Part shown: positions 1 through 64,000 of the stretch, piece by piece
Numbering within the stretch: position 1 is the first letter of the stretch
Layout: every line of letters begins with the position of its first letter
From: Rhodosporidiobolus odoratus
Lineage: Eukaryota; Basidiomycota; Microbotryomycetes; Sporidiobolales; Sporidiobolaceae
Assembly (NCBI GenBank): GCA_034387635.1
Contig: JAOANU010000025.1
Location: 212,049 to 276,048, forward strand
Direction: 5' to 3'
Length of the DNA: 64,000 nucleotides
Notes under the pieces: generated by a model
What the model was told of the DNA's origin: nothing
The model's input: only the letters and a program-made list of their open reading frames with translations
Database searches by the model: none
Translations under genes and position numbers: made by a program

Positions 1-3000
1 GGCCGTTTCCTCCAGAACATCACCTGGGAGTTCTACAAGCGCTTCAAGGAGGAGCAGCGGCCGGACTGCCGTACCCCGGTTGAGTGGCGTCTGACTCCCG
101 AGATTCGGCAAGAATTCGTCAAGACCATCCGAACCGTAGCGTTCCTTTCCATGTTCTCGCGCGACCCAATCACCATCGCCAATGCGCAGAGTGCGCTCAA
201 GACGATGGCTCTGCTTGAGCCAGACTTGATCTTTCCGTCGCTGCTTGAACGGGCTTACCCTGCACTCGAGACCCTAACGGAGGTGCGTCTTCGCCTCGCC
301 TGTTGTCTGTCACTCGCGCATTATTCACCTGTTTCTACACGCAGACCCACCGCACCCGCGCCGTCATCACTGCCCTCTCGACCACTTCCCCCGCCCTTCT
401 CTCCCGCTCCAACTACCCGTCCGGCGCAAAGCACCTCCTCCCCCTCCTTGAGCTCTGCCTTCCCGGCCTCGACGTGAACGACCCCATCAAAACCATGTCC
501 ACTGGCATGTTCGTTTTACAAGCTTGCTCGCAAGTTATTATCGACGACCTTACCCGCCCCGAGCTGGCAGTCCGCGAGACGAATGGCGAGGCTGGGATGG
601 ACGTCGACGTCGAAGGTGGGTCTGGTGTACCGAGGATTGAGCTCGACGGGGATGACGACCTCAAGCTGCGTCGCCAGGAGGAGGACGAGGCGGTTCGAAC
701 GATGACTGCCGGATTCCCGGACTGGGTTTCCAACTTCTTCCGAGGCATTCTCGCTGTCTTCGAGTCGCTGCCGGAGCCCGGAAAGGGGAACAGGAATGGA
801 GGGAAGCAAGAAGATCAGATGACACAAACCCTTATTGTGCGTCGGCCCGCTTTTTCCCCTTCTCTTGCTATGTAGAGACTGATGACGTTGTTCACATTAG
901 GCGGCTTGCGACTTTCTCTGCGGTCAGCTCTCGCCTTACCTCTTCGACCTCGCCCTCGACATCGTTCAACGCGAGGTGACGAGCAATATTCGCTCCAACT
1001 CGTCGCGCGTCGTCTCCCAGCTCGTCTCGTGCTTTGCCCGAAGCGACTCGAAGAAGACCCTCGCAAAGTTCTTCGATTTGTGCGATATGAACATTCGAGC
1101 TGAGCTTGAGAGTGGAGCGGGGAGTACGAGGAGCACCCGCACCGACAACCCGATCGAGAGCGACACGACGCTGCACTGGTGGACTGGGCTTCTCACGGGG
1201 GCAGTAACCAACGCGGGAGAAGCTGTGCGTACCCTATCCTGCTTTCACCGTCCCTCGGCGCTTCCTGGATATTGACCTCGTTCTCCCTTGACCTTCTCCC
1301 CCCCCTGGTTCTTCCGTTTTCATTGTCGTTCCCCCATGCCCATTGGCGGCGCTTCCTCCTTCTCCACCCGTCATGGTCAATTCCTCTTGCCTCTTTTTAC
1401 GACAGATCCTCGACTACAAGGACAAGCTCAAGTCTCTCCTTCAAACCACGATCTCCGCGTGCAAAAGCGAACGCGGCTACACCACCACGTCCCGCATCCT
1501 AGCCATCACTCTCATGACGCTCACGAATACGTGGGTGCGCGACTACCGCTCGGTCAACAAGGCTGACTGGGAGAGTGAAGGTGTGCTGCCTTTTTGCCTT
1601 TTCCTCGCAGTATCATGCAGAGATGTGGTCCTGATTGGATTCGCCTGCAGACTTCCAAAAGCGCTCACACGAGAGCTGGGGACGCACTTACGAGGCAAAG
1701 GACGTCAAGGTCGAATGGCATGTCACCACCGCGCCGGAAATCGAGTTTGTACTGGAACTCCTCCGTGAGACCGTCCTTCCGGCGCTCGACCGCCTAGACC
1801 AACTTTTGGTCGAGAGCCAGCTGGACGGTAAGGTCGGGACGATGGTGTGGATCAACGATTTCTGCAGGGTATGTCCTCTCGTTTCTCCTCCTTGCAGCTG
1901 CCACTGAACCTGTTCTTGTGCAGTTCCTCAACGTCGTCCGCTCTGCATTGTCTGGCATCCCGAGCCTCGCCCTGCTTGAGCGCCCTAAGAACCTCGGGCA
2001 ACAAGCGAGTGACGCTGGGCAAGTCTCCCTTATTCGCCCGCACCGCTCGACAAGTTCTGACATGCTTTCTTCCCTCCCAGTGACGAGATTCCCGAGTTCA
2101 TCGACCACATGCCGACCTGCGAGGCCGCATTTCCGCTGAAAGACCCGAAAGACCCCCGGCACCGCTTCATCGTCGACCTTCGCGAACGCTGCGCCGACTT
2201 CCTGCACCGCGCCATTCAGGTCCTGAAAGCATCCGAGCAGGATGACTCCGTCGACGCTATCAAGATGGTCATTGCCTCCATCCGGGTTCTCGAGCTCGAC
2301 TATCCCTGCGACACTGCTACCTACGGCACCATCAAGAAGAGCTACGAGTTTGCAACCAATATCTCTCGCGTAACTCGCAACCAGAAAGAGTTCCCTCGCT
2401 TCGTATGGGTTCGCCGCGCCGGGCTCTATCACGCCTCCCGCCTTCGACTCAACAGCTTCTACCGCAAGCGGTCGAAACTCGACGATCAGCTCATCTTCGA
2501 TCTGGCGGAACTTTCCCTCAGCGCTTACCTCGGTGTGCGAAGGGTTGCGCAGCGAGCGCTTGACTCCATGAGTGCGTCTTTTTCGCTTGGTCACCTCCCC
2601 GACGCTCATCTCCTTGATCATGCTAATCTCGTCCCGCTCCACAGTCCACTACTTTGACGGAACGCGCATGCTCATCTATCCGCGTCTTTTCGATGCGCTC
2701 AAAGGTACGTTGGCTTTCCTTGATTGATCGAGCGGAGCACGATCCTAACTTCCCCTCGTTTCCCCCTTCTAAACCTTCGTCCGCTGCTTCTATTTCGCCC
2801 ATACAATAGCTGGTACTGCTCACGACGTGATGAAGGGTGCGCTTTACGTTCTGGGAGCGAAAGCGCCGCAGAACCTCGCTATCCTGGACTGGCGAGTCGG
2901 TCCGACCTATATCCTCGCCATTCTCAGTGCTCAATGGCAAGAACGCCCAAGCGTACAGTCGCTCATCAAGACCATCTCGCACGACTATATCATCCGACTG

Positions 3001-6000
3001 TCCGAGATCAGTTCGCTCCGGGGCTCTATCGCTTCGCCCGGTCTTGAAGACGCGTCCAACCACGTCGAGGAGCTCATCTCCCTGCCGCAAGACTCTGAAC
3101 TCGTGCAGCGTGTCACAGATAAGGTTCAACAGCGCATCAAGCAGAAGAACGAGGCTTACGACGACTTAGTACACTGTTTTCATTCTTCGATTGAAGTTCT
3201 TCGCTGATACAATACCCTCCGCTCAGTTGCCCAAGCTTCTCGAGATTGCCCAGGACCCCAAGACGCACTGGCGATACACCCTTATCGCAACTCGCTTCCT
3301 TCGCGCGCTCATCCGTCGTGATCAGGTGCGCTGCTTTCTTTTCCTTCTACCGTCCGATGCGCGCTTATCTGTAAACTTTCGTAGCCTCAACGCCCCGAAC
3401 TGGCTGCCTTCATGGCTCACCAGCTCGTCTCAGAGCTTCCGAACCAACGGACGCACGCCATGCTCGCCACCACGAAGCTTCTCCACTTCATCAAGCTCCG
3501 CACAACGTCCGAGGGATCAGACAGGAATCTGCTTCTCCAGCAATCAGTTAATCCGCTTCGCCGCAAGATTGGACTTCCTCGGCCTCTCCCCGCCAACTTT
3601 ACCGACAAATTCATCGCAAGCTCTTCCGAACCGCTTGCTAGCGACGCGTTCGTCTCCCTCACCTCTGTGAGATATCAGGGCTCTACTCACGGCGTACATT
3701 GTGTGCAGGGAGATCAATGGCTACGTCGACAAGAGCGGAACAGGCTGGCTAGTGTGGGGTGACGTCGTCGAGTACTACGCAGTTCCGCCGGAAGAGGGAT
3801 CGGTCTTTGACTGGGACACAACGTCCGAACAAGCCCTACAGCAGTTGCGGGAGGTCATCATACAGCCCGGATGGTGGGACACATTCATTCAGCACCTTAG
3901 CATGGAGAAGAGCGTGGACGTGAGTTCGCCCCGCTTTCACATCCGAACTCACAATTGCGAATTCTGACTGACCTGACCTTTTGCGTGCTCGCAATTCGAC
4001 AGTATCTTGCGGCGGACATCTGCAGTGCGCCCTTCGTTCCTCTCGCTTCTTTCGGCCCTTGCAAGATCGCTGATTCGTGGCAATTTCCTGTCTGCGCAGT
4101 GCTCGTCAAGTCCATCTTCCAGATTTTCGAAGATGCCCCATTTGAGTTTGTTCTCCCAGCCGCTGAAGCCCTTCTCGAGGACTCCCGAGACCGGCATAAG
4201 CAGCGAGCGGCCGGCGAGCTCATTGGAGGTATGCAGCTTCCTCGTCTGTTGGTGCTTTTTTATGGCGGATCGGCTCGATTTGGCAGAAGCGGCCGCAACA
4301 CCTCTATGCTTACCTACATTCTCTCATCCCGCAGGAATAGTGCGCGGCAGCAAGCACTGGTCACTGAGCAAGCAGAAGAAGCTCTGGGACTGGCTCTCGC
4401 CGAAGCTCCCAAAGCTCTTCCAGTCAATGACAGTAGAGAGTCAGGTCTCGATCGAGATGCTCTGTGAATGTGCGTGATCGCTCAACTCCTCTATCCCAAT
4501 GCGCTGACGCCGCTAGCTCTGATCCAGACATCCTCAACGCCCGTGACCCGCGCCGCAACCAGCCTCTGATCGAGTACATCACCTCTTTAAGTATCGACGA
4601 CGAGTCCTCGGAAGCTTTCAACGTCTCGAAGCAGCAGGACCGTGGGTTGCTCTCCGTCTTCGCTCTGGTCGACGGTCACTAAGTCGCGGCTTTCCTCTCT
4701 GCAGTCGTCGGCACAGCCATGAAAGCGCTGAGCTGGCGGTTCACTCCCTGGGCCGATAGCTACATTGAGGTGTGTCGTACTTCTTACTCCGAATTGGCCG
4801 TGAGCTTACACAGATGCCTTCCCTTCGGGCACCGTTTGCAGATGTACTCGAAGCATATTGCTCACCCGTACCAAGAAGTTCGCACCGTCAGTACGTTCTG
4901 CATTTCGCTTCTCTAAGACTCGCTGGAATCTAGCTGAATATGCCCCCCTTCCGCAGTTGCCGACAACCTTCGCGTGTTGTGCGAACTCCGCCTCCACCCT
5001 TCCTACTCCTCCGTCGAGGAGTTCCTCCGCGATGCACAGCGGGTTGACGGCACCTCAAAGTCCTTGGTCGCGGTCGACTCGGCTTACGAAGTGAGGATTG
5101 ACGAGTTCGGTGCGAAGCTTGCCGAATGGAGGGAGGAAAGGAAACCCGCGAGTGAGGGCGCGCAGGCATACGACAAGGCCAGTATGACGAGTGAGTCGTC
5201 TTTGCCCATTCGTCGAGGCCTCTTTCCTGCAGAGGAAAGCGCGCTAATCTATCGATACTCTACAGTCTTGACCTGGATCTGGTCGAGTGTCTCCGAGTTC
5301 CGGACATCATCCGCGTTCCCCTTCATCACCAAGCTTCTACCCGAGCTATTCAAGATGCAGGAGACCACCGATAACCCCGTACGTTCCCCCGCCTATTTAG
5401 CCGCCTTCCCCCTGAGTCGCCTTGTTGTCGCTCTCTCCCGCATTCGTGATCCTCCTGCTGACGTACTTGGCTCAACCCACAGGAACTCACTCGCATGGCC
5501 GGCCGGGTTCTTCTCGCCTGCGCTGCGCTGCAATTCCCCGTTCATCTCGTCAAGCCCCTCATGAGACAGTTCATCGACCTCCTCCGTAACTCAAAGAGCT
5601 GGCGAACGAGGCTCGACATCATGCTTCCCCTTCAAGGTCAGTTCCTCTTCTCCGCTCCGCCCTCATTGAGCCAAATTTGCTCACACATCGTCTTGCGCTT
5701 TTTTTGTTGCCTTGGCCTCGACCCTTACACAGTCTTCTTCTTCCACCACCTCTTCTTCTTGTCCGATGCCACCGTCTCCGACTTGATGGACGCCCTCGTC
5801 GCCCTCTTGAGCGACGAGAAGGTCGAGGTCCGGGAAGCGGCGGCCAACACCCTCTCAGGCATCGTGAGGTGCAGTCAGCGAAGCGCTATTGCAGGTTTCA
5901 TCGCCAAGTTCCGCAAGGTGCTGAAGGAGACGAAAATTCCAAAGCGGAGGGATAAAGAAGGCAAGGAGGTTGCAGGGTACCAGCCGGCGCTGCTTGCTGC

Positions 6001-6439
6001 TCGTGCGTCGGATTCTCTTGTCCCCTCCGTGCAGTGTTGACCTTTCTGCTTGTCCTGTTTCTGCTCCTTCAGACTCGGCTGTCCTCGGCATCTCCTCCCT
6101 GCTCAAAGCTTTCCCCTACGAAGTCCCGCCATTCGTCCCCTCGATCCTCCTCGAAATGGGCCGCCACTCGACTTCGCCGCCGCCGGTCAGCATGACGGTT
6201 CGGGCGACGCTGAGGGATTGGAAGGCGAGTCACTCGGACGGGTGGCACGAGGATCAGAAGGCATTCACGTCGGATCAGTTGGTCGAGTTGCAGGATTTGC
6301 TCAGTGGAGGGTCGTATTGTAAGCTCTCTCTCTCTCATTCCCTCCGCCCCTGTCTCGTTCATATTGTCTGCCTGCTCTGCTCGAAGCGTCACTAGGTTGA
6401 CTGATCTTTCTCTTCCCCTTCTGCCCCGCAGATGCCTGA
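1..6439 (+). CDS. BLM10: Proteasome activator BLM10/PA200 (PSME4), 5' end missing
   Basis: HEAT-repeat cap of the 20S proteasome, which opens the gate ring without ATP; nuclear and cytosolic in known fungi. About 1,580 residues are visible in some 23 exons, in frame from base 1, so the N-terminal part lies upstream. Recognisable family stretches include the TMALLEPDLIFPSLLERAYP block (near 200-260), WVRRAGLYHASRLRLNSFY (2400-2460) and DNLRVLCELRLHPSY (4960-5010). The last intron (6319-6431) splits a Tyr codon and the final exon is only 8 nt. The spliced C-terminus is Tyr-Tyr-Ala, the HbYX-type tail that docks into the 20S alpha pocket. One intron (2019-2080) uses a GC donor. The exon junction near 3660-3710 is unresolved: the frame changes there but I found no clean donor. 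Identity is secure; exact exon limits are moderate. Confidence 0.95.
2019..2080 (+). other. GC-AG intron in BLM10
   Basis: The reading frame before (ending ...QQASDAG) and after (DEIPEFIDHMP...) joins only if the intron starts with GCAAGT at 2019 and ends with CAG at 2080. A GT donor just upstream (GTGACG) would put the next exon out of frame. Confidence 0.7.
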
Positions 6440-7220
6440 GCGCGGTCCACGGTGACTAGTCTCCCTGTCTCTTTTTGCACTCGGTCGGTGCCTTCCCTTC
6501 TCTTGTTTTCGTTGTCCCTGCTGTTGTACAGTATTCGCATGCCGAACCAGTAAATAAGCTGCAATTCTTGACGTAGACAATTACGCTGGACGAGGAGGAT
6601 GAGGGCGGAGGAGAGAGAAAGAGAGGGAGGGGCTCGCAGTCATGATTCCACTGCGCTCTCTGAATCCTCCTCGAAGCCTCCGATCGATGGGCAAGCGACG
6701 TGGGCCTGTCTTATACATGACTCTTTCAGCGGGGGCGGGACGCAGTTGCGCGCATCGTGACGGCGATCAAGGCCTCATTTCGTCGAAGGAACCAAGCATG
6801 CAGGCGATGAGCCGACCTCCGTCGTTTTCAGTTGTTTCGCCCCCGCCCATCCTCGCTGGGCTGGCTGCGAGTGATCGTGTCCCTTCCTGTGCCGGTGCAA
6901 AGAACAAGAAACTGCGAACCCAATGGCATCACGAGTCTGAAAAGACGTTCTCGCACGACGAGCAGAAAAATCACATAGGTGGGCTTACAGAGCTGGGAGA
7001 TGGGCTAAGCTGTCAGTCACTTGCTTATCCAAACGATTGAGCTCGCCTGAGAGAGGGTACAGACGCACAACAAACAAGGGTACCATATCTTTTCTAAACT
7101 AAACTTGAGCTCCACCTCTGCCTTCCTCCACCCCTTCAACTCTGGCGTCCTCCCTAGCTCGTCGACTCTGCGCTGCGTTGAGTCGAATTTCTCGCCACAG
7201 GGTTCGGAGACGGATGTCGG
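6440..7220. other. Intergenic region between BLM10 and the DUF1746 gene
   Basis: Convergent 3' ends: BLM10 (+) stops at 6439 and the DUF1746 gene (-) stops at 7221. A 132-codon ORF at 6642-7040 (+) has no recognisable domain and sits where two 3' UTRs are expected, so I do not call it a gene. No RNA gene or repeat was seen. Confidence 0.6.
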
Positions 7221-8337
7221 CTATTGGGGGGAAGGGGAGGTGGGAGGTGGATAGGCTGGAGGGATGAGAGGTGGAGGGGGGCTTGGGGGCTGCGGTGGGA
7301 GAAGGCCGGGAGCGACGGTGGTCAGACTCGACGCTCGGTCTTGAGGCAAGACATATAGATGGAGCTTACGATACAACGCGTCCACCTCAGCGAATAGGTC
7401 CTCCGCCTCACTTCGCTCTTCCTCTTCCTCTAGCTGGGCATACCCTCCCTTGCTTCCCTCGTGCCCTCTTCGCTCCTCCCCCTCCGCCTCGCCCTCGCCT
7501 TCCTCCTCCTCGACCTCGCTCTGTGCTTGTTCCCCCAGCAGACCGCCATACTCCCGAGCCGCCTCTCCCACTTCAGCACTTGCTGCGGCGGTCGAGTCGA
7601 GATCGCTTGGAACGGTTGCGCCAAAGGAGACTATGACGGTGGCGAGTTGGAGGATCGCGAGGACGAGGTCGAGTAGAATGAGGTGCGTGGTCGATGGGGT
7701 ATGAGCTGCCAGTGGATCGCGAATCGTAAGGTGTGGGACGGTCAGTGGGAAAAAAAAAAAGGTGGAAAAGGCAAAGAAAGATAAAAAAAAGCTTACCTTG
7801 GCCGATAAAATCGAGCAATACCCCACCTTGCGACCACCCCTTGATGCCTTTTGTGCCCCGACTCCCTCTCGAGGCATGCCACCCGACCCCGAGTCCCGTC
7901 TCTGGTACCCACAACCCGAGCACGAACGCTCTCAAACTCCTTCCCGGATGAGCTCTTCTCGGGTTTGTGAGTTGCAGTTGTACGGCGACTCGGATGAGGA
8001 AGAGGATGAGGTCGTGAGGGCTGAGGAGGTAGAGGTAGAGGGTTAGGATGAAGGAGGTAGTGCTGAGGGAGAGGAGGAGGTGGAGGAGGTGGGCGGTTCG
8101 CCTCGGGGTGAAGGCGAGTGGGGAGGCCACGGTGGGCTGTCGAGTGAGCTACGCTTAGGCAGCTGACTCGGGTCGCGGAGGTTGACGAGGCCGAGATGAG
8201 GATGAGGAAGCGGTCGTCTGGCGCGAGAGGTTGACTGACCAGTCGGAGGTGACGCTTGTAAGGCTGTTGATGGTTACCTGGCTTGTTATGTCCTGCCGGA
8301 AGAGACAAGCAAAGCAAGCGGAGCGACGTTCCCTCAT
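7221..8337 (-). CDS. DUF1746 membrane protein, Dsc E3 ligase subunit 4-like
   Basis: The family includes S. pombe Dsc4, a subunit of the Golgi Dsc ubiquitin ligase; the function here is inferred from that. Two parts are clear: exon 8136-7797 (hydrophobic segments, then GGVLLDFIGQ) and exon 7705-7221 (HLILLDLVLAILQLATVIVSFG, then an acidic Glu-rich stretch and a Pro-rich tail). The GGxLIDFIGQ plus HLxLLDLxxxxLQ pattern is the DUF1746 signature. The exon at 8136 has no ATG before an upstream in-frame stop. The first usable ATG is therefore at 8337, reached through a phase-0 intron (8277-8137, GTAACC...CGACAG) and giving a short N-terminal exon of 20 codons. That start lies only 41 bp from the ELMO ATG on the other strand, so it is moderately supported. 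Confidence 0.7.
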
Positions 8338-8378
8338 CCGTGTCTGTTACTCCTCATCCACCTCATACAGCTACCGAC

Positions 8379-11309
8379 ATGGATCAGGGTAGCACCCAAG
8401 CCTCTACCAGCACATCACCATCACCACCCCAGCCCGTCGCACCCACCTTAGCCCCCGCTACCTCAGACCCCCCCACCTCGCTGGCCTCGTCGACTACACC
8501 ACCTCCAGACTCAGTACCCAAACCTGCACCAGCCTCGCCCGTCTGCTACATTCACTATGGTCCCAGAAGCGTGAAAGCCCGCATCGACCGCGAAGTTCCC
8601 CTCGAAGAAATCATCAAACAACTGGCAGCATCGGCTCAACTCGCCGTGGCAGAACCCGCAGCCTTGTTTGCCCTCAGAAAAAAGGAAACGGGCGCACTCG
8701 TGACGGAGGAGAACCTCGAACGCATGCTGGCAAAGGGAAACGTGTACGCTTTCTCGTATCTCCGATTTCCTCTTTGGGTGCTGAACTGGTTCGCGCATGC
8801 AGATTCGACCTATGCTCCTCTCCTACCATCGAAGCCGTCGAAATGGTCGACAAGCTCTCGTCTTCCGAGCCTGCCGTCCTCAAGCTTGCCACCTTCAGCC
8901 TACGGACCCTCATCAAGGATCGCGCTTTTCTCGACGAGTTTATCGCAAGAGGCGGACTTGACGCTCTCCAAGAAGCGATCAGGAAGAGCAGTGGCAACAC
9001 TCTGGCATACTCCCTGCTCAGTCTGCAGAACCTGCTCGAGCTGGAGGCGAGTGCGTGGACCAGCCTCGAGAAGAGCTTCATTGCCAGAATTGTCGAAATC
9101 ATCGGTGCGCTGCTCCTCTTCTAGCCTCGTCGATCCGAGTCCCTGCTCAGACTCGTATCGCAGCTACCGAGCCCTTGATCAACATCTCCCGTCCGGCCAC
9201 GGCCATTCTCCGTCGAATCGCCTCTCAGCCCGCCCCTTCCGCTACACCCCTTCCCTCCCTCCAATCTCCCAATCCAGATCGCGAGTCACCCGATCCATCC
9301 ACCACTGCAGACTCTTCAGGATTCGCTACCGTCTACTCGCAGGTTCTCCTGCAGCCCAAGTTTCTCGGCATCGTTATCGACCGACTGGGGTCGGGCGATG
9401 TACCGGTTACGGAGGTCAGCCTGGGACTGCTCGAGACGCTGCTGAGAGGGGCGAACGAGGTTGGGGACTTGAGGCTGTCGGATGAACTGAATCGACTGAA
9501 CGCGTGGAAAGTGGTCGGGGTGCGCCTTTCGACTCTCCCTTTCTTCGAGACGGCAGGCTGACGCACACTTCCCTCTCCGTCGACGACCGCAGAAACCCCT
9601 GACTACACCTGCCGTGACCTCCTTGCCTACCCTTCTCACGCTGCAAGACGCCCTGTCCGCCTCGCTGCACCAACAACTGCTCACCCCGCTATCAACTTCG
9701 AACTACACCTACTTCGACTCGATATGGATCGCGTCAGGGTTGGAGGATACGGATGAGACTCTGAGATGGCGAAGACTTGGGTTTCAGACTGAGAGCCCAC
9801 AGATGGAGTTTGAGGAGACGGGCGTGTTGGGGTTGAAGATGCTCGCGAGGTATGCAGGGGAGGAAGAAAACGAGTTTGCCACGGTTTGTCCTGCATCAAC
9901 GTCCCTGCGCCCCTGAAGTGCTTCTCACGAACTTTCTTTCTCATTTCTAGACCATTTCCGATCAATTCACTCGACCCTCGAACCGACGCTGCCCTATCGC
10001 GACAGTCTCCTCCACCGCCCTCATCCTCCTCGCCACCCACTTTGACGTCCTCTCCCCCCCTCCTGCAATCCCAGCAACCACCCCAAATCCCTACCTCTTC
10101 CGCCTCCCCGAGCTACATTCGCTCGTCGTGCAATTCTTCTTGCGCATGTGGAGCGATAGTGGCGCTTCTACCGCTATGCATAACGGTCAAGGCGGGGATT
10201 TCGAGCGACTGACCAGGTTGGCCGCAAGTCAGGTTGCTTTCGTCCTGGCCTCACCTCCTTCTGGAGGAGGAGCTGGAGGAGCCGGAGGGGAGGGAAAGAG
10301 TTGGTCCAAGGTTAGGCAGGAGTTCCTAAGCGCCGATTACAGAACGGTGAGGGAGAGGCAGGTTAGGAAGATGGAGATTGAGGATGATATTCTCAGTAAG
10401 GCGCCTGTGCGGTACGTTTTGCTCTTCTGATGTTTCACCTTGGGCCGTCTTTTCTTTCTTTCCTGGTATTCTGTACTGACTTCTCCTTACGCGCCTCGCA
10501 GAAACCTTCGCGGCCGCCTCTACCTCGAATCCTACGAGTTTGTGCGAGCGCAACGAATAGCCTGCCTCCACGAAGGCTCGTGGTTTCAGGTCGTTCCTAC
10601 CCCGAACAATGGAAAAAAAAACTCGCAACAATCGGGAGGAGCACGGCGGTGGCGGTTCTATCGGTTGACAGCGAATCGCAGAGCGTTGCATTGGGTTGAA
10701 AGTGGGGAGAAGGTACAGGTTAGGCCGGGGATTGATGACTTGCCGGAGAGAGGTGGGCCTTTCCCTCTGCTGTTCCACGGTCGCGAAGGCACTGATATAT
10801 ATTTCTCTGTAGTCGATGTCTCCGCCATCACCGATGTCGTGTCTTCCACCGCCAGCGGTCTGCAGCGTCCACCCCGCCCCTCGTCGAGCGGCAACCGTCC
10901 CTCGAGCGGCCACCGTCCCTCATCCTCCATTTCGCGACCCCTGCAATCTCAAAACCGCATCAGTATTCTCTCTCGCGCCTCCTCCGACACCGTGACGCAT
11001 CCATCCGGCTCATCCGCCTCCACACCCACCTCCCTCACCTTCACCCTACACCTCTCCTCCTCTCCCCCCATGACCCTCCTCGCCCCCTCCCCTACCGTCT
11101 ACTCAGAATGGGTCGACGGACTGGCCCTCCTTCGACCTGAAGGGAGTATCTCGACTCGACAAACAGCAGATTACGTTCAGGCTCTGACGGACATTGGAGT
11201 CAAGATTAAACTGCTGGATTTGAGTGGCGAGAGGGTGGAGATTCCGGCTGGGGTCGAGGTTAATGCTGTGCCGAGGAGTACGGAGTTTTGGTATGCTGAT
11301 TCGTTGTAG
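8379..11309 (+). CDS. ELMO/CED-12 domain protein with C-terminal PH-like domain
   Basis: ELMO proteins act with DOCK-type GEFs or as Arf-family GAPs in actin and membrane control; the fungal role is not settled. The start is the first in-frame ATG (8379). Order: a Ser/Pro/Thr-rich leader; a ubiquitin-like part (CYIHYGPRSVKARIDREVPL); an armadillo-like part (AVEMVDKLSSSEPAVLKLATFSLRTLI, from about 8840); the ELMO core with RRLGFQTESPQMEFEETGVLGLKML (about 9770-9850); then a PH-like segment from about 10500 (RGRLYLESYEFVRAQRIACL) to the end. Exon 1 probably ends at 8743 and joins A|TTC at about 8803. Introns interrupt the gene about six times. Adjacent Gly-Gly-Ala-rich and Ser-rich inserts are low complexity. 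Family assignment is good; exon edges are approximate. Confidence 0.85.
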
Positions 11310-11865
11310 GTCGCGCGTACGCGAACTTGTTGCCGTTGTAACGCTTTTTCTTCCTCATCTCGCTGTGTGTGCGGACTTTTCGACGTGTGTGCTGACTAGC
11401 TGACACTGCCTACGTCCCGTCGACCTGAAGGGTCACTACGGGACAGCGCGAGGACTGCGGGCTCCGACGGGGCTGTGCCGTTGCACCTTTCTACCCTTTC
11501 CATGCGCGACTTCTCTCTCCAGAGTTCTGTGTCTCACGGAGGCAGGTTCCGACATCGGATTGCGCGCATCGAGCGCTGCCCCGCGCAATGACCCCGTTCG
11601 ACAGCTGCTCTTCTTGTTACGTAGGCCTCGAGAGTTTCCCTTTCTTTCCTCCGACTTTCCTCCTCGTTTGTAGCAAGTGCCGGCGCGCGTGAAGAAGTGA
11701 GTGAAAGGATCGTCGACCGTTCCTCTCGCTGTCTTGCTGCTGTCCCCGAGCAGGAAACACGCTAACGTTTTCTACCCTCTTTCTCCCCCACTGTCTCTCC
11801 CTTCTCCTGTCTGCTGCTCGCCGTCTCATCGTTCTGTCTATCCACCTCGAGCAAGATCCCATCAA
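11310..11865 (+). promoter_or_regulatory. Upstream region of the repeat-peptide gene
   Basis: 556 bp between the ELMO stop and the peptide-precursor ATG. No ORF looks coding. The last 200 bp are strongly pyrimidine-rich (CTTTCTCCCCC-type runs), as is common before fungal start sites. I saw no clear TATA box or named operator. Confidence 0.4.
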
Positions 11866-13899
11866 ATGCTGTCCACTCGTTCCCTACTCTCCCTCGCCCT
11901 CCTCGCCCTCGTCGGGTCGAGCATCGCAGCTCCCGCGGACCAGCAACAACAAGTTGAGAAGAGGGAACTTCCGTCAAAGACTGTCAACCCGGACTTTTGG
12001 TACGTCTACCTCCTCCATTCACAGCAAGTAGACCGTGCTGAACTCCTGTGTACGACGCTAGGACTTCGAGGGTGAGTTGTAAACATTCCCTTCCTCCCAC
12101 CCAACCCCCCCGCGAAATCTGGTTTCCGACCGGACTCCGAAGAGGGCAGATGTGGGGGAGATAAGTGAGAGAGAGAGAGGGCTGATGGAACAATTGACTG
12201 TGCGCAGCCTATCAAGCGTGAAGAGAAGGCAGAGGATCTCAAGGCTGCGTTTTGGTACGTCCTCTTCTTCGTTTTCGGGAAGTGCAAGGGGGAAAAGATT
12301 GAGCTGACCTAGGCTCTTTTCTTTCATCACAGGACTACGAGGGTGCGTCGACCTTGGTTCCCAAGCTTAGCGAAAGCGCGCGACTAACCAGGACTCGTCC
12401 TGACAGCCCATCAAGCGCGCTGCTGCCCCCGCTGCCGAAGAGCCTAAAGCCGCTTTCTGGTACGTTGCCTCTCAGACGATGTGGCGTGTCTTTACTTACC
12501 AACCGAGGGCTCGGCTTCGCAGGACTACCCGCCCGATCAAGCGCGAGGCGAACGCTGAGGCTGCTGAGCCCGCGCCTGCGTTCTGGTGCGTCTCTTTGTC
12601 TCTACTCGTGCTCTTGAGCTGTGCGCTGACACTGCGGATACCTGCAGGACTCCTCCCGTGCGCTAATCCCACCCGCATCCGGATTGTCTGCTTACCAGAC
12701 TTACCTTTTCTTTTCCTTTCTCCACCTTGCCCATTCTGTAGCCCATCAAGCGCGCTGCTGCCCCCGCTGCCGAAGAGCCTAAAGCCGCTTTCTGGTACGT
12801 TGCCTCTCAGACGATGTGGCGTGTCTTTACTTACCGACCGAGGGCTCGGCTTCGCAGGACTACCCGCCCGATTAAGCGCGAGGCCGACGCTGAGGCTGCT
12901 GAGCCCGCGCCTGCGTTCTGGTGCGTCTCTTTGTCTCTACTCGTGCTCTTGAGCTGTGCGCTGACACTGCGGATACCTGCAGGACTCCTCCCGTGCGCTA
13001 ATCCCACCCGCATCCGGATTGTCTGCATCCCAGACTTACCTTTTCTTTTCCTTTCTCCACTTTGCCCATTCTATAGCCCATCAAGCGCGCTGCTGCCCCC
13101 GTTGCGCCTGCGTTCTGGTGGGTCTCTTTGTCTCCACTCGTGCACTTGAGCTGAGCGCTGACACTGCGCTACCTGCAGGACTCCTCCCGTGCGCTAATCC
13201 CAACCGCACCCCGATTGTCTGCATCCCAGACTTACCTTTTCTTTTCCCTTCTCCATTTTGCCCATTCTATAGCCCATCAAGCGCGCTGCTGCCCCCGCTG
13301 CCGACGAGCCTAAAGCCGCTTTCTGGTACGTTGCCTCTCGGTTGATGTGGCGTTTCCTTACCTACTGACTGAGGGCTTGGCTTCGCAGGACTACGCGCCC
13401 AATTAAGCGCGAGGCGAACGCTGAGGCTGCTGAGCCTGCGCCTGCGTTCTGGTGCGTCTCTTTGTCTCCACTCGTGCTCTTGAGCTGTGCGCTGACACTG
13501 CGGATACCTGCAGGACTCCTCCCGTGCGCTAATCCCACCCGCATCCGGATTGTCTGCATCCCAGACTTACCTTTTCTTTTCCTTTCTCCACTTTGCCCAT
13601 TCTATAGCCCATCAAGCGCGCTGCTGCCCCCGTTGCGCCTGCGTTCTGGTGGGTCTCTTTGTCTCCACTCGTGCACTTGAGCTGAGCGCTGACACTGCGC
13701 TACCTGCAGGACTCCTCCCGTGCGCTAATCCCAACCGCACCCCGATTGTCTGCATCCCAGACTTACCTTTTCTTTTCCCTTCTCCATTTTGCCCATTCTA
13801 TAGCCCATCAAGCGCGCTGCTGCCCCCGCTGCCGACGAGCCTAAAGCCGCTTTCTGGACCACCCGCCCGGTCCGCAAGCGTGTCCTCGTCGAGGAGTAA
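11866..13899 (+). CDS. Secreted Kex2-type repeat peptide precursor, 18 exons (258 aa)
   Basis: Exons: 11866-11999, 12062-12071, 12208-12254, 12333-12342, 12407-12459, 12523-12585, 12648-12657, 12742-12794, 12858-12920, 12983-12992, 13077-13117, 13179-13188, 13273-13325, 13389-13451, 13514-13523, 13608-13648, 13710-13719, 13804-13899. All 17 introns are GT-AG and the frame stays open (777 nt). The product has a signal peptide (MLSTRSLLSLALLALVGSSIAA), a first KR site, then 11 units each ending PIKR (the last ends VRKR), and a short VLVEE tail. Every unit carries FWT[S/T/P][R/P]P[I/V] before the dibasic site. The N-terminal halves alternate between Ala/Pro/Glu types such as AAAPAAEEPKAAFW and EANAEAAEPAPAFW. 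There is no Cys and no CaaX box. This architecture matches Kex2-processed repeat proteins (alpha-factor-like or RiPP precursors). Whether it is a pheromone, signal or modified peptide is unknown. Confidence 0.85.
12407..13856 (+). repeat. Tandem repeat of exon-intron modules in the peptide gene
   Basis: The exon that begins CCCATCAAGCGC recurs with starts at 12407, 12742, 13077, 13273, 13608 and 13804. The spacings are 335, 335, 196, 335 and 196 bp, so 13077 to 13608 and 13273 to 13804 are both 531 bp apart. Introns are repeated as well as exons: the three intron classes have lengths 63, 61-62 and 84 bp and near-identical sequence in each copy. The 335-bp unit is a 53-nt exon, 63-bp intron, 63-nt exon, 62-bp intron, 10-nt exon and 84-bp intron. 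The 196-bp unit is a 41-nt exon, 61-bp intron, 10-nt exon and 84-bp intron. The pattern implies recent unequal crossing-over. Confidence 0.9.
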
Positions 13900-14577
13900 A
13901 GGCAGGAAACCCACAAGTGCGTGATGATCCTTTGTCCTCGCCTTGGTTGGTGACTGACCGAAGACCTCCCGCAGAATGAACATCCCTGCACCCTATCGTC
14001 CCTTCATTCTTACTCCTTGCAGAACGTTCTGAAGTCAATTTTCTCTTTTCTCTTCTCGTTTTCTTTCTGTGTGTGCATGGTTCCTATTCACGGGGTTCGG
14101 TGTCCTTCGATCCGTCTTATACTTTCTGTGTAGATAGACTTCCTCTCCACTCTCTCTCAAATGCGCAATGTGAAGGCTGGCATGCCGTATTTTCTTTTCC
14201 TCTCCGAGTCTCCAGTCAGCCGGAGGATATCGCGCTTCCATCGCCTTCGACTGCTGAAGACTCGGGCTTCCCCTTGCACTGTTCGAGGGGTAGCGAGCGG
14301 CATGGGCTAGTTGAGAGCGGGGGGGGGGTCAAGTTAATATTGCTCACGGCGGGAGGCGTCGTCTACAACGAACAGAGAGCTACAACACAGCAAAACGCGG
14401 AATCGACACTCCGGCAATAGATCCGGCCGACGAACGTTGGCATTCACGATCTCCGGCTCCTCTCGCTTGAGAAGGACTGAGCTGCTCCACACCTACCGCA
14501 CACTCTCAAGTAGGCTACCTGAGCATCCCCGCCGTCTCGCCCCGCCCTACGCGCCTCTCTACACTCACCTGAGCAAG
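13900..14577 (+). other. Intergenic region, 3' UTR of peptide gene and kinase promoter
   Basis: Pyrimidine-rich DNA after the peptide stop, then a G-run (near 14321-14329) and the 5' leader of the kinase gene. The frame open from 14437 begins with TTG, not ATG. No RNA gene was recognised. Confidence 0.5.
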
Positions 14578-16891
14578 ATGACCTCGACGATCCCACCCTC
14601 TGGCCTCTCGTCCAAGTCGAAGCGAGCTTCAGGATGGCTCAGCAGTGCCAAAGCGACTCTCAAGTCAAAGGGAACTAGCAGCTCGACCACGCAAGCCCCT
14701 CCTGGCAAGGGAGAAGGGGGAGGCTCCACCTCGGCAACAGCAGCATCAGGAGCGGGAAGTGGATCGTCCAGTTCAACCAGCGGCTTTGGGGCGGCTATGA
14801 CTAGGGTTTTGAGTGGCGGAGGAGGGAGTTCGGCCAAGTCTACGAGTTTGAAAGGGAAGGAGCGCGCGCTTGAGGGTGTTAGCGAGGAGGGGCAGCAGGT
14901 TGAGATGCCCTCTATCGCTCCTCGCAAGATCTGGGGTGCAGTGGAGGATGAGTGGCCTTTGTACTCGTGCGTCCTCTCATCTCTTACTTGCTGCACACCT
15001 CCGTTGACACTGGGTCGTGCAGGTGCCGTCCTGCCGATTACGAGATTGGCGCTCCGGTCGGCTTTGGAGCGTCCTCTGTCGTTCACCTCGCGACGTTCTG
15101 TCCCGCCAACGTCAAGCCAAAACCCAAGCCGATACGCTGTGCGGTCAAGATTATCGATGTGGACAAGATGAGCAGTTTAGGGGATATTGATCGGTTGAGA
15201 AGGTGCGTTTCGGCGTTTGCTAGCTCATCTCCTCAGAAGTCGCCTTGTCCGATCGGGTACCCTTATCAAGGATTCAAGCTAATGACTTTGTTCGCCACAG
15301 GGAAACGCAACTCATGGCCTTGTCGAAGCATCCGAACGTTTTGCGTGTTCGAGGTGAATGGATTGAAGGGAGTAGGCTGTATATCGCGGTGCGGTATATG
15401 ACGCATGGTATGTACTCTCTCTGGAGCCCCATCAACGCTGTCTTTGCTCACGCGAATCGATCGGGCAGGTTCCCTTCTCGACATTTCTCGCTACGCCTTT
15501 CCCGATGGTTTCTCTGAGGATGTCTGCGCGACGGTTCTGAAGCAGGCACTGCAGGGCGTGCTTTACCTACATCAGAACGGTACGTTCCCTTCCCTAGCAG
15601 GCTGTACCAGCCTATGCTCACCTGCTTTCTTCGCAGGCTGGATTCACCGCGACATAAAAGCTGCCAATTTACTCGTCGACGGTAAGCTGCCTTAGCCTAC
15701 GAGCGTATAGCATTTACTGATACGAGATTGAATACAGAGGATGGCACCGTTCTTCTCGCCGACTTCGGAGTTTCCTCGTCACTCTTTCCGGAAGGCGCAC
15801 CTCGACCCGAACCGAAAGAAGGCGTAACAGCACCGACGCTGGCGCCGAGGAAGAGCTTCGTCGGAACACCGTGCTGGATGGCGCCTGAGGTGGTCGAGCG
15901 GCGAGAATATGACTCGAAAGGTGCGCTTCTGTCCTTCCCCTTCAGATGCATCCGGAGTTGACGCCGCCGGCCCTTCGTGCAGCCGATATATGGTCCTTCG
16001 GCATCACTGCCCTTGAGCTTGCGTCGGGCCGCGCGCCCAACTCGCTCTATCCGCCAGCTAAGGCGCTGAGCAAGACGATTCTCGACGCACCTCCTCAGCT
16101 GGACCGCGAAGGCGGGAAGTACAAGTACACCAGGGCTTTTGCCGAAATGATCGAGAGTTGTCTGGTCAAGGACCCCAGCAAACGGTGAGCTGCACTTCCC
16201 GCTTGCAACTCTGTCGGCGAAACAAACTGACCTTGCTTACTGGCTTAGCCCGACCGCCGAAAAGCTTTTGCAGCATCCTTTCTTTAAGACCGCCAAGAGG
16301 AACAACTTCCTCGTGCCAGCTATTCTAGAAGACTTGCCACCGCTTGAGGACCGACAACAGCGGCGTGCGTTCGGACATCTCCGTTACCTTCCCCCTTGGC
16401 TAATATCGACCCTTTCCGCAGGTCGTAAACCCTCTCAGCAAGGCTGGGATACGATCGGCTCCTGGAACTTCACCGCTACCGTACCAAACACCCCCGTCGG
16501 CGCAAAAGGTTTCGACCCCTTTGCTCACTTCGACTCCGCACCTTCACCTCTCAGCTCTGTAGCCCAACGACGTTCCTCTTCTTCCACACAAGCCCGCGCC
16601 TCGACCGACCTTCGCGGTACTCTACTCTTCGGAGGCGCAGCAGCAACACCTCCATCTCGCAGCATGGACCGAAGGCGAGAAGGCTCGAGGGCGTCTTCTC
16701 ACCGCAGAGGCCTCAGCGTCGAGTATCAGGACAGCCCGCCTATCAGCCCGTTGACCCAGAACGGGTTCTCGCTCAGCGGTAGCGTGCACTTTGAAGAGCC
16801 GGAACCAGCGGAGCGGGGTTCCGCAGCGGGTGATGACGAGAGTAGGAAAGGGGTTGAGGGACGAGAGGTGGAGGTGGAGGTGCCGTCTTAG
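14578..16891 (+). CDS. STE20-family Ser/Thr kinase, FRAY/OSR1-like
   Basis: A protein kinase of the germinal-centre/FRAY branch, which in animals responds to osmotic and WNK signals; the substrate here is unknown. The start is the first ATG (14578). A Ser/Gly-rich leader of about 120 residues precedes the kinase domain: glycine loop GAPVGFGASSVVHLA, Lys in CAVKIID, HRDIKAANLLV catalytic loop, [32 protein letters not shown], and KDPSKRPTAEKLLQHPFF at the end. All catalytic residues are present. Kinase exons lie between about 15020 and 16310, broken by roughly seven short introns. The C-terminal 200 residues are Ser/Arg-rich with an acidic end (EGREVEVEVPS). The family call rests on kinase subdomain wording rather than on a C-terminal PASK domain, which I could not identify. 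Confidence 0.85.
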
Positions 16892-17362
16892 AGGCCGTTC
16901 ACAGCCATGAGCCCTTAATAATTCTCCATGAGTGGTTTCTGCTTCTCTGTTTCCTTCCGGTCGATTGCCGGCTTTTCTTCTTTCGGCGACGTACCGCGCG
17001 ATCCAGTTAGGAGTCTTGAGGCGGCGGAGCGGACCGGATTCTTCTTGCCTCTGTGGCCATGCTTCTGTGGGGTTCTTGTTTATCTTGAGCCTGTCGAACG
17101 TCACCTCCAGCTCACGCTGTGTCTGTTTCGCTGTTTACGTGTTCTTGCTCTTCCTCTCTCGACTCACAAGGCCTCGATGTTGCGGTCTATTCCCTTGCAG
17201 CCCCCCTGTACGTCCCTTCTCCTCGGATCTTGCTATCCTCGCTGACGTCCCCTTTCCGAACCCCAACACAGCTTTTTTTTTCTTTCTGTCGCGTTCCGCT
17301 TCGCTAAATGTCCTCTTCCTCCCTTGCATCAACGCTTCGCTAGTCGCGAGTCTAGCAGAGGG
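16892..17362 (+). promoter_or_regulatory. Upstream region of the homeodomain gene
   Basis: 471 bp, strongly T/C-rich toward the gene, with a run of T at 17272-17281. It may contain a 5' UTR exon because the downstream frame opens before the first ATG. No domain-bearing ORF was found. Confidence 0.4.
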
Positions 17363-18789
17363 ATGGTCCTTCAGCGCCACCCATCATCCATTCCCTCATC
17401 TTCGTCTCGTACTTTTCCTCCCTCCCAATCCATCACTGCCTCGGCAGAACATTCCACTACGCCGCGGACCCTTTCATCCCTCAAGCACTTCAACTCGATG
17501 ACGACTTCGTCAGCCCCGCCATGCCCTCCGACTCTGTTGCCATCATTCGCCAGTGGACGCCAGCTCCCGCCTCCTCGCCCGACAACCTTTTCCAGCGATC
17601 CTCGCGAGTTTACACATGCCTCTTCGGCGTGCTCGACTCATTCAGCAGGTCAGAGTGCTCATGGAGGCCGAGGTGCGGGACCGAGACGACCACCTTCACC
17701 AGCGATTTACGGTCCAGGAGGAAAAATCGCTGCCGGTTTCTCTTCCTTCCCGACAACTCAGCTCGGTGCTCGTCGACCGCCTTCCACAGCGACACCAATC
17801 GAATGCAGTGGCGAGGGGCCCTCGAGAACGGGGCTGCCGTCCGTAGCGTCTGCCGGAACCCGACTGGTCCGCTCATCCTCCTCTCATACCTTGAGTCACT
17901 CGCTTGCCCCGCCTTCAGCCGTTTCCTGCCTCTCCTTTCCCTCCCAGCAACCTCGGCGACCCGCGTCTCCCACTCCGAGAGGCGGCAGCGTCGGCCGACC
18001 CCTTCAAGCCCCTCTCCCTGCCACTTCTCGCATTCGTCGCAACTCGCAAGTCGAGCCTTCTTCACCCACTCTCGCTTCCCTTCCGCCATCTCCTTCGGCT
18101 CCAGCTCTGGGTCGACCTTCAGAGCGTCACTACTCCGCCCGGCTGAACGATGCAGGCTATCGCAGCCTCGTACGGCGGTCTTCCTTCTCGGCCATGGAAA
18201 TCTCGCCAACGACGACTGATCCGCCCCGCCTGCCTCTTTCTGCTCTCTCCTCGGCGGCGAAGGGTGCAAAACCTCGTGCTCCCCTCTCCGTCGGCTCCTC
18301 TCACACCAGCTTTTCCTCTGCCTCTCCCTCTCCCTCTCATACCTCCTCCTCCCTCAATCGCCGCCCCTCCCTCCAAGCCCACCCCTCCTCCCTCTCCTCT
18401 CCCCAACGTCTTCCAACCTACTCCCCCTCCATACCTTTGACGAACCGTCCCTCCTCCCCCCACAGACGGACAACGTTCTCCAGTACGGAACTGAAAGCGC
18501 TTCAATGTCTTTGGAATAGTGGAGCGTATTATCCGAGTCAGGGGCAGGTGGAGGAGGTTACGGACAAGACGGGGTTGACCAGGACCCAGTGCGTCGCCTT
18601 CCTTACTCTGGCCTTCCTTTCCACTGGGACGTTCTGTGTCTCCCCATTACTGACGAAGAGACTTGACGCCCTTTCTCCGGCCGGTCTTGCAGGGTGCGCA
18701 ACTGGTTCGCTAATAAACGCCAAAGAGTAACGGGGGAGGAGAAGCAGAAAGTCATCCTCATGGGCAAAGAACTCGCCGTCGCTTTCTAG
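17363..18789 (+). CDS. Homeodomain transcription factor, homeodomain at C-terminus
   Basis: About 440 residues of Ser/Pro-rich, probably disordered sequence end in a homeodomain. Exon 1 (to 18588) holds RRTTFSSTELKALQCLWNSG, then AYYPSQGQVEEVTDKTGLTRTQ. After an intron at 18589-18692, exon 2 (18693-18789) supplies recognition-helix residues VRNWFANKRQRV and a short tail ending in Phe. The WF-x-N-x-R core is intact and the intron falls just before the recognition helix. The first in-frame ATG is 17363; the frame is open upstream from a TTG, so a 5' exon could exist. There is no divergent second homeodomain gene beside it, so a mating-type HD1/HD2 locus is not supported. Confidence 0.8.
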
Positions 18790-19290
18790 ACATCCTTGTA
18801 CCGTGCGGTTCTCCCTCCAGCTGCCATACCCTGCAGCCTCTTCGCCCGCTGGTCCTGACATGACTGATTTATGGTTGTGCAGAGATTCCCGATCTAGTAC
18901 CTCCTCAAAGTGCATAGCGATTCTTTTCATTCCCCGTTCCGGATCTATACCCTTGTCCCTCTGATTCCCCCCATCGTAACCCTAGATAAACATCCTCCAA
19001 CTCGTCCCTTAGATCAAGCGAGACTGTAATCTAGACATCGCATGTGCATGCTCTGCTGTCGTGGCGTTTTCTTCGGGGGAGAAAAGGACAGTTGCGAAGG
19101 TCAGGTTTCGCCACGGAAGACTGCTGGAGCGGAACCTTGAGCTCGAAAGTGTACGTATGAGCGAGCAAGTTCAAGGCAGCAGTCCGAATGGGCTCGACAG
19201 GCCAGGTCGGCTGGGTAAAGATAGCTAGTTAGGAGGAGGGAACAGCATGAGAGATGGCCTCACACCTCAAACTCGCATTCCGATAGCTAC
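18790..19290. other. Convergent intergenic region
   Basis: 501 bp between the homeodomain gene (+) and the HIT-finger gene (-), both ending here. Nothing recognisable as RNA gene, repeat or extra ORF. Confidence 0.5.
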
Positions 19291-20265
19291 TCACGTCCCA
19301 TGTCTCCCCCTCGCCTCCTCCAGCATCCTTACCACCTCACCCGCAAACTCCTGCACCTCCCTCCTCTCCCCCTCCGAACTCTCCAACGTCCTCCTCCCAA
19401 CGTCCCTCTTTCCCCCTCGACCTCCTCTACCACCTCTACCTCCCCTCGCCCCTCGTGCTCTCTCCCGCTCCTTCTCTGCTTCTACTCGAGGATCGACTAC
19501 ACCTGTTGCGAAACGGCGGGAGGTATCTGGTCGGTAGATTGCGTTTGCAGGGTCGGCGGGGAGACCGAGGAGGACTCGGAGGGAGGCGGGGCGGGCGTGG
19601 TGTGGGAGTTGAAGCAGTCGGTTCAGAGGGATTTGGAGGTCGGGACGGGTCAAGAGTGAGCGGATTAGGGGAGAGGTGGCTGCGCGACGTCCGATGTACA
19701 GAAGGGGAAAACGAAGTAAAAGGACAATGAGCTCACAAGCTCCCGTGTGCCAATCCTGCTCGTACTCTGAGCCTCAGGCAGACAGTTTGAAGGAAGGTAT
19801 GGAACTCGAGCTCACCGATCGCCTCGAGTTCGAAATGTCGCAAAGGCTTGACATCGTCCCTCTGTAGCGGATCCGCCCACAAAGTCGGGTCAGGGTCCCC
19901 GGGCCAGTGTAAGTTCCTGAGCCGCTTCCGAGGACGGTCGTCGTCTGGTTGCGTCTTTTCTGCGCGGGCAAGGCATGTGTCAGCATGCGTAAAGCGGCCG
20001 GAAGGGAGATGGACGAACCAGTTGAAGGTAGAAGTGAAGGCGGTTGAGGTTGATAGGACTGGGACGAGTGGCAGCCCTCCTGTTTGTGTTGCTTGAAGCA
20101 GACTACAGAACAGCTTTACGAGTTGATCGAGAGTCAGCGAAAGTGATTCTTCAGATTGATGAGGCGGAGGAGAACTCACTAAGGAGCACCGTCTACGGGA
20201 CAGGCGTAGCGGCCAGAGTCCTTTTTTGAGCAGACTTTGCAGGGTGGTAGCTTAGCTGGTGCCAT
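19291..20265 (-). CDS. HIT-type zinc finger protein (ZNHIT3/Hit1-like) with RGG run
   Basis: HIT fingers of the ZNHIT3/Hit1 group help assemble box C/D snoRNPs; that role is inferred here. Exon 1 from ATG 20265 encodes LPPCKVCSKKDSGRYACPVDGAPY. The Tyr codon is split, and exon 2 gives CSVVCFKQHKQEGCHSS. This has the CxxC...YxC...YCSxxCxxxHxxxxC layout of the family, although the usual second Cys of the CPxC pair is replaced (CPVDG). Exon 3 encodes PRKRLRNLHWPGDPDPTLW...HFELEAI. A longer intron, about 145 bp and ending at about 19682, leads to the last exon, SPLIRSLLTRPDLQIPLNRLLQL, followed by an Arg-Gly-Gly run and a short helix. The RGG run is unusual beside this finger. Confidence 0.75.
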
Positions 20266-20514
20266 TATGTGACTCGACCTTCCAAGTTGGTGCGAGAGAA
20301 AGACCCGAACAACGACGAACATAAAGTTGCACGCGCAGCAGCGGTCGCTTCTTGCGACAGACAGCAATGAAGCAGTACTACGTAGCTAACAAGACGCGCT
20401 CATACGCGCTGGTGCAATCCCTGTGGCGAATGAGAACACTGCAAAACCAAGAAAGATTACAACTCGAAACCCTATACTGCGCTAAGGTCCTTCCCCTTCA
20501 TTGCCAGCAGCCTA

Positions 20515-22166
20515 TCACGAGTACATGTTGCTGTTGTTGTCATCACCTCCCGAACCGCGACCACCACGACCACCTCCGCCGCCCATTGCGCCGCCGAACT
20601 GTTCGGCCATGCGGCGCATGCTAAGAGAGGAGAGGGACGAGTCAGCAATGTTGCATGGATACAAGTAGCACAGCGGACTCGGGAAGAAGGCGGAGGTAAA
20701 GAGGAAGAGGTATGGAGGAACCGAAGAAGGGAAAAAGGCTCACGTCGGGTCGTTCATCAACGCGTTCATGTCCGGCATACCACCGCCACCACCGCCCATA
20801 GAATTCATCATCTGTTGCATCATCGGGTTCTGCGTGTGAAAGTTCGGTGGGCGGGTCAGCAGTCAGTCTGGCTAGACGAGGAAACGACGTGGGATACCGC
20901 GTACGTTCATGATTTGGTCGAGACCGCCGTTCTGCATCATCTGCTGAGCCATGTTCATACTGTAGGAACGGATGTGGGTCAGCCTACATCGTGGTGCAAC
21001 AGGACGCATAGAAGAGAGAGGCGAGGCGCAGACTCGCAAGAAGTGGGGAAACGGTGCAACTTACATTGCCGGGTTGTTCATCATGTCTGCGAGGCCGGGC
21101 ATGCCAGCACCCATGCCGGGGAAGCCGGGACTGTGCGGGGACATCAAGCCAAATCAGTTTGATTGCCCCACGAAGAGGCAGAAAAGCTGAACGGCACGGG
21201 AAGTCTATACGCACATTCCGCCCGCACCTGCACCCGCTCCGCCCGACGGCGTCCCACTCCTCTCTACTTCACTAGTCCCCTCCTCGGCACCGGCAGCCGA
21301 AGCAGAACCCGCGGGGACCTTACTCCTGGCCGTGCTCAACGAGCTCTTCATGGTCGCATTGTTGGGGTCAAGTTCGAGACCCTTCTCGTAGGCGTCGACC
21401 GCTTCTTGGTACTCGCCGATGGAGAAGAGGGCGTGGCCGAGACGGGAGTAGGCTTTGCTGAAGGTGGGGTCGATGTTGAGGGCTTCGCGAGCGTCGGAGA
21501 CGGCGGACGAGTGGTCCTGGATCTGAGAGTAGGCGGCGGCACTGAGGGAAAAGGGAAGAAACAGATAAGTACATTCCTGAGAACCAGGTTGGAAAGGGGA
21601 AAAACGATGAGCGAGCCCCGACTTACCGGTTACTCCAGAACACCGCATTAGTCGCATCCTTCTCGATCGCCTCCCCGTATGCCTTGATAGCTCCCTGATA
21701 ATCCTTCTTGGCCATCAACTGGTTTCCGCGAGTCTTGGCCGCATCTGCCTCTTTCTTGTCTTCTGCGGTGGGCTCTTTGACGGTACTTGCGGCAGGGGCA
21801 GGGGCGGAAGCGGCGACCTACAGAGACGCGAGTCAGCATGATGAGCTGGTTGGAGTAAAGATGCACACGGAGAGTAAGGGGCTCTAGACGGACCTCGTCG
21901 AGGAGAGCGGGCAACGATTTGCCGACGCCAAACGCCTGCTTGTCCTGCGAAGACTCGGTCGAGACGCCGAACGCCTCAGCAATGCACTGGACTAGGGGAT
22001 GAACAGCACGTTAGGTCGTATGGGAGCAAGATGCGAGATGGGGGAACTTACCAGCAACCTCGACTCCTTCCTTGTCGTCTGACTTGATAGCACCGTTGGT
22101 GAGAGATTCCTCGAGGAAGCTGAGGACAGCAAAGGCAGCTCGCTTGGTTGAAGTGGCGGAAGCCAT
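20515..22166 (-). CDS. SGT2: Small glutamine-rich TPR co-chaperone SGT2/SGTA
   Basis: A cytosolic factor that receives tail-anchored proteins and passes them to the GET pathway. N-terminal dimerisation part from ATG 22166: SATSTKRAAFAVLSFLEES, then GAIKSDDKEGVEVAVQCIAE. Next come three TPRs: NQLMAKKDYQGAIKAYGEAI, NAVFWSNRAAAYSQIQDHSS and FSKAYSRLGHALFSIGEYQE, followed by DPNNATMKSSLSTARSKV. The C-terminus is rich in Gly, Met and Gln (PGLADMMNNPAMNMAQQMM, GGLDQIMNNPMMQQMMNSMG) and ends DDNNSNMYS. Length and order match the family. About seven introns break the coding sequence. Confidence 0.93.
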
Positions 22167-22714
22167 TGGGGAAGATGATGATCGAAGGTGATGAGGGGGG
22201 AAAGTAACTATTCGGGCAAGAGCGTTGCTAGACAGCGGCTGAAGGGTATCGACAAGTCACGCGTGAGCTGTTGTATAGACTAGATAACGTGGATCTAGCT
22301 GCAACGAGTTGTGGTGGAAGCTACACAACTTCCGGTTCCACCACCTTCCCAAGGTTACGACGTCTACCTCCATCTCCTACTTCTGCCACGTAAGCTCGAT
22401 CGCCGCGACGAGACTACGTCCATCAGGCCTCCCCCCAAGTCTCACCGCAGACGAAGCCAGATCTACCTGTTCGAACCCCTCATCTTCACTTGAAACGAGG
22501 AGATAGTGACGGAACAAATGCAATGCAATTCCCACGGGGTATGCAGCGACTACGCGCAGAACAACACACCAGAGCAGAAGCCAGATACAAGTCCAGCGGA
22601 AGAACGAAAGAGGGGAATCTAGCGAAATGGCAACGGGAAAGAGGGGAAAAGGGATGGCGGTGCCACCAAGGATGCTGGCGGCTCGGCGCGGGATAGCACC
22701 TCACACTGCAGGGA
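22167..22714. promoter_or_regulatory. SGT2 promoter and kinesin 3' region
   Basis: 548 bp between the SGT2 start and the kinesin stop, both on the minus strand. Short ORFs here show no domain. No RNA gene was recognised. Confidence 0.45.
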
Positions 22715-25700
22715 TCAGTAGTGCTCAAACGACCTGATACTGCCCGTCTTGGGTCGGATCGGCGACAAGATCCCTTCGGCAAACATGTCGAGGTCGTCGG
22801 CGTCCTTGACCTTCTTGCCAAGTTTCCTGCGAGTCGACGGCTCAGTCAGTCGAGAAGCTCGTGATAGCTATAGATGACAACTGACATCCTTGTCTCAACA
22901 GGACAAGGAAGGAAAGAGGGAAAGAGAGACAGAACACCACACACCTCTTACTCTTCTTGTTTTTACTCCCCGACTGAATCACCATACTCCTCTCCAGCCC
23001 CATTCCGAACTCGTCCACATCTTCATCCGCATCGGGGTACTCCCCATCTTCCGTCTCAGTGCCCGGAGAAGGGGCGACGTTCTCCTTTTCCCCATTTCCT
23101 GAGCCTTGTTTGCTCGGGGAAGTTGGAGATATAGCGGGCGCCGCGGGGGTCTTGACTGGTGAGAAGGTGTCGAAGGATTCGTCTGCTGGGTCGACGGGTT
23201 GGCGGGAAGAGGTTGAAGCCGGGGTAGAATCGACGTTGGGTTTCTTGTCGGACGAGTGACTCGGAGAGGGTTCGTATTCGTCGGCGTTGGCCTCCTCTCC
23301 TTCCACATAATCGTCACCACCGTCCTCGTCCTGCTCCTCCCCCTCAGCTTCTTCGAAACTGCTCCCCTCCTCCCCCTCAAGCTCCTCCAACTCGGTCAAC
23401 TCTTCCTCCTCATGCTCATCCCCCTCCTCCACTTCGTCATCAATGAACGAGTTGCGACTGACTTCTTCGTCCGATCCGCCGAGTTCTTCAGTCGCCCGCG
23501 AGAGGTTGATTACGCTCTCGTCTTCTTCTTCTTCTTCTTCTTCTTCTTCATCCTCCTCTCCTTCACCGTGCTCAACCTCCGAACCTTCCTCACTTTGCTC
23601 CGTCAGCCTCGAGAGGTCGCCATCGCCTTCAGCGTCTTCGTTGTAGGTATCGTTACCGATCTTCAAGTTGCCCATTTGCTGAGAAACGACAGAAGTGTCT
23701 CCTTCTTCATTTTGCGGCTGAGCAATTGACGAGCCTTCCGGCATGGCGTCTACCTCTGCCTCGCTGACCTCGGTCAGGCGGGACGAGTCTCCGTCGGTTG
23801 CGTCGTGCTGCTCTTCCAGTCTGGTAGAAGACGGGGCTTGTTCGGCTTGTGCATCGCAAGTGTTATGGGCGAGAGGTGAAGGCGATTTGGGCGCCGATGA
23901 TGAGATGAGAGGGACTGGCGAAGCGGCGGCGAGAGGTGAAGGGGAGTGCGAGGCGGCAACGTGGACCTTGATACGGGCGGCGAGGGGAGAGGCCTGCGGC
24001 TCAAGAGACAAGTCCATGTCAGCGGTTTGCCGATGTGAGCGAGAAACAAAGTGGCACAAGAGGGAAGGGTTACGCACTGCAGACTCGGTGATACTGACAT
24101 CAGCGTCCATCGCTTCTTCCCTATCACCTCCTGGCAACAACATCTTCTCTACCTCGCCGCTCTCGCCTTCGCCTTCTTCTTCGTCCTCTTCCCCGCTCTC
24201 GTCCGAGTCATCGTACACTGTCGAGGGCGTGACCGACCCAAGGCGGTTGATCATGGCGTTACGTGCAGGAGTCTTAGCTGCTTGAAGACGGGTAAGGATA
24301 TCGAGCTTGGCGTTGAGTTTGTTCTCAGCCTCGATGGCCTGTCGTAGGGAGTTCATTGATCAGTTCCGGACTCCCTCGGCAGGATCAAAAGCGAGATAGA
24401 GACGGGACGCACCTCCTCCCTCATCCTCTCTTGATAATGCCGCTCCATGTCGAGCATCTTCCCTTCATACTCCTGCACAACCCGTTTCCTCGCATTCGCC
24501 TCGGCAAGGACCGTGCTCATCTGGGACTCGAAGAGCTGCAGCGACAGAGCAACGTAAGCGAGGGAGAGAGAGTCTCAGGACAGGCGTGCGGAGGAGGGGA
24601 GAGGGAGGAAGCGTACGGCGGTACGAAGAGCGCTCAACTCGTCCAGCAAGGCGTTGACAAACTGATCTTCGCCCTCATCTTCTTCATCGTCCGAGGCCTC
24701 TTCTGCGTCAAGACAACAAGCGTCTCAATCAGTTCTTGTCCCCTGAAAAGCATCTGAGCACCGAAGCCGAGGCAAAGTCCGCCTGACCTTCGTACATGAC
24801 GTCTTCCTCCTCGGCCCCTTCGACCAAACTCAACCTAACCACCCTCTTGACACTCTCGCTCTTCTTCGGCCCCCCACCCGCAAGAACGAGCTCCGTCTCC
24901 CCCCGTCCCTCCTGCTGCTCATTCTCCTCCTCTCCCTCCTCCTCAATCTTCTTCTCCCGTTCCTTCCCCTTCTCCTTCTCTTTCTCCTTCGAGGGAAGGA
25001 CCAACGCATTCCCATTCCGTTGAACGGTCATGACCCCCCTCGCGACTGCTGAGAACTTCATGACATGAGAGTTTTCGTCATATGAGGTCGAGTAGGGGTT
25101 GATGTTGACAATCATGACCTGTTGAAGAACGAAAAGTTGACGAATCAGAGAGAGGCGGCGTGGGAGGGACGATGCACCCGGGCCGGAGCAGGAAGAGGGG
25201 AGAGAGGGCGGGAGACGTACAGCTTTGCCTTCGCCGATGAAGAAGGATTGGAACATCTCGGTGAGTTTCGAGTGTCGGAACGGCACAATAGCAGGCTGCT
25301 CGTGACATTGTCAGTCCCAGCTTCAGTCGACAACCCACAACAGAAGCGAAAAACAAAACAATAGCGCAAACATACCTTCCTCCCCTCGCCCCTCTCCTGA
25401 TTCTTCCTCAACACCTCCATACATTGACCAAGCACCATCAAGCTCTTATTGATATTCCCCGCCTCTTTCAACCTCTCCCCCGTAGTCTGCGTATTCTGAA
25501 CCCTCTCCGACCCAGCGAGGTCCACGACCGAGAACTTGCTCGTTACGCTGTGTTCCGGCGAGGCAGAGGAAGAGGATGAGCCGCGAGGGGTTCGGACAAG
25601 TTTGATGCTGAAGATTGAGTGGGAGCGAGAGGAGGCTCGGTTGGCGAGAGTGGAGAAGACGCGGCGGTTAGATTGGCCTTGGAGGAGGACGCGGTGGGCT

Positions 25701-27791
25701 TCCTGTGCACCACGAGGCGGAGAACGATCAGTATCTGCTTCTCAAGCTATCGGAAGCAGGTGCAAAACCTTCCGCTCGCAACGCACCTCAGCACTTGTAA
25801 CCCTAACCTCTCTCAACCCCCCAACAACCTTCGGCTGAGCCCCACTAGCTTGCTGAGCCTTATGGTCCGCCTTCAAGCTCAAAGCACTCCGTTTGACCGT
25901 CGTAAAGTTCTTGAAGAGACCCTTGAGCATCCCACCGCCGCCAGTGGAGATGGTCGACGATGTCGAGACTGCAGGTACGGGAAGAGGGGATTCAAGTAGG
26001 TCGTAGATCTTTTCGTTGTAGATTTCTGAATCTGTGCGGAGACGGTGGCCCACCATCGTCAGTCGTGCCCCTGTGGTAGAGAAGCCTGAGGAAGGACGCA
26101 AGGTATCACGCACATGAGACGTAAACAGCATACTCGAATCCATCGTCAACGGGGATGACTGCGCAAAGACGGCCAAATCTACAATCAGTATCTCGCCAAT
26201 CTGGAGCCAGCAGAAACCTGGAGCTTGACCGCAAGCGTACCTTCCTGCCTCTCGCCCATCGGCAAACTCTCCTTCGCCCCTAACCCTTTCAAGCTAGGCT
26301 TAACCGGCGTAGAATGCATCGGTTGCTGAGCGCCGCGTTTGCCGTTCATAGCAGCAGGCGCGGGGGACATGGGTTTCTCCTGTACAGCATATCAGCTTCG
26401 CATCAGTACTCCATCTGGCTCCCGCAAAGGCAGGAAAGTAAGGACCGAAAGAGAAAATGAAGGCCCCGTACCTTTCCCTTCAAACTCCCCCAAACGACCT
26501 CCACAATCCTAGGCAACAATCCCGCATCTTCTCCATGTCCACCTTGCACCGTAAACGTTTTCCCACTCCCCGTCGGTCCATACGCGAAAAGCAAGCAATT
26601 CTCTGCTTTTTGGAGGAAATCGCGAACGAGCGGCAGGGCGGTCGAGGCGAAGAAGGAGGCTTGAGTATCGCCGATCTGCATCATCGTAGGCAAAGAGGAT
26701 GAAGTTGGAGAGGTGGGTGAGGTGGGTGAGGCGGCGGTGCGAGGAAAGACACCCGTGAACTTGTACAGGGCGCCGTAGGTCGATGGGTCGGGTTGCTGAG
26801 CTTGTTGGTGATGCTGAGAGGCATGAGGGGTAGGAGAGGCGCATACACCTTCTGGCACCCCGGCAGGGTGGGAAGATGGATCGAGATTCAGGTGCAGGGT
26901 GGAGAGGCGCTGTTGAGAAGTATTGCGGAGGAGGGCGTTCGAGTAGATCGAGGAGGAAGACGAGGAAGGGTTGAGGCGGTGGTCCTACATAGCATCAGAC
27001 CGCGCGAGGTGAGTACTTTGGAGAAAGCGTACAGAGGGAAGCAAACGCACCAAAGGCGGCACCATCAACACCTCCGACTCGCTGAGAACTTGCACATAAC
27101 TCTGCAGAGGCACTCCTGGCGGTGCAGGGCAGACACGAAGGTAGGCCTACATATTCGGTACCACGTGAGCAATGGCAGGTTGCATCCGAGGCAGAGACAG
27201 ACACCAGAAGAAAAAGACAGAACGCACCTTGATCGGCTCCCTCGACCCATCATACCCCTCGACTCCAGTCTGTCCCGCCCCCGTCATCCTTCTCACACTC
27301 ATAGGCGGCGGTGCAGGGGTCCTAGCCCCTGCAGTAGGCCTCAAACTCTCCCTCGAAGAAGTCATCCGTCCCAGTAATCCTCCTCCCGGTGTTTTGGGTT
27401 TCGCAATCGAGGACGGGACGGCGAGAGTGCTCCCACGCTTTGTCGGAGGTGTCGAGGTGTTGCCGTTGCTCAGAGCGGAGGACGGGCGGGCGTTCCATGA
27501 TGGCTTTGTAGCGGTTGTGTTTGAGGTAGCAGTTGAAGCGCGAGTGAAAGTTGACCTGATTCCTGCTGCTGAACTTGCCCGAACAGGAGGGTTGACAGGC
27601 TTGATCTCTGGTGCCTGAGTCGGGGTTGCTGCTCTTGAAGCGCGTGTAGTGCGTCGTACAGGCGGAGGGAGGGCGGAGGACGCGGATGTTGAAGGAGCGG
27701 TAGAGGTCGAAGAGCGCGTGGAGCGCGTTGCCGGGGCTGAGATGTTTGTAGCTGTTGAGCTACGCGTTGTACGCGAAGGACGTGAAGCCAT
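22715..27791 (-). CDS. Kinesin-6 family motor (MKLP/KIF20-like) with acidic tail
   Basis: Plus-end motor of the group that bundles midzone microtubules in anaphase and cytokinesis (role inferred from the family). From ATG 27791: a Ser/Thr/Arg/Pro-rich leader; motor with P-loop GPTGSGKT (about 26560); switch I SSRSHSIFSIKL (about 25620); switch II VDLAGSERVQNTQTTGERLK (about 25500); and the kinesin-6 style INKSLMVLGQCMEVLR. GEGKAVMIVNINPYSTSYDE spans an intron near 25100-25230. A coiled-coil stretch follows (about 24300-24700), then a tail of more than 300 residues dominated by Glu/Asp (about 22950-24200), including an uninterrupted Glu run near 23520-23550. The last exon ends KTGSIRSFEHY at 22715. 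The motor carries a long Ser/His/Gln insert near 26790-26950. Confidence 0.9.
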
Positions 27792-28045
27792 GTTGAGGTC
27801 GACAGAAATCGAAGAAAAAGCAGAAACGAGCGAAGACGAGATGGGCGAAGGGAGGTTGAGCCAACTTGACTGCGAGGTCGCTATGCAGCATACCGTGAAC
27901 TCAGAAGAGGTTCTCGTCACCGTCTTTGCGCGCCGAAAGCGAACGAGCAGCGGCACCGGGCATGAGATACATATCCAAGTTTTCTGTTTTCCCTTTTCTG
28001 TCCGAAAGCGGATCGTTGCACCGCTCCCCGATCGTACATTACGCT

Positions 28046-29808
28046 CTACTCCTCCTCCCACTCAACCAAAACCCCTTCCTCCCTCCAAGCCTCCCCCTCC
28101 CCTCCACAACATTCCCTCTCACACCCAAATACCCAAACCGTCGCGAACTCCAATCCTTGCTCCTCCTCCTCCTTCGCCTTCTCCTTCTCCTTCTCCTTCA
28201 CTTCCTCCTCGGCAGCATCGGCATTGACGAGCCTAGTAGCGTTAAGTGCCGAAACCAAATTCGGCATCAACTGATACTCAAACACGCTACCCGCTCCACA
28301 ATGTTTACAACTCGGCGCCCGGGATGGGGTGTAAGTCCCGATTTGGGCGTCGGCTTGACTAGCTGGTGTGGAGCTTGAGGCGGTGGAGAGGAGGTGCGAG
28401 GTTGAGAAGGGGGGGAAGAGGGTTCGGTAGGCTTGGGAGGAGGCGGAGAAGGGGAGGGGGGTGGAGGAGTGGTCGTACCTACAGACGCGTAGCGAGCGGG
28501 CCGAGGACAAGGAGCATTTCCAGTCAGCGAATGCAGAGAAAGAGCTTGGCGTCGAGAGAGAGAGACGTACCGAACCACCTGCCTACCCTCCATTCCCACC
28601 CTCTCCTGAAACGCCAAAAACACCTCATCAACCCCCTTAACCTTCTGCACCTCATACGCCTCTCTCTCCTTACCCGTCATCGTCCCGTTCGTCTTACTGC
28701 CCTTGGTAGTCCCACTACCATCCTTCCTCCCCTCTCCTCCTTTTGCACCCTTTTTCGTTCGTCCCCCCGCGCCTTTTCCTTCTCGACGATGTGTGGAGGG
28801 CTCTTCTTCGTCTGAAAGGTCTGATTCGTCCGAATCATCATCGGCGAGGGTTTGCGAGGCGAGGTGTTTGGCCAGGGAATTTGGAGTCGAAGAGGAAGAT
28901 TGGAAGGAGGATTCGTAGATTGTGTTTATGTACTGCGGGGAGTAGTGGGGGAGAGAGGTGGGCCAAGTCGACGTGGATGTCGAGGCGATAGGAGCGGATT
29001 CGGGAACCGTAAGAGCAGCGGAAGAAGGTGCGGCGGGAGGTAGAGCGGGAGAAGCGGCGAAGGGGTTGCTGGCGGGAGAGGGAGTGGGCGCGAAGGGGTT
29101 GGCACTCGCAGCAGAAGGTGCGAACGGGTTGCCAGCCGCAGGGGGAGGTGCGAACGGGTTGGTCGAAGCTGAGTTGCCAGGTGAAGAAGTCGTCGACTTA
29201 GTGCCTCCGCCAAAAATCATCCCGCCGAGATCCAGCTGCTGCGCCTTGAGCGCTCGCTGCTGCTTCTCCTCCTCCTTCTTCCGTGCCTCTTCCTCCTTGC
29301 GCTGCTCTTCAGTGGCGCCTTCGACCCAGAGAGCGTTGGCGCGGTAGGCGCGTACTGCTCCTGGCCGCCTACGGCAAGCGGGTCGCGGGCAGGCAAAGAC
29401 GTAGACGACGCGCTCGAGCGCCGAGTCTTGCAGCGGCACATAGAGCTGAGAGAGGAGAGGCATGGGCTTCGAGCAGGAGAGGCAACTTGCGGCGGACTCG
29501 GCAGGCGCTTGCGACAGCGGGAAAGACTAGCGGACAGAGTCGACGTTGCCATCAGCCTGTGCAATACTACAAAGCCGGAGGAGGCAAGTCCAGCGCACCG
29601 GGACGCCTCCCACCCTGCTGATTTTCCAGTCCCTCGCCTCGTCCTCCTTCTCGATCAGCCCGTCCACCAGACCGAGAATTGTGGCATCGCTCGTGCTAGC
29701 CCACGTAGAGCGACTCACGTCGCTACCTGCGTCCTCCTCGTCGGAAAGGGTAGCGGGGTCGTAGCCGTCCTTGGCGGTCGAGATGTAGGAAGGCTGAGGG
29801 GCGGGCAT
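28046..29808 (-). CDS. TSR4: PDCD2/TSR4 family ribosome-assembly chaperone
   Basis: Yeast Tsr4 is a dedicated chaperone of uS5 (Rps2) and is needed for 20S pre-rRNA processing. N-terminal part from ATG 29808: TILGLVDGLIEKEDEARDWK, followed after an intron by a CxxC pair (SAASCLSCSKPMPLLSQLYV) and VVYVFACPRPACRRRPGAVR. C-terminal PDCD2_C part: PSCKHCGAGSVFEYQLMPNL then EFATVWVFGCERECC, ending in acidic EWEEE. Between them lies a linker with four NPFA repeats (about 29050-29170), a DSDESDLSDEEE acidic patch and a Lys/Gly-rich stretch. The NPFA repeats are unusual because NPF is the ligand of EH domains in endocytic proteins. Confidence 0.88.
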
Positions 29809-30432
29809 CAAGCTCGAGTTGGAGAGAAATCGATGGCAAGCCTGTGAGGGTAGGTAGAGGTCAGTACGGCTGCTCAGTGCAATTTGAGGGCAGTTGCTGT
29901 CCCCTCGTTCGTCCCCATCAAGCTCAACTAGTGAGATGTCGCGCGTGCTAGTTCAGTAGTGTAATTAGGTAGCCTAGAGGGTATCAGTCACGACAGCGGA
30001 GGGACTCTTTCGAGCCGCCATCCTCCGCCTCTGACTCGTCATCTAGAATCAAGTATCATCCGCATAGCACTCGCGCGTCGGGGGTGTCGAGGTCGTTAAT
30101 GGAGATGCGGGGAGATAAGTGGCAAAAAGGGGATTGCAGCCGGTTGCGTGGAGTGGTGACTTACGAACTGGCCACTGTGTGGTGAAGAAGAAGAAGAAGA
30201 AGAAGAAGGAGAAGACAGCCAAGTTTTCGAGGTCAAGGTCAAGAAGCGGGCCCCCCCTTTTCTTTTCTTTGTCAAGACGCGCCGCAACACGCCGCTCACC
30301 GCGTCCATCCCACTCTCGCTCATCCTACAAAGAGCCAACACCGTCAAGCTCGCTCAGTCACCCGTACCCGTCTAATCGCGATCACCCACAGTCACGCCCC
30401 TACACCCTTTCCTCCTCCGACTGAAAGGGGAC
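29809..30432. promoter_or_regulatory. Divergent promoter of TSR4 and CDC45
   Basis: 624 bp between divergent starts. It contains (GAA)8 at 30184-30207. Short ORFs on both strands have no domain. No tRNA-like B box was seen. Confidence 0.5.
30184..30207 (+). repeat. (GAA)8 microsatellite
   Basis: Eight uninterrupted GAA copies followed by GGAGAAG, upstream of CDC45 and outside coding sequence. Confidence 0.9.
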
Positions 30433-33269
30433 ATGCTCCTCCCATCTTCCTCCTACTCGACCGCCTACCACCACATTCTCTCACGCGCTCGAGGCTCTCC
30501 CGCCTGCACTACCTACCTCTTCGTTTCACCCGACGTCGATGGACTCTGCGCCGCCCGTCTCTTGTCAGGTCTACTCAAGACCGATGATGTTCCCCATCAG
30601 ACCATTCCGGTAGGGAGCTGGGTCGACCTCATGAATGAAGCAATGGCCATCAAGGACGAGGACGTGAGTCACTCTGATGCTCTCCTGGCTTCGGGGCTTG
30701 CGAACTCGTGACCTCGGGCCACGGCTTGTTCCTCTCCCGCTCACTTGTCTGCCTCTCTCCGTAGGTTCGCAACCTAATCCTCATCAACCTCGGCGCCACC
30801 GCCGACCTGTACGCCATCTTTGGTGCCACGGACCCCACCACCGGCCAACAAGGTCTCGACTTTCCCCCCTCCTGCATGATCCACGTCGTCGACTCTCACC
30901 GCCCCGTCGCCCTCTCCAACCTCTTCAATCGGGCAGAGTATGCCAAAGCCGTCTTGGATCCGAGAAGGAGGAAGGGGGGGAGGACGGCCGCAATGGCGAG
31001 AGCGGGAGTGCCGGCTGAGGAGATGAGCGTGGTGGTTTGGGATGAGGTTAGGGCGGATAAGGATGCTGATGGGGTACTGGAGGAGGAACCGTGGAAGAGG
31101 GAACGAGAGGCGTTCGAGATGCTCGAAGTGAGTGTGTTTGGCTCCGTACCGCCCCCTGGCCCACAGTCGAGCTTGAGAAGGTCCTACAGCTTTTCTCGTA
31201 CTAACCGCTCCGTCGGTCGCCTACTTGCAGCCTTACCCCGAATCAGATTCCGACTCTGATGATTCCGATTCCGACGAAGATGAAGAAGACGAGGAGGGTG
31301 AAGAAGGGGAAGAATCGCAGGGATCGCGGCGAAAACGGCGGCGAACAGATTCGGTGCGCTTCTGTTCTCTCGTACTGGATGGAGCCCACGCTCACCAAAC
31401 GGTTGTGCTCGATAGCCGAAACCGCTCTCGCGCGATCAGCGGCGGCAGTTCCGAGATCGACTGGCCAAGTATGAAGGGAAAGGCTCGTCGTTCGGGCAGA
31501 GCGTAGCGGGCATGATGTACATTCTCAGCGAAGGTCTCGGACGGAACGACGTCGACTCTGTCTGGTGCGTCCTTCTCCGTCCCGCCCAGACCCTGCTCGA
31601 GGAGCTGAGCTGAAGACCGCGTTTTTGCAGGCTCGCGATCCTCGGTACCACCTATCAATTCCTCCATTCGCTCCTCTCCTACCCCGACTACGAACTCGTC
31701 TCCACCCTCCTCCGTTCCGAAGTAGGTCGCCTCTCCTCCTCCTCCGCCTCGCTCGAATCCGGTCATGCCTCTTCTAACCACGCCTCGACAAGCGAACGAG
31801 ATCGGTCGATCCGACCGAGTGAGGAATTGAGGTTCTGTCTGTTCCGGCATTGGAATTTGTATGATTCGATGTATCATTCCGGGTACCTTGGGGGGAAGAT
31901 GAAACTTTGGAGTGTCGCGGGGAGGAAGAAATTGAGTGGGTTGTTGGCTAAGATGGGGTGCGTCGTCGCTTTACATTCCCTGCCACTTGATGGACCTGTA
32001 CTGACGAGTACGTGTATGCGCTTCGTGTAGTCTCTCTCTGTCCGAATCGTCAGAAACCTACGCCCACATGGCCAGCGACCTCAAATCCTCCCTCTTCCCC
32101 ATGCTACAAGAACAACGCGACTCCTATATGCTCTGGGAGCTTTCCTACCCAGGATTCGTCCGAAAATCTGGTTGGCGGGTCGATCTCTCTGCCGCAGACT
32201 GTGTCGAAGCCATCGGAGCGATGCTCGAAGCCGCAACGGGGGTACGGCTTGATTTCGGTGGTGCAGTGGATGGTCGACGGGCTCTGGTTGGATTGGATCC
32301 TAGTGCGACGGGAGGAGGTCAGCATGATGCGGCGACTCAACATGGAGGGAGGGAGGAATGGGCGGATGGGATTAAGAGTTGGGTTAGTAAGGGTTCTGAG
32401 GGGGATAAGGAAAAACGGAGACCTAGGGGGGAGGAGGCGGAGGAGGGGTTAAGTGAGGTTGAGAAGAGGGAGAGGAGGGATAGGGATGAGGCTGAGGCGA
32501 GGAGGAGGAATTTTTGGTTTGCCTGGGATGCGCTGGATCCGGAAGAGTGGGTCGTTCTCATTTCCTCGCCCAACATGGTGCAGTGCTGACAATCGGTTTT
32601 TTTTGGACTTGCTCAGCACGTCCCTCCTCCGACACGCTCTGCCTCTCTCCATGGCCTTGCACCGATCCGTCCTGTCCCAAGGCTCCCACATCCTCGACAA
32701 GCAGTCCCTTCGCACCCTCCGAACATACCGTCTAGCCGTGCTCAAAGACGGTCCCGATCTTGCAGTCTTCCAGCATCCAGCAACGCTCCTCCGTTTGGCG
32801 CACTGGCTGACAGATGCTATCCGGAGCATGCTCGAGCATCAGAATCATGGGCAGGTCACGCAAGGGAAGAATCTGCCGCTGGTCGTCGCTGCGCTCAATG
32901 AAGGGAGTGATAAGTTCCTTGTCGTGGGCGTGGTACCAGCGGACGAGTTTGGGGATGTGAGGCGAAAGTGCGTTCATGATTATCTCTGCTCTGCCTTCTT
33001 TTAAGACGAATCGCTTACCGATGCTCGTGCGAACCGCAGTCGCTTCGGTCGTGCCTTTGAAGAAGCAGCCTATCGATCTCGAGCCAAAGCTCAGCAGCGA
33101 TACTTCGATGCGAGCGTCGTTGAAGTTCGTCGGGACGACTTCGACAAGTTCCTGGTGCGTTCCGCTGTCCGATCGCTTCATATCGGCCAGGTGGCCCTTG
33201 CGTCGTGGTTACGGTGCTGACTAGATTCCCTCGGATGCGAACGTGCAGAAGGACCTCTCGATGCAGTAG
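30433..33269 (+). CDS. CDC45: Replication initiation factor CDC45
   Basis: Cdc45 joins MCM2-7 and GINS in the replicative CMG helicase. Start ATG 30433: HHILSRARGSPACTTYLFVS then PDVDGLCAARLLSGLLKTDD, the RecJ/DHH-like N-terminus typical of Cdc45. Then come RNLILINLGATADLYAIFG, MIHVVDSHRPVALSNLFN, and an acidic block (SDSDDSDSDEDEEDEEGEE, about 31240-31310) before RRKRRRTDS. Later motifs include LWELSYPGFVRKSGWRVDLS (about 32140) and the helical C-terminal part (LLRHALPLSMALHRSVLSQG, about 32630). The final short exon encodes KDLSMQ and stops at 33269. About nine introns. The acidic loop is a usual Cdc45 feature, long here. Confidence 0.93.
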
Positions 33270-33923
33270 ACCTCACCCCCTCGCATCCGCCTTCGCCCTC
33301 TTGCCCTCACATTTCTGGCCACCCAACCCATCTCGCAATTTCTCCTCTTACTCCTCGCATTACGCACTGCTCTGACACCTCGTTAATCTATGCATCGTCG
33401 TTCATCATGCGTCGCCGTTGCTCTCTCGCTGTTTCTCTCCTCCTTTCGTCGTTCCTAGCTTACTGACTCCTCTCGTACCTTTGCGTGTGCTGTAAGGTTT
33501 GCATCGTTCCCGTCGTACTTTCGCTGAGCGTACAGTCCTCGCATATTTCCTGTTTCCACCTCAAGCTTTCAGCACCTCTCTCCGTTTGCATTTGACCTCA
33601 TAATGAGCTCGTATACCCTCCGGCACTCCAAGCGCTTATAAGCACCGACTCTCGCTGCTCTCCGACACGGCCGCCTCTCACCCACCTTGCCCCTCATCCG
33701 CCTTCCGAACGCGGACTTTCCGTCACGGTCCTCCAGGCAGATCTTGGTCAGCCAGGTCGTACGATTACAGGAGGCGTGCTTTACTCTCTCGATCGGAGAA
33801 AAAAGTGCAGGCAAAAGGGCGATCATCACTTGACGAGGGGGAACGGGCACGTCGCTCGCTGATTTTCCTTTGCCTTTTTGCTTTTTTGCCTTTCCATTTT
33901 CTGAGTTTCTCGCTAGGGCTTGG
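33270..33923 (+). other. Intergenic region
   Basis: 654 bp between CDC45 and the zinc-cluster gene. T/C-rich, with runs of short T tracts just before 33924. No domain-bearing ORF or RNA gene seen. Confidence 0.45.
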
Positions 33924-35082
33924 ATGACTTCTTATCGACGTCGCAAGATTGCCGGGAGGAATAAGAAGGTGTTCGTACCGCCGCCGGGATATAAGAGCAA
34001 GGAGCAGAGTTGCCAATCTTGTGCGTTATATTTTCTTCCCCTTCTGCTTCGCTGCCACCTGCTCATCTTGCTCTGTCCATCTTCACTCTCAGGTCGAGTC
34101 CGCAAAGTTCGCTGTACAGGCGGTAAGCCCCATCTCTTTCTCGCTCGATCTCCCCGTCGTCTTTCGCACATCTCGCTGATTTTCCCACCGTCTCGCACAC
34201 CGTTGTCCAGGTCGACCCGCTTGCGCTTTATGCCTCAAAGCCGCCGCTGGTCGAGGTGCTCCAGCTGAGGGAGTTAGGTGTCACTACTCTGCTGCGAGTC
34301 TATTTGCGCAGAAGGGCGATGTGGAGCTCGAGAAGGAGCTGGGTGGGAAGGAGGCAGGGTGCTACTGGGGTGATCCCGAGGTTGACGAGTCGGGCGAGGA
34401 TGGCTCTAAAACTGTCGGGTCGAAGGGTTATATGCTGGAGGACGACAGGACTACCCGTAAGCTGCCCCATCTGACAGCGACGGTTCAGTGAAAAGGCGGA
34501 ATGAGCTGACCTTTTCGACCTTCTCAAGCCGGACTTTCTTCGCCCTTCTCTGTTCCGTCGAGTCTGTCCTCGAGCTCGTCCACACTTTCGCCGAGTCCAT
34601 CCATCTGCAACACGCCGACCGCTTCATACCTCAGCCCGGCCGCTGCTTCTACACCCTTTCCCCCTGCTTTTCCTTCCGTCCCACCTTCTTTCACCACATC
34701 GCGTTCCGCCTCTGCTCCTCCTACCCTGCCTCGCACCTCAACGCAAGCTGAAGCTCCGCCTTTCCCGACGCCTATCAACTCTGCCGCTAGTGCCCCAAGT
34801 CCGCTTCTCCAATCTCCCTTACCAGTCCGCCAGCCTCTTTCATCCATCTTTCTGACAGCTACGCCTGACCTCTCTACTCGCCGTCGTAACCAAAACTATC
34901 CTATCTTACCTGCCTCATCTTTATGGCACGATCACACACCACCTCAACCACGGATGGCGGTGCTACCCCCTACGATCAAAAGGGACGCTGGATTCTGGGA
35001 CGGTGGTCCCCTCTCGCTTGATGAGATCTGGCGGTGGAGTGGCTTGATGTACGTTGCTAGAAAGCATGTAGGGGGCGGGTGA
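33924..35082 (+). CDS. Small Zn2Cys6 zinc-cluster protein
   Basis: From ATG 33924: MTSYRRRKIAGRNKKVFVPP, then the fungal binuclear cluster CQSCRVRKVRC-TGGRPA-CALC...C. The cluster is spread over three exons: an intron splits the second Cys codon (T|GT, at about 34020-34092) and another splits a Gly codon (at about 34121-34211). Spacing is C-x2-C-x6-C-x6-C-x2-C-x15-C; the last loop is longer than the usual 6-8 residues. A Ser/Pro-rich middle follows after a third intron. The end carries GFWDGGPLSLDEIWRWSGLM and stops at 35082. It lacks the large fungal-specific transcription factor domain, so it is a compact DNA-binding protein with unknown targets. Confidence 0.8.
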
Positions 35083-37284
35083 AGCCGCTACTGCGAAGAC
35101 GAGGACGCTAACGAGGTCTGGGTTACGCTGAATACTTGTCTTTCTTCTTTCCTTGTCTTATCACCATGTGGGCCTTCATAGGGCTTGTGGCATTGCATCA
35201 GACCTTTCGTAGCATCCTTAAAAAAAAAGTAATCTGACTGTTGTTCCGTCTTTACCGTGAGACAAAACTCTCAAGTAAAGGCTGTACCTCAAGGGCAAGG
35301 CATGGTGAAGAGGGTATACCGGTTTTCGCCATACCTGTAGGTGCTTCAGCTATTCAGTAAGGATAAAGCAAGCAAGTAGAGACACCCCATGTGCAATACA
35401 TGGACAAACAATAGAACCTTGACCCGCCTGTTTCATAGCAGCATGGACCAGGCAGTGTCTGCCTGTCTTTGACCGACATCACTAGAACAGGTAGGAGGCA
35501 GTGCTGGCCATATCATTGCGACCAAGTGTGCAGCTGCTAGTCCTCATAGTGGAAGATTGAACCTAATGCAATTCGGTCAGAGGATCACAGGGATTCCAGC
35601 AAAAGTTGCCGAGACTGCACCGCGATACGTGTGGTAGTGTTAGTCTGTGACTTTCTGTACCCCTTAGAAAGCCAAATGCTTTCTGTCCATGTGATGCAAC
35701 CAGGGAATCAATTGGCTGATCAGCAATCTTGCATGGTCTGCACCCATACCAGGTGCTCTCGGCTCAATGGCTGCCCAGGATCTACTCAGTCGAACAGGGC
35801 TGCTTGAAATAATCGGCGAGTCTGCAATCATGACCTTCTCAACTTGTGTGTGCCGTTTCCGCGACAGCACTGTCTGTGCACGACCTTGGATACACTCAGC
35901 TTAACATGTACCTTGGGTGTAGTATGCCCCAGCTCCTGTACTCTGTGTTCTCCCCTGTCTGAAGGTCAAAGACTGAGGTAGGTGCAGATGTAGCTTACCA
36001 TCAAACTTAACTGTCGCACAGGCCATTGTCTCCTGCGCTTGCTGCCCCATCCCCATCATTGCAAGGCCGCAGACAGCTTACTTGCGCCTGTATAATATGC
36101 AGCGGCTCTGCTGCACGAGACGCACTGTCTTGGCTCTTCTGCCTTTTTTGACCAATTTGCTTCACACCATGGCATGCTGTCATTCTGCTGCTTGCGATAT
36201 GAAGCAGATGGAAAGGACGCTGATCAGTACAGCACTCTGCAAGGATAGCTCACTGCACAGTGAGATAGGACGCGTATACAAGACTCAGGCGGCTGAGACC
36301 GAAAACGGTAGAAAGTCTGAGGCCAATGAACATGCTCTTTGGATGGCCTGGCCATGTGTCAGGGAGCTGCGGGCGGCCTCAGTACCCTACTAGTTATTGC
36401 AGAGGCTTGCAACACATGTGGCATGACTGAGGCACTTTTCCGAGGCGGCCCACACAACATTGCCGGCAAGCCAAGTCTGTGGCCACCGCAGCCAATGATG
36501 GTGTACGCATGGTCAGTGCAGGAGCGGACAAAGACTAGTAGCTGTGATTGTAGAAACCTGGAGACCAGCAAGGTCCACAGGAGTGGGCAGCGCTGCGTTA
36601 CTACCGAACTTCTGCACCTGCTTGTCCTTCATTGGAAGTATACACCGCGTCTTGGCCACGGAACTGAGTGGTAAACGCATCAAGTCAACAAAGTCATGCC
36701 AAACCTATGATTGATTTGCAACAGAAAGTAAAGCTGCTTTTGACCGGTGATTTATATAGCAAACCAATCGAGCCAGTGTGACCAGAAGCGGCATGTCAAT
36801 ACGCACCTAAAGCACGAGCACAGACAAGCTGTCACGGCTTCTTCCGGGAATCGTAAGATGTCTACCTAAGGATCCACCGGCCAGCGGCTCGCCAATCCGT
36901 GGGCAAGCGTCTGCACGTGAACAATCAGTCTGTTCAGTCTACTTGCGCAAGCGAATAAAATTTGAATAGTTGAATTAGGCGTTACTCTAGTCAGGCTTCA
37001 CTGAGCAAGCTGTGCGTCCGAGCTGGTTGTTCTTGTCGTGCAGAGGACGCTTACCTGGTGTGAGTATCTCTTCAAGACGCCGCTGTGCTACCTCATCTCG
37101 CGAAACCCCCTTTTTTTCTGCTTTTGGCTGGTCGATGCTTCTTGCAATCAGTCTGGCGTTGTCGGGGCATACTAGACCTGTCGCATCCTGCCCGTGTTGC
37201 GTCTACCTTCACTGAGAGGGCCGAATCGTTGTGAGCGGGAGAGGCTTTCTCCACTCTTCCCTTCATGCTGCTCTACCTCAGGGT
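35083..37284. other. Gene-free region with CpG-poor core (about 35160-36850)
   Basis: 2.2 kb without a convincing gene. Composition differs from all flanking DNA: in 35401-35640 I count 8 CpG in 240 nt, whereas coding DNA at 39421-39480 has 10 in 60 nt, and TpG/CpA is abundant. ORFs at 36082-36393 and 36339-36674 show no domain. No terminal repeats, transposase motif or satellite could be made out. Normal composition returns by about 36870. A methylated, deaminated relic of a mobile element is the simplest reading; heterochromatin is also possible. Confidence 0.6.
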
Positions 37285-39697
37285 ATGACTGGCTTCTTCC
37301 CGCAGCCTCTGAAGCTGCAAGACTACACTGTGCAAGCGACCGGTATCCCCGCCGCGTCATCCTCATCGTCCTGCACTCGCGACTCGCCCTCCCCAAACAA
37401 GAAGAGACGACTTGATGCCACCGCCTCGGAGGCGAATGCAGGCGCAGGGAAGCCAAAGAGCAGTGCCAGGTACGCGTCACCGCCTTGTCCTATGCGTGTC
37501 GGCCGTGGTATGGTCACTGACGGTGGACGCGACTTTGATGAAGCAGCTCCGCCTCTTCACGCTCGCAACGAATAGCGGAAGAAGAAGCCCTGCTCACTTC
37601 TCGTTTACATTCTACGCTGCGTCTCCGCGACGCATGGGCCGACATCTTGCGCCGACATTCGCAACCCCCACCCGCGCCCTCGTCTGCTTCATCTCCCTTT
37701 GCCGGTCCTTCCTCTCTATCTACAACCTCTTCTGCTCGCAAGTCTCGCCGACATAATCCGGCGGGCTGGACTCGTGCCCTTCCGGTCGAAGAAGACGACA
37801 TCATCGATCTGGGGACGCTGGAAATCGTACAAGACCGTGGCGTGCTTCGTAGCTCCCGAGCGGGAGCATTTGCCATAGGCGGGTACGCTGGTACGTTCGA
37901 CGACGTCATAGTCGGACGGGACTCGGGAACGCAGGACGGCGGACCAGAAGGGGAAGACGGCGAGGAAGAAGAGGAAGACGAGGTGGACTGGGAAGAGGCT
38001 GGAGACGGCGCATTAAGTTCCGACGACGAACTCGCGACAATCGACGATCTTCCGAGTCTACCAAGCCTACTCTTCCGAGAAGAACGGCGCAAGGAGGACG
38101 AGCGTCGACGGGAACTAGAGGAGTTTCGGGCACAAGAAGCTCGTTCAAGGGGAGTCACTGAAGCGCTGGACGACGAGATCGAGATCGTGCTCGGCAATCA
38201 GCGACTGCGAAAAGCCGTCTCGACTCGCGACAACATGAACGACTTAGACGAGCTTAGCTTCTGCGAGCAGATGGAAGCAGGCAATCGCTCTTCTTCCCCA
38301 ACCTCTCGCCGCAAGCCTACGACACCCTCCCACCTCTCGAGTGCTTCCGACTCTCCGGCGCCCCACTCCACCACACAAACACTGCGCCGTGCAGTGCAAG
38401 CCATCAGCCTCGCCGCTTCCCCATCCCCCTCTTCTTCCTCGATGCTCGCTTCCTCGCCCAGCAAGCCACCGTCCAAACGATCAGCCGCGCGAATCGATGC
38501 GCAGAACGCGTCGTTGCAAACCCTTGTCATTCCTTCGAACTCCTTCGCTGCGCCGAAGGTTTCGTCGCCATCCCCTTGCAATCAAGCGCGAAGTAAACTA
38601 GTGCGTTCTTTTCCTGATCGCAGCGAGTACCGCTCTGACACGGCACTTGTGGTCACTAGCGGTCCTCCTCGTCGCCTCTCAAGAACGTCATCGTCATTCC
38701 CTCTCGCTCGCCGTCGCCGGAACTAGGCCTGCTTCCTCCCCCTTCCTCCCGGCAGATCTCTCCCGAGTTGGGAATCTTCCCTGTACCTTCCACCTCGTCA
38801 GCCATCTGTCAGCATCCCACGCCGACGCCGACCCCCCCGCCAAGTACTCGTCCGACCCCACCCCGCTCGACAAGCGCTTCAGCAAGGAAGAAGCGTCAGC
38901 ACCATTCCTTCGACCTGATCATTGACGTTCCGGCATCTCGCCCGCCTCACTCTCGCCGATCCCCCTTTTCCGCCCATTCTCGGAGCCAGAGCGCCACAAG
39001 TTCTCCTCCCGTTCCGCCGGAACCGCCTAGACGAAAGCCTCGTCCGCGACCGCCAGTGGTGAAGAAGAAGGACCTTGAGGGATTGCAGAGGAGCAGGTCT
39101 TTGCCCGCTCTAGCCGCTGTCGTTCCATCGTCATCGACTACCATAGCTCAGTCACAACTACCGGAACGGGGCGGGACAAGCAAGAGCAGCAGCGCAGTGC
39201 GGGAGAAGCGGAAGAAGCAAGAGGTCGAGGAGCGGGATGATCGGTCAGAGGTATCGGACAGCTTGGCGGCGAAAGGCGATATCATGGTCGAACGGGAGTC
39301 AAGGAAAAAATTGGTGGGGCAGGTTGCCGAGCCGGAGAAGGAGGTCGAGGACGATGAACCCGTCTTCGACACTGGACTGTCTACTCCTCCACTATCACGA
39401 GGCTCTCGGCCGCGCGTCAACCCGCTTGCGAGCTCGGCCGCGCCATCATCTTCGACGATGACCCCGCGTCGTGCTCTCTCGAAGGCTGAGGACGACGACC
39501 CGCTCCTCCTTTCCTCGTCACCGGTCAAGCCTTCGCCAATAGCCAGGGCGGCTCGTCCACCTCGCTTTCTTCTCGACACGCCCTCCATCTTCTCTTTAGC
39601 AGACAGCGGGACGAGCAAGCGGGAAGCGAAGAGAAGGATGTCGATGTCGCTCATTGAGGACGGGAGTGACAGCGAGGACGAGCTGTTGCTGGCGTAG
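37285..39697 (+). CDS. SCM3: SCM3/HJURP-type CENP-A chaperone (758 aa)
   Basis: Scm3/HJURP binds the CENP-A/H4 dimer and loads it at centromeres. Exons 37285-37469, 37547-38600 and 38660-39697 join in frame (2277 nt). The Scm3 signature is present: helix RIAEEEALLTSRLHSTLRLR then DAWADILRRHS (exon 2 start), followed by DDIIDLGTLEIVQDRGVLRS at about residues 142-161. The remainder is long and low complexity: an acidic stretch (EDGEEEEEDEVDWEEAGDG), a coiled-coil-like run (LLFREERRKEDERRRELEEF), and a Pro/Ser/Arg-rich C-terminal half ending in an acidic SDSEDELLLA. Budding-yeast Scm3 is far shorter (about 220 aa); filamentous fungi have larger forms. Start by first ATG; an upstream exon cannot be excluded. 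Confidence 0.8.
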
Positions 39698-40160
39698 AGA
39701 GGTGCTCTGGAAGCTTTCGTAATCAGTAATCGCGACTTTATGCGGACTCGGCACTCATCAGCAAGAGGGAGAACACGAAAGCTCGATCCTTCGCATCGCT
39801 TTGCCTTTTCTGCTCGTGGGGGCAAACGAGGAGCTCTGCCTCTTCTCGCTGCGAATGCCGACACGAGTCGTCAGCTTGCCAATAACGTCCGAGAGCCTTG
39901 GCATGGGGCAAGCTGTACACAGCGTCACTCAGGTTATGAGAAGCGGGAAGACACGCAAAGAGCAGGGGGGTTTCTTGCTGTACCTGTACGACGCTTTCGT
40001 ATTGACGCGGCTATCCGGGCTTGGGGCAATGAAGCTGAAGGGATGATATGGAAAGCGCAACAGTGCGGCTGTGTATTGGCAAGACTAAAGAACGACAACA
40101 TGGTCCGCTGCTGAAAAACGAAGTCCCCCTCCCTCTCCCTCGCGTGACGCCCTCTAGCGC
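39698..40160. other. Convergent intergenic region SCM3 / histone H3
   Basis: 463 bp between two 3' ends. ORFs at 39740-40114 lack domains. No histone stem-loop was recognised after H3; fungal histone mRNAs are normally polyadenylated. Confidence 0.5.
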
Positions 40161-40775
<615 letters not shown>

Positions 40776-41158
40776 GTTTGTTGTAGATGAAAGGGTAGTG
40801 GTAGTGAGGTGGTACTCGAGTGGGGCAGTAAAGCAGAAGTAGAGGGGAGAGAGAGACAGTAAGAAATGCCGGAGACGAGGAGGAGAAGGGAGAATGCGGC
40901 GACCTAGGTCCGACCAGAAACAATGCCCAGGTTGACGTGTCGCCCTAACTCGCCGTCGCCCCTGTTTGGCGCTGACCTAGGTCGCCGTTTACCGCATCAA
41001 CTGCTAGTCCTCAAAGTCTGTCTCAACCCGACTCTTCCTTTCCTTTTCCTCACTTCTTCACTCTCACTCTCTCGCCACTCCCTCTCACACCTCGGACTCG
41101 TCCGCCTCGCTCTCTTCTTCTTCTTCACTTCACCCCCTCAACTCAACACTACTACAAC
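40776..41158. promoter_or_regulatory. Shared divergent promoter of histones H3 and H4
   Basis: 383 bp between the two ATGs. It contains a perfect 14-bp inverted repeat, cggcgacctaggtc at 40897-40910 and its reverse complement at 40974-40987, 63 bp apart. Each half contains the 10-bp palindrome gacctaggtc. Position in the middle of a histone pair suggests a histone-specific upstream activating element; that is inference. Confidence 0.65.
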
Positions 41159-41669
41159 ATGTCTGGCCGTGGAAAGGGCGGAAAGGGTCTCGGAAAGGGA
41201 GGAGCCAAGCGTCACCGCAAGATTGTGCGTCTCTCGTCTCCCTCGTCTCTGATTGGCTCATCGTTGCTGACTTGCTCTCTCCCCCTTCGACAGCTTCGCG
41301 ACAACATCCAGGGTATCACCAAGCCCGCTATCCGCCGTCTCGCTCGCCGTGGTGGTGTCAAGCGTATCTCGGGTCTCATCTACGAGGAGACTCGCGGTGT
41401 TCTCAAGATCTTCCTCGAGAGTGCGTTGGCCTTTCTTCCCTTTCCTCGTCGACCACTTACTGACCCGACCGCTTCTCTCTCCAGACATCATCCGCGACTC
41501 GGTCACCTACACTGAGCACGCCAAGCGCAAGACGGTCACCTCCCTCGACGTTGTCTACGCTCTCAAGCGCGCCGGCAAGACTGTATGTTTCCTTCTGCTC
41601 CATTGCCTCCCACCGTTCCGCTGCTGATATTCCTCCTTCGCGATTCAGCTTTACGGTTTCGGAAACTAA
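41159..41669 (+). CDS. Histone H4
   Basis: From ATG 41159: [22 protein letters not shown], intron, [42 protein letters not shown], intron, [33 protein letters not shown], intron, LYGFGN, stop at 41669. All tail lysines are present. The last residue is Asn where most H4 proteins have Gly. Three introns interrupt this short gene, as in its H3 partner. Confidence 0.97.
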
Positions 41670-42264
41670 AGAGGCGTCCGGGCGACGTGGTCAGGCGGGA
41701 GCGGCGACGGCTCATCTTCGTGTTTCATGCTTGTTGTCACCTTTTTCATTCTATAGCTGCAACGCATTGCGCTTTTCTTCATCACTTCCGCACTTGCCGT
41801 CTCGAGTGTCGCTTGAGAGCTCGTCGTCGCTTCGTCCGCTTTGCACACGGCGGTCGCAGAGACAAGTCGGTTCCGGTCACAGCAGACGACCCCTCGGTGC
41901 ATGCTTGCCGCGAGGGGACCAGCGCGTGGCACAGCGAGGCAAAGGACAAGAAGAAGCGGAAGAGCAACAGGCTAGGGCTGACAGTAAGAAGTTTCAAGCC
42001 GCTCGCTAACTAAGCCTCAAGAGCATGCAGGGTCAACGGCCGTCACAGTGTCGGCGGGGCGATGCGTCCGGCGGCACGCTGTGATTCCTGCTACCTTGCA
42101 AGAGAAGCGGAGGTGAATCGTCACGGTCGCTTCGTTAGTTCTGCATCTGTCAAAGGGACAAGACACTGCAGACAGAGAGGAAGTAGGACGACAAGCGAGA
42201 GAGTACAAACAAGTACAAGCATAGAAGATCGAAGCAACGCACGATAACACCGCTCCGTTCCCGG
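41670..42264. other. Convergent intergenic region H4 / PTPA
   Basis: 595 bp between two 3' ends. Several short open frames, none with a domain. No repeat or RNA gene recognised. Confidence 0.5.
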
Positions 42265-43679
42265 CTACTCCTTCTCACCTTCGCCCTCTCCCGCATCCGC
42301 AATGCTCAGCTTGGACATTCTCCTCTGACCCACTCCAGCTGAGCTACCAGCTGAGTACGGGCGAGGTACGGGACTGCCGGAACTCGATGCGGGAGAAGGC
42401 GGCATAGAGGGCGCCTCCTTGGTCGGCGTGGAAGGGCTGTCGGGCGGAAGAGCTGGCGAGGGAAGGCGCGAAAGGATGTCTTCGGGTGTCTGCTCGCCGC
42501 TGAGGGCCGGGAGAGCCCATGGAGCGACCGTCCCGCTATCACGCTCGCGCTTGTCGAGGGTTGCGGTCAGCTTCTCCCTCTCCTCCTCACTCAGCCCGTC
42601 GCCGCTGCTCGGAAGTGACTTCCCGGTCGTAGCGTCGACCCAGCGCAGAGCAGGACCGAAGCGGAAGTGTTGAACGACGGGAAGGCGCTTGAGGACTTCG
42701 CTGCGGTAGAGGCGGAGCAGGCCATCGACGTCGCCCTCCTGCTCGCGGTCGAGCTGAAGGAGAGAGGAGAGGTACAGATAGGCGGTACGGCTCGAGGATA
42801 CGCTCGGGTGAGAGAGGAGGGAAAGTGGACGTTTGGTGGCAGCGTGAACTGCAATTGAGCAAGGTCAGTCTCACTTGGGATGAACAGAGGGGAAGAAGAG
42901 AGAAGAAGCGCACTGCGAGACTGAGAGGCGCCAAAGTGATACACGAGGTGCTCGTGTTCGTCGAGTCCCCACACTCCCATCTTGCCCGCAGCCTCGAGCC
43001 TGAACGCCTTCTGCAGCTTTTCGACCAGCTCGCGGTAGGCTGGGAAGGACTTCTTGACAATCGCAGCTTCGTCTGTCGCCGTGAGGACACCGATCAGGCG
43101 CAAGATGAGGAGGAAGGCGACAAACGAGAGCTCGTGGCCGGTACCGTAGTCGAGTCGAGCGGAGGATCCGAAAGCAGAGGCGAGGTGAAATCCGAGCTCC
43201 GGAAGAGCAGCCGCTTGGGTTGATGGAACGAGGTCGCGAAGCACGTTGACGGAGTTCTGTACAGGGGTATAGCGAGTCAGTGAGCGACCCAGCCAAAGGT
43301 GAGGAAATAATGCTCACCTCGCCAACTTTTCCCAACCAAGCCTCGAATACCTCCCTGCGCGACTCGGTAGACTGAGTAGCGGCGACCTCGCGTATTCCGT
43401 CACTGCTATTCTTCAGGAAGTCGAGGATCGCCTTTACGGCCTGTGGGGAGAGTGTGTCAGCTCAGCAACTCCTGCGACAGGTTTTTATCGACGCACCTGA
43501 CTCTCCTCAACCGCCTCAGACTGCCTCGCCGCCTTCAAGCAGCCGACAAAGCGCTCGATATAGCTGTAGGCTTCGCTCCTGAGCCACCCGTCCATGTCAT
43601 CCTGCGTGTAAATCTTGCGAAGAGGCGAAGGAGGGGAAGAAGGGGAAGAAAGGTCGACGAGGGGCAGCGGCGAAGTCAT
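42265..43679 (-). CDS. PP2A phosphatase activator, PTPA/RRD family (left copy)
   Basis: Peptidyl-prolyl isomerase-like activator of PP2A. ATG 43679 starts MTSPLPLVDLSS..., then KIYTQDDMDGWLRSEAYSYI ERFVGCLKAARQS. Further exons: AVKAILDFLKNSSDGIREVA; FHLASAFGSSARLDYGTGHE LSFVAFLLILRLIGVL; and GVWGLDEHEHLVYHFGASQ. These are hallmark PTPA blocks, including the LDYGTGHE motif. A Ser/Pro/Thr-rich tail ends in an acidic GEGEGEKE. An in-frame upstream ATG at 43820 would add 47 residues with a hydrophobic look; 43679 fits the family better. The first 154 bases of this gene are repeated exactly at the right end of the window, so the genome probably holds two copies. Confidence 0.9.
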
Positions 43680-44156
43680 GAGGGGAAGTGACTCGTTGTA
43701 GAGAGTTGTGAGGAAGGAACGGAGAGCTGCACGTCGTTCTTCATACAATCGCAAGCCGAGAAAGAAGCGCGCAGAGCAGCGAAGAAGAAGCGAGAAGGCA
43801 ACAGAAGGAACAGTCAACATCAGTCAAGGGAGAGCAGAACGAGCGGCCAGTGAGCTCATAGTAGCGTATTCTGACAGTTCAGCGAGCCTGGCCAGTCACA
43901 GCGAGAGTAACAAGGGGGAAAGTGCTGTCAAGAGTTGAGCGAGATTCTTCTCCATCTCGTCCTCCGCACTGACAGCGTGCTGCTGCTTGCGGGCCACCCT
44001 CGGCTACGTGGAACATCTCTCTCACCTCTTCCCTACACAGTCGACCTTGTACCGCTGTCTTTCGCGCTCTTCCGATTTGACCATGTCGACTTGCTCCTTC
44101 AGCTCGCTTGACAGCTCTCACAGCCCTCCAGCGGATGCCGTAGTGCCGCATCTGTC
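43680..44156. promoter_or_regulatory. Divergent promoter PTPA / Pol X (left arm)
   Basis: 477 bp between the PTPA and Pol X starts. The PTPA-side 317 bp are identical to the right arm, while the Pol X side differs. A short plus-strand frame (43708-43938) is antisense to the possible upstream extension of PTPA and is not called. Confidence 0.5.
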
Positions 44157-45929
44157 ATGTCAAAGGTACTCGCCACGCCCTTGCGTGAACCAAGCCTTGG
44201 TCGATGCCCTTGCCCCCTTGAGGATGGACCGTTTTCTTCGCTACGGGAGTGCGCCTCTCCCTTCTCCTCCCGTTCTCCTGGTGCAGACGGGCTCGAGCTT
44301 GCACGTCTATGGGCAGCCCACCATGAGAAGAGCATGGCGTATGCGACAGCCTGCAGCGTCATCATCGGAACACCCTTCAAGATCGAGTCAGTCGAGCAGG
44401 CGAAGAAGCTACCGAAGGTGAGTCCTCCCCTTTCCTTTCCCGCTGCCTAGATGGGCACAAGCAGGCTGACTATACCTCTGCCTAAGATCGGTGCAAAGAT
44501 AATCACCAAGATCGACGAGTTCCTGCGAAACGGGTTCATCCAAGCAGCTCGTGCCGCTCTTCTTGCCTACTGCGGTTCTCCCGTTCGCCAGCTCACCGAG
44601 GTTACTCCTCCAGGCGATGTCGTACAGACTGAAGAGTATCAGTGCCTTGCTGCGCTTCAAACCGTCCATAGCGTAGGCGAGTAAACGCTTCCTCTGTCTT
44701 GTCCTGCAGGTGTGACAAGGTTTGAAGCTCGTGCAGGGTATCATCGCGCAAACGAGCTATATAACGCCGGAGTGCGGACCCTCGAGGATCTGTTATCAGC
44801 GTGCCCCGGGTTAGGTTCGCAACTCAAGTACACGGCCGACTTGGAAGAAAAGTATGTAGCTTTCTCACCCGGTTCCGCACTGACCCGACTCAGAGCCTCA
44901 CTGGAGCAGCATCCCACGCTCGGAAGTCGAGAGCATTCACGAGTTCGTCAAGATCCAGCTCGACAAGGTGAAGCGTGGTTCGCACAGCATCCTCTGCGGC
45001 GGGTACCGGAGGGGGAAGGAGTTCTCGAACGATGTGGACATTCTGTAAGCCACTGCTCGCTCTTTGCTGAGCCTTGCCTGACTGCGCTCGCTACTGCGAC
45101 AACAGCATCACCTGGCCTCACCAAGAAGGCGAGGAGAAGGGCGTGCTGAAGGATCTGATCAAGCGCTTGTACAAGAAAGGTGCGTTTCTCGATTGCTGGA
45201 CACCGTTCCTCGCTAGTTCATCCTAATCTACAGGTTTCATTCCGCCTGATGGTATGCTAGGTGGATCTGAAGCTGGAACGACCCGTACCATCATGGCGAA
45301 CCGCCCCGCGACTGTGCTTGACGCGCTCGACAAAGCGCTCGTCATCTTCCGACACCCGGCGAATGGTACTTCAAGGCTGAAAGACAAGTTCCGAAGAGTC
45401 GATCTGGTAGTCACCAACTGGAAGAACTGGGGATGCGCAGTGGTCGGCGTACGTTTCTTTGCGAGATCTTACACATTTTACCTCTTCCATCCTTTCGGTG
45501 GGCTGACACCGATTCCCCCGTTTCCCCTCCGCAGTGGACCGGCTCAACCCAGTTCGAGCGCGACCTGAGAATCTACTGCAAGAACCGGTGCGTTTCCGAT
45601 TCTTCTCCTTCCCTTTTCCTACCGTTCCTTCTTCTGGCCCTCTGCCGAGACTTAGCTAACCTGGCCTCGACGTTGCAATATTGCACAATATTGCACTCAA
45701 AGCGACTTGCGCTTCGACTCGGGCGGCCTTCGGAACGAGATCACGGACGAAGTGGTGGACACGGGTGAGAACATGTCGGAGAAAGACGTCTTTCGCTTGC
45801 TCGAGCTGGAGTGGATCCGTCAGCCCTCTCCCTGCTTGTTCTCGTACGCCCTGTGGTCAAGTACTGACGCTTTCTGAGTCCCTCCTGTCCTTCTGTTCAG
45901 CGCCGGAGCTCCGTAACGCTGACCCTTGA
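44157..45929 (+). CDS. Family X DNA polymerase (Pol4/lambda/mu-like), left copy
   Basis: Gap-filling polymerase of base excision repair and end joining. Exons approx. 44157-44417, 44487-44676, 44710-44851, 44910-45044, 45106-45179, 45234-45448, 45535-45587, 45707-45819, 45901-45929. Family landmarks: 8-kDa domain HHEKSMAYATACSVIIGTPF KIESVEQAKKLPK; fingers VTRFEARAGYHRANELYNAG VRTLEDLL; palm GGYRRGKEFSNDVDILITWP with the first two Asp ligands; RRVDLVV with the third; GWTGSTQFERDLRIYCKNR; and C-terminus EWIPPELRNADP. Intron 2 has a GC donor (44677). No BRCT domain precedes the 8-kDa domain. Catalytic residues are intact. A near-identical gene lies at 61626-63369 on the other strand. Confidence 0.88.
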
Positions 45930-46292
45930 GGAGGATTCACTCGCTCCCGGTTCTTGACCTGTGACATGGGTACTGAGACTAAGCGACCCGCTCCTCCGTT
46001 CCTGTAACGAGTGCGCTGCGTTTTCACCCCTGCACGCTTGTTTGGTGTCATGCAGGTGTACCCGATTGTACCCGACGTCTTTCTGCTTCTTCGATCGAGT
46101 TGATGGGCTGGTTCAGTCTTCCGAGCAAGGTGTGGTACTACTTGCAGCTTGACAAGGCCTTCTCGCTGCTGCTCCGTCTCCTCGCGACAGACAAAACTCG
46201 TTGAGACGTGCCAAGCTTCGGTAGAGCAGATTGAGAAGGTTGACAGAAACGGCGACCCTCATCACTCGGGCAAATCTTGCGGGCTGTTCAAG
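45930..46292. other. Spacer conserved between both arms
   Basis: This stretch is well conserved in the right arm (61263-61625). It holds a frame that reads ELMGWFSLPSKVWYYLQLDK AFSLLLRLLATDKTR from about 46100 to a stop, and a spliceable CAG just upstream (46055). I could not connect it to a start, and the candidate ATG at 45965 is lost in the right arm. Possibly an unrecognised small gene or a long 3' UTR. Confidence 0.3.
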
Positions 46293-46895
46293 CTACAGTC
46301 GTCGTGACCTCCCCGTCAATACGTCGTACATCACTGTCTCGCAATAGCTATGACGGAAGATCGGGGGCTTGCCCCTGGAGATTTTCCTCCTCACTCGCTT
46401 CAGCCTGCGGCGTCCGCCACAGCTCTGCGCGCGCGAGATAGATGTCAGTCCTGTGGGGCTCTGACAATGCTCGGCTCAAGACTCGCTGGATCAAGGCCGC
46501 ATCCGCTTCTTCTCCCGTCCCGAACACTTTCGACTATTTTCTCGCCTCACCTGCCTCGCCGTTGCTCTTTTTCACGAACCAGATCTGATCAGCCCACTCG
46601 TTCTCGTCCGGGCCTTCCACCGAGAGACCCTTGCTCAGCGGAGGGAGCAGTACTCGGGAGAACAAGCCCGGGTCCATTCGAAGAGGCATTTTGGCGAAGG
46701 GAAGGTGGACGGACAGGTGGCTTGAACCCAGGCAAGAGCGCGGGAGGGCAAGGACAGAGTATTGGACGGAGAAGAGACCCTCGTAGTGGACGATAGTCTC
46801 CGGAAACAAGCGTTGAGGGGGAGTGGAAGGCGAAGAGGGAAGCGGGTGCGGAGGCTGGCGCTTTGCGTGGGCAGGGGTAGAGACGAGCTGATCAT
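46293..46895 (-). pseudogene. Decayed copy of the small ORF seen at 60648-61262
   Basis: Counterpart of the 204-codon ORF in the right arm. The start is conserved (ATG at 46895, MISSSLPLP). At about 46637 a single base is missing relative to the right arm (CGCTGAGC against CGCCTGAGC), which gives a stop after EYCSLR. Further on, a GAG codon has become TAG (about 46535, after GEARK). Both lesions are absent from the right copy. Whether the intact form is a real gene is not proven. Confidence 0.6.
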
Positions 46896-47069
46896 TGTGC
46901 ACGTGTCAGACACACGTGGTGTCAACGAGATTAGGCGAGGGGGAAGACGGAAGAGAGAGGAACGAGAAACCTTTCTCCGCATTTTTGCCTCGCGGTCTCA
47001 TACGACAGAGTGAACGTGAAGTAAAAGAACACAGGTGCGGCACGAGCACGAGCACGCCAGAGACCTCAG

Positions 47070-47305
47070 CTACACACGAGACGCTCCCGTCTACAATCGT
47101 GGATCACCTGGTCGTACGCCACTCATGCCTCCTCACCAAATTGCTCTTCTTGGACTTGTCCTCCGCCTTCTCCGCCTTATCCTGCTCAAGGGAAGGAAGT
47201 CACAGTCATCACGACCTTGAGGGCTAAGATTCAGAGAAGCGAGCGTGAGACGCACCTCGCCCTTCTAGCTTCAACCCGACTCTGTTTCTTCTTTTCTGGT
47301 AGTCT
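47070..47305 (-). pseudogene. NOP58 3'-end remnant at the end of the left arm
   Basis: The reverse complement matches the last two NOP58 exons and the intron between them (right copy about 60250-60420). Visible are KAEDKSKKSN followed by GTGAGGAGGCATGAG, the acceptor CAG at 47182-47184, and the GAGTCGGGxTGA...GGGCGAG|GT donor area near 47250. It is diverged, out of frame and lacks the rest of NOP58. Similarity fades near 47305. Confidence 0.75.
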
Positions 47306-47775
47306 GCTTCACTGCCGCGGTCGGTGGTTCTTCTTTGCGCCCATCCTCCTTCGCGGCCCGCTACCGCCCTTGTAGGACGGCAAGCACAGACTAGGCTGCA
47401 GAAGGTGTTGCGCAACCTCGCGCGCAGATGGAAAAAGAGAAAAGGGCCCGGTAACGAACCTCACCTGAGCAAGCTGCAGTGTCGTCGTTGCGAGACCCTT
47501 TACGAGATTATCCCCAACGGTCGGCAGGACAGGGCGTAGAGTTGCTTGGACGTTTGCAGCTGGCGAACAAGTGTAGGCCGGGAGGCTCGAACGGATATGT
47601 GTAGAGCGTGGCGGAGCTAATTTGGAGAGCAGCTGGGCTGTTGCGAAAGCTTTGCTGGTGCAGACTAGGGGGCGCAAGCTGCTTGATAAGGTAGCTGCGA
47701 GGCGGAAGAGGTGATTGCAGATGAAATAGGGCCAACTTGTTGGTCCCCCCCCCCCCACTTTTGACTACGCTCAAG
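47306..47775. other. Region between the left arm and the sorting nexin gene
   Basis: About 470 bp. A minus-strand frame (47758-47309) encodes Ser/Arg/Leu-rich sequence resembling a mitochondrial presequence, with a possible intron (CAG|GTGAGG near 47464), and ends KKNHRPRQ just where the duplication begins. I could not find an ATG or family, so no gene is called. A run of 12 C lies at 47745-47756. Confidence 0.4.
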
Positions 47776-50242
47776 ATGGCAGATTCAGATACAAATCCAT
47801 TCAATCAAGACGATACACCATTCCAGGAAGAACCCTTGTCATCCTCTGTTCAATCCACTTCATCCCGATCCACCCCTCTCCCCACCTCTGACCCTCATCA
47901 ATCTACTCAACAACCAAGCGATACACAGTCAGAAATCCCCTCACAAGCATCGGAACAAGAGGACGAGCATCAGACTAGCGCAGCCTATCCTTTCTCAGCC
48001 GACCCCTACCCTCAGGACGACCCCAACCCTCATTTGCCAGCAGAAACCGTCACCAGCCCTCCTTTGCCGCAACTGCCGAGTGACGAGCAGCATGAGCAAC
48101 CTGACGCGCAGCCGAGTCAGGAGCAGACTCAAAGTAGGGTGTATGAGAGACCGGCAAGAGATGCCATCCAGGTCAGTCCTCCTCCTCGCGCCTCTTCTGG
48201 TCAGACCAAGCATGTCGCACGCCGTGGCAGCCATTGGATACACATCAAGTGTCGGATAAGTGTCGCTGCACCGTGATCAAAGACCGTTTAGGCAGGGACG
48301 GGGTCAGGTCGGTCCCCACCTCGACCAGCTTGCGGATCAGCGGTGCCAGCGGGCCAGCTTCGTGCTGCGCCGCTCATCCTTGTGCGATTCACCACGACAA
48401 AACCACAGAGACAAGAGCACGCAAGCTGACGCCGGGATGACATCGTCCGCCGTAACCTCCCTGCAGATTGTTGATGCGCTGAAGACGAGTGAAGGAGCAA
48501 ATGCCGCCTACATCGTCTATTGCATCGTGTTCGAGGTATGCCTGCACTTCGCCCCTCTCTATGTCATCCATGCTTAGCCGGACTTGCATGAACGCAGAAT
48601 CGAGAGGTCCGCCGCCGTTACTCCGACTTCGTCTCTCTCCGTCAAGCCCTTTGCACCCTTCATCCCTGCTTTATCGTTCCGCCTCTACCGCCCAAAAATA
48701 CTCTATCTTCCTACGCCATTGCAGGCACGAATCCTGCAAAGGCAAAGGAAGATGCCGCCCTCATCTCGCGACGGCGGCGCATGCTCAACACCTTCCTGAA
48801 CCGAACCTTCCTCCACAAAGTACTCGGTCAGGACCGCGTTTTCCGACGCTTCCTCGACCCCGAAACCCCCTGGCTCGACGTCCTCCATTCCCCACCCGTC
48901 ACCCTCGTCCCCAAGAACCCTCTACGTGCTCCCGCAAACGACCCCACCGACGCCGAGATGCTCGCCCTCTTTGCATCGCTGCCTATTCCGAGCTTGTCGG
49001 CTATGCTGCAACACCCCGACCAGCGCTTCCTTGATTCCGAGGCATTCACCAACAAGTTCTCGTCACATTTGGGCGGGAGTGTGGAGAAGGTCAATCGGAG
49101 GTTGATGAAGAGGTGGACGGACGCGGCGGGGGATTGGGGAGAGATGGGAGGCGGTTTGAACGGGTTTGCGTTGAGGATGGGCGAGGATGGGATGGGAGGA
49201 TTGGATGAGGCGACGGAAAAGGTTGGAATGGCTGTCGATGCTGGGTACACCTTGACGAACACGATGGTGAGCCCCTCCCATGTTCTCTCCTCCTGATCGG
49301 TGCGATACTGACTGCTTGGACCGCGACGCATAGCTCGCCAGCTGGGAGCAAGACTTCACCGAACCACTGCAGGAATACACCCAATTCAGCAATATCATCA
49401 AAGCCCTTCTCAAGTACCGCCACAACAAGCACCTCCAGTATGAAGCCGCCCGCGAACTCCTCGACTCGAAACGCGCCAACCTCGAAGAGCTAGAGCGATC
49501 TGAACTAGAAGTGCAGCGGTTGGAGAAGGCGCTTGAGCGAGTGAGGGTTTTGAACGATGAAGGTGGGAGCGAGCGGGCCGTCTCGCCTGCACCAGCGGAA
49601 AATGGCGTCGCAGCCGCTGGATCTGCCCCTCTGCCGCCATTGCCAAGTTCGAGCTCGCTGCACTCTCTGCCGGCTGCGGCTCAGGCGCCGAGGAAGAGCG
49701 CTGGAGGCGGGTTGTTCAGCGCGCTCAGTCACTCGGTCAAGGGGCTCGTTGATTCTGATCCGGAAGCGACGAGGAGGAATACGATCGGTAAGACGAGGGA
49801 GCAGATCAATCAGGTAAGTTTCTCGTTGTCCTTGTTCCCCCTTCCATGTTTCCAGTCGTTGCTGATGCCGTTCCTGCTTCTTCCCCCGCCCTTGCTCACG
49901 ACTTCCCACTCCTTCCGCATCGTCTACAGCTGGATGGCGCCATCAAAGGTCTCACCGCCGACCTTCGCTTCGCTTCCACCACGATTCAGAGCGATCTCGA
50001 CCGGTTCCAACGTCAAAAAGTCGGCGACATCCGCGAGATGTGTCTTGACTTTTCGAGGTTCCACAAAGAGTGGGCGGAGAAGGTGCGTGATAGTTTTCAC
50101 GGCTGGCTGGCCCTTCGTCATGAGAGGCGGACGTAGTGCAGGAAGGAAGACCCTGCTAACTATATCGTCTTGGATGTGTGTGCAGAATCTCGCCATGTGG
50201 GAAGAAGCCAAAGCGGCGATCGATGCCATTTCGGACGACTAG
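47776..50242 (+). CDS. Sorting nexin of the Snx41/Atg20 type (PX-BAR)
   Basis: Endosomal retrieval and selective-autophagy sorting nexin. ATG 47776 starts an acidic, Gln/Ser/Pro-rich leader with DTNPFNQDD. The PX domain spans about 48460-48910: IVDALKTSEGANAAYIVYCI, then RRRYSDFVSLRQALCTLHPC FIVPPLPPK, and RRRRMLNTFLNRTFLHKVLG QDRVFRRFLDPETPWLDVLH. The PI3P-binding Arg of RRYSDF is present. The BAR part follows: EQDFTEPLQEYTQFSNIIKA, YRHNKHLQYEAARELLDSKR ANLEELE, and LDGAIKGLTADLRFASTTIQ SDLDRFQ. The end is AKAAIDAISDD. A Ser/Pro/Ala linker interrupts the BAR region, as in Snx41/Atg20. Assignment between the two names is open. Confidence 0.87.
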
Positions 50243-50542
50243 TTTGGCATCTGCTTAATCTTTCTCAGCAGTCACCGCCTTGCGTATACTACTATTTGCC
50301 CTTGTACTCTGTAACATAGTGGCGACTCCATCCTCGTCGGTTCTTATGAACTCTCGCCATGAGAGAGAACAGAGGAATGTACGAAAAAAGATGGCGATGC
50401 ACAGACAAGAATAGGAAAGGAGTGCTACAGATGGCGGTGACCGAGGCGACGATGCAAATGGCGAACAAACAGAACGTAAACGCAAACAAGAATGAACAAG
50501 AATAAGAAGAGACGAGCGCAGTACACAGTCCACTCCCTCCGC
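50243..50542. other. Convergent intergenic region
   Basis: 300 bp between the sorting nexin and the VASt gene. Nothing recognised. Confidence 0.5.
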
Positions 50543-53500
50543 TCAGAGCACAGCCCGAACCCCTTCCGTCCTGTCCACGACCTCCCTAACCGTCTTGACC
50601 GCGAGCGCCAACTCCCTCACCGTCCCCTCCAAAGTCCTCTCCAACCCCTGCACCAACGCCTTGAGTTCACCCAGCTCGCCCACGGCTCCTTCACCCGAAA
50701 TCCCCTCAAGTCGACGCGCATGAAGGGCGTTGAACTCGCCCAAGACGCGAGAGACCGCAGAGGCTACTTCTTGAGGTTGACCTAGGCGAGTTGGCGGCGC
50801 GGAAGAGCGGGAGAACATGAAGTAGAGGTTGCTGAGGAAGAGGAAGATGACGATGCTACCGAGAGCGGCGACGAGGTAGTCAACGGGAACACCGAGAGAG
50901 CCCACGAAGCCGTCGTCTTGCTGGGCTAAAGTCGATTGAGTGGACGGAGGAGAGGCAGGCGTGGCAGACTCGGGTTCGGAAGGGGTGGAAGCGACACCTT
51001 TGACGCCGTACTCGGCTGGGTTGGCGGTGATATGTGCGCGGACGGCGGCTTCCAGGTCTTTGTGGTACTGCTTTTGCCCGTCGACTAAGGCCAAAGATGA
51101 GCTTGTTAGTGGGGCGTTTCGGAAGGATCAAGACGAAGGGAGACGCACTGGCACCGCGCTCGATGACACCCTTAAGGAAGCGATTGACCTGAAAAGCACG
51201 ATCAAGCTCAGCTCATTGAGCCGACGTGCAGAGGGTGGAAATAGAGGGCACCTTCGTCCATTCAACCTCCGTCGTAACCCTCACCCTGCAGCCTCCACCT
51301 TCGGCCCAGGTGAACACTGTGCGAGTAACGACGGAGAAGCCATCGCCAGACGGAACGTCCTGTTCCATTTCCCAAGACGGACATGAGCGTTCGTTCTGTC
51401 GTCGAACCAAGGGGGACGCACGAGGCCCAAAAGCCAGCAAGATTGGAGCGTACCGGCGTCTTTGTCCTCGTCAGGTTGACAACGCAAGCGTCGGAATCCA
51501 GCTTCTCATTGTCATCATGGATCTGGCAATGGGTCTGCACAAGGAGCAGCCACTTCAGCAGCTTCCCCTTCGCGCAAGACTGTAAGAGGAGAGTGACTAC
51601 GAACCTGCTTTGGCCCGACGGGGGCGTTGAGCGGTTTGAGGTACGACATGTCGCGCTGCTTCAGCGCGTGCTGGTCGTCATCTTCGGCTTGAGCGCCGGA
51701 AAGAGCGCGCCAAGGGCCGATGTCGATTTCTGCGAGGCGAGGCGAGGGTAGGGAGTTAGTCGGTCTGTCCAGATGGTAAAAGCTGGATTGGGCGGGTGAG
51801 ACGGGCCGAGAAAAGATGGGTGGACGGGGCGGAAAGAGGATGTCGATGGTAGATGAGGCACAAAAACGGAAGCTCACCCTTCAACCCCTCCTTCTCCTCC
51901 ATGAAAGTGTGCAAGAACTCCGTGTTCCGGAAGAACAACTGGTACATCTTCCACACACTAGTCGGAAATACCGTATCCAACGCCTCATTCTTGTACTCCG
52001 GTCCATCGTAGTGCGTAGGAGGGTGGACCTCTCCGTCCCCATTCGCCGCCGCCAGAGCCGAAGCCTTGACCTTCTCCGCTTCAGTCGGACCACCAGGTAC
52101 AGCAGGCGTCGAAGTCGTCCCTTCATCAGCAGCCGTATCCCGTCCCTTGATAGAGCGAATCGCGGCCGAAACCTTCCCGCGAGGTAGCTTGAACCGATGC
52201 CTCTTCTTCGCGCCCGTTTCATCCTCGAACGAGATCTCGCTCTTGGCGTCGGCATCTTCATCTTCCGTGTCTGCCGCAGTAGATTTGGCCGAAGATCCAG
52301 TACTGAGTGCGCGAGCCCTCCTTCTCTCGGCCTTCTCTTCGTCGCGCTTCTCCTTGATGAGCTTGTCGGCTTCCGGGTGGCAATGACGCCAGATGGCGAC
52401 GATAAGGGAGTACGAGGCGTCGCGGGCGACGAAGGAGGAGAAGGTGTGGGTGGCGTGGAGGGAGCGGACTTCAATGGCGTTGGGGATGATCTTGGCCGTC
52501 ATGCGCTTTTCGATGGACACGATTTCGGTCCAAGGCAACTGAAGAGTAGTCTCCCAGCCTGAACAATTATGACACGGGTAAAGTGCAGTACGGTCAGCAT
52601 CGAGCCAAAGAACCGAGAGATAGGACGAAACGCACCGAGGATGTTTGCCCTGAAGCTGAGGTACGTCTCGCTGACGTACAGCTTACCCTGAACAAGAATG
52701 TCGCGCACGAGAGCACAGCGGTAATCTGCGGGGATTGACAAGGGTGAGTCGCCTCAGATTCGGCAAACAGACAGGACAGAAAGGAACGCACCCTCGATCA
52801 GCTCCTCTTCCTGCGGGATTTCCTTGAAGATGGAGTGGAACTTTTCCTGAGTGGTCGCGGGCTGCGAAGCAGAACGGAAGGTATGAGGGGGGAGGGGGTT
52901 GATGGTGGAGGAGCCGCAAGAAGGGCAAGGGGTGGAAATGGGCGAAATTGGGAAGGTCATTCGTGGTGCCGCTCACTGCAATCTGCCGCAGAGCAGATGA
53001 CGACCATGGAGAGAAGCGGAAGATGGATAAAGAGAGTAAGACGCACCTCGACCTCGTACCCTTCTTCAGCAATCTTGTCCCTCACGCTGGTCGTCATACT
53101 CGCATTCCCGCCCGCCACGCCAGGGGGCGGCACCAGTCCTTCCGGCGTCGAGCTCGTCGGTGTTCCCGCGGTCGTAGCCCCAACCTCGACAGGTACAGGG
53201 TGCCCATCGCGGTCGGTAATGATTGTCGGGACGCCGCGGGGGTTGTCGAGCGAGGTTCTCAGGGAGGTGGGCTGAGCGAGCGGGGTGGCGTCGTTGTCGT
53301 CCAGTCCGGAGAAGGCGACCGAGTTTTTGATACCAAAACTGCGGCTCCTGGATCTTCCAAGTTCCATGCCAGACGCGGGGGCAAGGCTGGAAGCGGTTGA
53401 ACCAGCACGGCTTCTGGTTGGACTGGCAGAGTGAGTCGAGGAGGCCACATCCTTCGCCTTTTCCTTGATAGACGACGCAGCGGACGAAGCCGACTCCTTG

Positions 53501-54072
53501 ACCTTGCGGAACCATTTGGGCTGCTTGGTCTGCACCGAATGAACGGACGAAGCGTCGTCGTCTTGCTCGCCGGGGACGGCGAGAGCGTCACCTGCACCGT
53601 GGGAGGGGATTGCGCCCTCGATTTCACGCTTGACGTGTTCCTCCTCGCCGGCTGTCGCCGGTTCGCCGTCGACCTTTTTCACTCTTGCGATGTACTCGGG
53701 TGCGGCACCTTTTGCTGCTCCAACCACGCCCTGTGCGCCACCAAAGAGGGTCTCGGGAGCGTTCAAGTGGGCGAGCTGCTCCTGACCTGGTCTGCCGAGT
53801 CCACTGGCGGTGTTGGTGGCAGCTGAGGGAGCGAGAGCGGTAATAGTTTCCGAGGGAGTGTGCTTGAGAGTGGTGATGGGAGGCAAGGGAGAGTCGTGTC
53901 TGCTGAAGCTGGCACCGGCATTCGAGTCTTGAGGTGCTAGTCGAGTTTGAGAGATTGAAGGAGGAAGAGTTGAAGTTGAAGGTGGGGGAGGAGATTGATG
54001 AGTGGGAGAAGAAGGACGTGAGACCATGACAGCCTCGGAAGTGTCACTGTGGGCGGGTGAATCAGTGGTCAT
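50543..54072 (-). CDS. GRAM-VASt membrane-contact lipid transfer protein (Lam/Ysp2-like)
   Basis: Lam/GRAMD1 proteins move sterol between ER and plasma membrane. ATG 54072 opens about 330 residues of Ser/Pro/Thr-rich sequence. The GRAM domain follows (about 52830-52370): KFHSIFKEIPQEEELIE, DYRCALVRDILVQGKLYVSE TYLSFRANILG, LPWTEIVSIEKRMTAKIIPN AIEVRSL. Then come a Lys/Arg/Glu linker and the VASt domain (about 52000-51200): SVWKMYQLFFRNTEFLHTFM, EIDIGPWRALSGAQAEDDD, RDMSYLKPLNAPVGPKQ, VPSGDGFSVVTRTVFTWAE. One transmembrane segment, VDYLVAALGSIVIFLFLSNL, lies near the C-terminus, followed by a helix with heptads and the stop at 50543. This order (GRAM, VASt, TM) is diagnostic. The N-terminal BAR/PH of Lam1/3 is absent, which points to the Lam2/4 to Lam5/6 side. 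Confidence 0.88.
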
Positions 54073-54352
54073 GCTTCTCTGCTGCAATCCAACAGCAAGG
54101 GCAAAGTGTAGCAACAGTGCAAGAGTGGGTGATTAATTGTCAACTTGGCCGACCGTCGTCACTTCGTCAGAGTGATCGACCTCGAATTGTGGGCACATAT
54201 ATGAGCCGACTCTCACGACCCAACCTGGATGCAGACACAAGTGAGGTACAACGAGAGCTGATTATATCAGGATTTTTGTGCGAGCAAACTAGCAGAGAGC
54301 AAGAGAGGAACACAAGAAAACCCATCCTTTCCCTTCATCTCACGCCCCACGT

Positions 54353-56510
54353 CTAGGCTTCCTCAGCCACCGGCGCACTCAACACCCTAGCATTCCGGTC
54401 CACTCCCACCGCAATCACCTCCCTCCCCTCCTTCCCCCACTGAACCGCCGTCAGTTCAGCCTGGTTCTCCTCACTCTTAACCAACAACTCCCACGTCTTG
54501 TGCTGGTACACCCTAAAGTCAGACCCAACCACAGCGAGGAACTGAGCCGAGTAATCGAACGAAAGCGACGTGGCAGATCCTTCTTCGCCAAGCGAGAGAG
54601 AGGCCGTGTTGGCCAGCTTCCTCAGGTCCCAAATCTTGACCTCCTTGCTGCCCTTTGCCGCCGACGCGAGAAGGTACCCGTTCTCCGAGAAGGACAACGA
54701 CGCGATCGCGCCCGCGCCCTCTTCCTCCGAGTGACCGGCGAAACTGGCGGCCACCTTGCCCGAGAGGAGGTCGACGACCGACACCTTGGAGTCCTCGCCA
54801 CCAACCGCGAAAAGGTGGCCGTCCGGGTGGAAGGCGATAGCGGTGCTGGGAGTCTGCTCAGGAAGAGGACCAGTAACGACCGTGGAAGCGGACTCGCCGG
54901 AAAGGTCGTGCAGGGACCAGGTGCCGTCGGTGCAGGAAGAGAGGGCGAGGGTGCCGGAAGGGTGGAGGGAGAGGTCGGTCACTTCGCCGCCGAGGGTGAG
55001 TGTCGACGCGCAGCCGTAGACCTGCTTGCCGGTGGCGGCGGCGGGGGTCCAGAAGCGGAGGGTCTTGTCAAGAGAGGCGGAGAGGACAAAAGTGGGGATA
55101 CCCGCGTCGGTGAGGATGGTGGAGGAGAGAACGGAGGTGACCTTCTTGCCATGACCCTTGAGTTTGGCGATGTTCTTCGTGGTGGTACGGTCGTAAATGA
55201 TCACGTCCTTGTCGAGGCTACCGGGTGTGCAGCGGTCAGCGCGCCTGCGTCTCGGGTGGAAAACGGCAGCGAAAGCAAACATACCCGCCGGTAACGAGAA
55301 CCTCGCCATCCTTCGCAAGCGCCAATGCGGAGACACCGGGCGGCTTGGTAGTGTGCAGACTGGGAACCGTGGCGGTCTGAACGTAAGCCTTGACATCCGC
55401 CGGGGTCGCCGTCTCGGGCGAAGGCTTCCGCTTCTTGCGAGTGCCAGAGAGACTGCAGATAATTCGGCATGATGCAGAGCGGGAGAGAGGGAGAAGGTCA
55501 TGCGAGAATCAGCGGAAATAAGCCAAGTAGGGAGAGCGATATCAACGCACGCATCCCGGGTCTGCTCGACCTTCTGCCTGACCTCGGGAGAGAGCCCTGA
55601 CTCGTCTCGCGGCGCAGCTGTCTCGACGTCCTCCATCGCAGCATCGCCGCCGTTTCCAGCAGCCGAGGTGGAGAAGGCAGGACCGAGAGTCGCCTTGACC
55701 GAGGCAAGAGCTCTGCAGAGGACGGGAGGTCAGTGACGTGCGCAAGGTGAGTAATCCGAGATCAGCGGGAATGGAAGGCGGGACAATACAACGACAAGGG
55801 TTACAAAGGCAAAGAAGAAAAGAGCCACTCACTCCCTGGCCTCATCCCTCTCCCTAGTAACCCTAGCCAAAACCCTCATCGCCGCATCCTCCTTGTACAG
55901 CGCGTGACTGAGCTCCTGCCTGAGCTCAGCACCCTGACGGCGAAGCTCGAGACATTCAAGCATGGTCGAGTCCCATTCGGCTTGGAGAGTGTGGAGGAGC
56001 GAGGGGACGGAGGTGAAGGTTGGGGCGCGGGGAGGGGCGGTAGGAGCACCAGGAGCTGCGCGACAACAGTAGTGGGTCAGTATACTCTCGCCGGACCGAT
56101 TGTCTTGGAGAAGTCGGTTGGAATGGAAGATCGCAAGGCGAGGGGCTTTGTCGAGCAAGCTATGCTCGGCCCGCGCCGCAATGGGGTCCCCGGTTGGCAT
56201 ACGCAGCGTGGAGCGACCTTGAGGCGCTTTGCGACTTGTGCCTGCCGACCCTGACACTGGCACCAAACATGCGACTTGCCATCCACCGGTGGTGTGCATC
56301 GTTGGCCTCGCAAAGCTGGAAGACGATCGACGCACCAGTCTTGAGTTCAACCAAATCGTCCTCGGACATGGACTCTCCCGTGATGGGATCCTTGCCATCG
56401 TTGTCCTTGAGAGCCTTGAGGATCAGGTCCTTTTCAAAGACCTGACCAGACTTTGTGCTGATGACGGGTTTGAGGGGTTGGGTGCCCGAGATTGAGCAGA
56501 ATAGCGACAT
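54353..56510 (-). CDS. PRP19: Pre-mRNA processing factor PRP19 (U-box E3 ligase)
   Basis: Core of the NineTeen complex that stabilises the catalytic spliceosome. ATG 56510: U-box MSLFCSISGTQPLKPVISTK SGQVFEKDLILKALKDNDG, then PITGESMSEDDLVELKTG. The tetramer coiled coil follows (SVPSLLHTLQAEWDSTMLEC, LRQELSHALYKEDAAMRVLA RVTRERDEARE). A linker with RKKRKPSPETATPADV leads to the WD40 propeller (about 55330-54353): DKDVIIYDRTTTKNIAKLKG HGKKVTSVL, SASLDKTLRFW, GTLALSSCTDGTWSLHDL, ENGYLLASAAKGSKEVKIWD. End APVAEEA. Length and domain order are normal. About four introns lie in the N-terminal half. Confidence 0.95.
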
Positions 56511-56954
56511 GGCTTGTACTGCTGAAGGGAGTGGAGTGAGGGAGACTTGAAGATGGGAGATGGGAGGAGGAGCAGGTGGTGCAGAAGGCCCAACGGAGGG
56601 TGCGTCTGGCTGGTATATATGCGCGAGAGACGTGTAGGTGTACTAGACTGCTTCTGTTGGCTCAGTCGAGCAGCAGTGTAAGTGTGGACAGCGTGGTCAA
56701 TCTCGTCGACGTCCACTTCCCCCTTCGACCATCGCCTCTTGTGGCTTTCCCGTTATTCTTTGCGCGGCTGTGTACGACAGCATCCCACAAACAAGGCGCC
56801 GTGAGCTCTGTGAGCCCTGGCCGCTCCCCACGACGTGGACTCGCTCTTCTAGATCCACCTCGTCGACATCTGGCAAACACTGTCGAGCCAGCACACCGAG
56901 CGTATCCCTCGAGCTGCCGATCCACTATAGCGAAGCCTGACGGCTGATGCACCC
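56511..56954. promoter_or_regulatory. PRP19 upstream region
   Basis: 444 bp between the PRP19 start and the doubtful small gene. Short ORFs on both strands, none with a domain. Confidence 0.4.
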
Positions 56955-57516
56955 ATGTCTGCGGGACCTTCAGAGTTGCCGGACACCATCAGGTTAGCCC
57001 TTTCCTCCCCCTTTTTACCTTTATTTCCGCGGTGTCTGACCGTGTCTGCTCGCAGGACGCCTCAAAGCCCGCCCGTCAACGTCCAGATGCCATGTCTCTG
57101 GCCTCAGGTTCTGCGACCCTCGCCGCTTTTCCCTTGCTTCCACCCTCGAAACTTTGTGACGCCGCTTCTCATGCCCTGCGCGCTCCGTCCATCTCGCGAG
57201 CGACAGGCATCTCGCGTGAGCGTTCTCCACGGTGTGCGGATTTGCGTCCAATGTACCGTGACTGCCCGCACCCTCATTCTCTGCACCCACGCGGATTTGC
57301 GGACCTGTTTCTTCTCTTCCATTGGCTCACTCTGCCTGTTGCCCACGGCCATCTTCGGTATGCGCGTTCGCCCTCTTGCAGCTCAGAGACGCGTCACGCT
57401 CGCGGATACAGCAGAGCAGGGCAAGCTGGGATGCACTGGCAGGCAAGGTGGACTGGGAGAAAAAAGTACAACACTGCAAGGAATTTGCATTGCGCTTTCA
57501 AGCAAAAGCAGGCTGA
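56955..57516 (+). CDS. Possible small multi-exon gene, unknown function
   Basis: Weak call. ATG 56955 reads MSAGPSELPDTI with a donor at 56993 (GTTAGC), and the CAG at 57053-57055 opens TPQSPPVNVQMPC. The last candidate exon begins after the CAG near 57380 and reads LRDASRSRIQQSRASWDALA, then GKVDWEKKVQHCKEFALRFQ and AKAG before TGA at 57516. That exon looks protein-like. The middle exon chain is not resolved and no family was recognised. It could be a small mitochondrial protein, or it may not be a gene. Confidence 0.3.
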
Positions 57517-57797
57517 AAGTTCGCAACTGGCGTGGTGCCAAATACGACCTAGACAGAGAGAGAGTGTGTGTGTGATGACATTTGGGACTTGGGCGACCTC
57601 GAGCTCGACTCCGCCTTCCCAGTCCTCGTCTGCTAATTGCTGTCCGTTGCTGCTCCTAGAAGCACCTGAAAAAGAGCCTCACCAGCTCATACACCCTACA
57701 TAGCGCCGCCTCTGCGCTCCCTTCGCCTCTGAGCACCTCTCGACCTCACCTTCACTCTCCGACTCGCTCACTTCGACTTCCCTCGCCTCGACGCAAC

Positions 57798-60413
57798 ATG
57801 CTCGTTCTATTCGAATCCGCAGTCGGTCTCGTCCTGTTCAAGGTCAAGGATGGCAAACTCGACGACAAGGAGTTGCACAAGCAGTTTGAGACCGAGGAGG
57901 GCGCCAATAACCTGTTAGTTCCACCTCTCGTCTGCCTTGCGCCACGCCAACTGTTCCAGCGAAGGGCAAAAAGTACTCGAGCGTGTCTAGTACGGTATGG
58001 GGCCTGCGAACACATTCCGCGGCGGGAAGCACAGCCAGAGTCGGTCTTCGCAGGCGGAACATCCACTTCTTGTCCAGTTATACATCCATTCAGGCCTTCC
58101 TGAGGAGCCAAGCGTGGTGTGCTGACTCCTGTCTCGCCCACTTGCAGCGTCAAGCTCCAGGCCATTCACCGGTTCACCTCTACCGCCAATGCCGTCGAGG
58201 ACATGACCGCTATCGGTGAGGGCAAGATCAGCAAGAGCCTCAAGAAGTTCTTGACCGAGGAGGTGACTGACAACAAGAAGCTGAAGAACGAGAAGCTGGC
58301 CGTTAGCGAGCCCAAGTTAGGTGCGTCAATCTCTTTCCTTCCGCCCTTTTTCCCCTTTTCTTCCTTTCCTTCTTGCACTCTCCTACTACACCTCGCGAAA
58401 TATTTGCACGAGTCAATCCATCTAATGACGGACACTGCCTAACAGCCGGCGCCATCGCCAAGAAGCTCGAGCTCAACGTCGTCTCCGACTCTTCCGTCAA
58501 CGACCTTTACCGTGGTATTCGCCAGCAGCTCCACGCTCTCCTCGGCGATGTCGACCCCCGCGACCTTGCCACCATGGAGCTCGGTCTCTCGCACTCTCTG
58601 TCCCGCTACAAGCTCAAGTTCTCCCCCGACAAGGTCGACACTATGATTGTTCAGGCTATCGCCCTCCTCGACGACCTCGACAAGGAGATCAACATCTACT
58701 CGATGAGGGTCAAGGTAAATAACGTTGCAAAGAGCTCGGTCGAAAGCTGCAGCCAGTATTGACCCTGCTGGCCTTTTTTTGTTCTTCCACGCTCCTTCAG
58801 GAATGGTACGGATGGCACTTCCCCGAGATGGGCAAGATCATCACCGAGAACATCACCTACGCCAAGGTCGTCAAGGCCATGGGTACGTCGCCCAGCGTCG
58901 CTCTAGTTGCAATCTGTGGCTGACGATTTCTTCCTTCTGTCAGGCTTCCGCACCAACTACGCTACGACCGATTTCTCCCACGTCCTCCCCGAAGAGCTCG
59001 AAGAGACTCTCAAGTCGGCCGCTGCCGTCTCGATGGGTACCGAAATCAGCGACACCGATCTCGCCCACATCCACCTCCTCGCCGATCAGGTCATCTCCAT
59101 TACCCAGTACCGCACCGAGCTCTACGAGTACCTCCGCAACCGTATGGCCGCTATCGCGCCCAACCTTACTGCCCTTGTCGGCGAGCTGGTTGGTGCCCGC
59201 CTCATCGCCCACGCTGGTTCGCTGGTCTCGCTCGCCAAGCAGCCCGCTTCGACGGTTCAGATCCTCGGTGCCGAGAAGGCCTTGTTCCGTGCTCTCAAGG
59301 TGCGTCGTATTGCACCGCTTGCTTACTCGCAACACGCTGACCTGAGATGCGCATTCTCCTTGATCCGTTTTCTTATTTATTACTTTTTTGTTTTTCCTCC
59401 TTTTCCTTCCTTCTCTTCTTCCTTCCTTGGTCGTCTCGCACTCGCAAACGATCAGACCAAGCACGACACGCCCAAATACGGTCTGATCTTCCACGCGTCG
59501 TTGGTAGGACAGGCCCCAACCAAATTGAAAGGTAAGATGGCTCGCATGGTCGCCACGAAGGCTGCTCTATCCATTCGCCTTGATGCTCTCGCCGACGCCG
59601 ATTCCAAGTCGTCGCTCGACTCGGCCACGATCGGTATCGAGAACCGAACAAAACTTGAAGCTCGCCTCCGTCAACTCGAAGCCGGAATCGGTCACACAAG
59701 CCTCCGTTCTCTCGCCAAGGCGAGTGGAGGCGAACAGCAGAAGCGGTTCGAGATGAAGGGCAATGGGGCCGGGTATGCGGCCGGTGCTGATGCGGTTAGT
59801 CTGGTGCCGACTGGGGTGGAGGCTGGGAAGGGTGCGGATGAGGGAGTTGTTACGATGGAGGTTGAGGGGGCTGCGTCGGGTGAGACGGAGGAGGAACGTA
59901 AGAAGCGTGAGAAGAAGGAGAAGAAGTACGTTCCCGTTTCCCTGGCCGTGGCAGTCTTCACTTCTTTGCCCTTCAGTTCCTTTTCGCCGCGCCCTTCATT
60001 CCCTTCTCACCTCGGCCTTCCCACCTCGCTCATATTGGCACTCGCACCAGCCTCATCAGTTGCAGTCATGGGCATTGAGACTGATCCACAACTCACTTGT
60101 GCAGGGAACGCCGAAAATCCGAAAAGGGCGGCGAGGGCGAGGATGACGACGAGGCCAAGAAGGAGAAGAAGAGGCTGAAGAAGCTTGCCAAGGAGGCTGC
60201 TGCTGCTGGCGGAGACGAGGCTGCTACCCCGAGCAAGAAGGAAAAGAAGGAGAAGAAGCGGAGTCGGGATGAGGAGGGCGAGGTTCGTCTCACTTTCTCT
60301 CTTCGAGTCTTCGTCGTACAACGTCAAACCGACGGCGGCTTCTTTCCACTGTGCAGGAGAAGGCGGAGAAGAAGTCGAAGAAGAGCAAGAAGAGCAAGGG
60401 TGAGGAGGCATGA
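57798..60413 (+). CDS. NOP58: Box C/D snoRNP core protein NOP58
   Basis: Nucleolar scaffold that binds box C/D snoRNAs with Nop56, fibrillarin and Snu13. ATG 57798: [19 protein letters not shown], then [27 protein letters not shown]. Coiled-coil and Nop domain: [131 protein letters not shown]. The C-terminal tail is a Lys/Glu-rich KKE/KKS repeat typical of Nop58, ending KKSKGEEA at 60413. About seven introns; the first is long (57914-58147). The last two exons are copied, in decayed form, at 47070-47305. Confidence 0.96.
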
Positions 60414-60647
60414 GCTGGTGTATGGCCTGGCGATCTATTGTTGTAGGCGGGAACGTCGCATGTGTAGCTGAGGTCGCTGGCGTGCTCGTGCCGCACCTGT
60501 GTTCTTTTACTTCACATTCACTCACTCTATCGTATGATACCGCGAGGGAAACATGCGGAGAAAGGTTTCCCGTTTTCCTTTCTTCCATCGTCACCCCTTT
60601 CCCCTCGCCTCATCTCGTTGATACCACCCTTGTCTGACACGTGCATA

Positions 60648-61262
60648 ATGATCAGCCCGTCTCTACCTCTGCGCACGCAAGTCGCCAGCGCCCACGCCCG
60701 CATCCCTTTCCGCCTTTCACTCCCCCTCCGTGCTTCGTCGGCGACATTCTCGTCGGCGACGAGGGTCTCATCTCCACCTGCCACGCTGTCCTTCCCCTCC
60801 CGCGCCCTTGCCCGGGCTCGAGCCACCTCTCCGTCCACCTCTCTTACCTCGAAGCGCCTGTTCGAATGGACCCGGGCTTGTTCTCCCGAGTACTGCTCTC
60901 TCCGCCTGAGCAAGGGTCTCTCGGTGAAAGGCCCGGACGAGAACGAGTGGGTTGATGAGATCTGGTTCGTGAAAAAGAGCAATGGCGAGGCAGGTGAGGC
61001 GAGAAAAGAGTCGAAAGTGTTCGGGACGGGAGAAGAAGCGGATGCGGCCTTGATCCAGCGAGTCTTGAGCCGAGCATTGTCAGAGTCCCACAGGACTGAC
61101 ATCTATCTCGCGCGCGCAGAGCTGTGGCGGACGCCGTCGAACTGTTGCAGGCTGAAGCGAGTGAGGAGGAAAATCTCCAGGGGCAAGCCCCCGATCTTCC
61201 GTCATAGCTATTGCGAGACAGTGATGTACGACGTATTGACGGGGAGGTCACGACGACTGTAG
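60648..61262 (+). CDS. Uncharacterised 204-codon ORF, possible mitochondrial protein
   Basis: Open from ATG 60648 to a stop at 61262. The N-terminus is rich in Ser, Arg, Ala and Leu with almost no acidic residues (MISPSLPLRTQVASAHARIP), like a mitochondrial presequence. The middle reads SKGLSVKGPDENEWVDEIWF VKKSNGEAGEARKESKVFG, and then EEADAALIQRVLSRALSESH, which look coding. An in-frame ATG exists at 60534, but the frame before 60648 is not kept in the left arm, so 60648 is preferred. No family was recognised. The left-arm copy carries a frameshift and a nonsense codon. A minus-strand frame overlaps it, but the plus-strand reading is the more protein-like. Confidence 0.4.
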   Translation: MISPSLPLRTQVASAHARIPFRLSLPLRASSATFSSATRVSSPPATLSFPSRALARARATSPSTSLTSKRLFEWTRACSPEYCSLRLSKGLSVKGPDENEWVDEIWFVKKSNGEAGEARKESKVFGTGEEADAALIQRVLSRALSESHRTDIYLARAELWRTPSNCCRLKRVRRKISRGKPPIFRHSYCETVMYDVLTGRSRRL

Positions 61263-61625
61263 CTTGAACCGCCCGCAAGATTTGCCCGAGTGATGAGGGT
61301 CGCCGCTTCTGTCAACCTTTTCAATCTGCTCTACCGAAGCTTGGCACGTCTCAACGAGTTTTGTCTGTCACGAGGAGACGGAGCAGCAGCGAGAAGGCCT
61401 TGTCAAGCTGCAAGTAGTACCACACCTTGCTCGGAAGACTGAACCAGCCCATCAACTCGATCGAAGAAGCAGAAAGACGTCGGGTACAATCGGGTACACC
61501 TGCATGACACCAAACAAGCGTGTAGGGGTGAAAACGCAGCGCACTCGTTACAGGAACGGAGGAGCGGGTCGCTTGGTCTCAGTACCCAAGTCACAGGTCA
61601 AGAACCGGGAGCGAGTGAATCCTCC
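61263..61625. other. Spacer, right-arm equivalent of 45930-46292
   Basis: Carries the same ELMGWFSLPSKVWYYLQLD frame on the minus strand as the left arm. No start could be assigned. Confidence 0.3.
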
Positions 61626-63369
61626 TCAAGGGTCAGCGTTACGGAGCTCCGGCGCTGAGCAGAAGGACAGGAGGGAATCAGAAAGCGTAAGTACTTGACC
61701 ACAGAGCGTACGAGAACAAGCAGGGAGAGGGCTGACGGATCCACTCCAGCTCGAGCAAGCGAAAGACGTCTTTCTCCGACATGTTCTCACCCGTGTCCAC
61801 CACTTCGTCCGTGATCTCGTTCCGAAGGCCGCCCGAGTCGAAGCGCAAGTCGCTTTGAGTGCAACATTGCAACGTCTAGGTCAGATTGGCTAAGTCTCGG
61901 CAGCGGGCGAGAAGAAGGGAAGAAGAAGAATCGGAAACGCACCGGTTCTTGCAGTAGATTCTCAGGTCGCGCTCGAACTGGGTTGAGCCGGTCCACTGCG
62001 GAGGGGAAACGGGGGAATCGGTGTCAGCCCACCGAAAGGATGGAAGAGGTAAAATGTGTAAGATCTCGCAAAGAAACGTACGCCGACCACTGCGCATCCC
62101 CAGTTCTTCCAGTTGGTGACTACCAGATCGACTCTTCGGAACTTGTCTTGCCTTTTTGTTCCGTTCGCGGGGTGCCGAAAGATGACGAGCGCTTTGTCCA
62201 GCGCGTCAAGCACAGTCGCGGGACGGTTCGCCACGATGGTACGGGTCGTTCCAGCTTCGGATCCACCTAGCATACCATCAGGCGGAATGAAAACTGTAGA
62301 TTGGAACGAACCAGCGAGGAACGGTGACCAGCAATCGAGAAACGCACCTTTCTTGTACAAGCGCTTGATCAGATCCTTCAGCACGCCCTTCTCCTCGCCT
62401 TCTTGGTGAGGCCAGGTGATGCTGTTGTCGCAGTAGCGAGCGCAGTCAGGCAAGGCTCAGCAAAGAGCGAGCAGTGGCTTACAGAATGTCCACATCGTTC
62501 GAGAACTCCTTCCCCCTCCGGTACCCGCCCCAGAGGATGCTGTGCGAACCAGGCTTCACCTTGTCAAGCTGAATCTTGACGAACTCGTGAATGCTCTCAA
62601 CTTCCGAGCGTGGAATGCTGCTCCAGCGAGGCTGTGAGTCGGGTCAGTGCGGAACCGGGTGAGAAAACTACATACTTTTCTTCCAAGTCGGCCGTGTGCT
62701 TGAGTCGCGAACCTAACCCGGGGCACGCTGATAACAGATCCTCGAGGGTCCGCACTCCGGCGTTATATAGCTCGTTCGCGCGATAATACCCTGCACGAGC
62801 TTCAAACCTTGTCACACCTGCAGGACAAGACAGAGGAAGCGGTTACTCGCCTACGCCATGGACGGTTTGAAGCGCAGCAAGGCTCTGATACTCTTCAGTC
62901 TGTACGACATCACCTGGAGGAGTAACCTCGGTGAGCTGGCGAACGGGAGAACCGCAGTAGGCAAGAAGAGCGGCACGAGCTGCTTGGATGAATCCGTTTC
63001 GCAGGAACTCGTCGATCTTGATGATTATTTTTGCACCGATCTGTACAGACACCCTGTCAGCGTAGGTGTGCCCATCTAGGCAGCGGGAAAGGAAAGGGGA
63101 GGACTCACCTTCGGTAGCTTCTTCGCCTGCTCGACTGACTCGATCTCGAAGGGTGTTCCGATGATGACGCTGCCGGCTGTCGCATACGCCATGCTCTTCT
63201 CATGGTGGGCTGCCCATAGACGTGCAAGCTCGAGCCCGTCTGCACCAGGAGAACGGGAGGAGAAGGGAGGGGCGCACTCCCGTAGCGAAGAAAACGGTAC
63301 ATTCTCAAGGGGGCAAGGGCATCGACCAGGGCTTGGTTCACGCAAGGGCGTGGCGAGTACCTTTGACAT
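61626..63369 (-). CDS. Family X DNA polymerase (Pol4/lambda/mu-like), right copy
   Basis: Same exon plan as the left copy, running from ATG 63369 to TGA at 61626. The catalytic parts are preserved: GGYRRGKEFSNDVDIL (about 62510), RRVDLVV (about 62120), GWTGSTQFERDLRIYCKNR (about 61970) and PPELRNADP at the end. In the first 87 residues six differ from the left copy (for example Leu/Pro, Cys/Gly and Lys/Glu). Near 62150 the left reads GTSRLKDKF and this copy GTKRQDKF. The GC donor of intron 2 is kept. No stop or frameshift was found, so both copies may be active. Confidence 0.87.
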
Positions 63370-63846
63370 GACAGATGCGGCACTACGGCATCCGCTGGAG
63401 GGCTGTGAGAGCTGTCAAGCGAGCTGAGGGATGAAGTCGACATGGTCAAATCGGAAGAGCGCGAAAGACAGCGGTACAAGGTCGACTGTGTAGGGAAGCG
63501 GTGTGGGAGATGTTCCACGTGACCGGGGATGGCCCGCAAGCAGCAGCACGCTGTCAGTGCGGAGGACGAGATGGAGAAGAATCTCGCTCAACTCTTGACA
63601 GCACTTTCCCCCTTGTTACTCTCGCTGTGACTGGCCAGGCTCGCTGAACTGTCAGAATACGCTACTATGAGCTCACTGGCCGCTCGTTCTGCTCTCCCTT
63701 GACTGATGTTGACTGTTCCTTCTGTTGCCTTCTCGCTTCTTCTTCGCTGCTCTGCGCGCTTCTTTCTCGGCTTGCGATTGTATGAAGAACGACGTGCAGC
63801 TCTCCGTTCCTTCCTCACAACTCTCTACAACGAGTCACTTCCCCTC
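63370..63846. promoter_or_regulatory. Divergent promoter Pol X / PTPA (right arm)
   Basis: Mirror of 43680-44156. From 63530 rightward it is identical to the left arm. Confidence 0.5.
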
Positions 63847-64000
63847 ATGACTTCGCCGCTGCCCCTCGTCGACCTTTCTTCCCCTTCTTCCCCTCCTTCG
63901 CCTCTTCGCAAGATTTACACGCAGGATGACATGGACGGGTGGCTCAGGAGCGAAGCCTACAGCTATATCGAGCGCTTTGTCGGCTGCTTGAAGGCGGCGA
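63847..64000 (+). CDS. PTPA-type PP2A activator, second copy, cut by window end
   Basis: ATG 63847 starts MTSPLPLVDLSS... and the frame runs through KIYTQDDMDGWLRSEAYSYI ERFVGCLKAA to the last base. Identical in DNA to the start of the copy at 43679. An upstream in-frame ATG at 63706 mirrors 43820. The rest lies outside the window, so it cannot be said whether this copy is complete. Confidence 0.85.
   Translation, partial: MTSPLPLVDLSSPSSPPSPLRKIYTQDDMDGWLRSEAYSYIERFVGCLKAA

Follow-up and report, generated by a model that had tools for sequence, protein, structure and literature searches.

Farnesylated pheromones of the rhodotorucine type are made as repeat precursors by red yeasts of the order Sporidiobolales, and the locus described here raises the question of what a repeat precursor of a different make is used for in Rhodosporidiobolus odoratus. 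Its predicted protein shares with the rhodotorucine-type precursors the repeat layout and the Sporidiobolales host, whereas it has neither Cys nor a CaaX box and carries a signal peptide. The whole stretch of DNA that was analysed (the window; 64,000 nt) corresponds to C25:212049-276048 of the 24.8-Mb, 45-contig genome, the window end being the contig end, and positions given without a contig are those of the window. The explanation that best accounts for the whole, with a probability of roughly 0.55, is that the gene encodes a Kex2-processed repeat protein (KEP) of R. odoratus releasing linear peptides that are used outside mating, a function that we infer.

The gene lies on the plus strand at 11866..13899, where the joining of exons from the sequence reproduced the 18-exon gene of the preliminary description, with 17 introns and predicted splicing. 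The script-joined exons keep one frame from the start ATG at 11866 to a stop codon ending at 13899, and yield a coding sequence of 777 nt for a protein of 258 aa with zero Cys. GT...AG borders are present in 17/17 introns, and a loose branch-point-like YTNAY, a motif common by chance, lies at most 60 nt from the acceptor in every one of the 17. The exons are as follows:

11866-11999, 12062-12071, 12208-12254, 12333-12342, 12407-12459, 12523-12585, plus strand: exons 1-6, in-frame coding sequence
12648-12657, 12742-12794, 12858-12920, 12983-12992, 13077-13117, 13179-13188, plus strand: exons 7-12, in-frame coding sequence
13273-13325, 13389-13451, 13514-13523, 13608-13648, 13710-13719, 13804-13899, plus strand: exons 13-18, in-frame coding sequence

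Translation of these exons gives a precursor in which each unit consists of a spacer, a core and closing basic residues (separated by hyphens below):

11866..11931, plus strand: signal peptide MLSTRSLLSLALLALVGSSIAA, its end estimated from the hydropathy profile; identical in the homolog P0001
11932..11964, plus strand: short pro-region PADQQQQVEKR, closed by the first KR, from the translation
11965..12219, plus strand: unit 1, ELPSKTVNPD-FWTSRPI-KR; introns 12000-12061 and 12072-12207, microexon 12062-12071 (10 nt)
12220..12418, plus strand: unit 2, EEKAEDLKAA-FWTTRPI-KR; introns 12255-12332 and 12343-12406, microexon 12333-12342
12419..12544, plus strand: unit 3, AAAPAAEEPKAA-FWTTRPI-KR; single intron 12460-12522
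12545..12753, plus strand: unit 4, EANAEAAEPAPA-FWTPPPI-KR; introns 12586-12647 and 12658-12741, microexon 12648-12657
12754..12879, plus strand: unit 5, AAAPAAEEPKAA-FWTTRPI-KR; single intron 12795-12857
12880..13088, plus strand: unit 6, EADAEAAEPAPA-FWTPPPI-KR; introns 12921-12982 and 12993-13076, microexon 12983-12992
13089..13284, plus strand: unit 7, AAAPVAPA-FWTPPPI-KR; introns 13118-13178 and 13189-13272, microexon 13179-13188
13285..13410, plus strand: unit 8, AAAPAADEPKAA-FWTTRPI-KR; single intron 13326-13388
13411..13619, plus strand: unit 9, EANAEAAEPAPA-FWTPPPI-KR; introns 13452-13513 and 13524-13607, microexon 13514-13523
13620..13815, plus strand: unit 10, AAAPVAPA-FWTPPPI-KR; introns 13649-13709 and 13720-13803, microexon 13710-13719
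13816..13881, plus strand: unit 11, AAAPAADEPKAA-FWTTRPV-RKR; core without intron
13882..13899, plus strand: C-terminal tail VLVEE and stop, from the translation; same tail in P0001

The preliminary description had already read a Cys-free, CaaX-free secreted precursor in a basidiomycete, with a signal peptide, a first KR and 11 units (ten PIKR, one VRKR) sharing FWT[S/T/P][R/P]P[I/V], and this reading was borne out. The hydropathy profile over residues 1-33 is consistent with a signal peptide, the KR occupies residues 32-33, the translated exons hold the same units, no Cys occurs in the 258 aa, and R. odoratus belongs to the Pucciniomycotina, Sporidiobolales. One detail was corrected, in that the core of unit 11 is uninterrupted and the other ten are intron-split. 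The cores comprise FWTPPPI (five copies), FWTTRPI (four), FWTSRPI (one) and FWTTRPV (one), every unit being closed by KR, and the spacers are of even length (8, 10 or 12 residues) in 11/11 units.

An N-terminal signal by hydropathy, 11 near-identical motifs between dibasic sites and a kexin encoded in the genome agree with the features by which a KEP is recognised. That the protein is a secreted precursor of multiple peptides is held with very high confidence, and its assignment to the KEPs with scarcely less. The earlier suggestion that it could be of an unrecognised kind found no support, since KEPs are a named class with published alpha-factor-like members in basidiomycetes, as described in the text of PMC7329392, PMC6339444 and PMC9769878. 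The survey in PMC7329392 gives 7878 KEPs in 1345 of 1461 strains, a mean of 5.30 per basidiomycete strain, and most KEP types as confined to one genus. Terms for the cores (FWTTRP, FWTPPP, FWTSRP, FWTPPPIKR) were not found in the main text of published papers, although supplementary KEP tables may list the protein or a relative; no paper was found that joins "Kex2-processed repeat" with "Rhodotorula" in its main text.

Could the predicted exons be spurious, read out of a tandem repeat that is decayed or does not code? Exons of 10 nt are hard to predict, and the splicing is itself a prediction. We give this explanation next to no weight. With a slash marking the intron, the FW/T intron pattern matched 12 times in the whole 24.8-Mb genome, ten of the matches being the ten such introns of the KEP gene and two lying elsewhere, versus 6 matches for the reversed pattern used as control in the same genome; the repeat array is therefore not due to chance. 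An independent annotation of R. odoratus moreover contains P0001 (hypothetical protein JCM11641_001612), and the old units of the array retain their core, with codon changes that are synonymous, although their introns are unrelated; both observations speak against an artefact.

P0001 is the sole homolog found; its signal peptide, tail and cores agree with those of the precursor. When its units are paired by order with those of the precursor, 4 substitutions are seen, all in spacers and 0 in cores, the extra residues in P0001 unit 2 being set aside. These extra residues coincide with the position of intron 3; either the gene model of P0001 is imperfect or P0001 differs there. P0001 has 7 units versus 11 in the precursor, which, in proteins so much alike, suggests fast change of copy number. 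Homologs were sought with the full-length precursor (scoring limited to the 7998 candidates with the most shared words), with residues 32-73 (2 candidates) and with a shorter composite query (6 candidates, all above E 10); there was no homolog beyond R. odoratus, and hence no sign of deep conservation, these searches relying on shared 5-residue words that diverged relatives could escape. Confinement of the FWT family to genus level fits the KEP class, most types of which are found in one genus in the survey text (PMC7329392).

The gene is single copy in the genome, and 711 bp of the array, used as a DNA query against the genome, matched the KEP gene alone. The pattern T..RP[I/V]KR matched 9 times (3 in the KEP gene and 6 elsewhere; reversed control, 5), and the 6 outside matches were rejected as paralogs, 0/6 being preceded by FW on translation. 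A WATTRPIKR-like reading at C17:460332, single and with neither FW nor repeats, was taken as chance. With regard to PF08201 (BssC_TutF), the precursor scores 43.5 bits and P0001 30.1 bits at a cut-off of 25, but zero single stretches pass, and the scores are almost surely an artefact of summed short repeat matches. Automatic annotation may mislabel both proteins by this score.

A constraint on the peptide is suggested by a comparison of the units with their introns. In the cores of the ten PIKR units, amino-acid differences are confined to positions 4 and 5, and the codons for F, P and I and for the final R differ synonymously, a count that rests mainly on units 1, 2, 3, 5 and 8, many units being recent copies. 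An intron lies within the Trp codon (TG/G, phase 2) in 10/11 cores, and a second one lies before the Pro of PIKR in 7 of the ten split cores (units 1, 2, 4, 6, 7, 9 and 10), leaving a 10-nt microexon (GACTCCTCCC or relatives) whose predicted joins at the exon junctions of the gene model read ...TTCTG/GACTCCTCCC/CCCATCAAG...; units 3, 5 and 8 have the first type only and unit 11 has none. For representatives of units 1, 2, 3, 4 and 7, the observed identity of introns was set against 200 shuffles. First-type introns were at about shuffle level in 9/10 pairs (an identity as high as the observed one arose in 13 to 154 of 200 shuffles), with three pairs borderline (13, 17 and 22 of 200), as were second-type introns in 5/6 pairs (117 to 196 of 200). 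The exception in both sets was the pair of units 4 and 7, with 90.6% and 88.0% identity and 0/200 shuffles, and by their sequence these two units are recent copies. Because the introns of the older units have drifted to approximately shuffled similarity while the core residues persist with synonymous changes, the comparison points to selection on the peptide. Likewise, with the P0001 match, introns mostly drifted to shuffle level and synonymous change in the codons of F, P, I and R, a real gene at 11866..13899 is confirmed at the level of sequence, its splicing being predicted.

The recent history of the array is marked by a further feature:

12639..13832, plus strand: recent tandem duplication of unit blocks with their introns; 132-bp family, spacings 335, 196, 335 and 196, larger period 531 bp

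The 132-nt family comprises 5 copies at 95-100% identity, and to judge from these repeats the array has grown by block duplication with introns carried along. Each unit measures a multiple of three from phase 2 to phase 2 (10+47, 10+53, 10+41 or 63 nt), which allows whole units to come and go with the frame kept; copy number would shift when unit blocks, introns included, are duplicated unequally. Intron lengths are divisible by three for introns 3, 5 and 8 and the 7-type introns. Intron retention could yield other products from the gene, because introns 5 (12460-12522) and 8 (12795-12857), of 63 nt each, leave the reading frame open if retained. Retention of the second-type introns starting at 12658, 12993, 13189, 13524 and 13720 (84 nt each) would end the protein at FWTPPVR-stop. 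What appears distinctive of this gene is that 10/11 cores are intron-split and that 7 of these contain a 10-nt microexon. A literature search of limited depth gave no recognised precedent for introns within every repeat unit, and the word "intron" is absent from the main text of PMC6339444 and PMC7329392.

With regard to maturation, the enzymes in question were found in the genome at family level. A kexin is indicated by a P-domain match (PF01483) over the cut-off at C3:1186642-1186992, the adjoining ORF having kexin as its best PDB match (E 1.1e-11). Serine carboxypeptidases of family S10 account for 11 matched stretches on C1, C5 and C13, a family-level assignment in which Kex1 is not singled out. 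PF00930 matches over the cut-off at C38:17605-18603, with weak PDB matches to DPP4/DPP6 (best E 3.1e-4); the genome is thus read as encoding one relative of the DPP-IV/STE13 type, a candidate for spacer trimming. In the proposed route, kexin in the Golgi would cut after KR, a Kex1-like carboxypeptidase would strip the basic residues to leave peptides ending in Pro-Ile or Pro-Val, and a DPP-IV/STE13-like protease would trim the N-terminal spacer by two residues per step, most surely in the two AAAPVAPA units. The products would be linear, for the most part FWTPPPI (encoded 5 times) and FWTTRPI (4 times), with FWTSRPI and FWTTRPV as minor species.

That trimming by dipeptides proceeds as far as the FW is given an even chance. 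The spacer dipeptides end in Ala or Pro in 41 of 60 cases in register versus 38 of 60 when shifted by one residue; X-Ala/X-Pro runs throughout the spacer in 2/11 units (units 7 and 10), units 1 and 2 have few such dipeptides, and unit 1 has 0/5. Since the in-register excess is this small and unit 1 has none, Ala/Pro richness by itself may account for the apparent pattern. The weak register and the paucity of X-Ala/X-Pro in units 1 and 2 would suit mature products that are full spacer-plus-core peptides of 15 to 19 residues, made by kexin and Kex1 without STE13-like trimming. Against this alternative, which we consider somewhat unlikely, the spacers vary (units 1, 2, 7 and P0001) while the 7-residue core is constant, spacer length is even in all 11 units, and a DPP-IV relative is encoded.

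With the same caution as to register (41/60 vs 38/60), the precursor probably belongs to the alpha-factor-like subgroup of KEPs known from basidiomycetes. KEPs with alpha-factor-like X-Ala/X-Pro spacers, the STE13 signature, are published from basidiomycetes in PMC6339444 and PMC9769878, and the text of the latter names examples from C. cinerea (KEP 490115; QYKAPSW, QMRPPSW) and from Pleurotus (KEP 1091723/1439342; ...AADW peptides). Mass spectrometry has detected peptides of basidiomycete KEPs, among them 7-mers released from KEP 490115 in P. pastoris; STE13-type processing to 7-mers such as QYKAPSW is reported there for a heterologous host, and STE13-type products are also reported in Pleurotus (PMC9769878). 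Like these KEPs, the R. odoratus protein has a signal peptide, short cores that recur between dibasic sites, spacers rich in Ala and Pro and a predicted product of 7 residues, and its host, too, appears to use prenylated mating pheromones (PMC9769878, PMC6339444). It differs in that FWT..PI has no visible likeness to the published cores, with Trp near the N-terminus and theirs at the C-terminus, and in that its spacers are only partly X-Ala/X-Pro; its 10/11 intron-split cores may be a further difference. As partly set out in PMC6339444, MF-alpha1 of Saccharomyces cerevisiae offers the same order of KR, Glu/Ala-rich dipeptides and an aromatic-led short peptide, and enzymes of its Kex2, Kex1 and STE13 types occur in the R. 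odoratus genome at family level. Unlike ascomycete alpha-factor, the R. odoratus precursor has another core, a basidiomycete host and many introns, and the genome gave no STE2 match, nor did any control genome.

The KEP architecture, common to dikaritin precursors, and the aromatic FW pair in the core would also be compatible with a dikaritin-type RiPP whose cores are cyclised by UstYa-family oxidases. We judge this very improbable: UstYa had no match in the genome (nor in any control genome, so that its absence is unproven), and the neighbours look like housekeeping genes. Dikaritins (ustiloxin-type RiPPs) are alike in having a KEP-type precursor, and Tyr is usual in their core, whereas the R. 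odoratus precursor has no Tyr. Neither UstYa/DUF3328 nor another RiPP tailoring-enzyme domain was present among the 30 window ORFs scanned (29 of 80 stop-to-stop frames of at least 170 residues, and one shorter), and with these two results the earlier option of modified RiPPs is left unsupported. A DUF3328 gene lies near only 6.1% of basidiomycete KEPs according to the survey text (PMC7329392). Upstream of the KEP gene the neighbourhood holds:

10431-11306: PH_12 protein by profile match, probably ELMO-like by inference

Downstream lies a kinase, pieces of which score under the curated cut-off for Pkinase and resemble kinase chains of the STE20/SPS1-related type (E 1.7e-4). Among the matches over the cut-off elsewhere in the window are HEAT repeats, of PSME4 type and others, as well as kinesin, PTPA, PX, GRAM, WD40 and Nop. 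The ORF at 37542-38723 matches Scm3, a centromere protein, just below the curated cut-off (24.1 vs 24.3 bits).

Could the precursor, then, supply the mating pheromone of an alpha-type system within this basidiomycete? Its layout is alpha-factor-like, and the idea has been raised for similar basidiomycete KEPs in the text of PMC6339444 and PMC7329392; we nevertheless find it quite unlikely. STE3 is located at C17:385349-386339, found by the same method that gave no STE2 match in the genome, a method by which no control genome matched STE2 either, so that the absence of STE2 is unproven. Two identical CaaX pheromone-like ORFs lie on the C17 minus strand, 3.3 kb from STE3, with starts at about 382085 and 381133 (952 bp apart), each with five repeats YPAVG[Y/C]TYNTC and the end CTVA; they come from a scan of 80 kb around STE3, which flagged unrelated low-complexity frames too. 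We take these ORFs to encode CaaX mating pheromone by their likeness to rhodotorucine, and the rhodotorucine pattern NGCTVA itself has 0 matches in the genome. STE3 and the two ORFs probably constitute the mating pheromone locus, and the KEP gene sits on C25 among housekeeping genes. The contrast with farnesylated pheromones drawn in the preliminary description is thereby upheld, CaaX pheromone-like genes adjoining STE3 on another contig and the precursor being free of Cys and CaaX.

Once released, the peptides would serve as extracellular signals in a process distinct from classical mating. A signal outside mating is made more likely by the CaaX pheromone-like genes next to STE3 on C17, as opposed to C25, and by the missing STE2 match, and we tentatively prefer it over an antimicrobial or other use. 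Two points weigh against a signal, the STE2 search having yielded no candidate receptor and the C. cinerea knockouts cited below having looked normal. The main rival is a role against or towards other organisms, in which the same KEP releases Pro/Arg-rich, FWTTRPI-like peptides that are antimicrobial and hit competitors or otherwise act on other organisms. Rapid change of copy number, 7 vs 11 units, would suit selection on dose, and KEPs without an axenic knockout phenotype may serve biotic interactions, C. cinerea KEP knockouts having no visible phenotype in the text of PMC9769878. However, FWTPPPI, which is predicted to be the commonest peptide, lacks any basic residue and would be just 7 residues long if trimmed, and the core residues are strictly held over 11 units, more as in a receptor ligand; this role is accordingly rated as doubtful. 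As to the non-mating signal, number and FWTTRPI/FWTPPPI ratio would be tunable without frame break because the units are frame-keeping blocks (10 + 41/47/53 nt or 63 nt). It is a rather bold extension, with small odds, that an unprenylated alpha-factor-like signal runs parallel to the farnesyl pheromone through a non-STE2 receptor, splicing and duplication tuning the ratio of the two ligands FWTTRPI and FWTPPPI.

Overall, the KEP gene provides a neat case of constraint, in which a peptide core outlives its introns and block duplication alters copy number between close genomes. It bears on why basidiomycetes keep alpha-factor-like precursors beside prenylated mating pheromones, a question to which the texts of PMC6339444 and PMC9769878 relate. 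With a single-copy gene, a culturable yeast genus and defined, synthesisable candidates of 7 residues, the question of basidiomycete alpha-factor-like precursors becomes testable.
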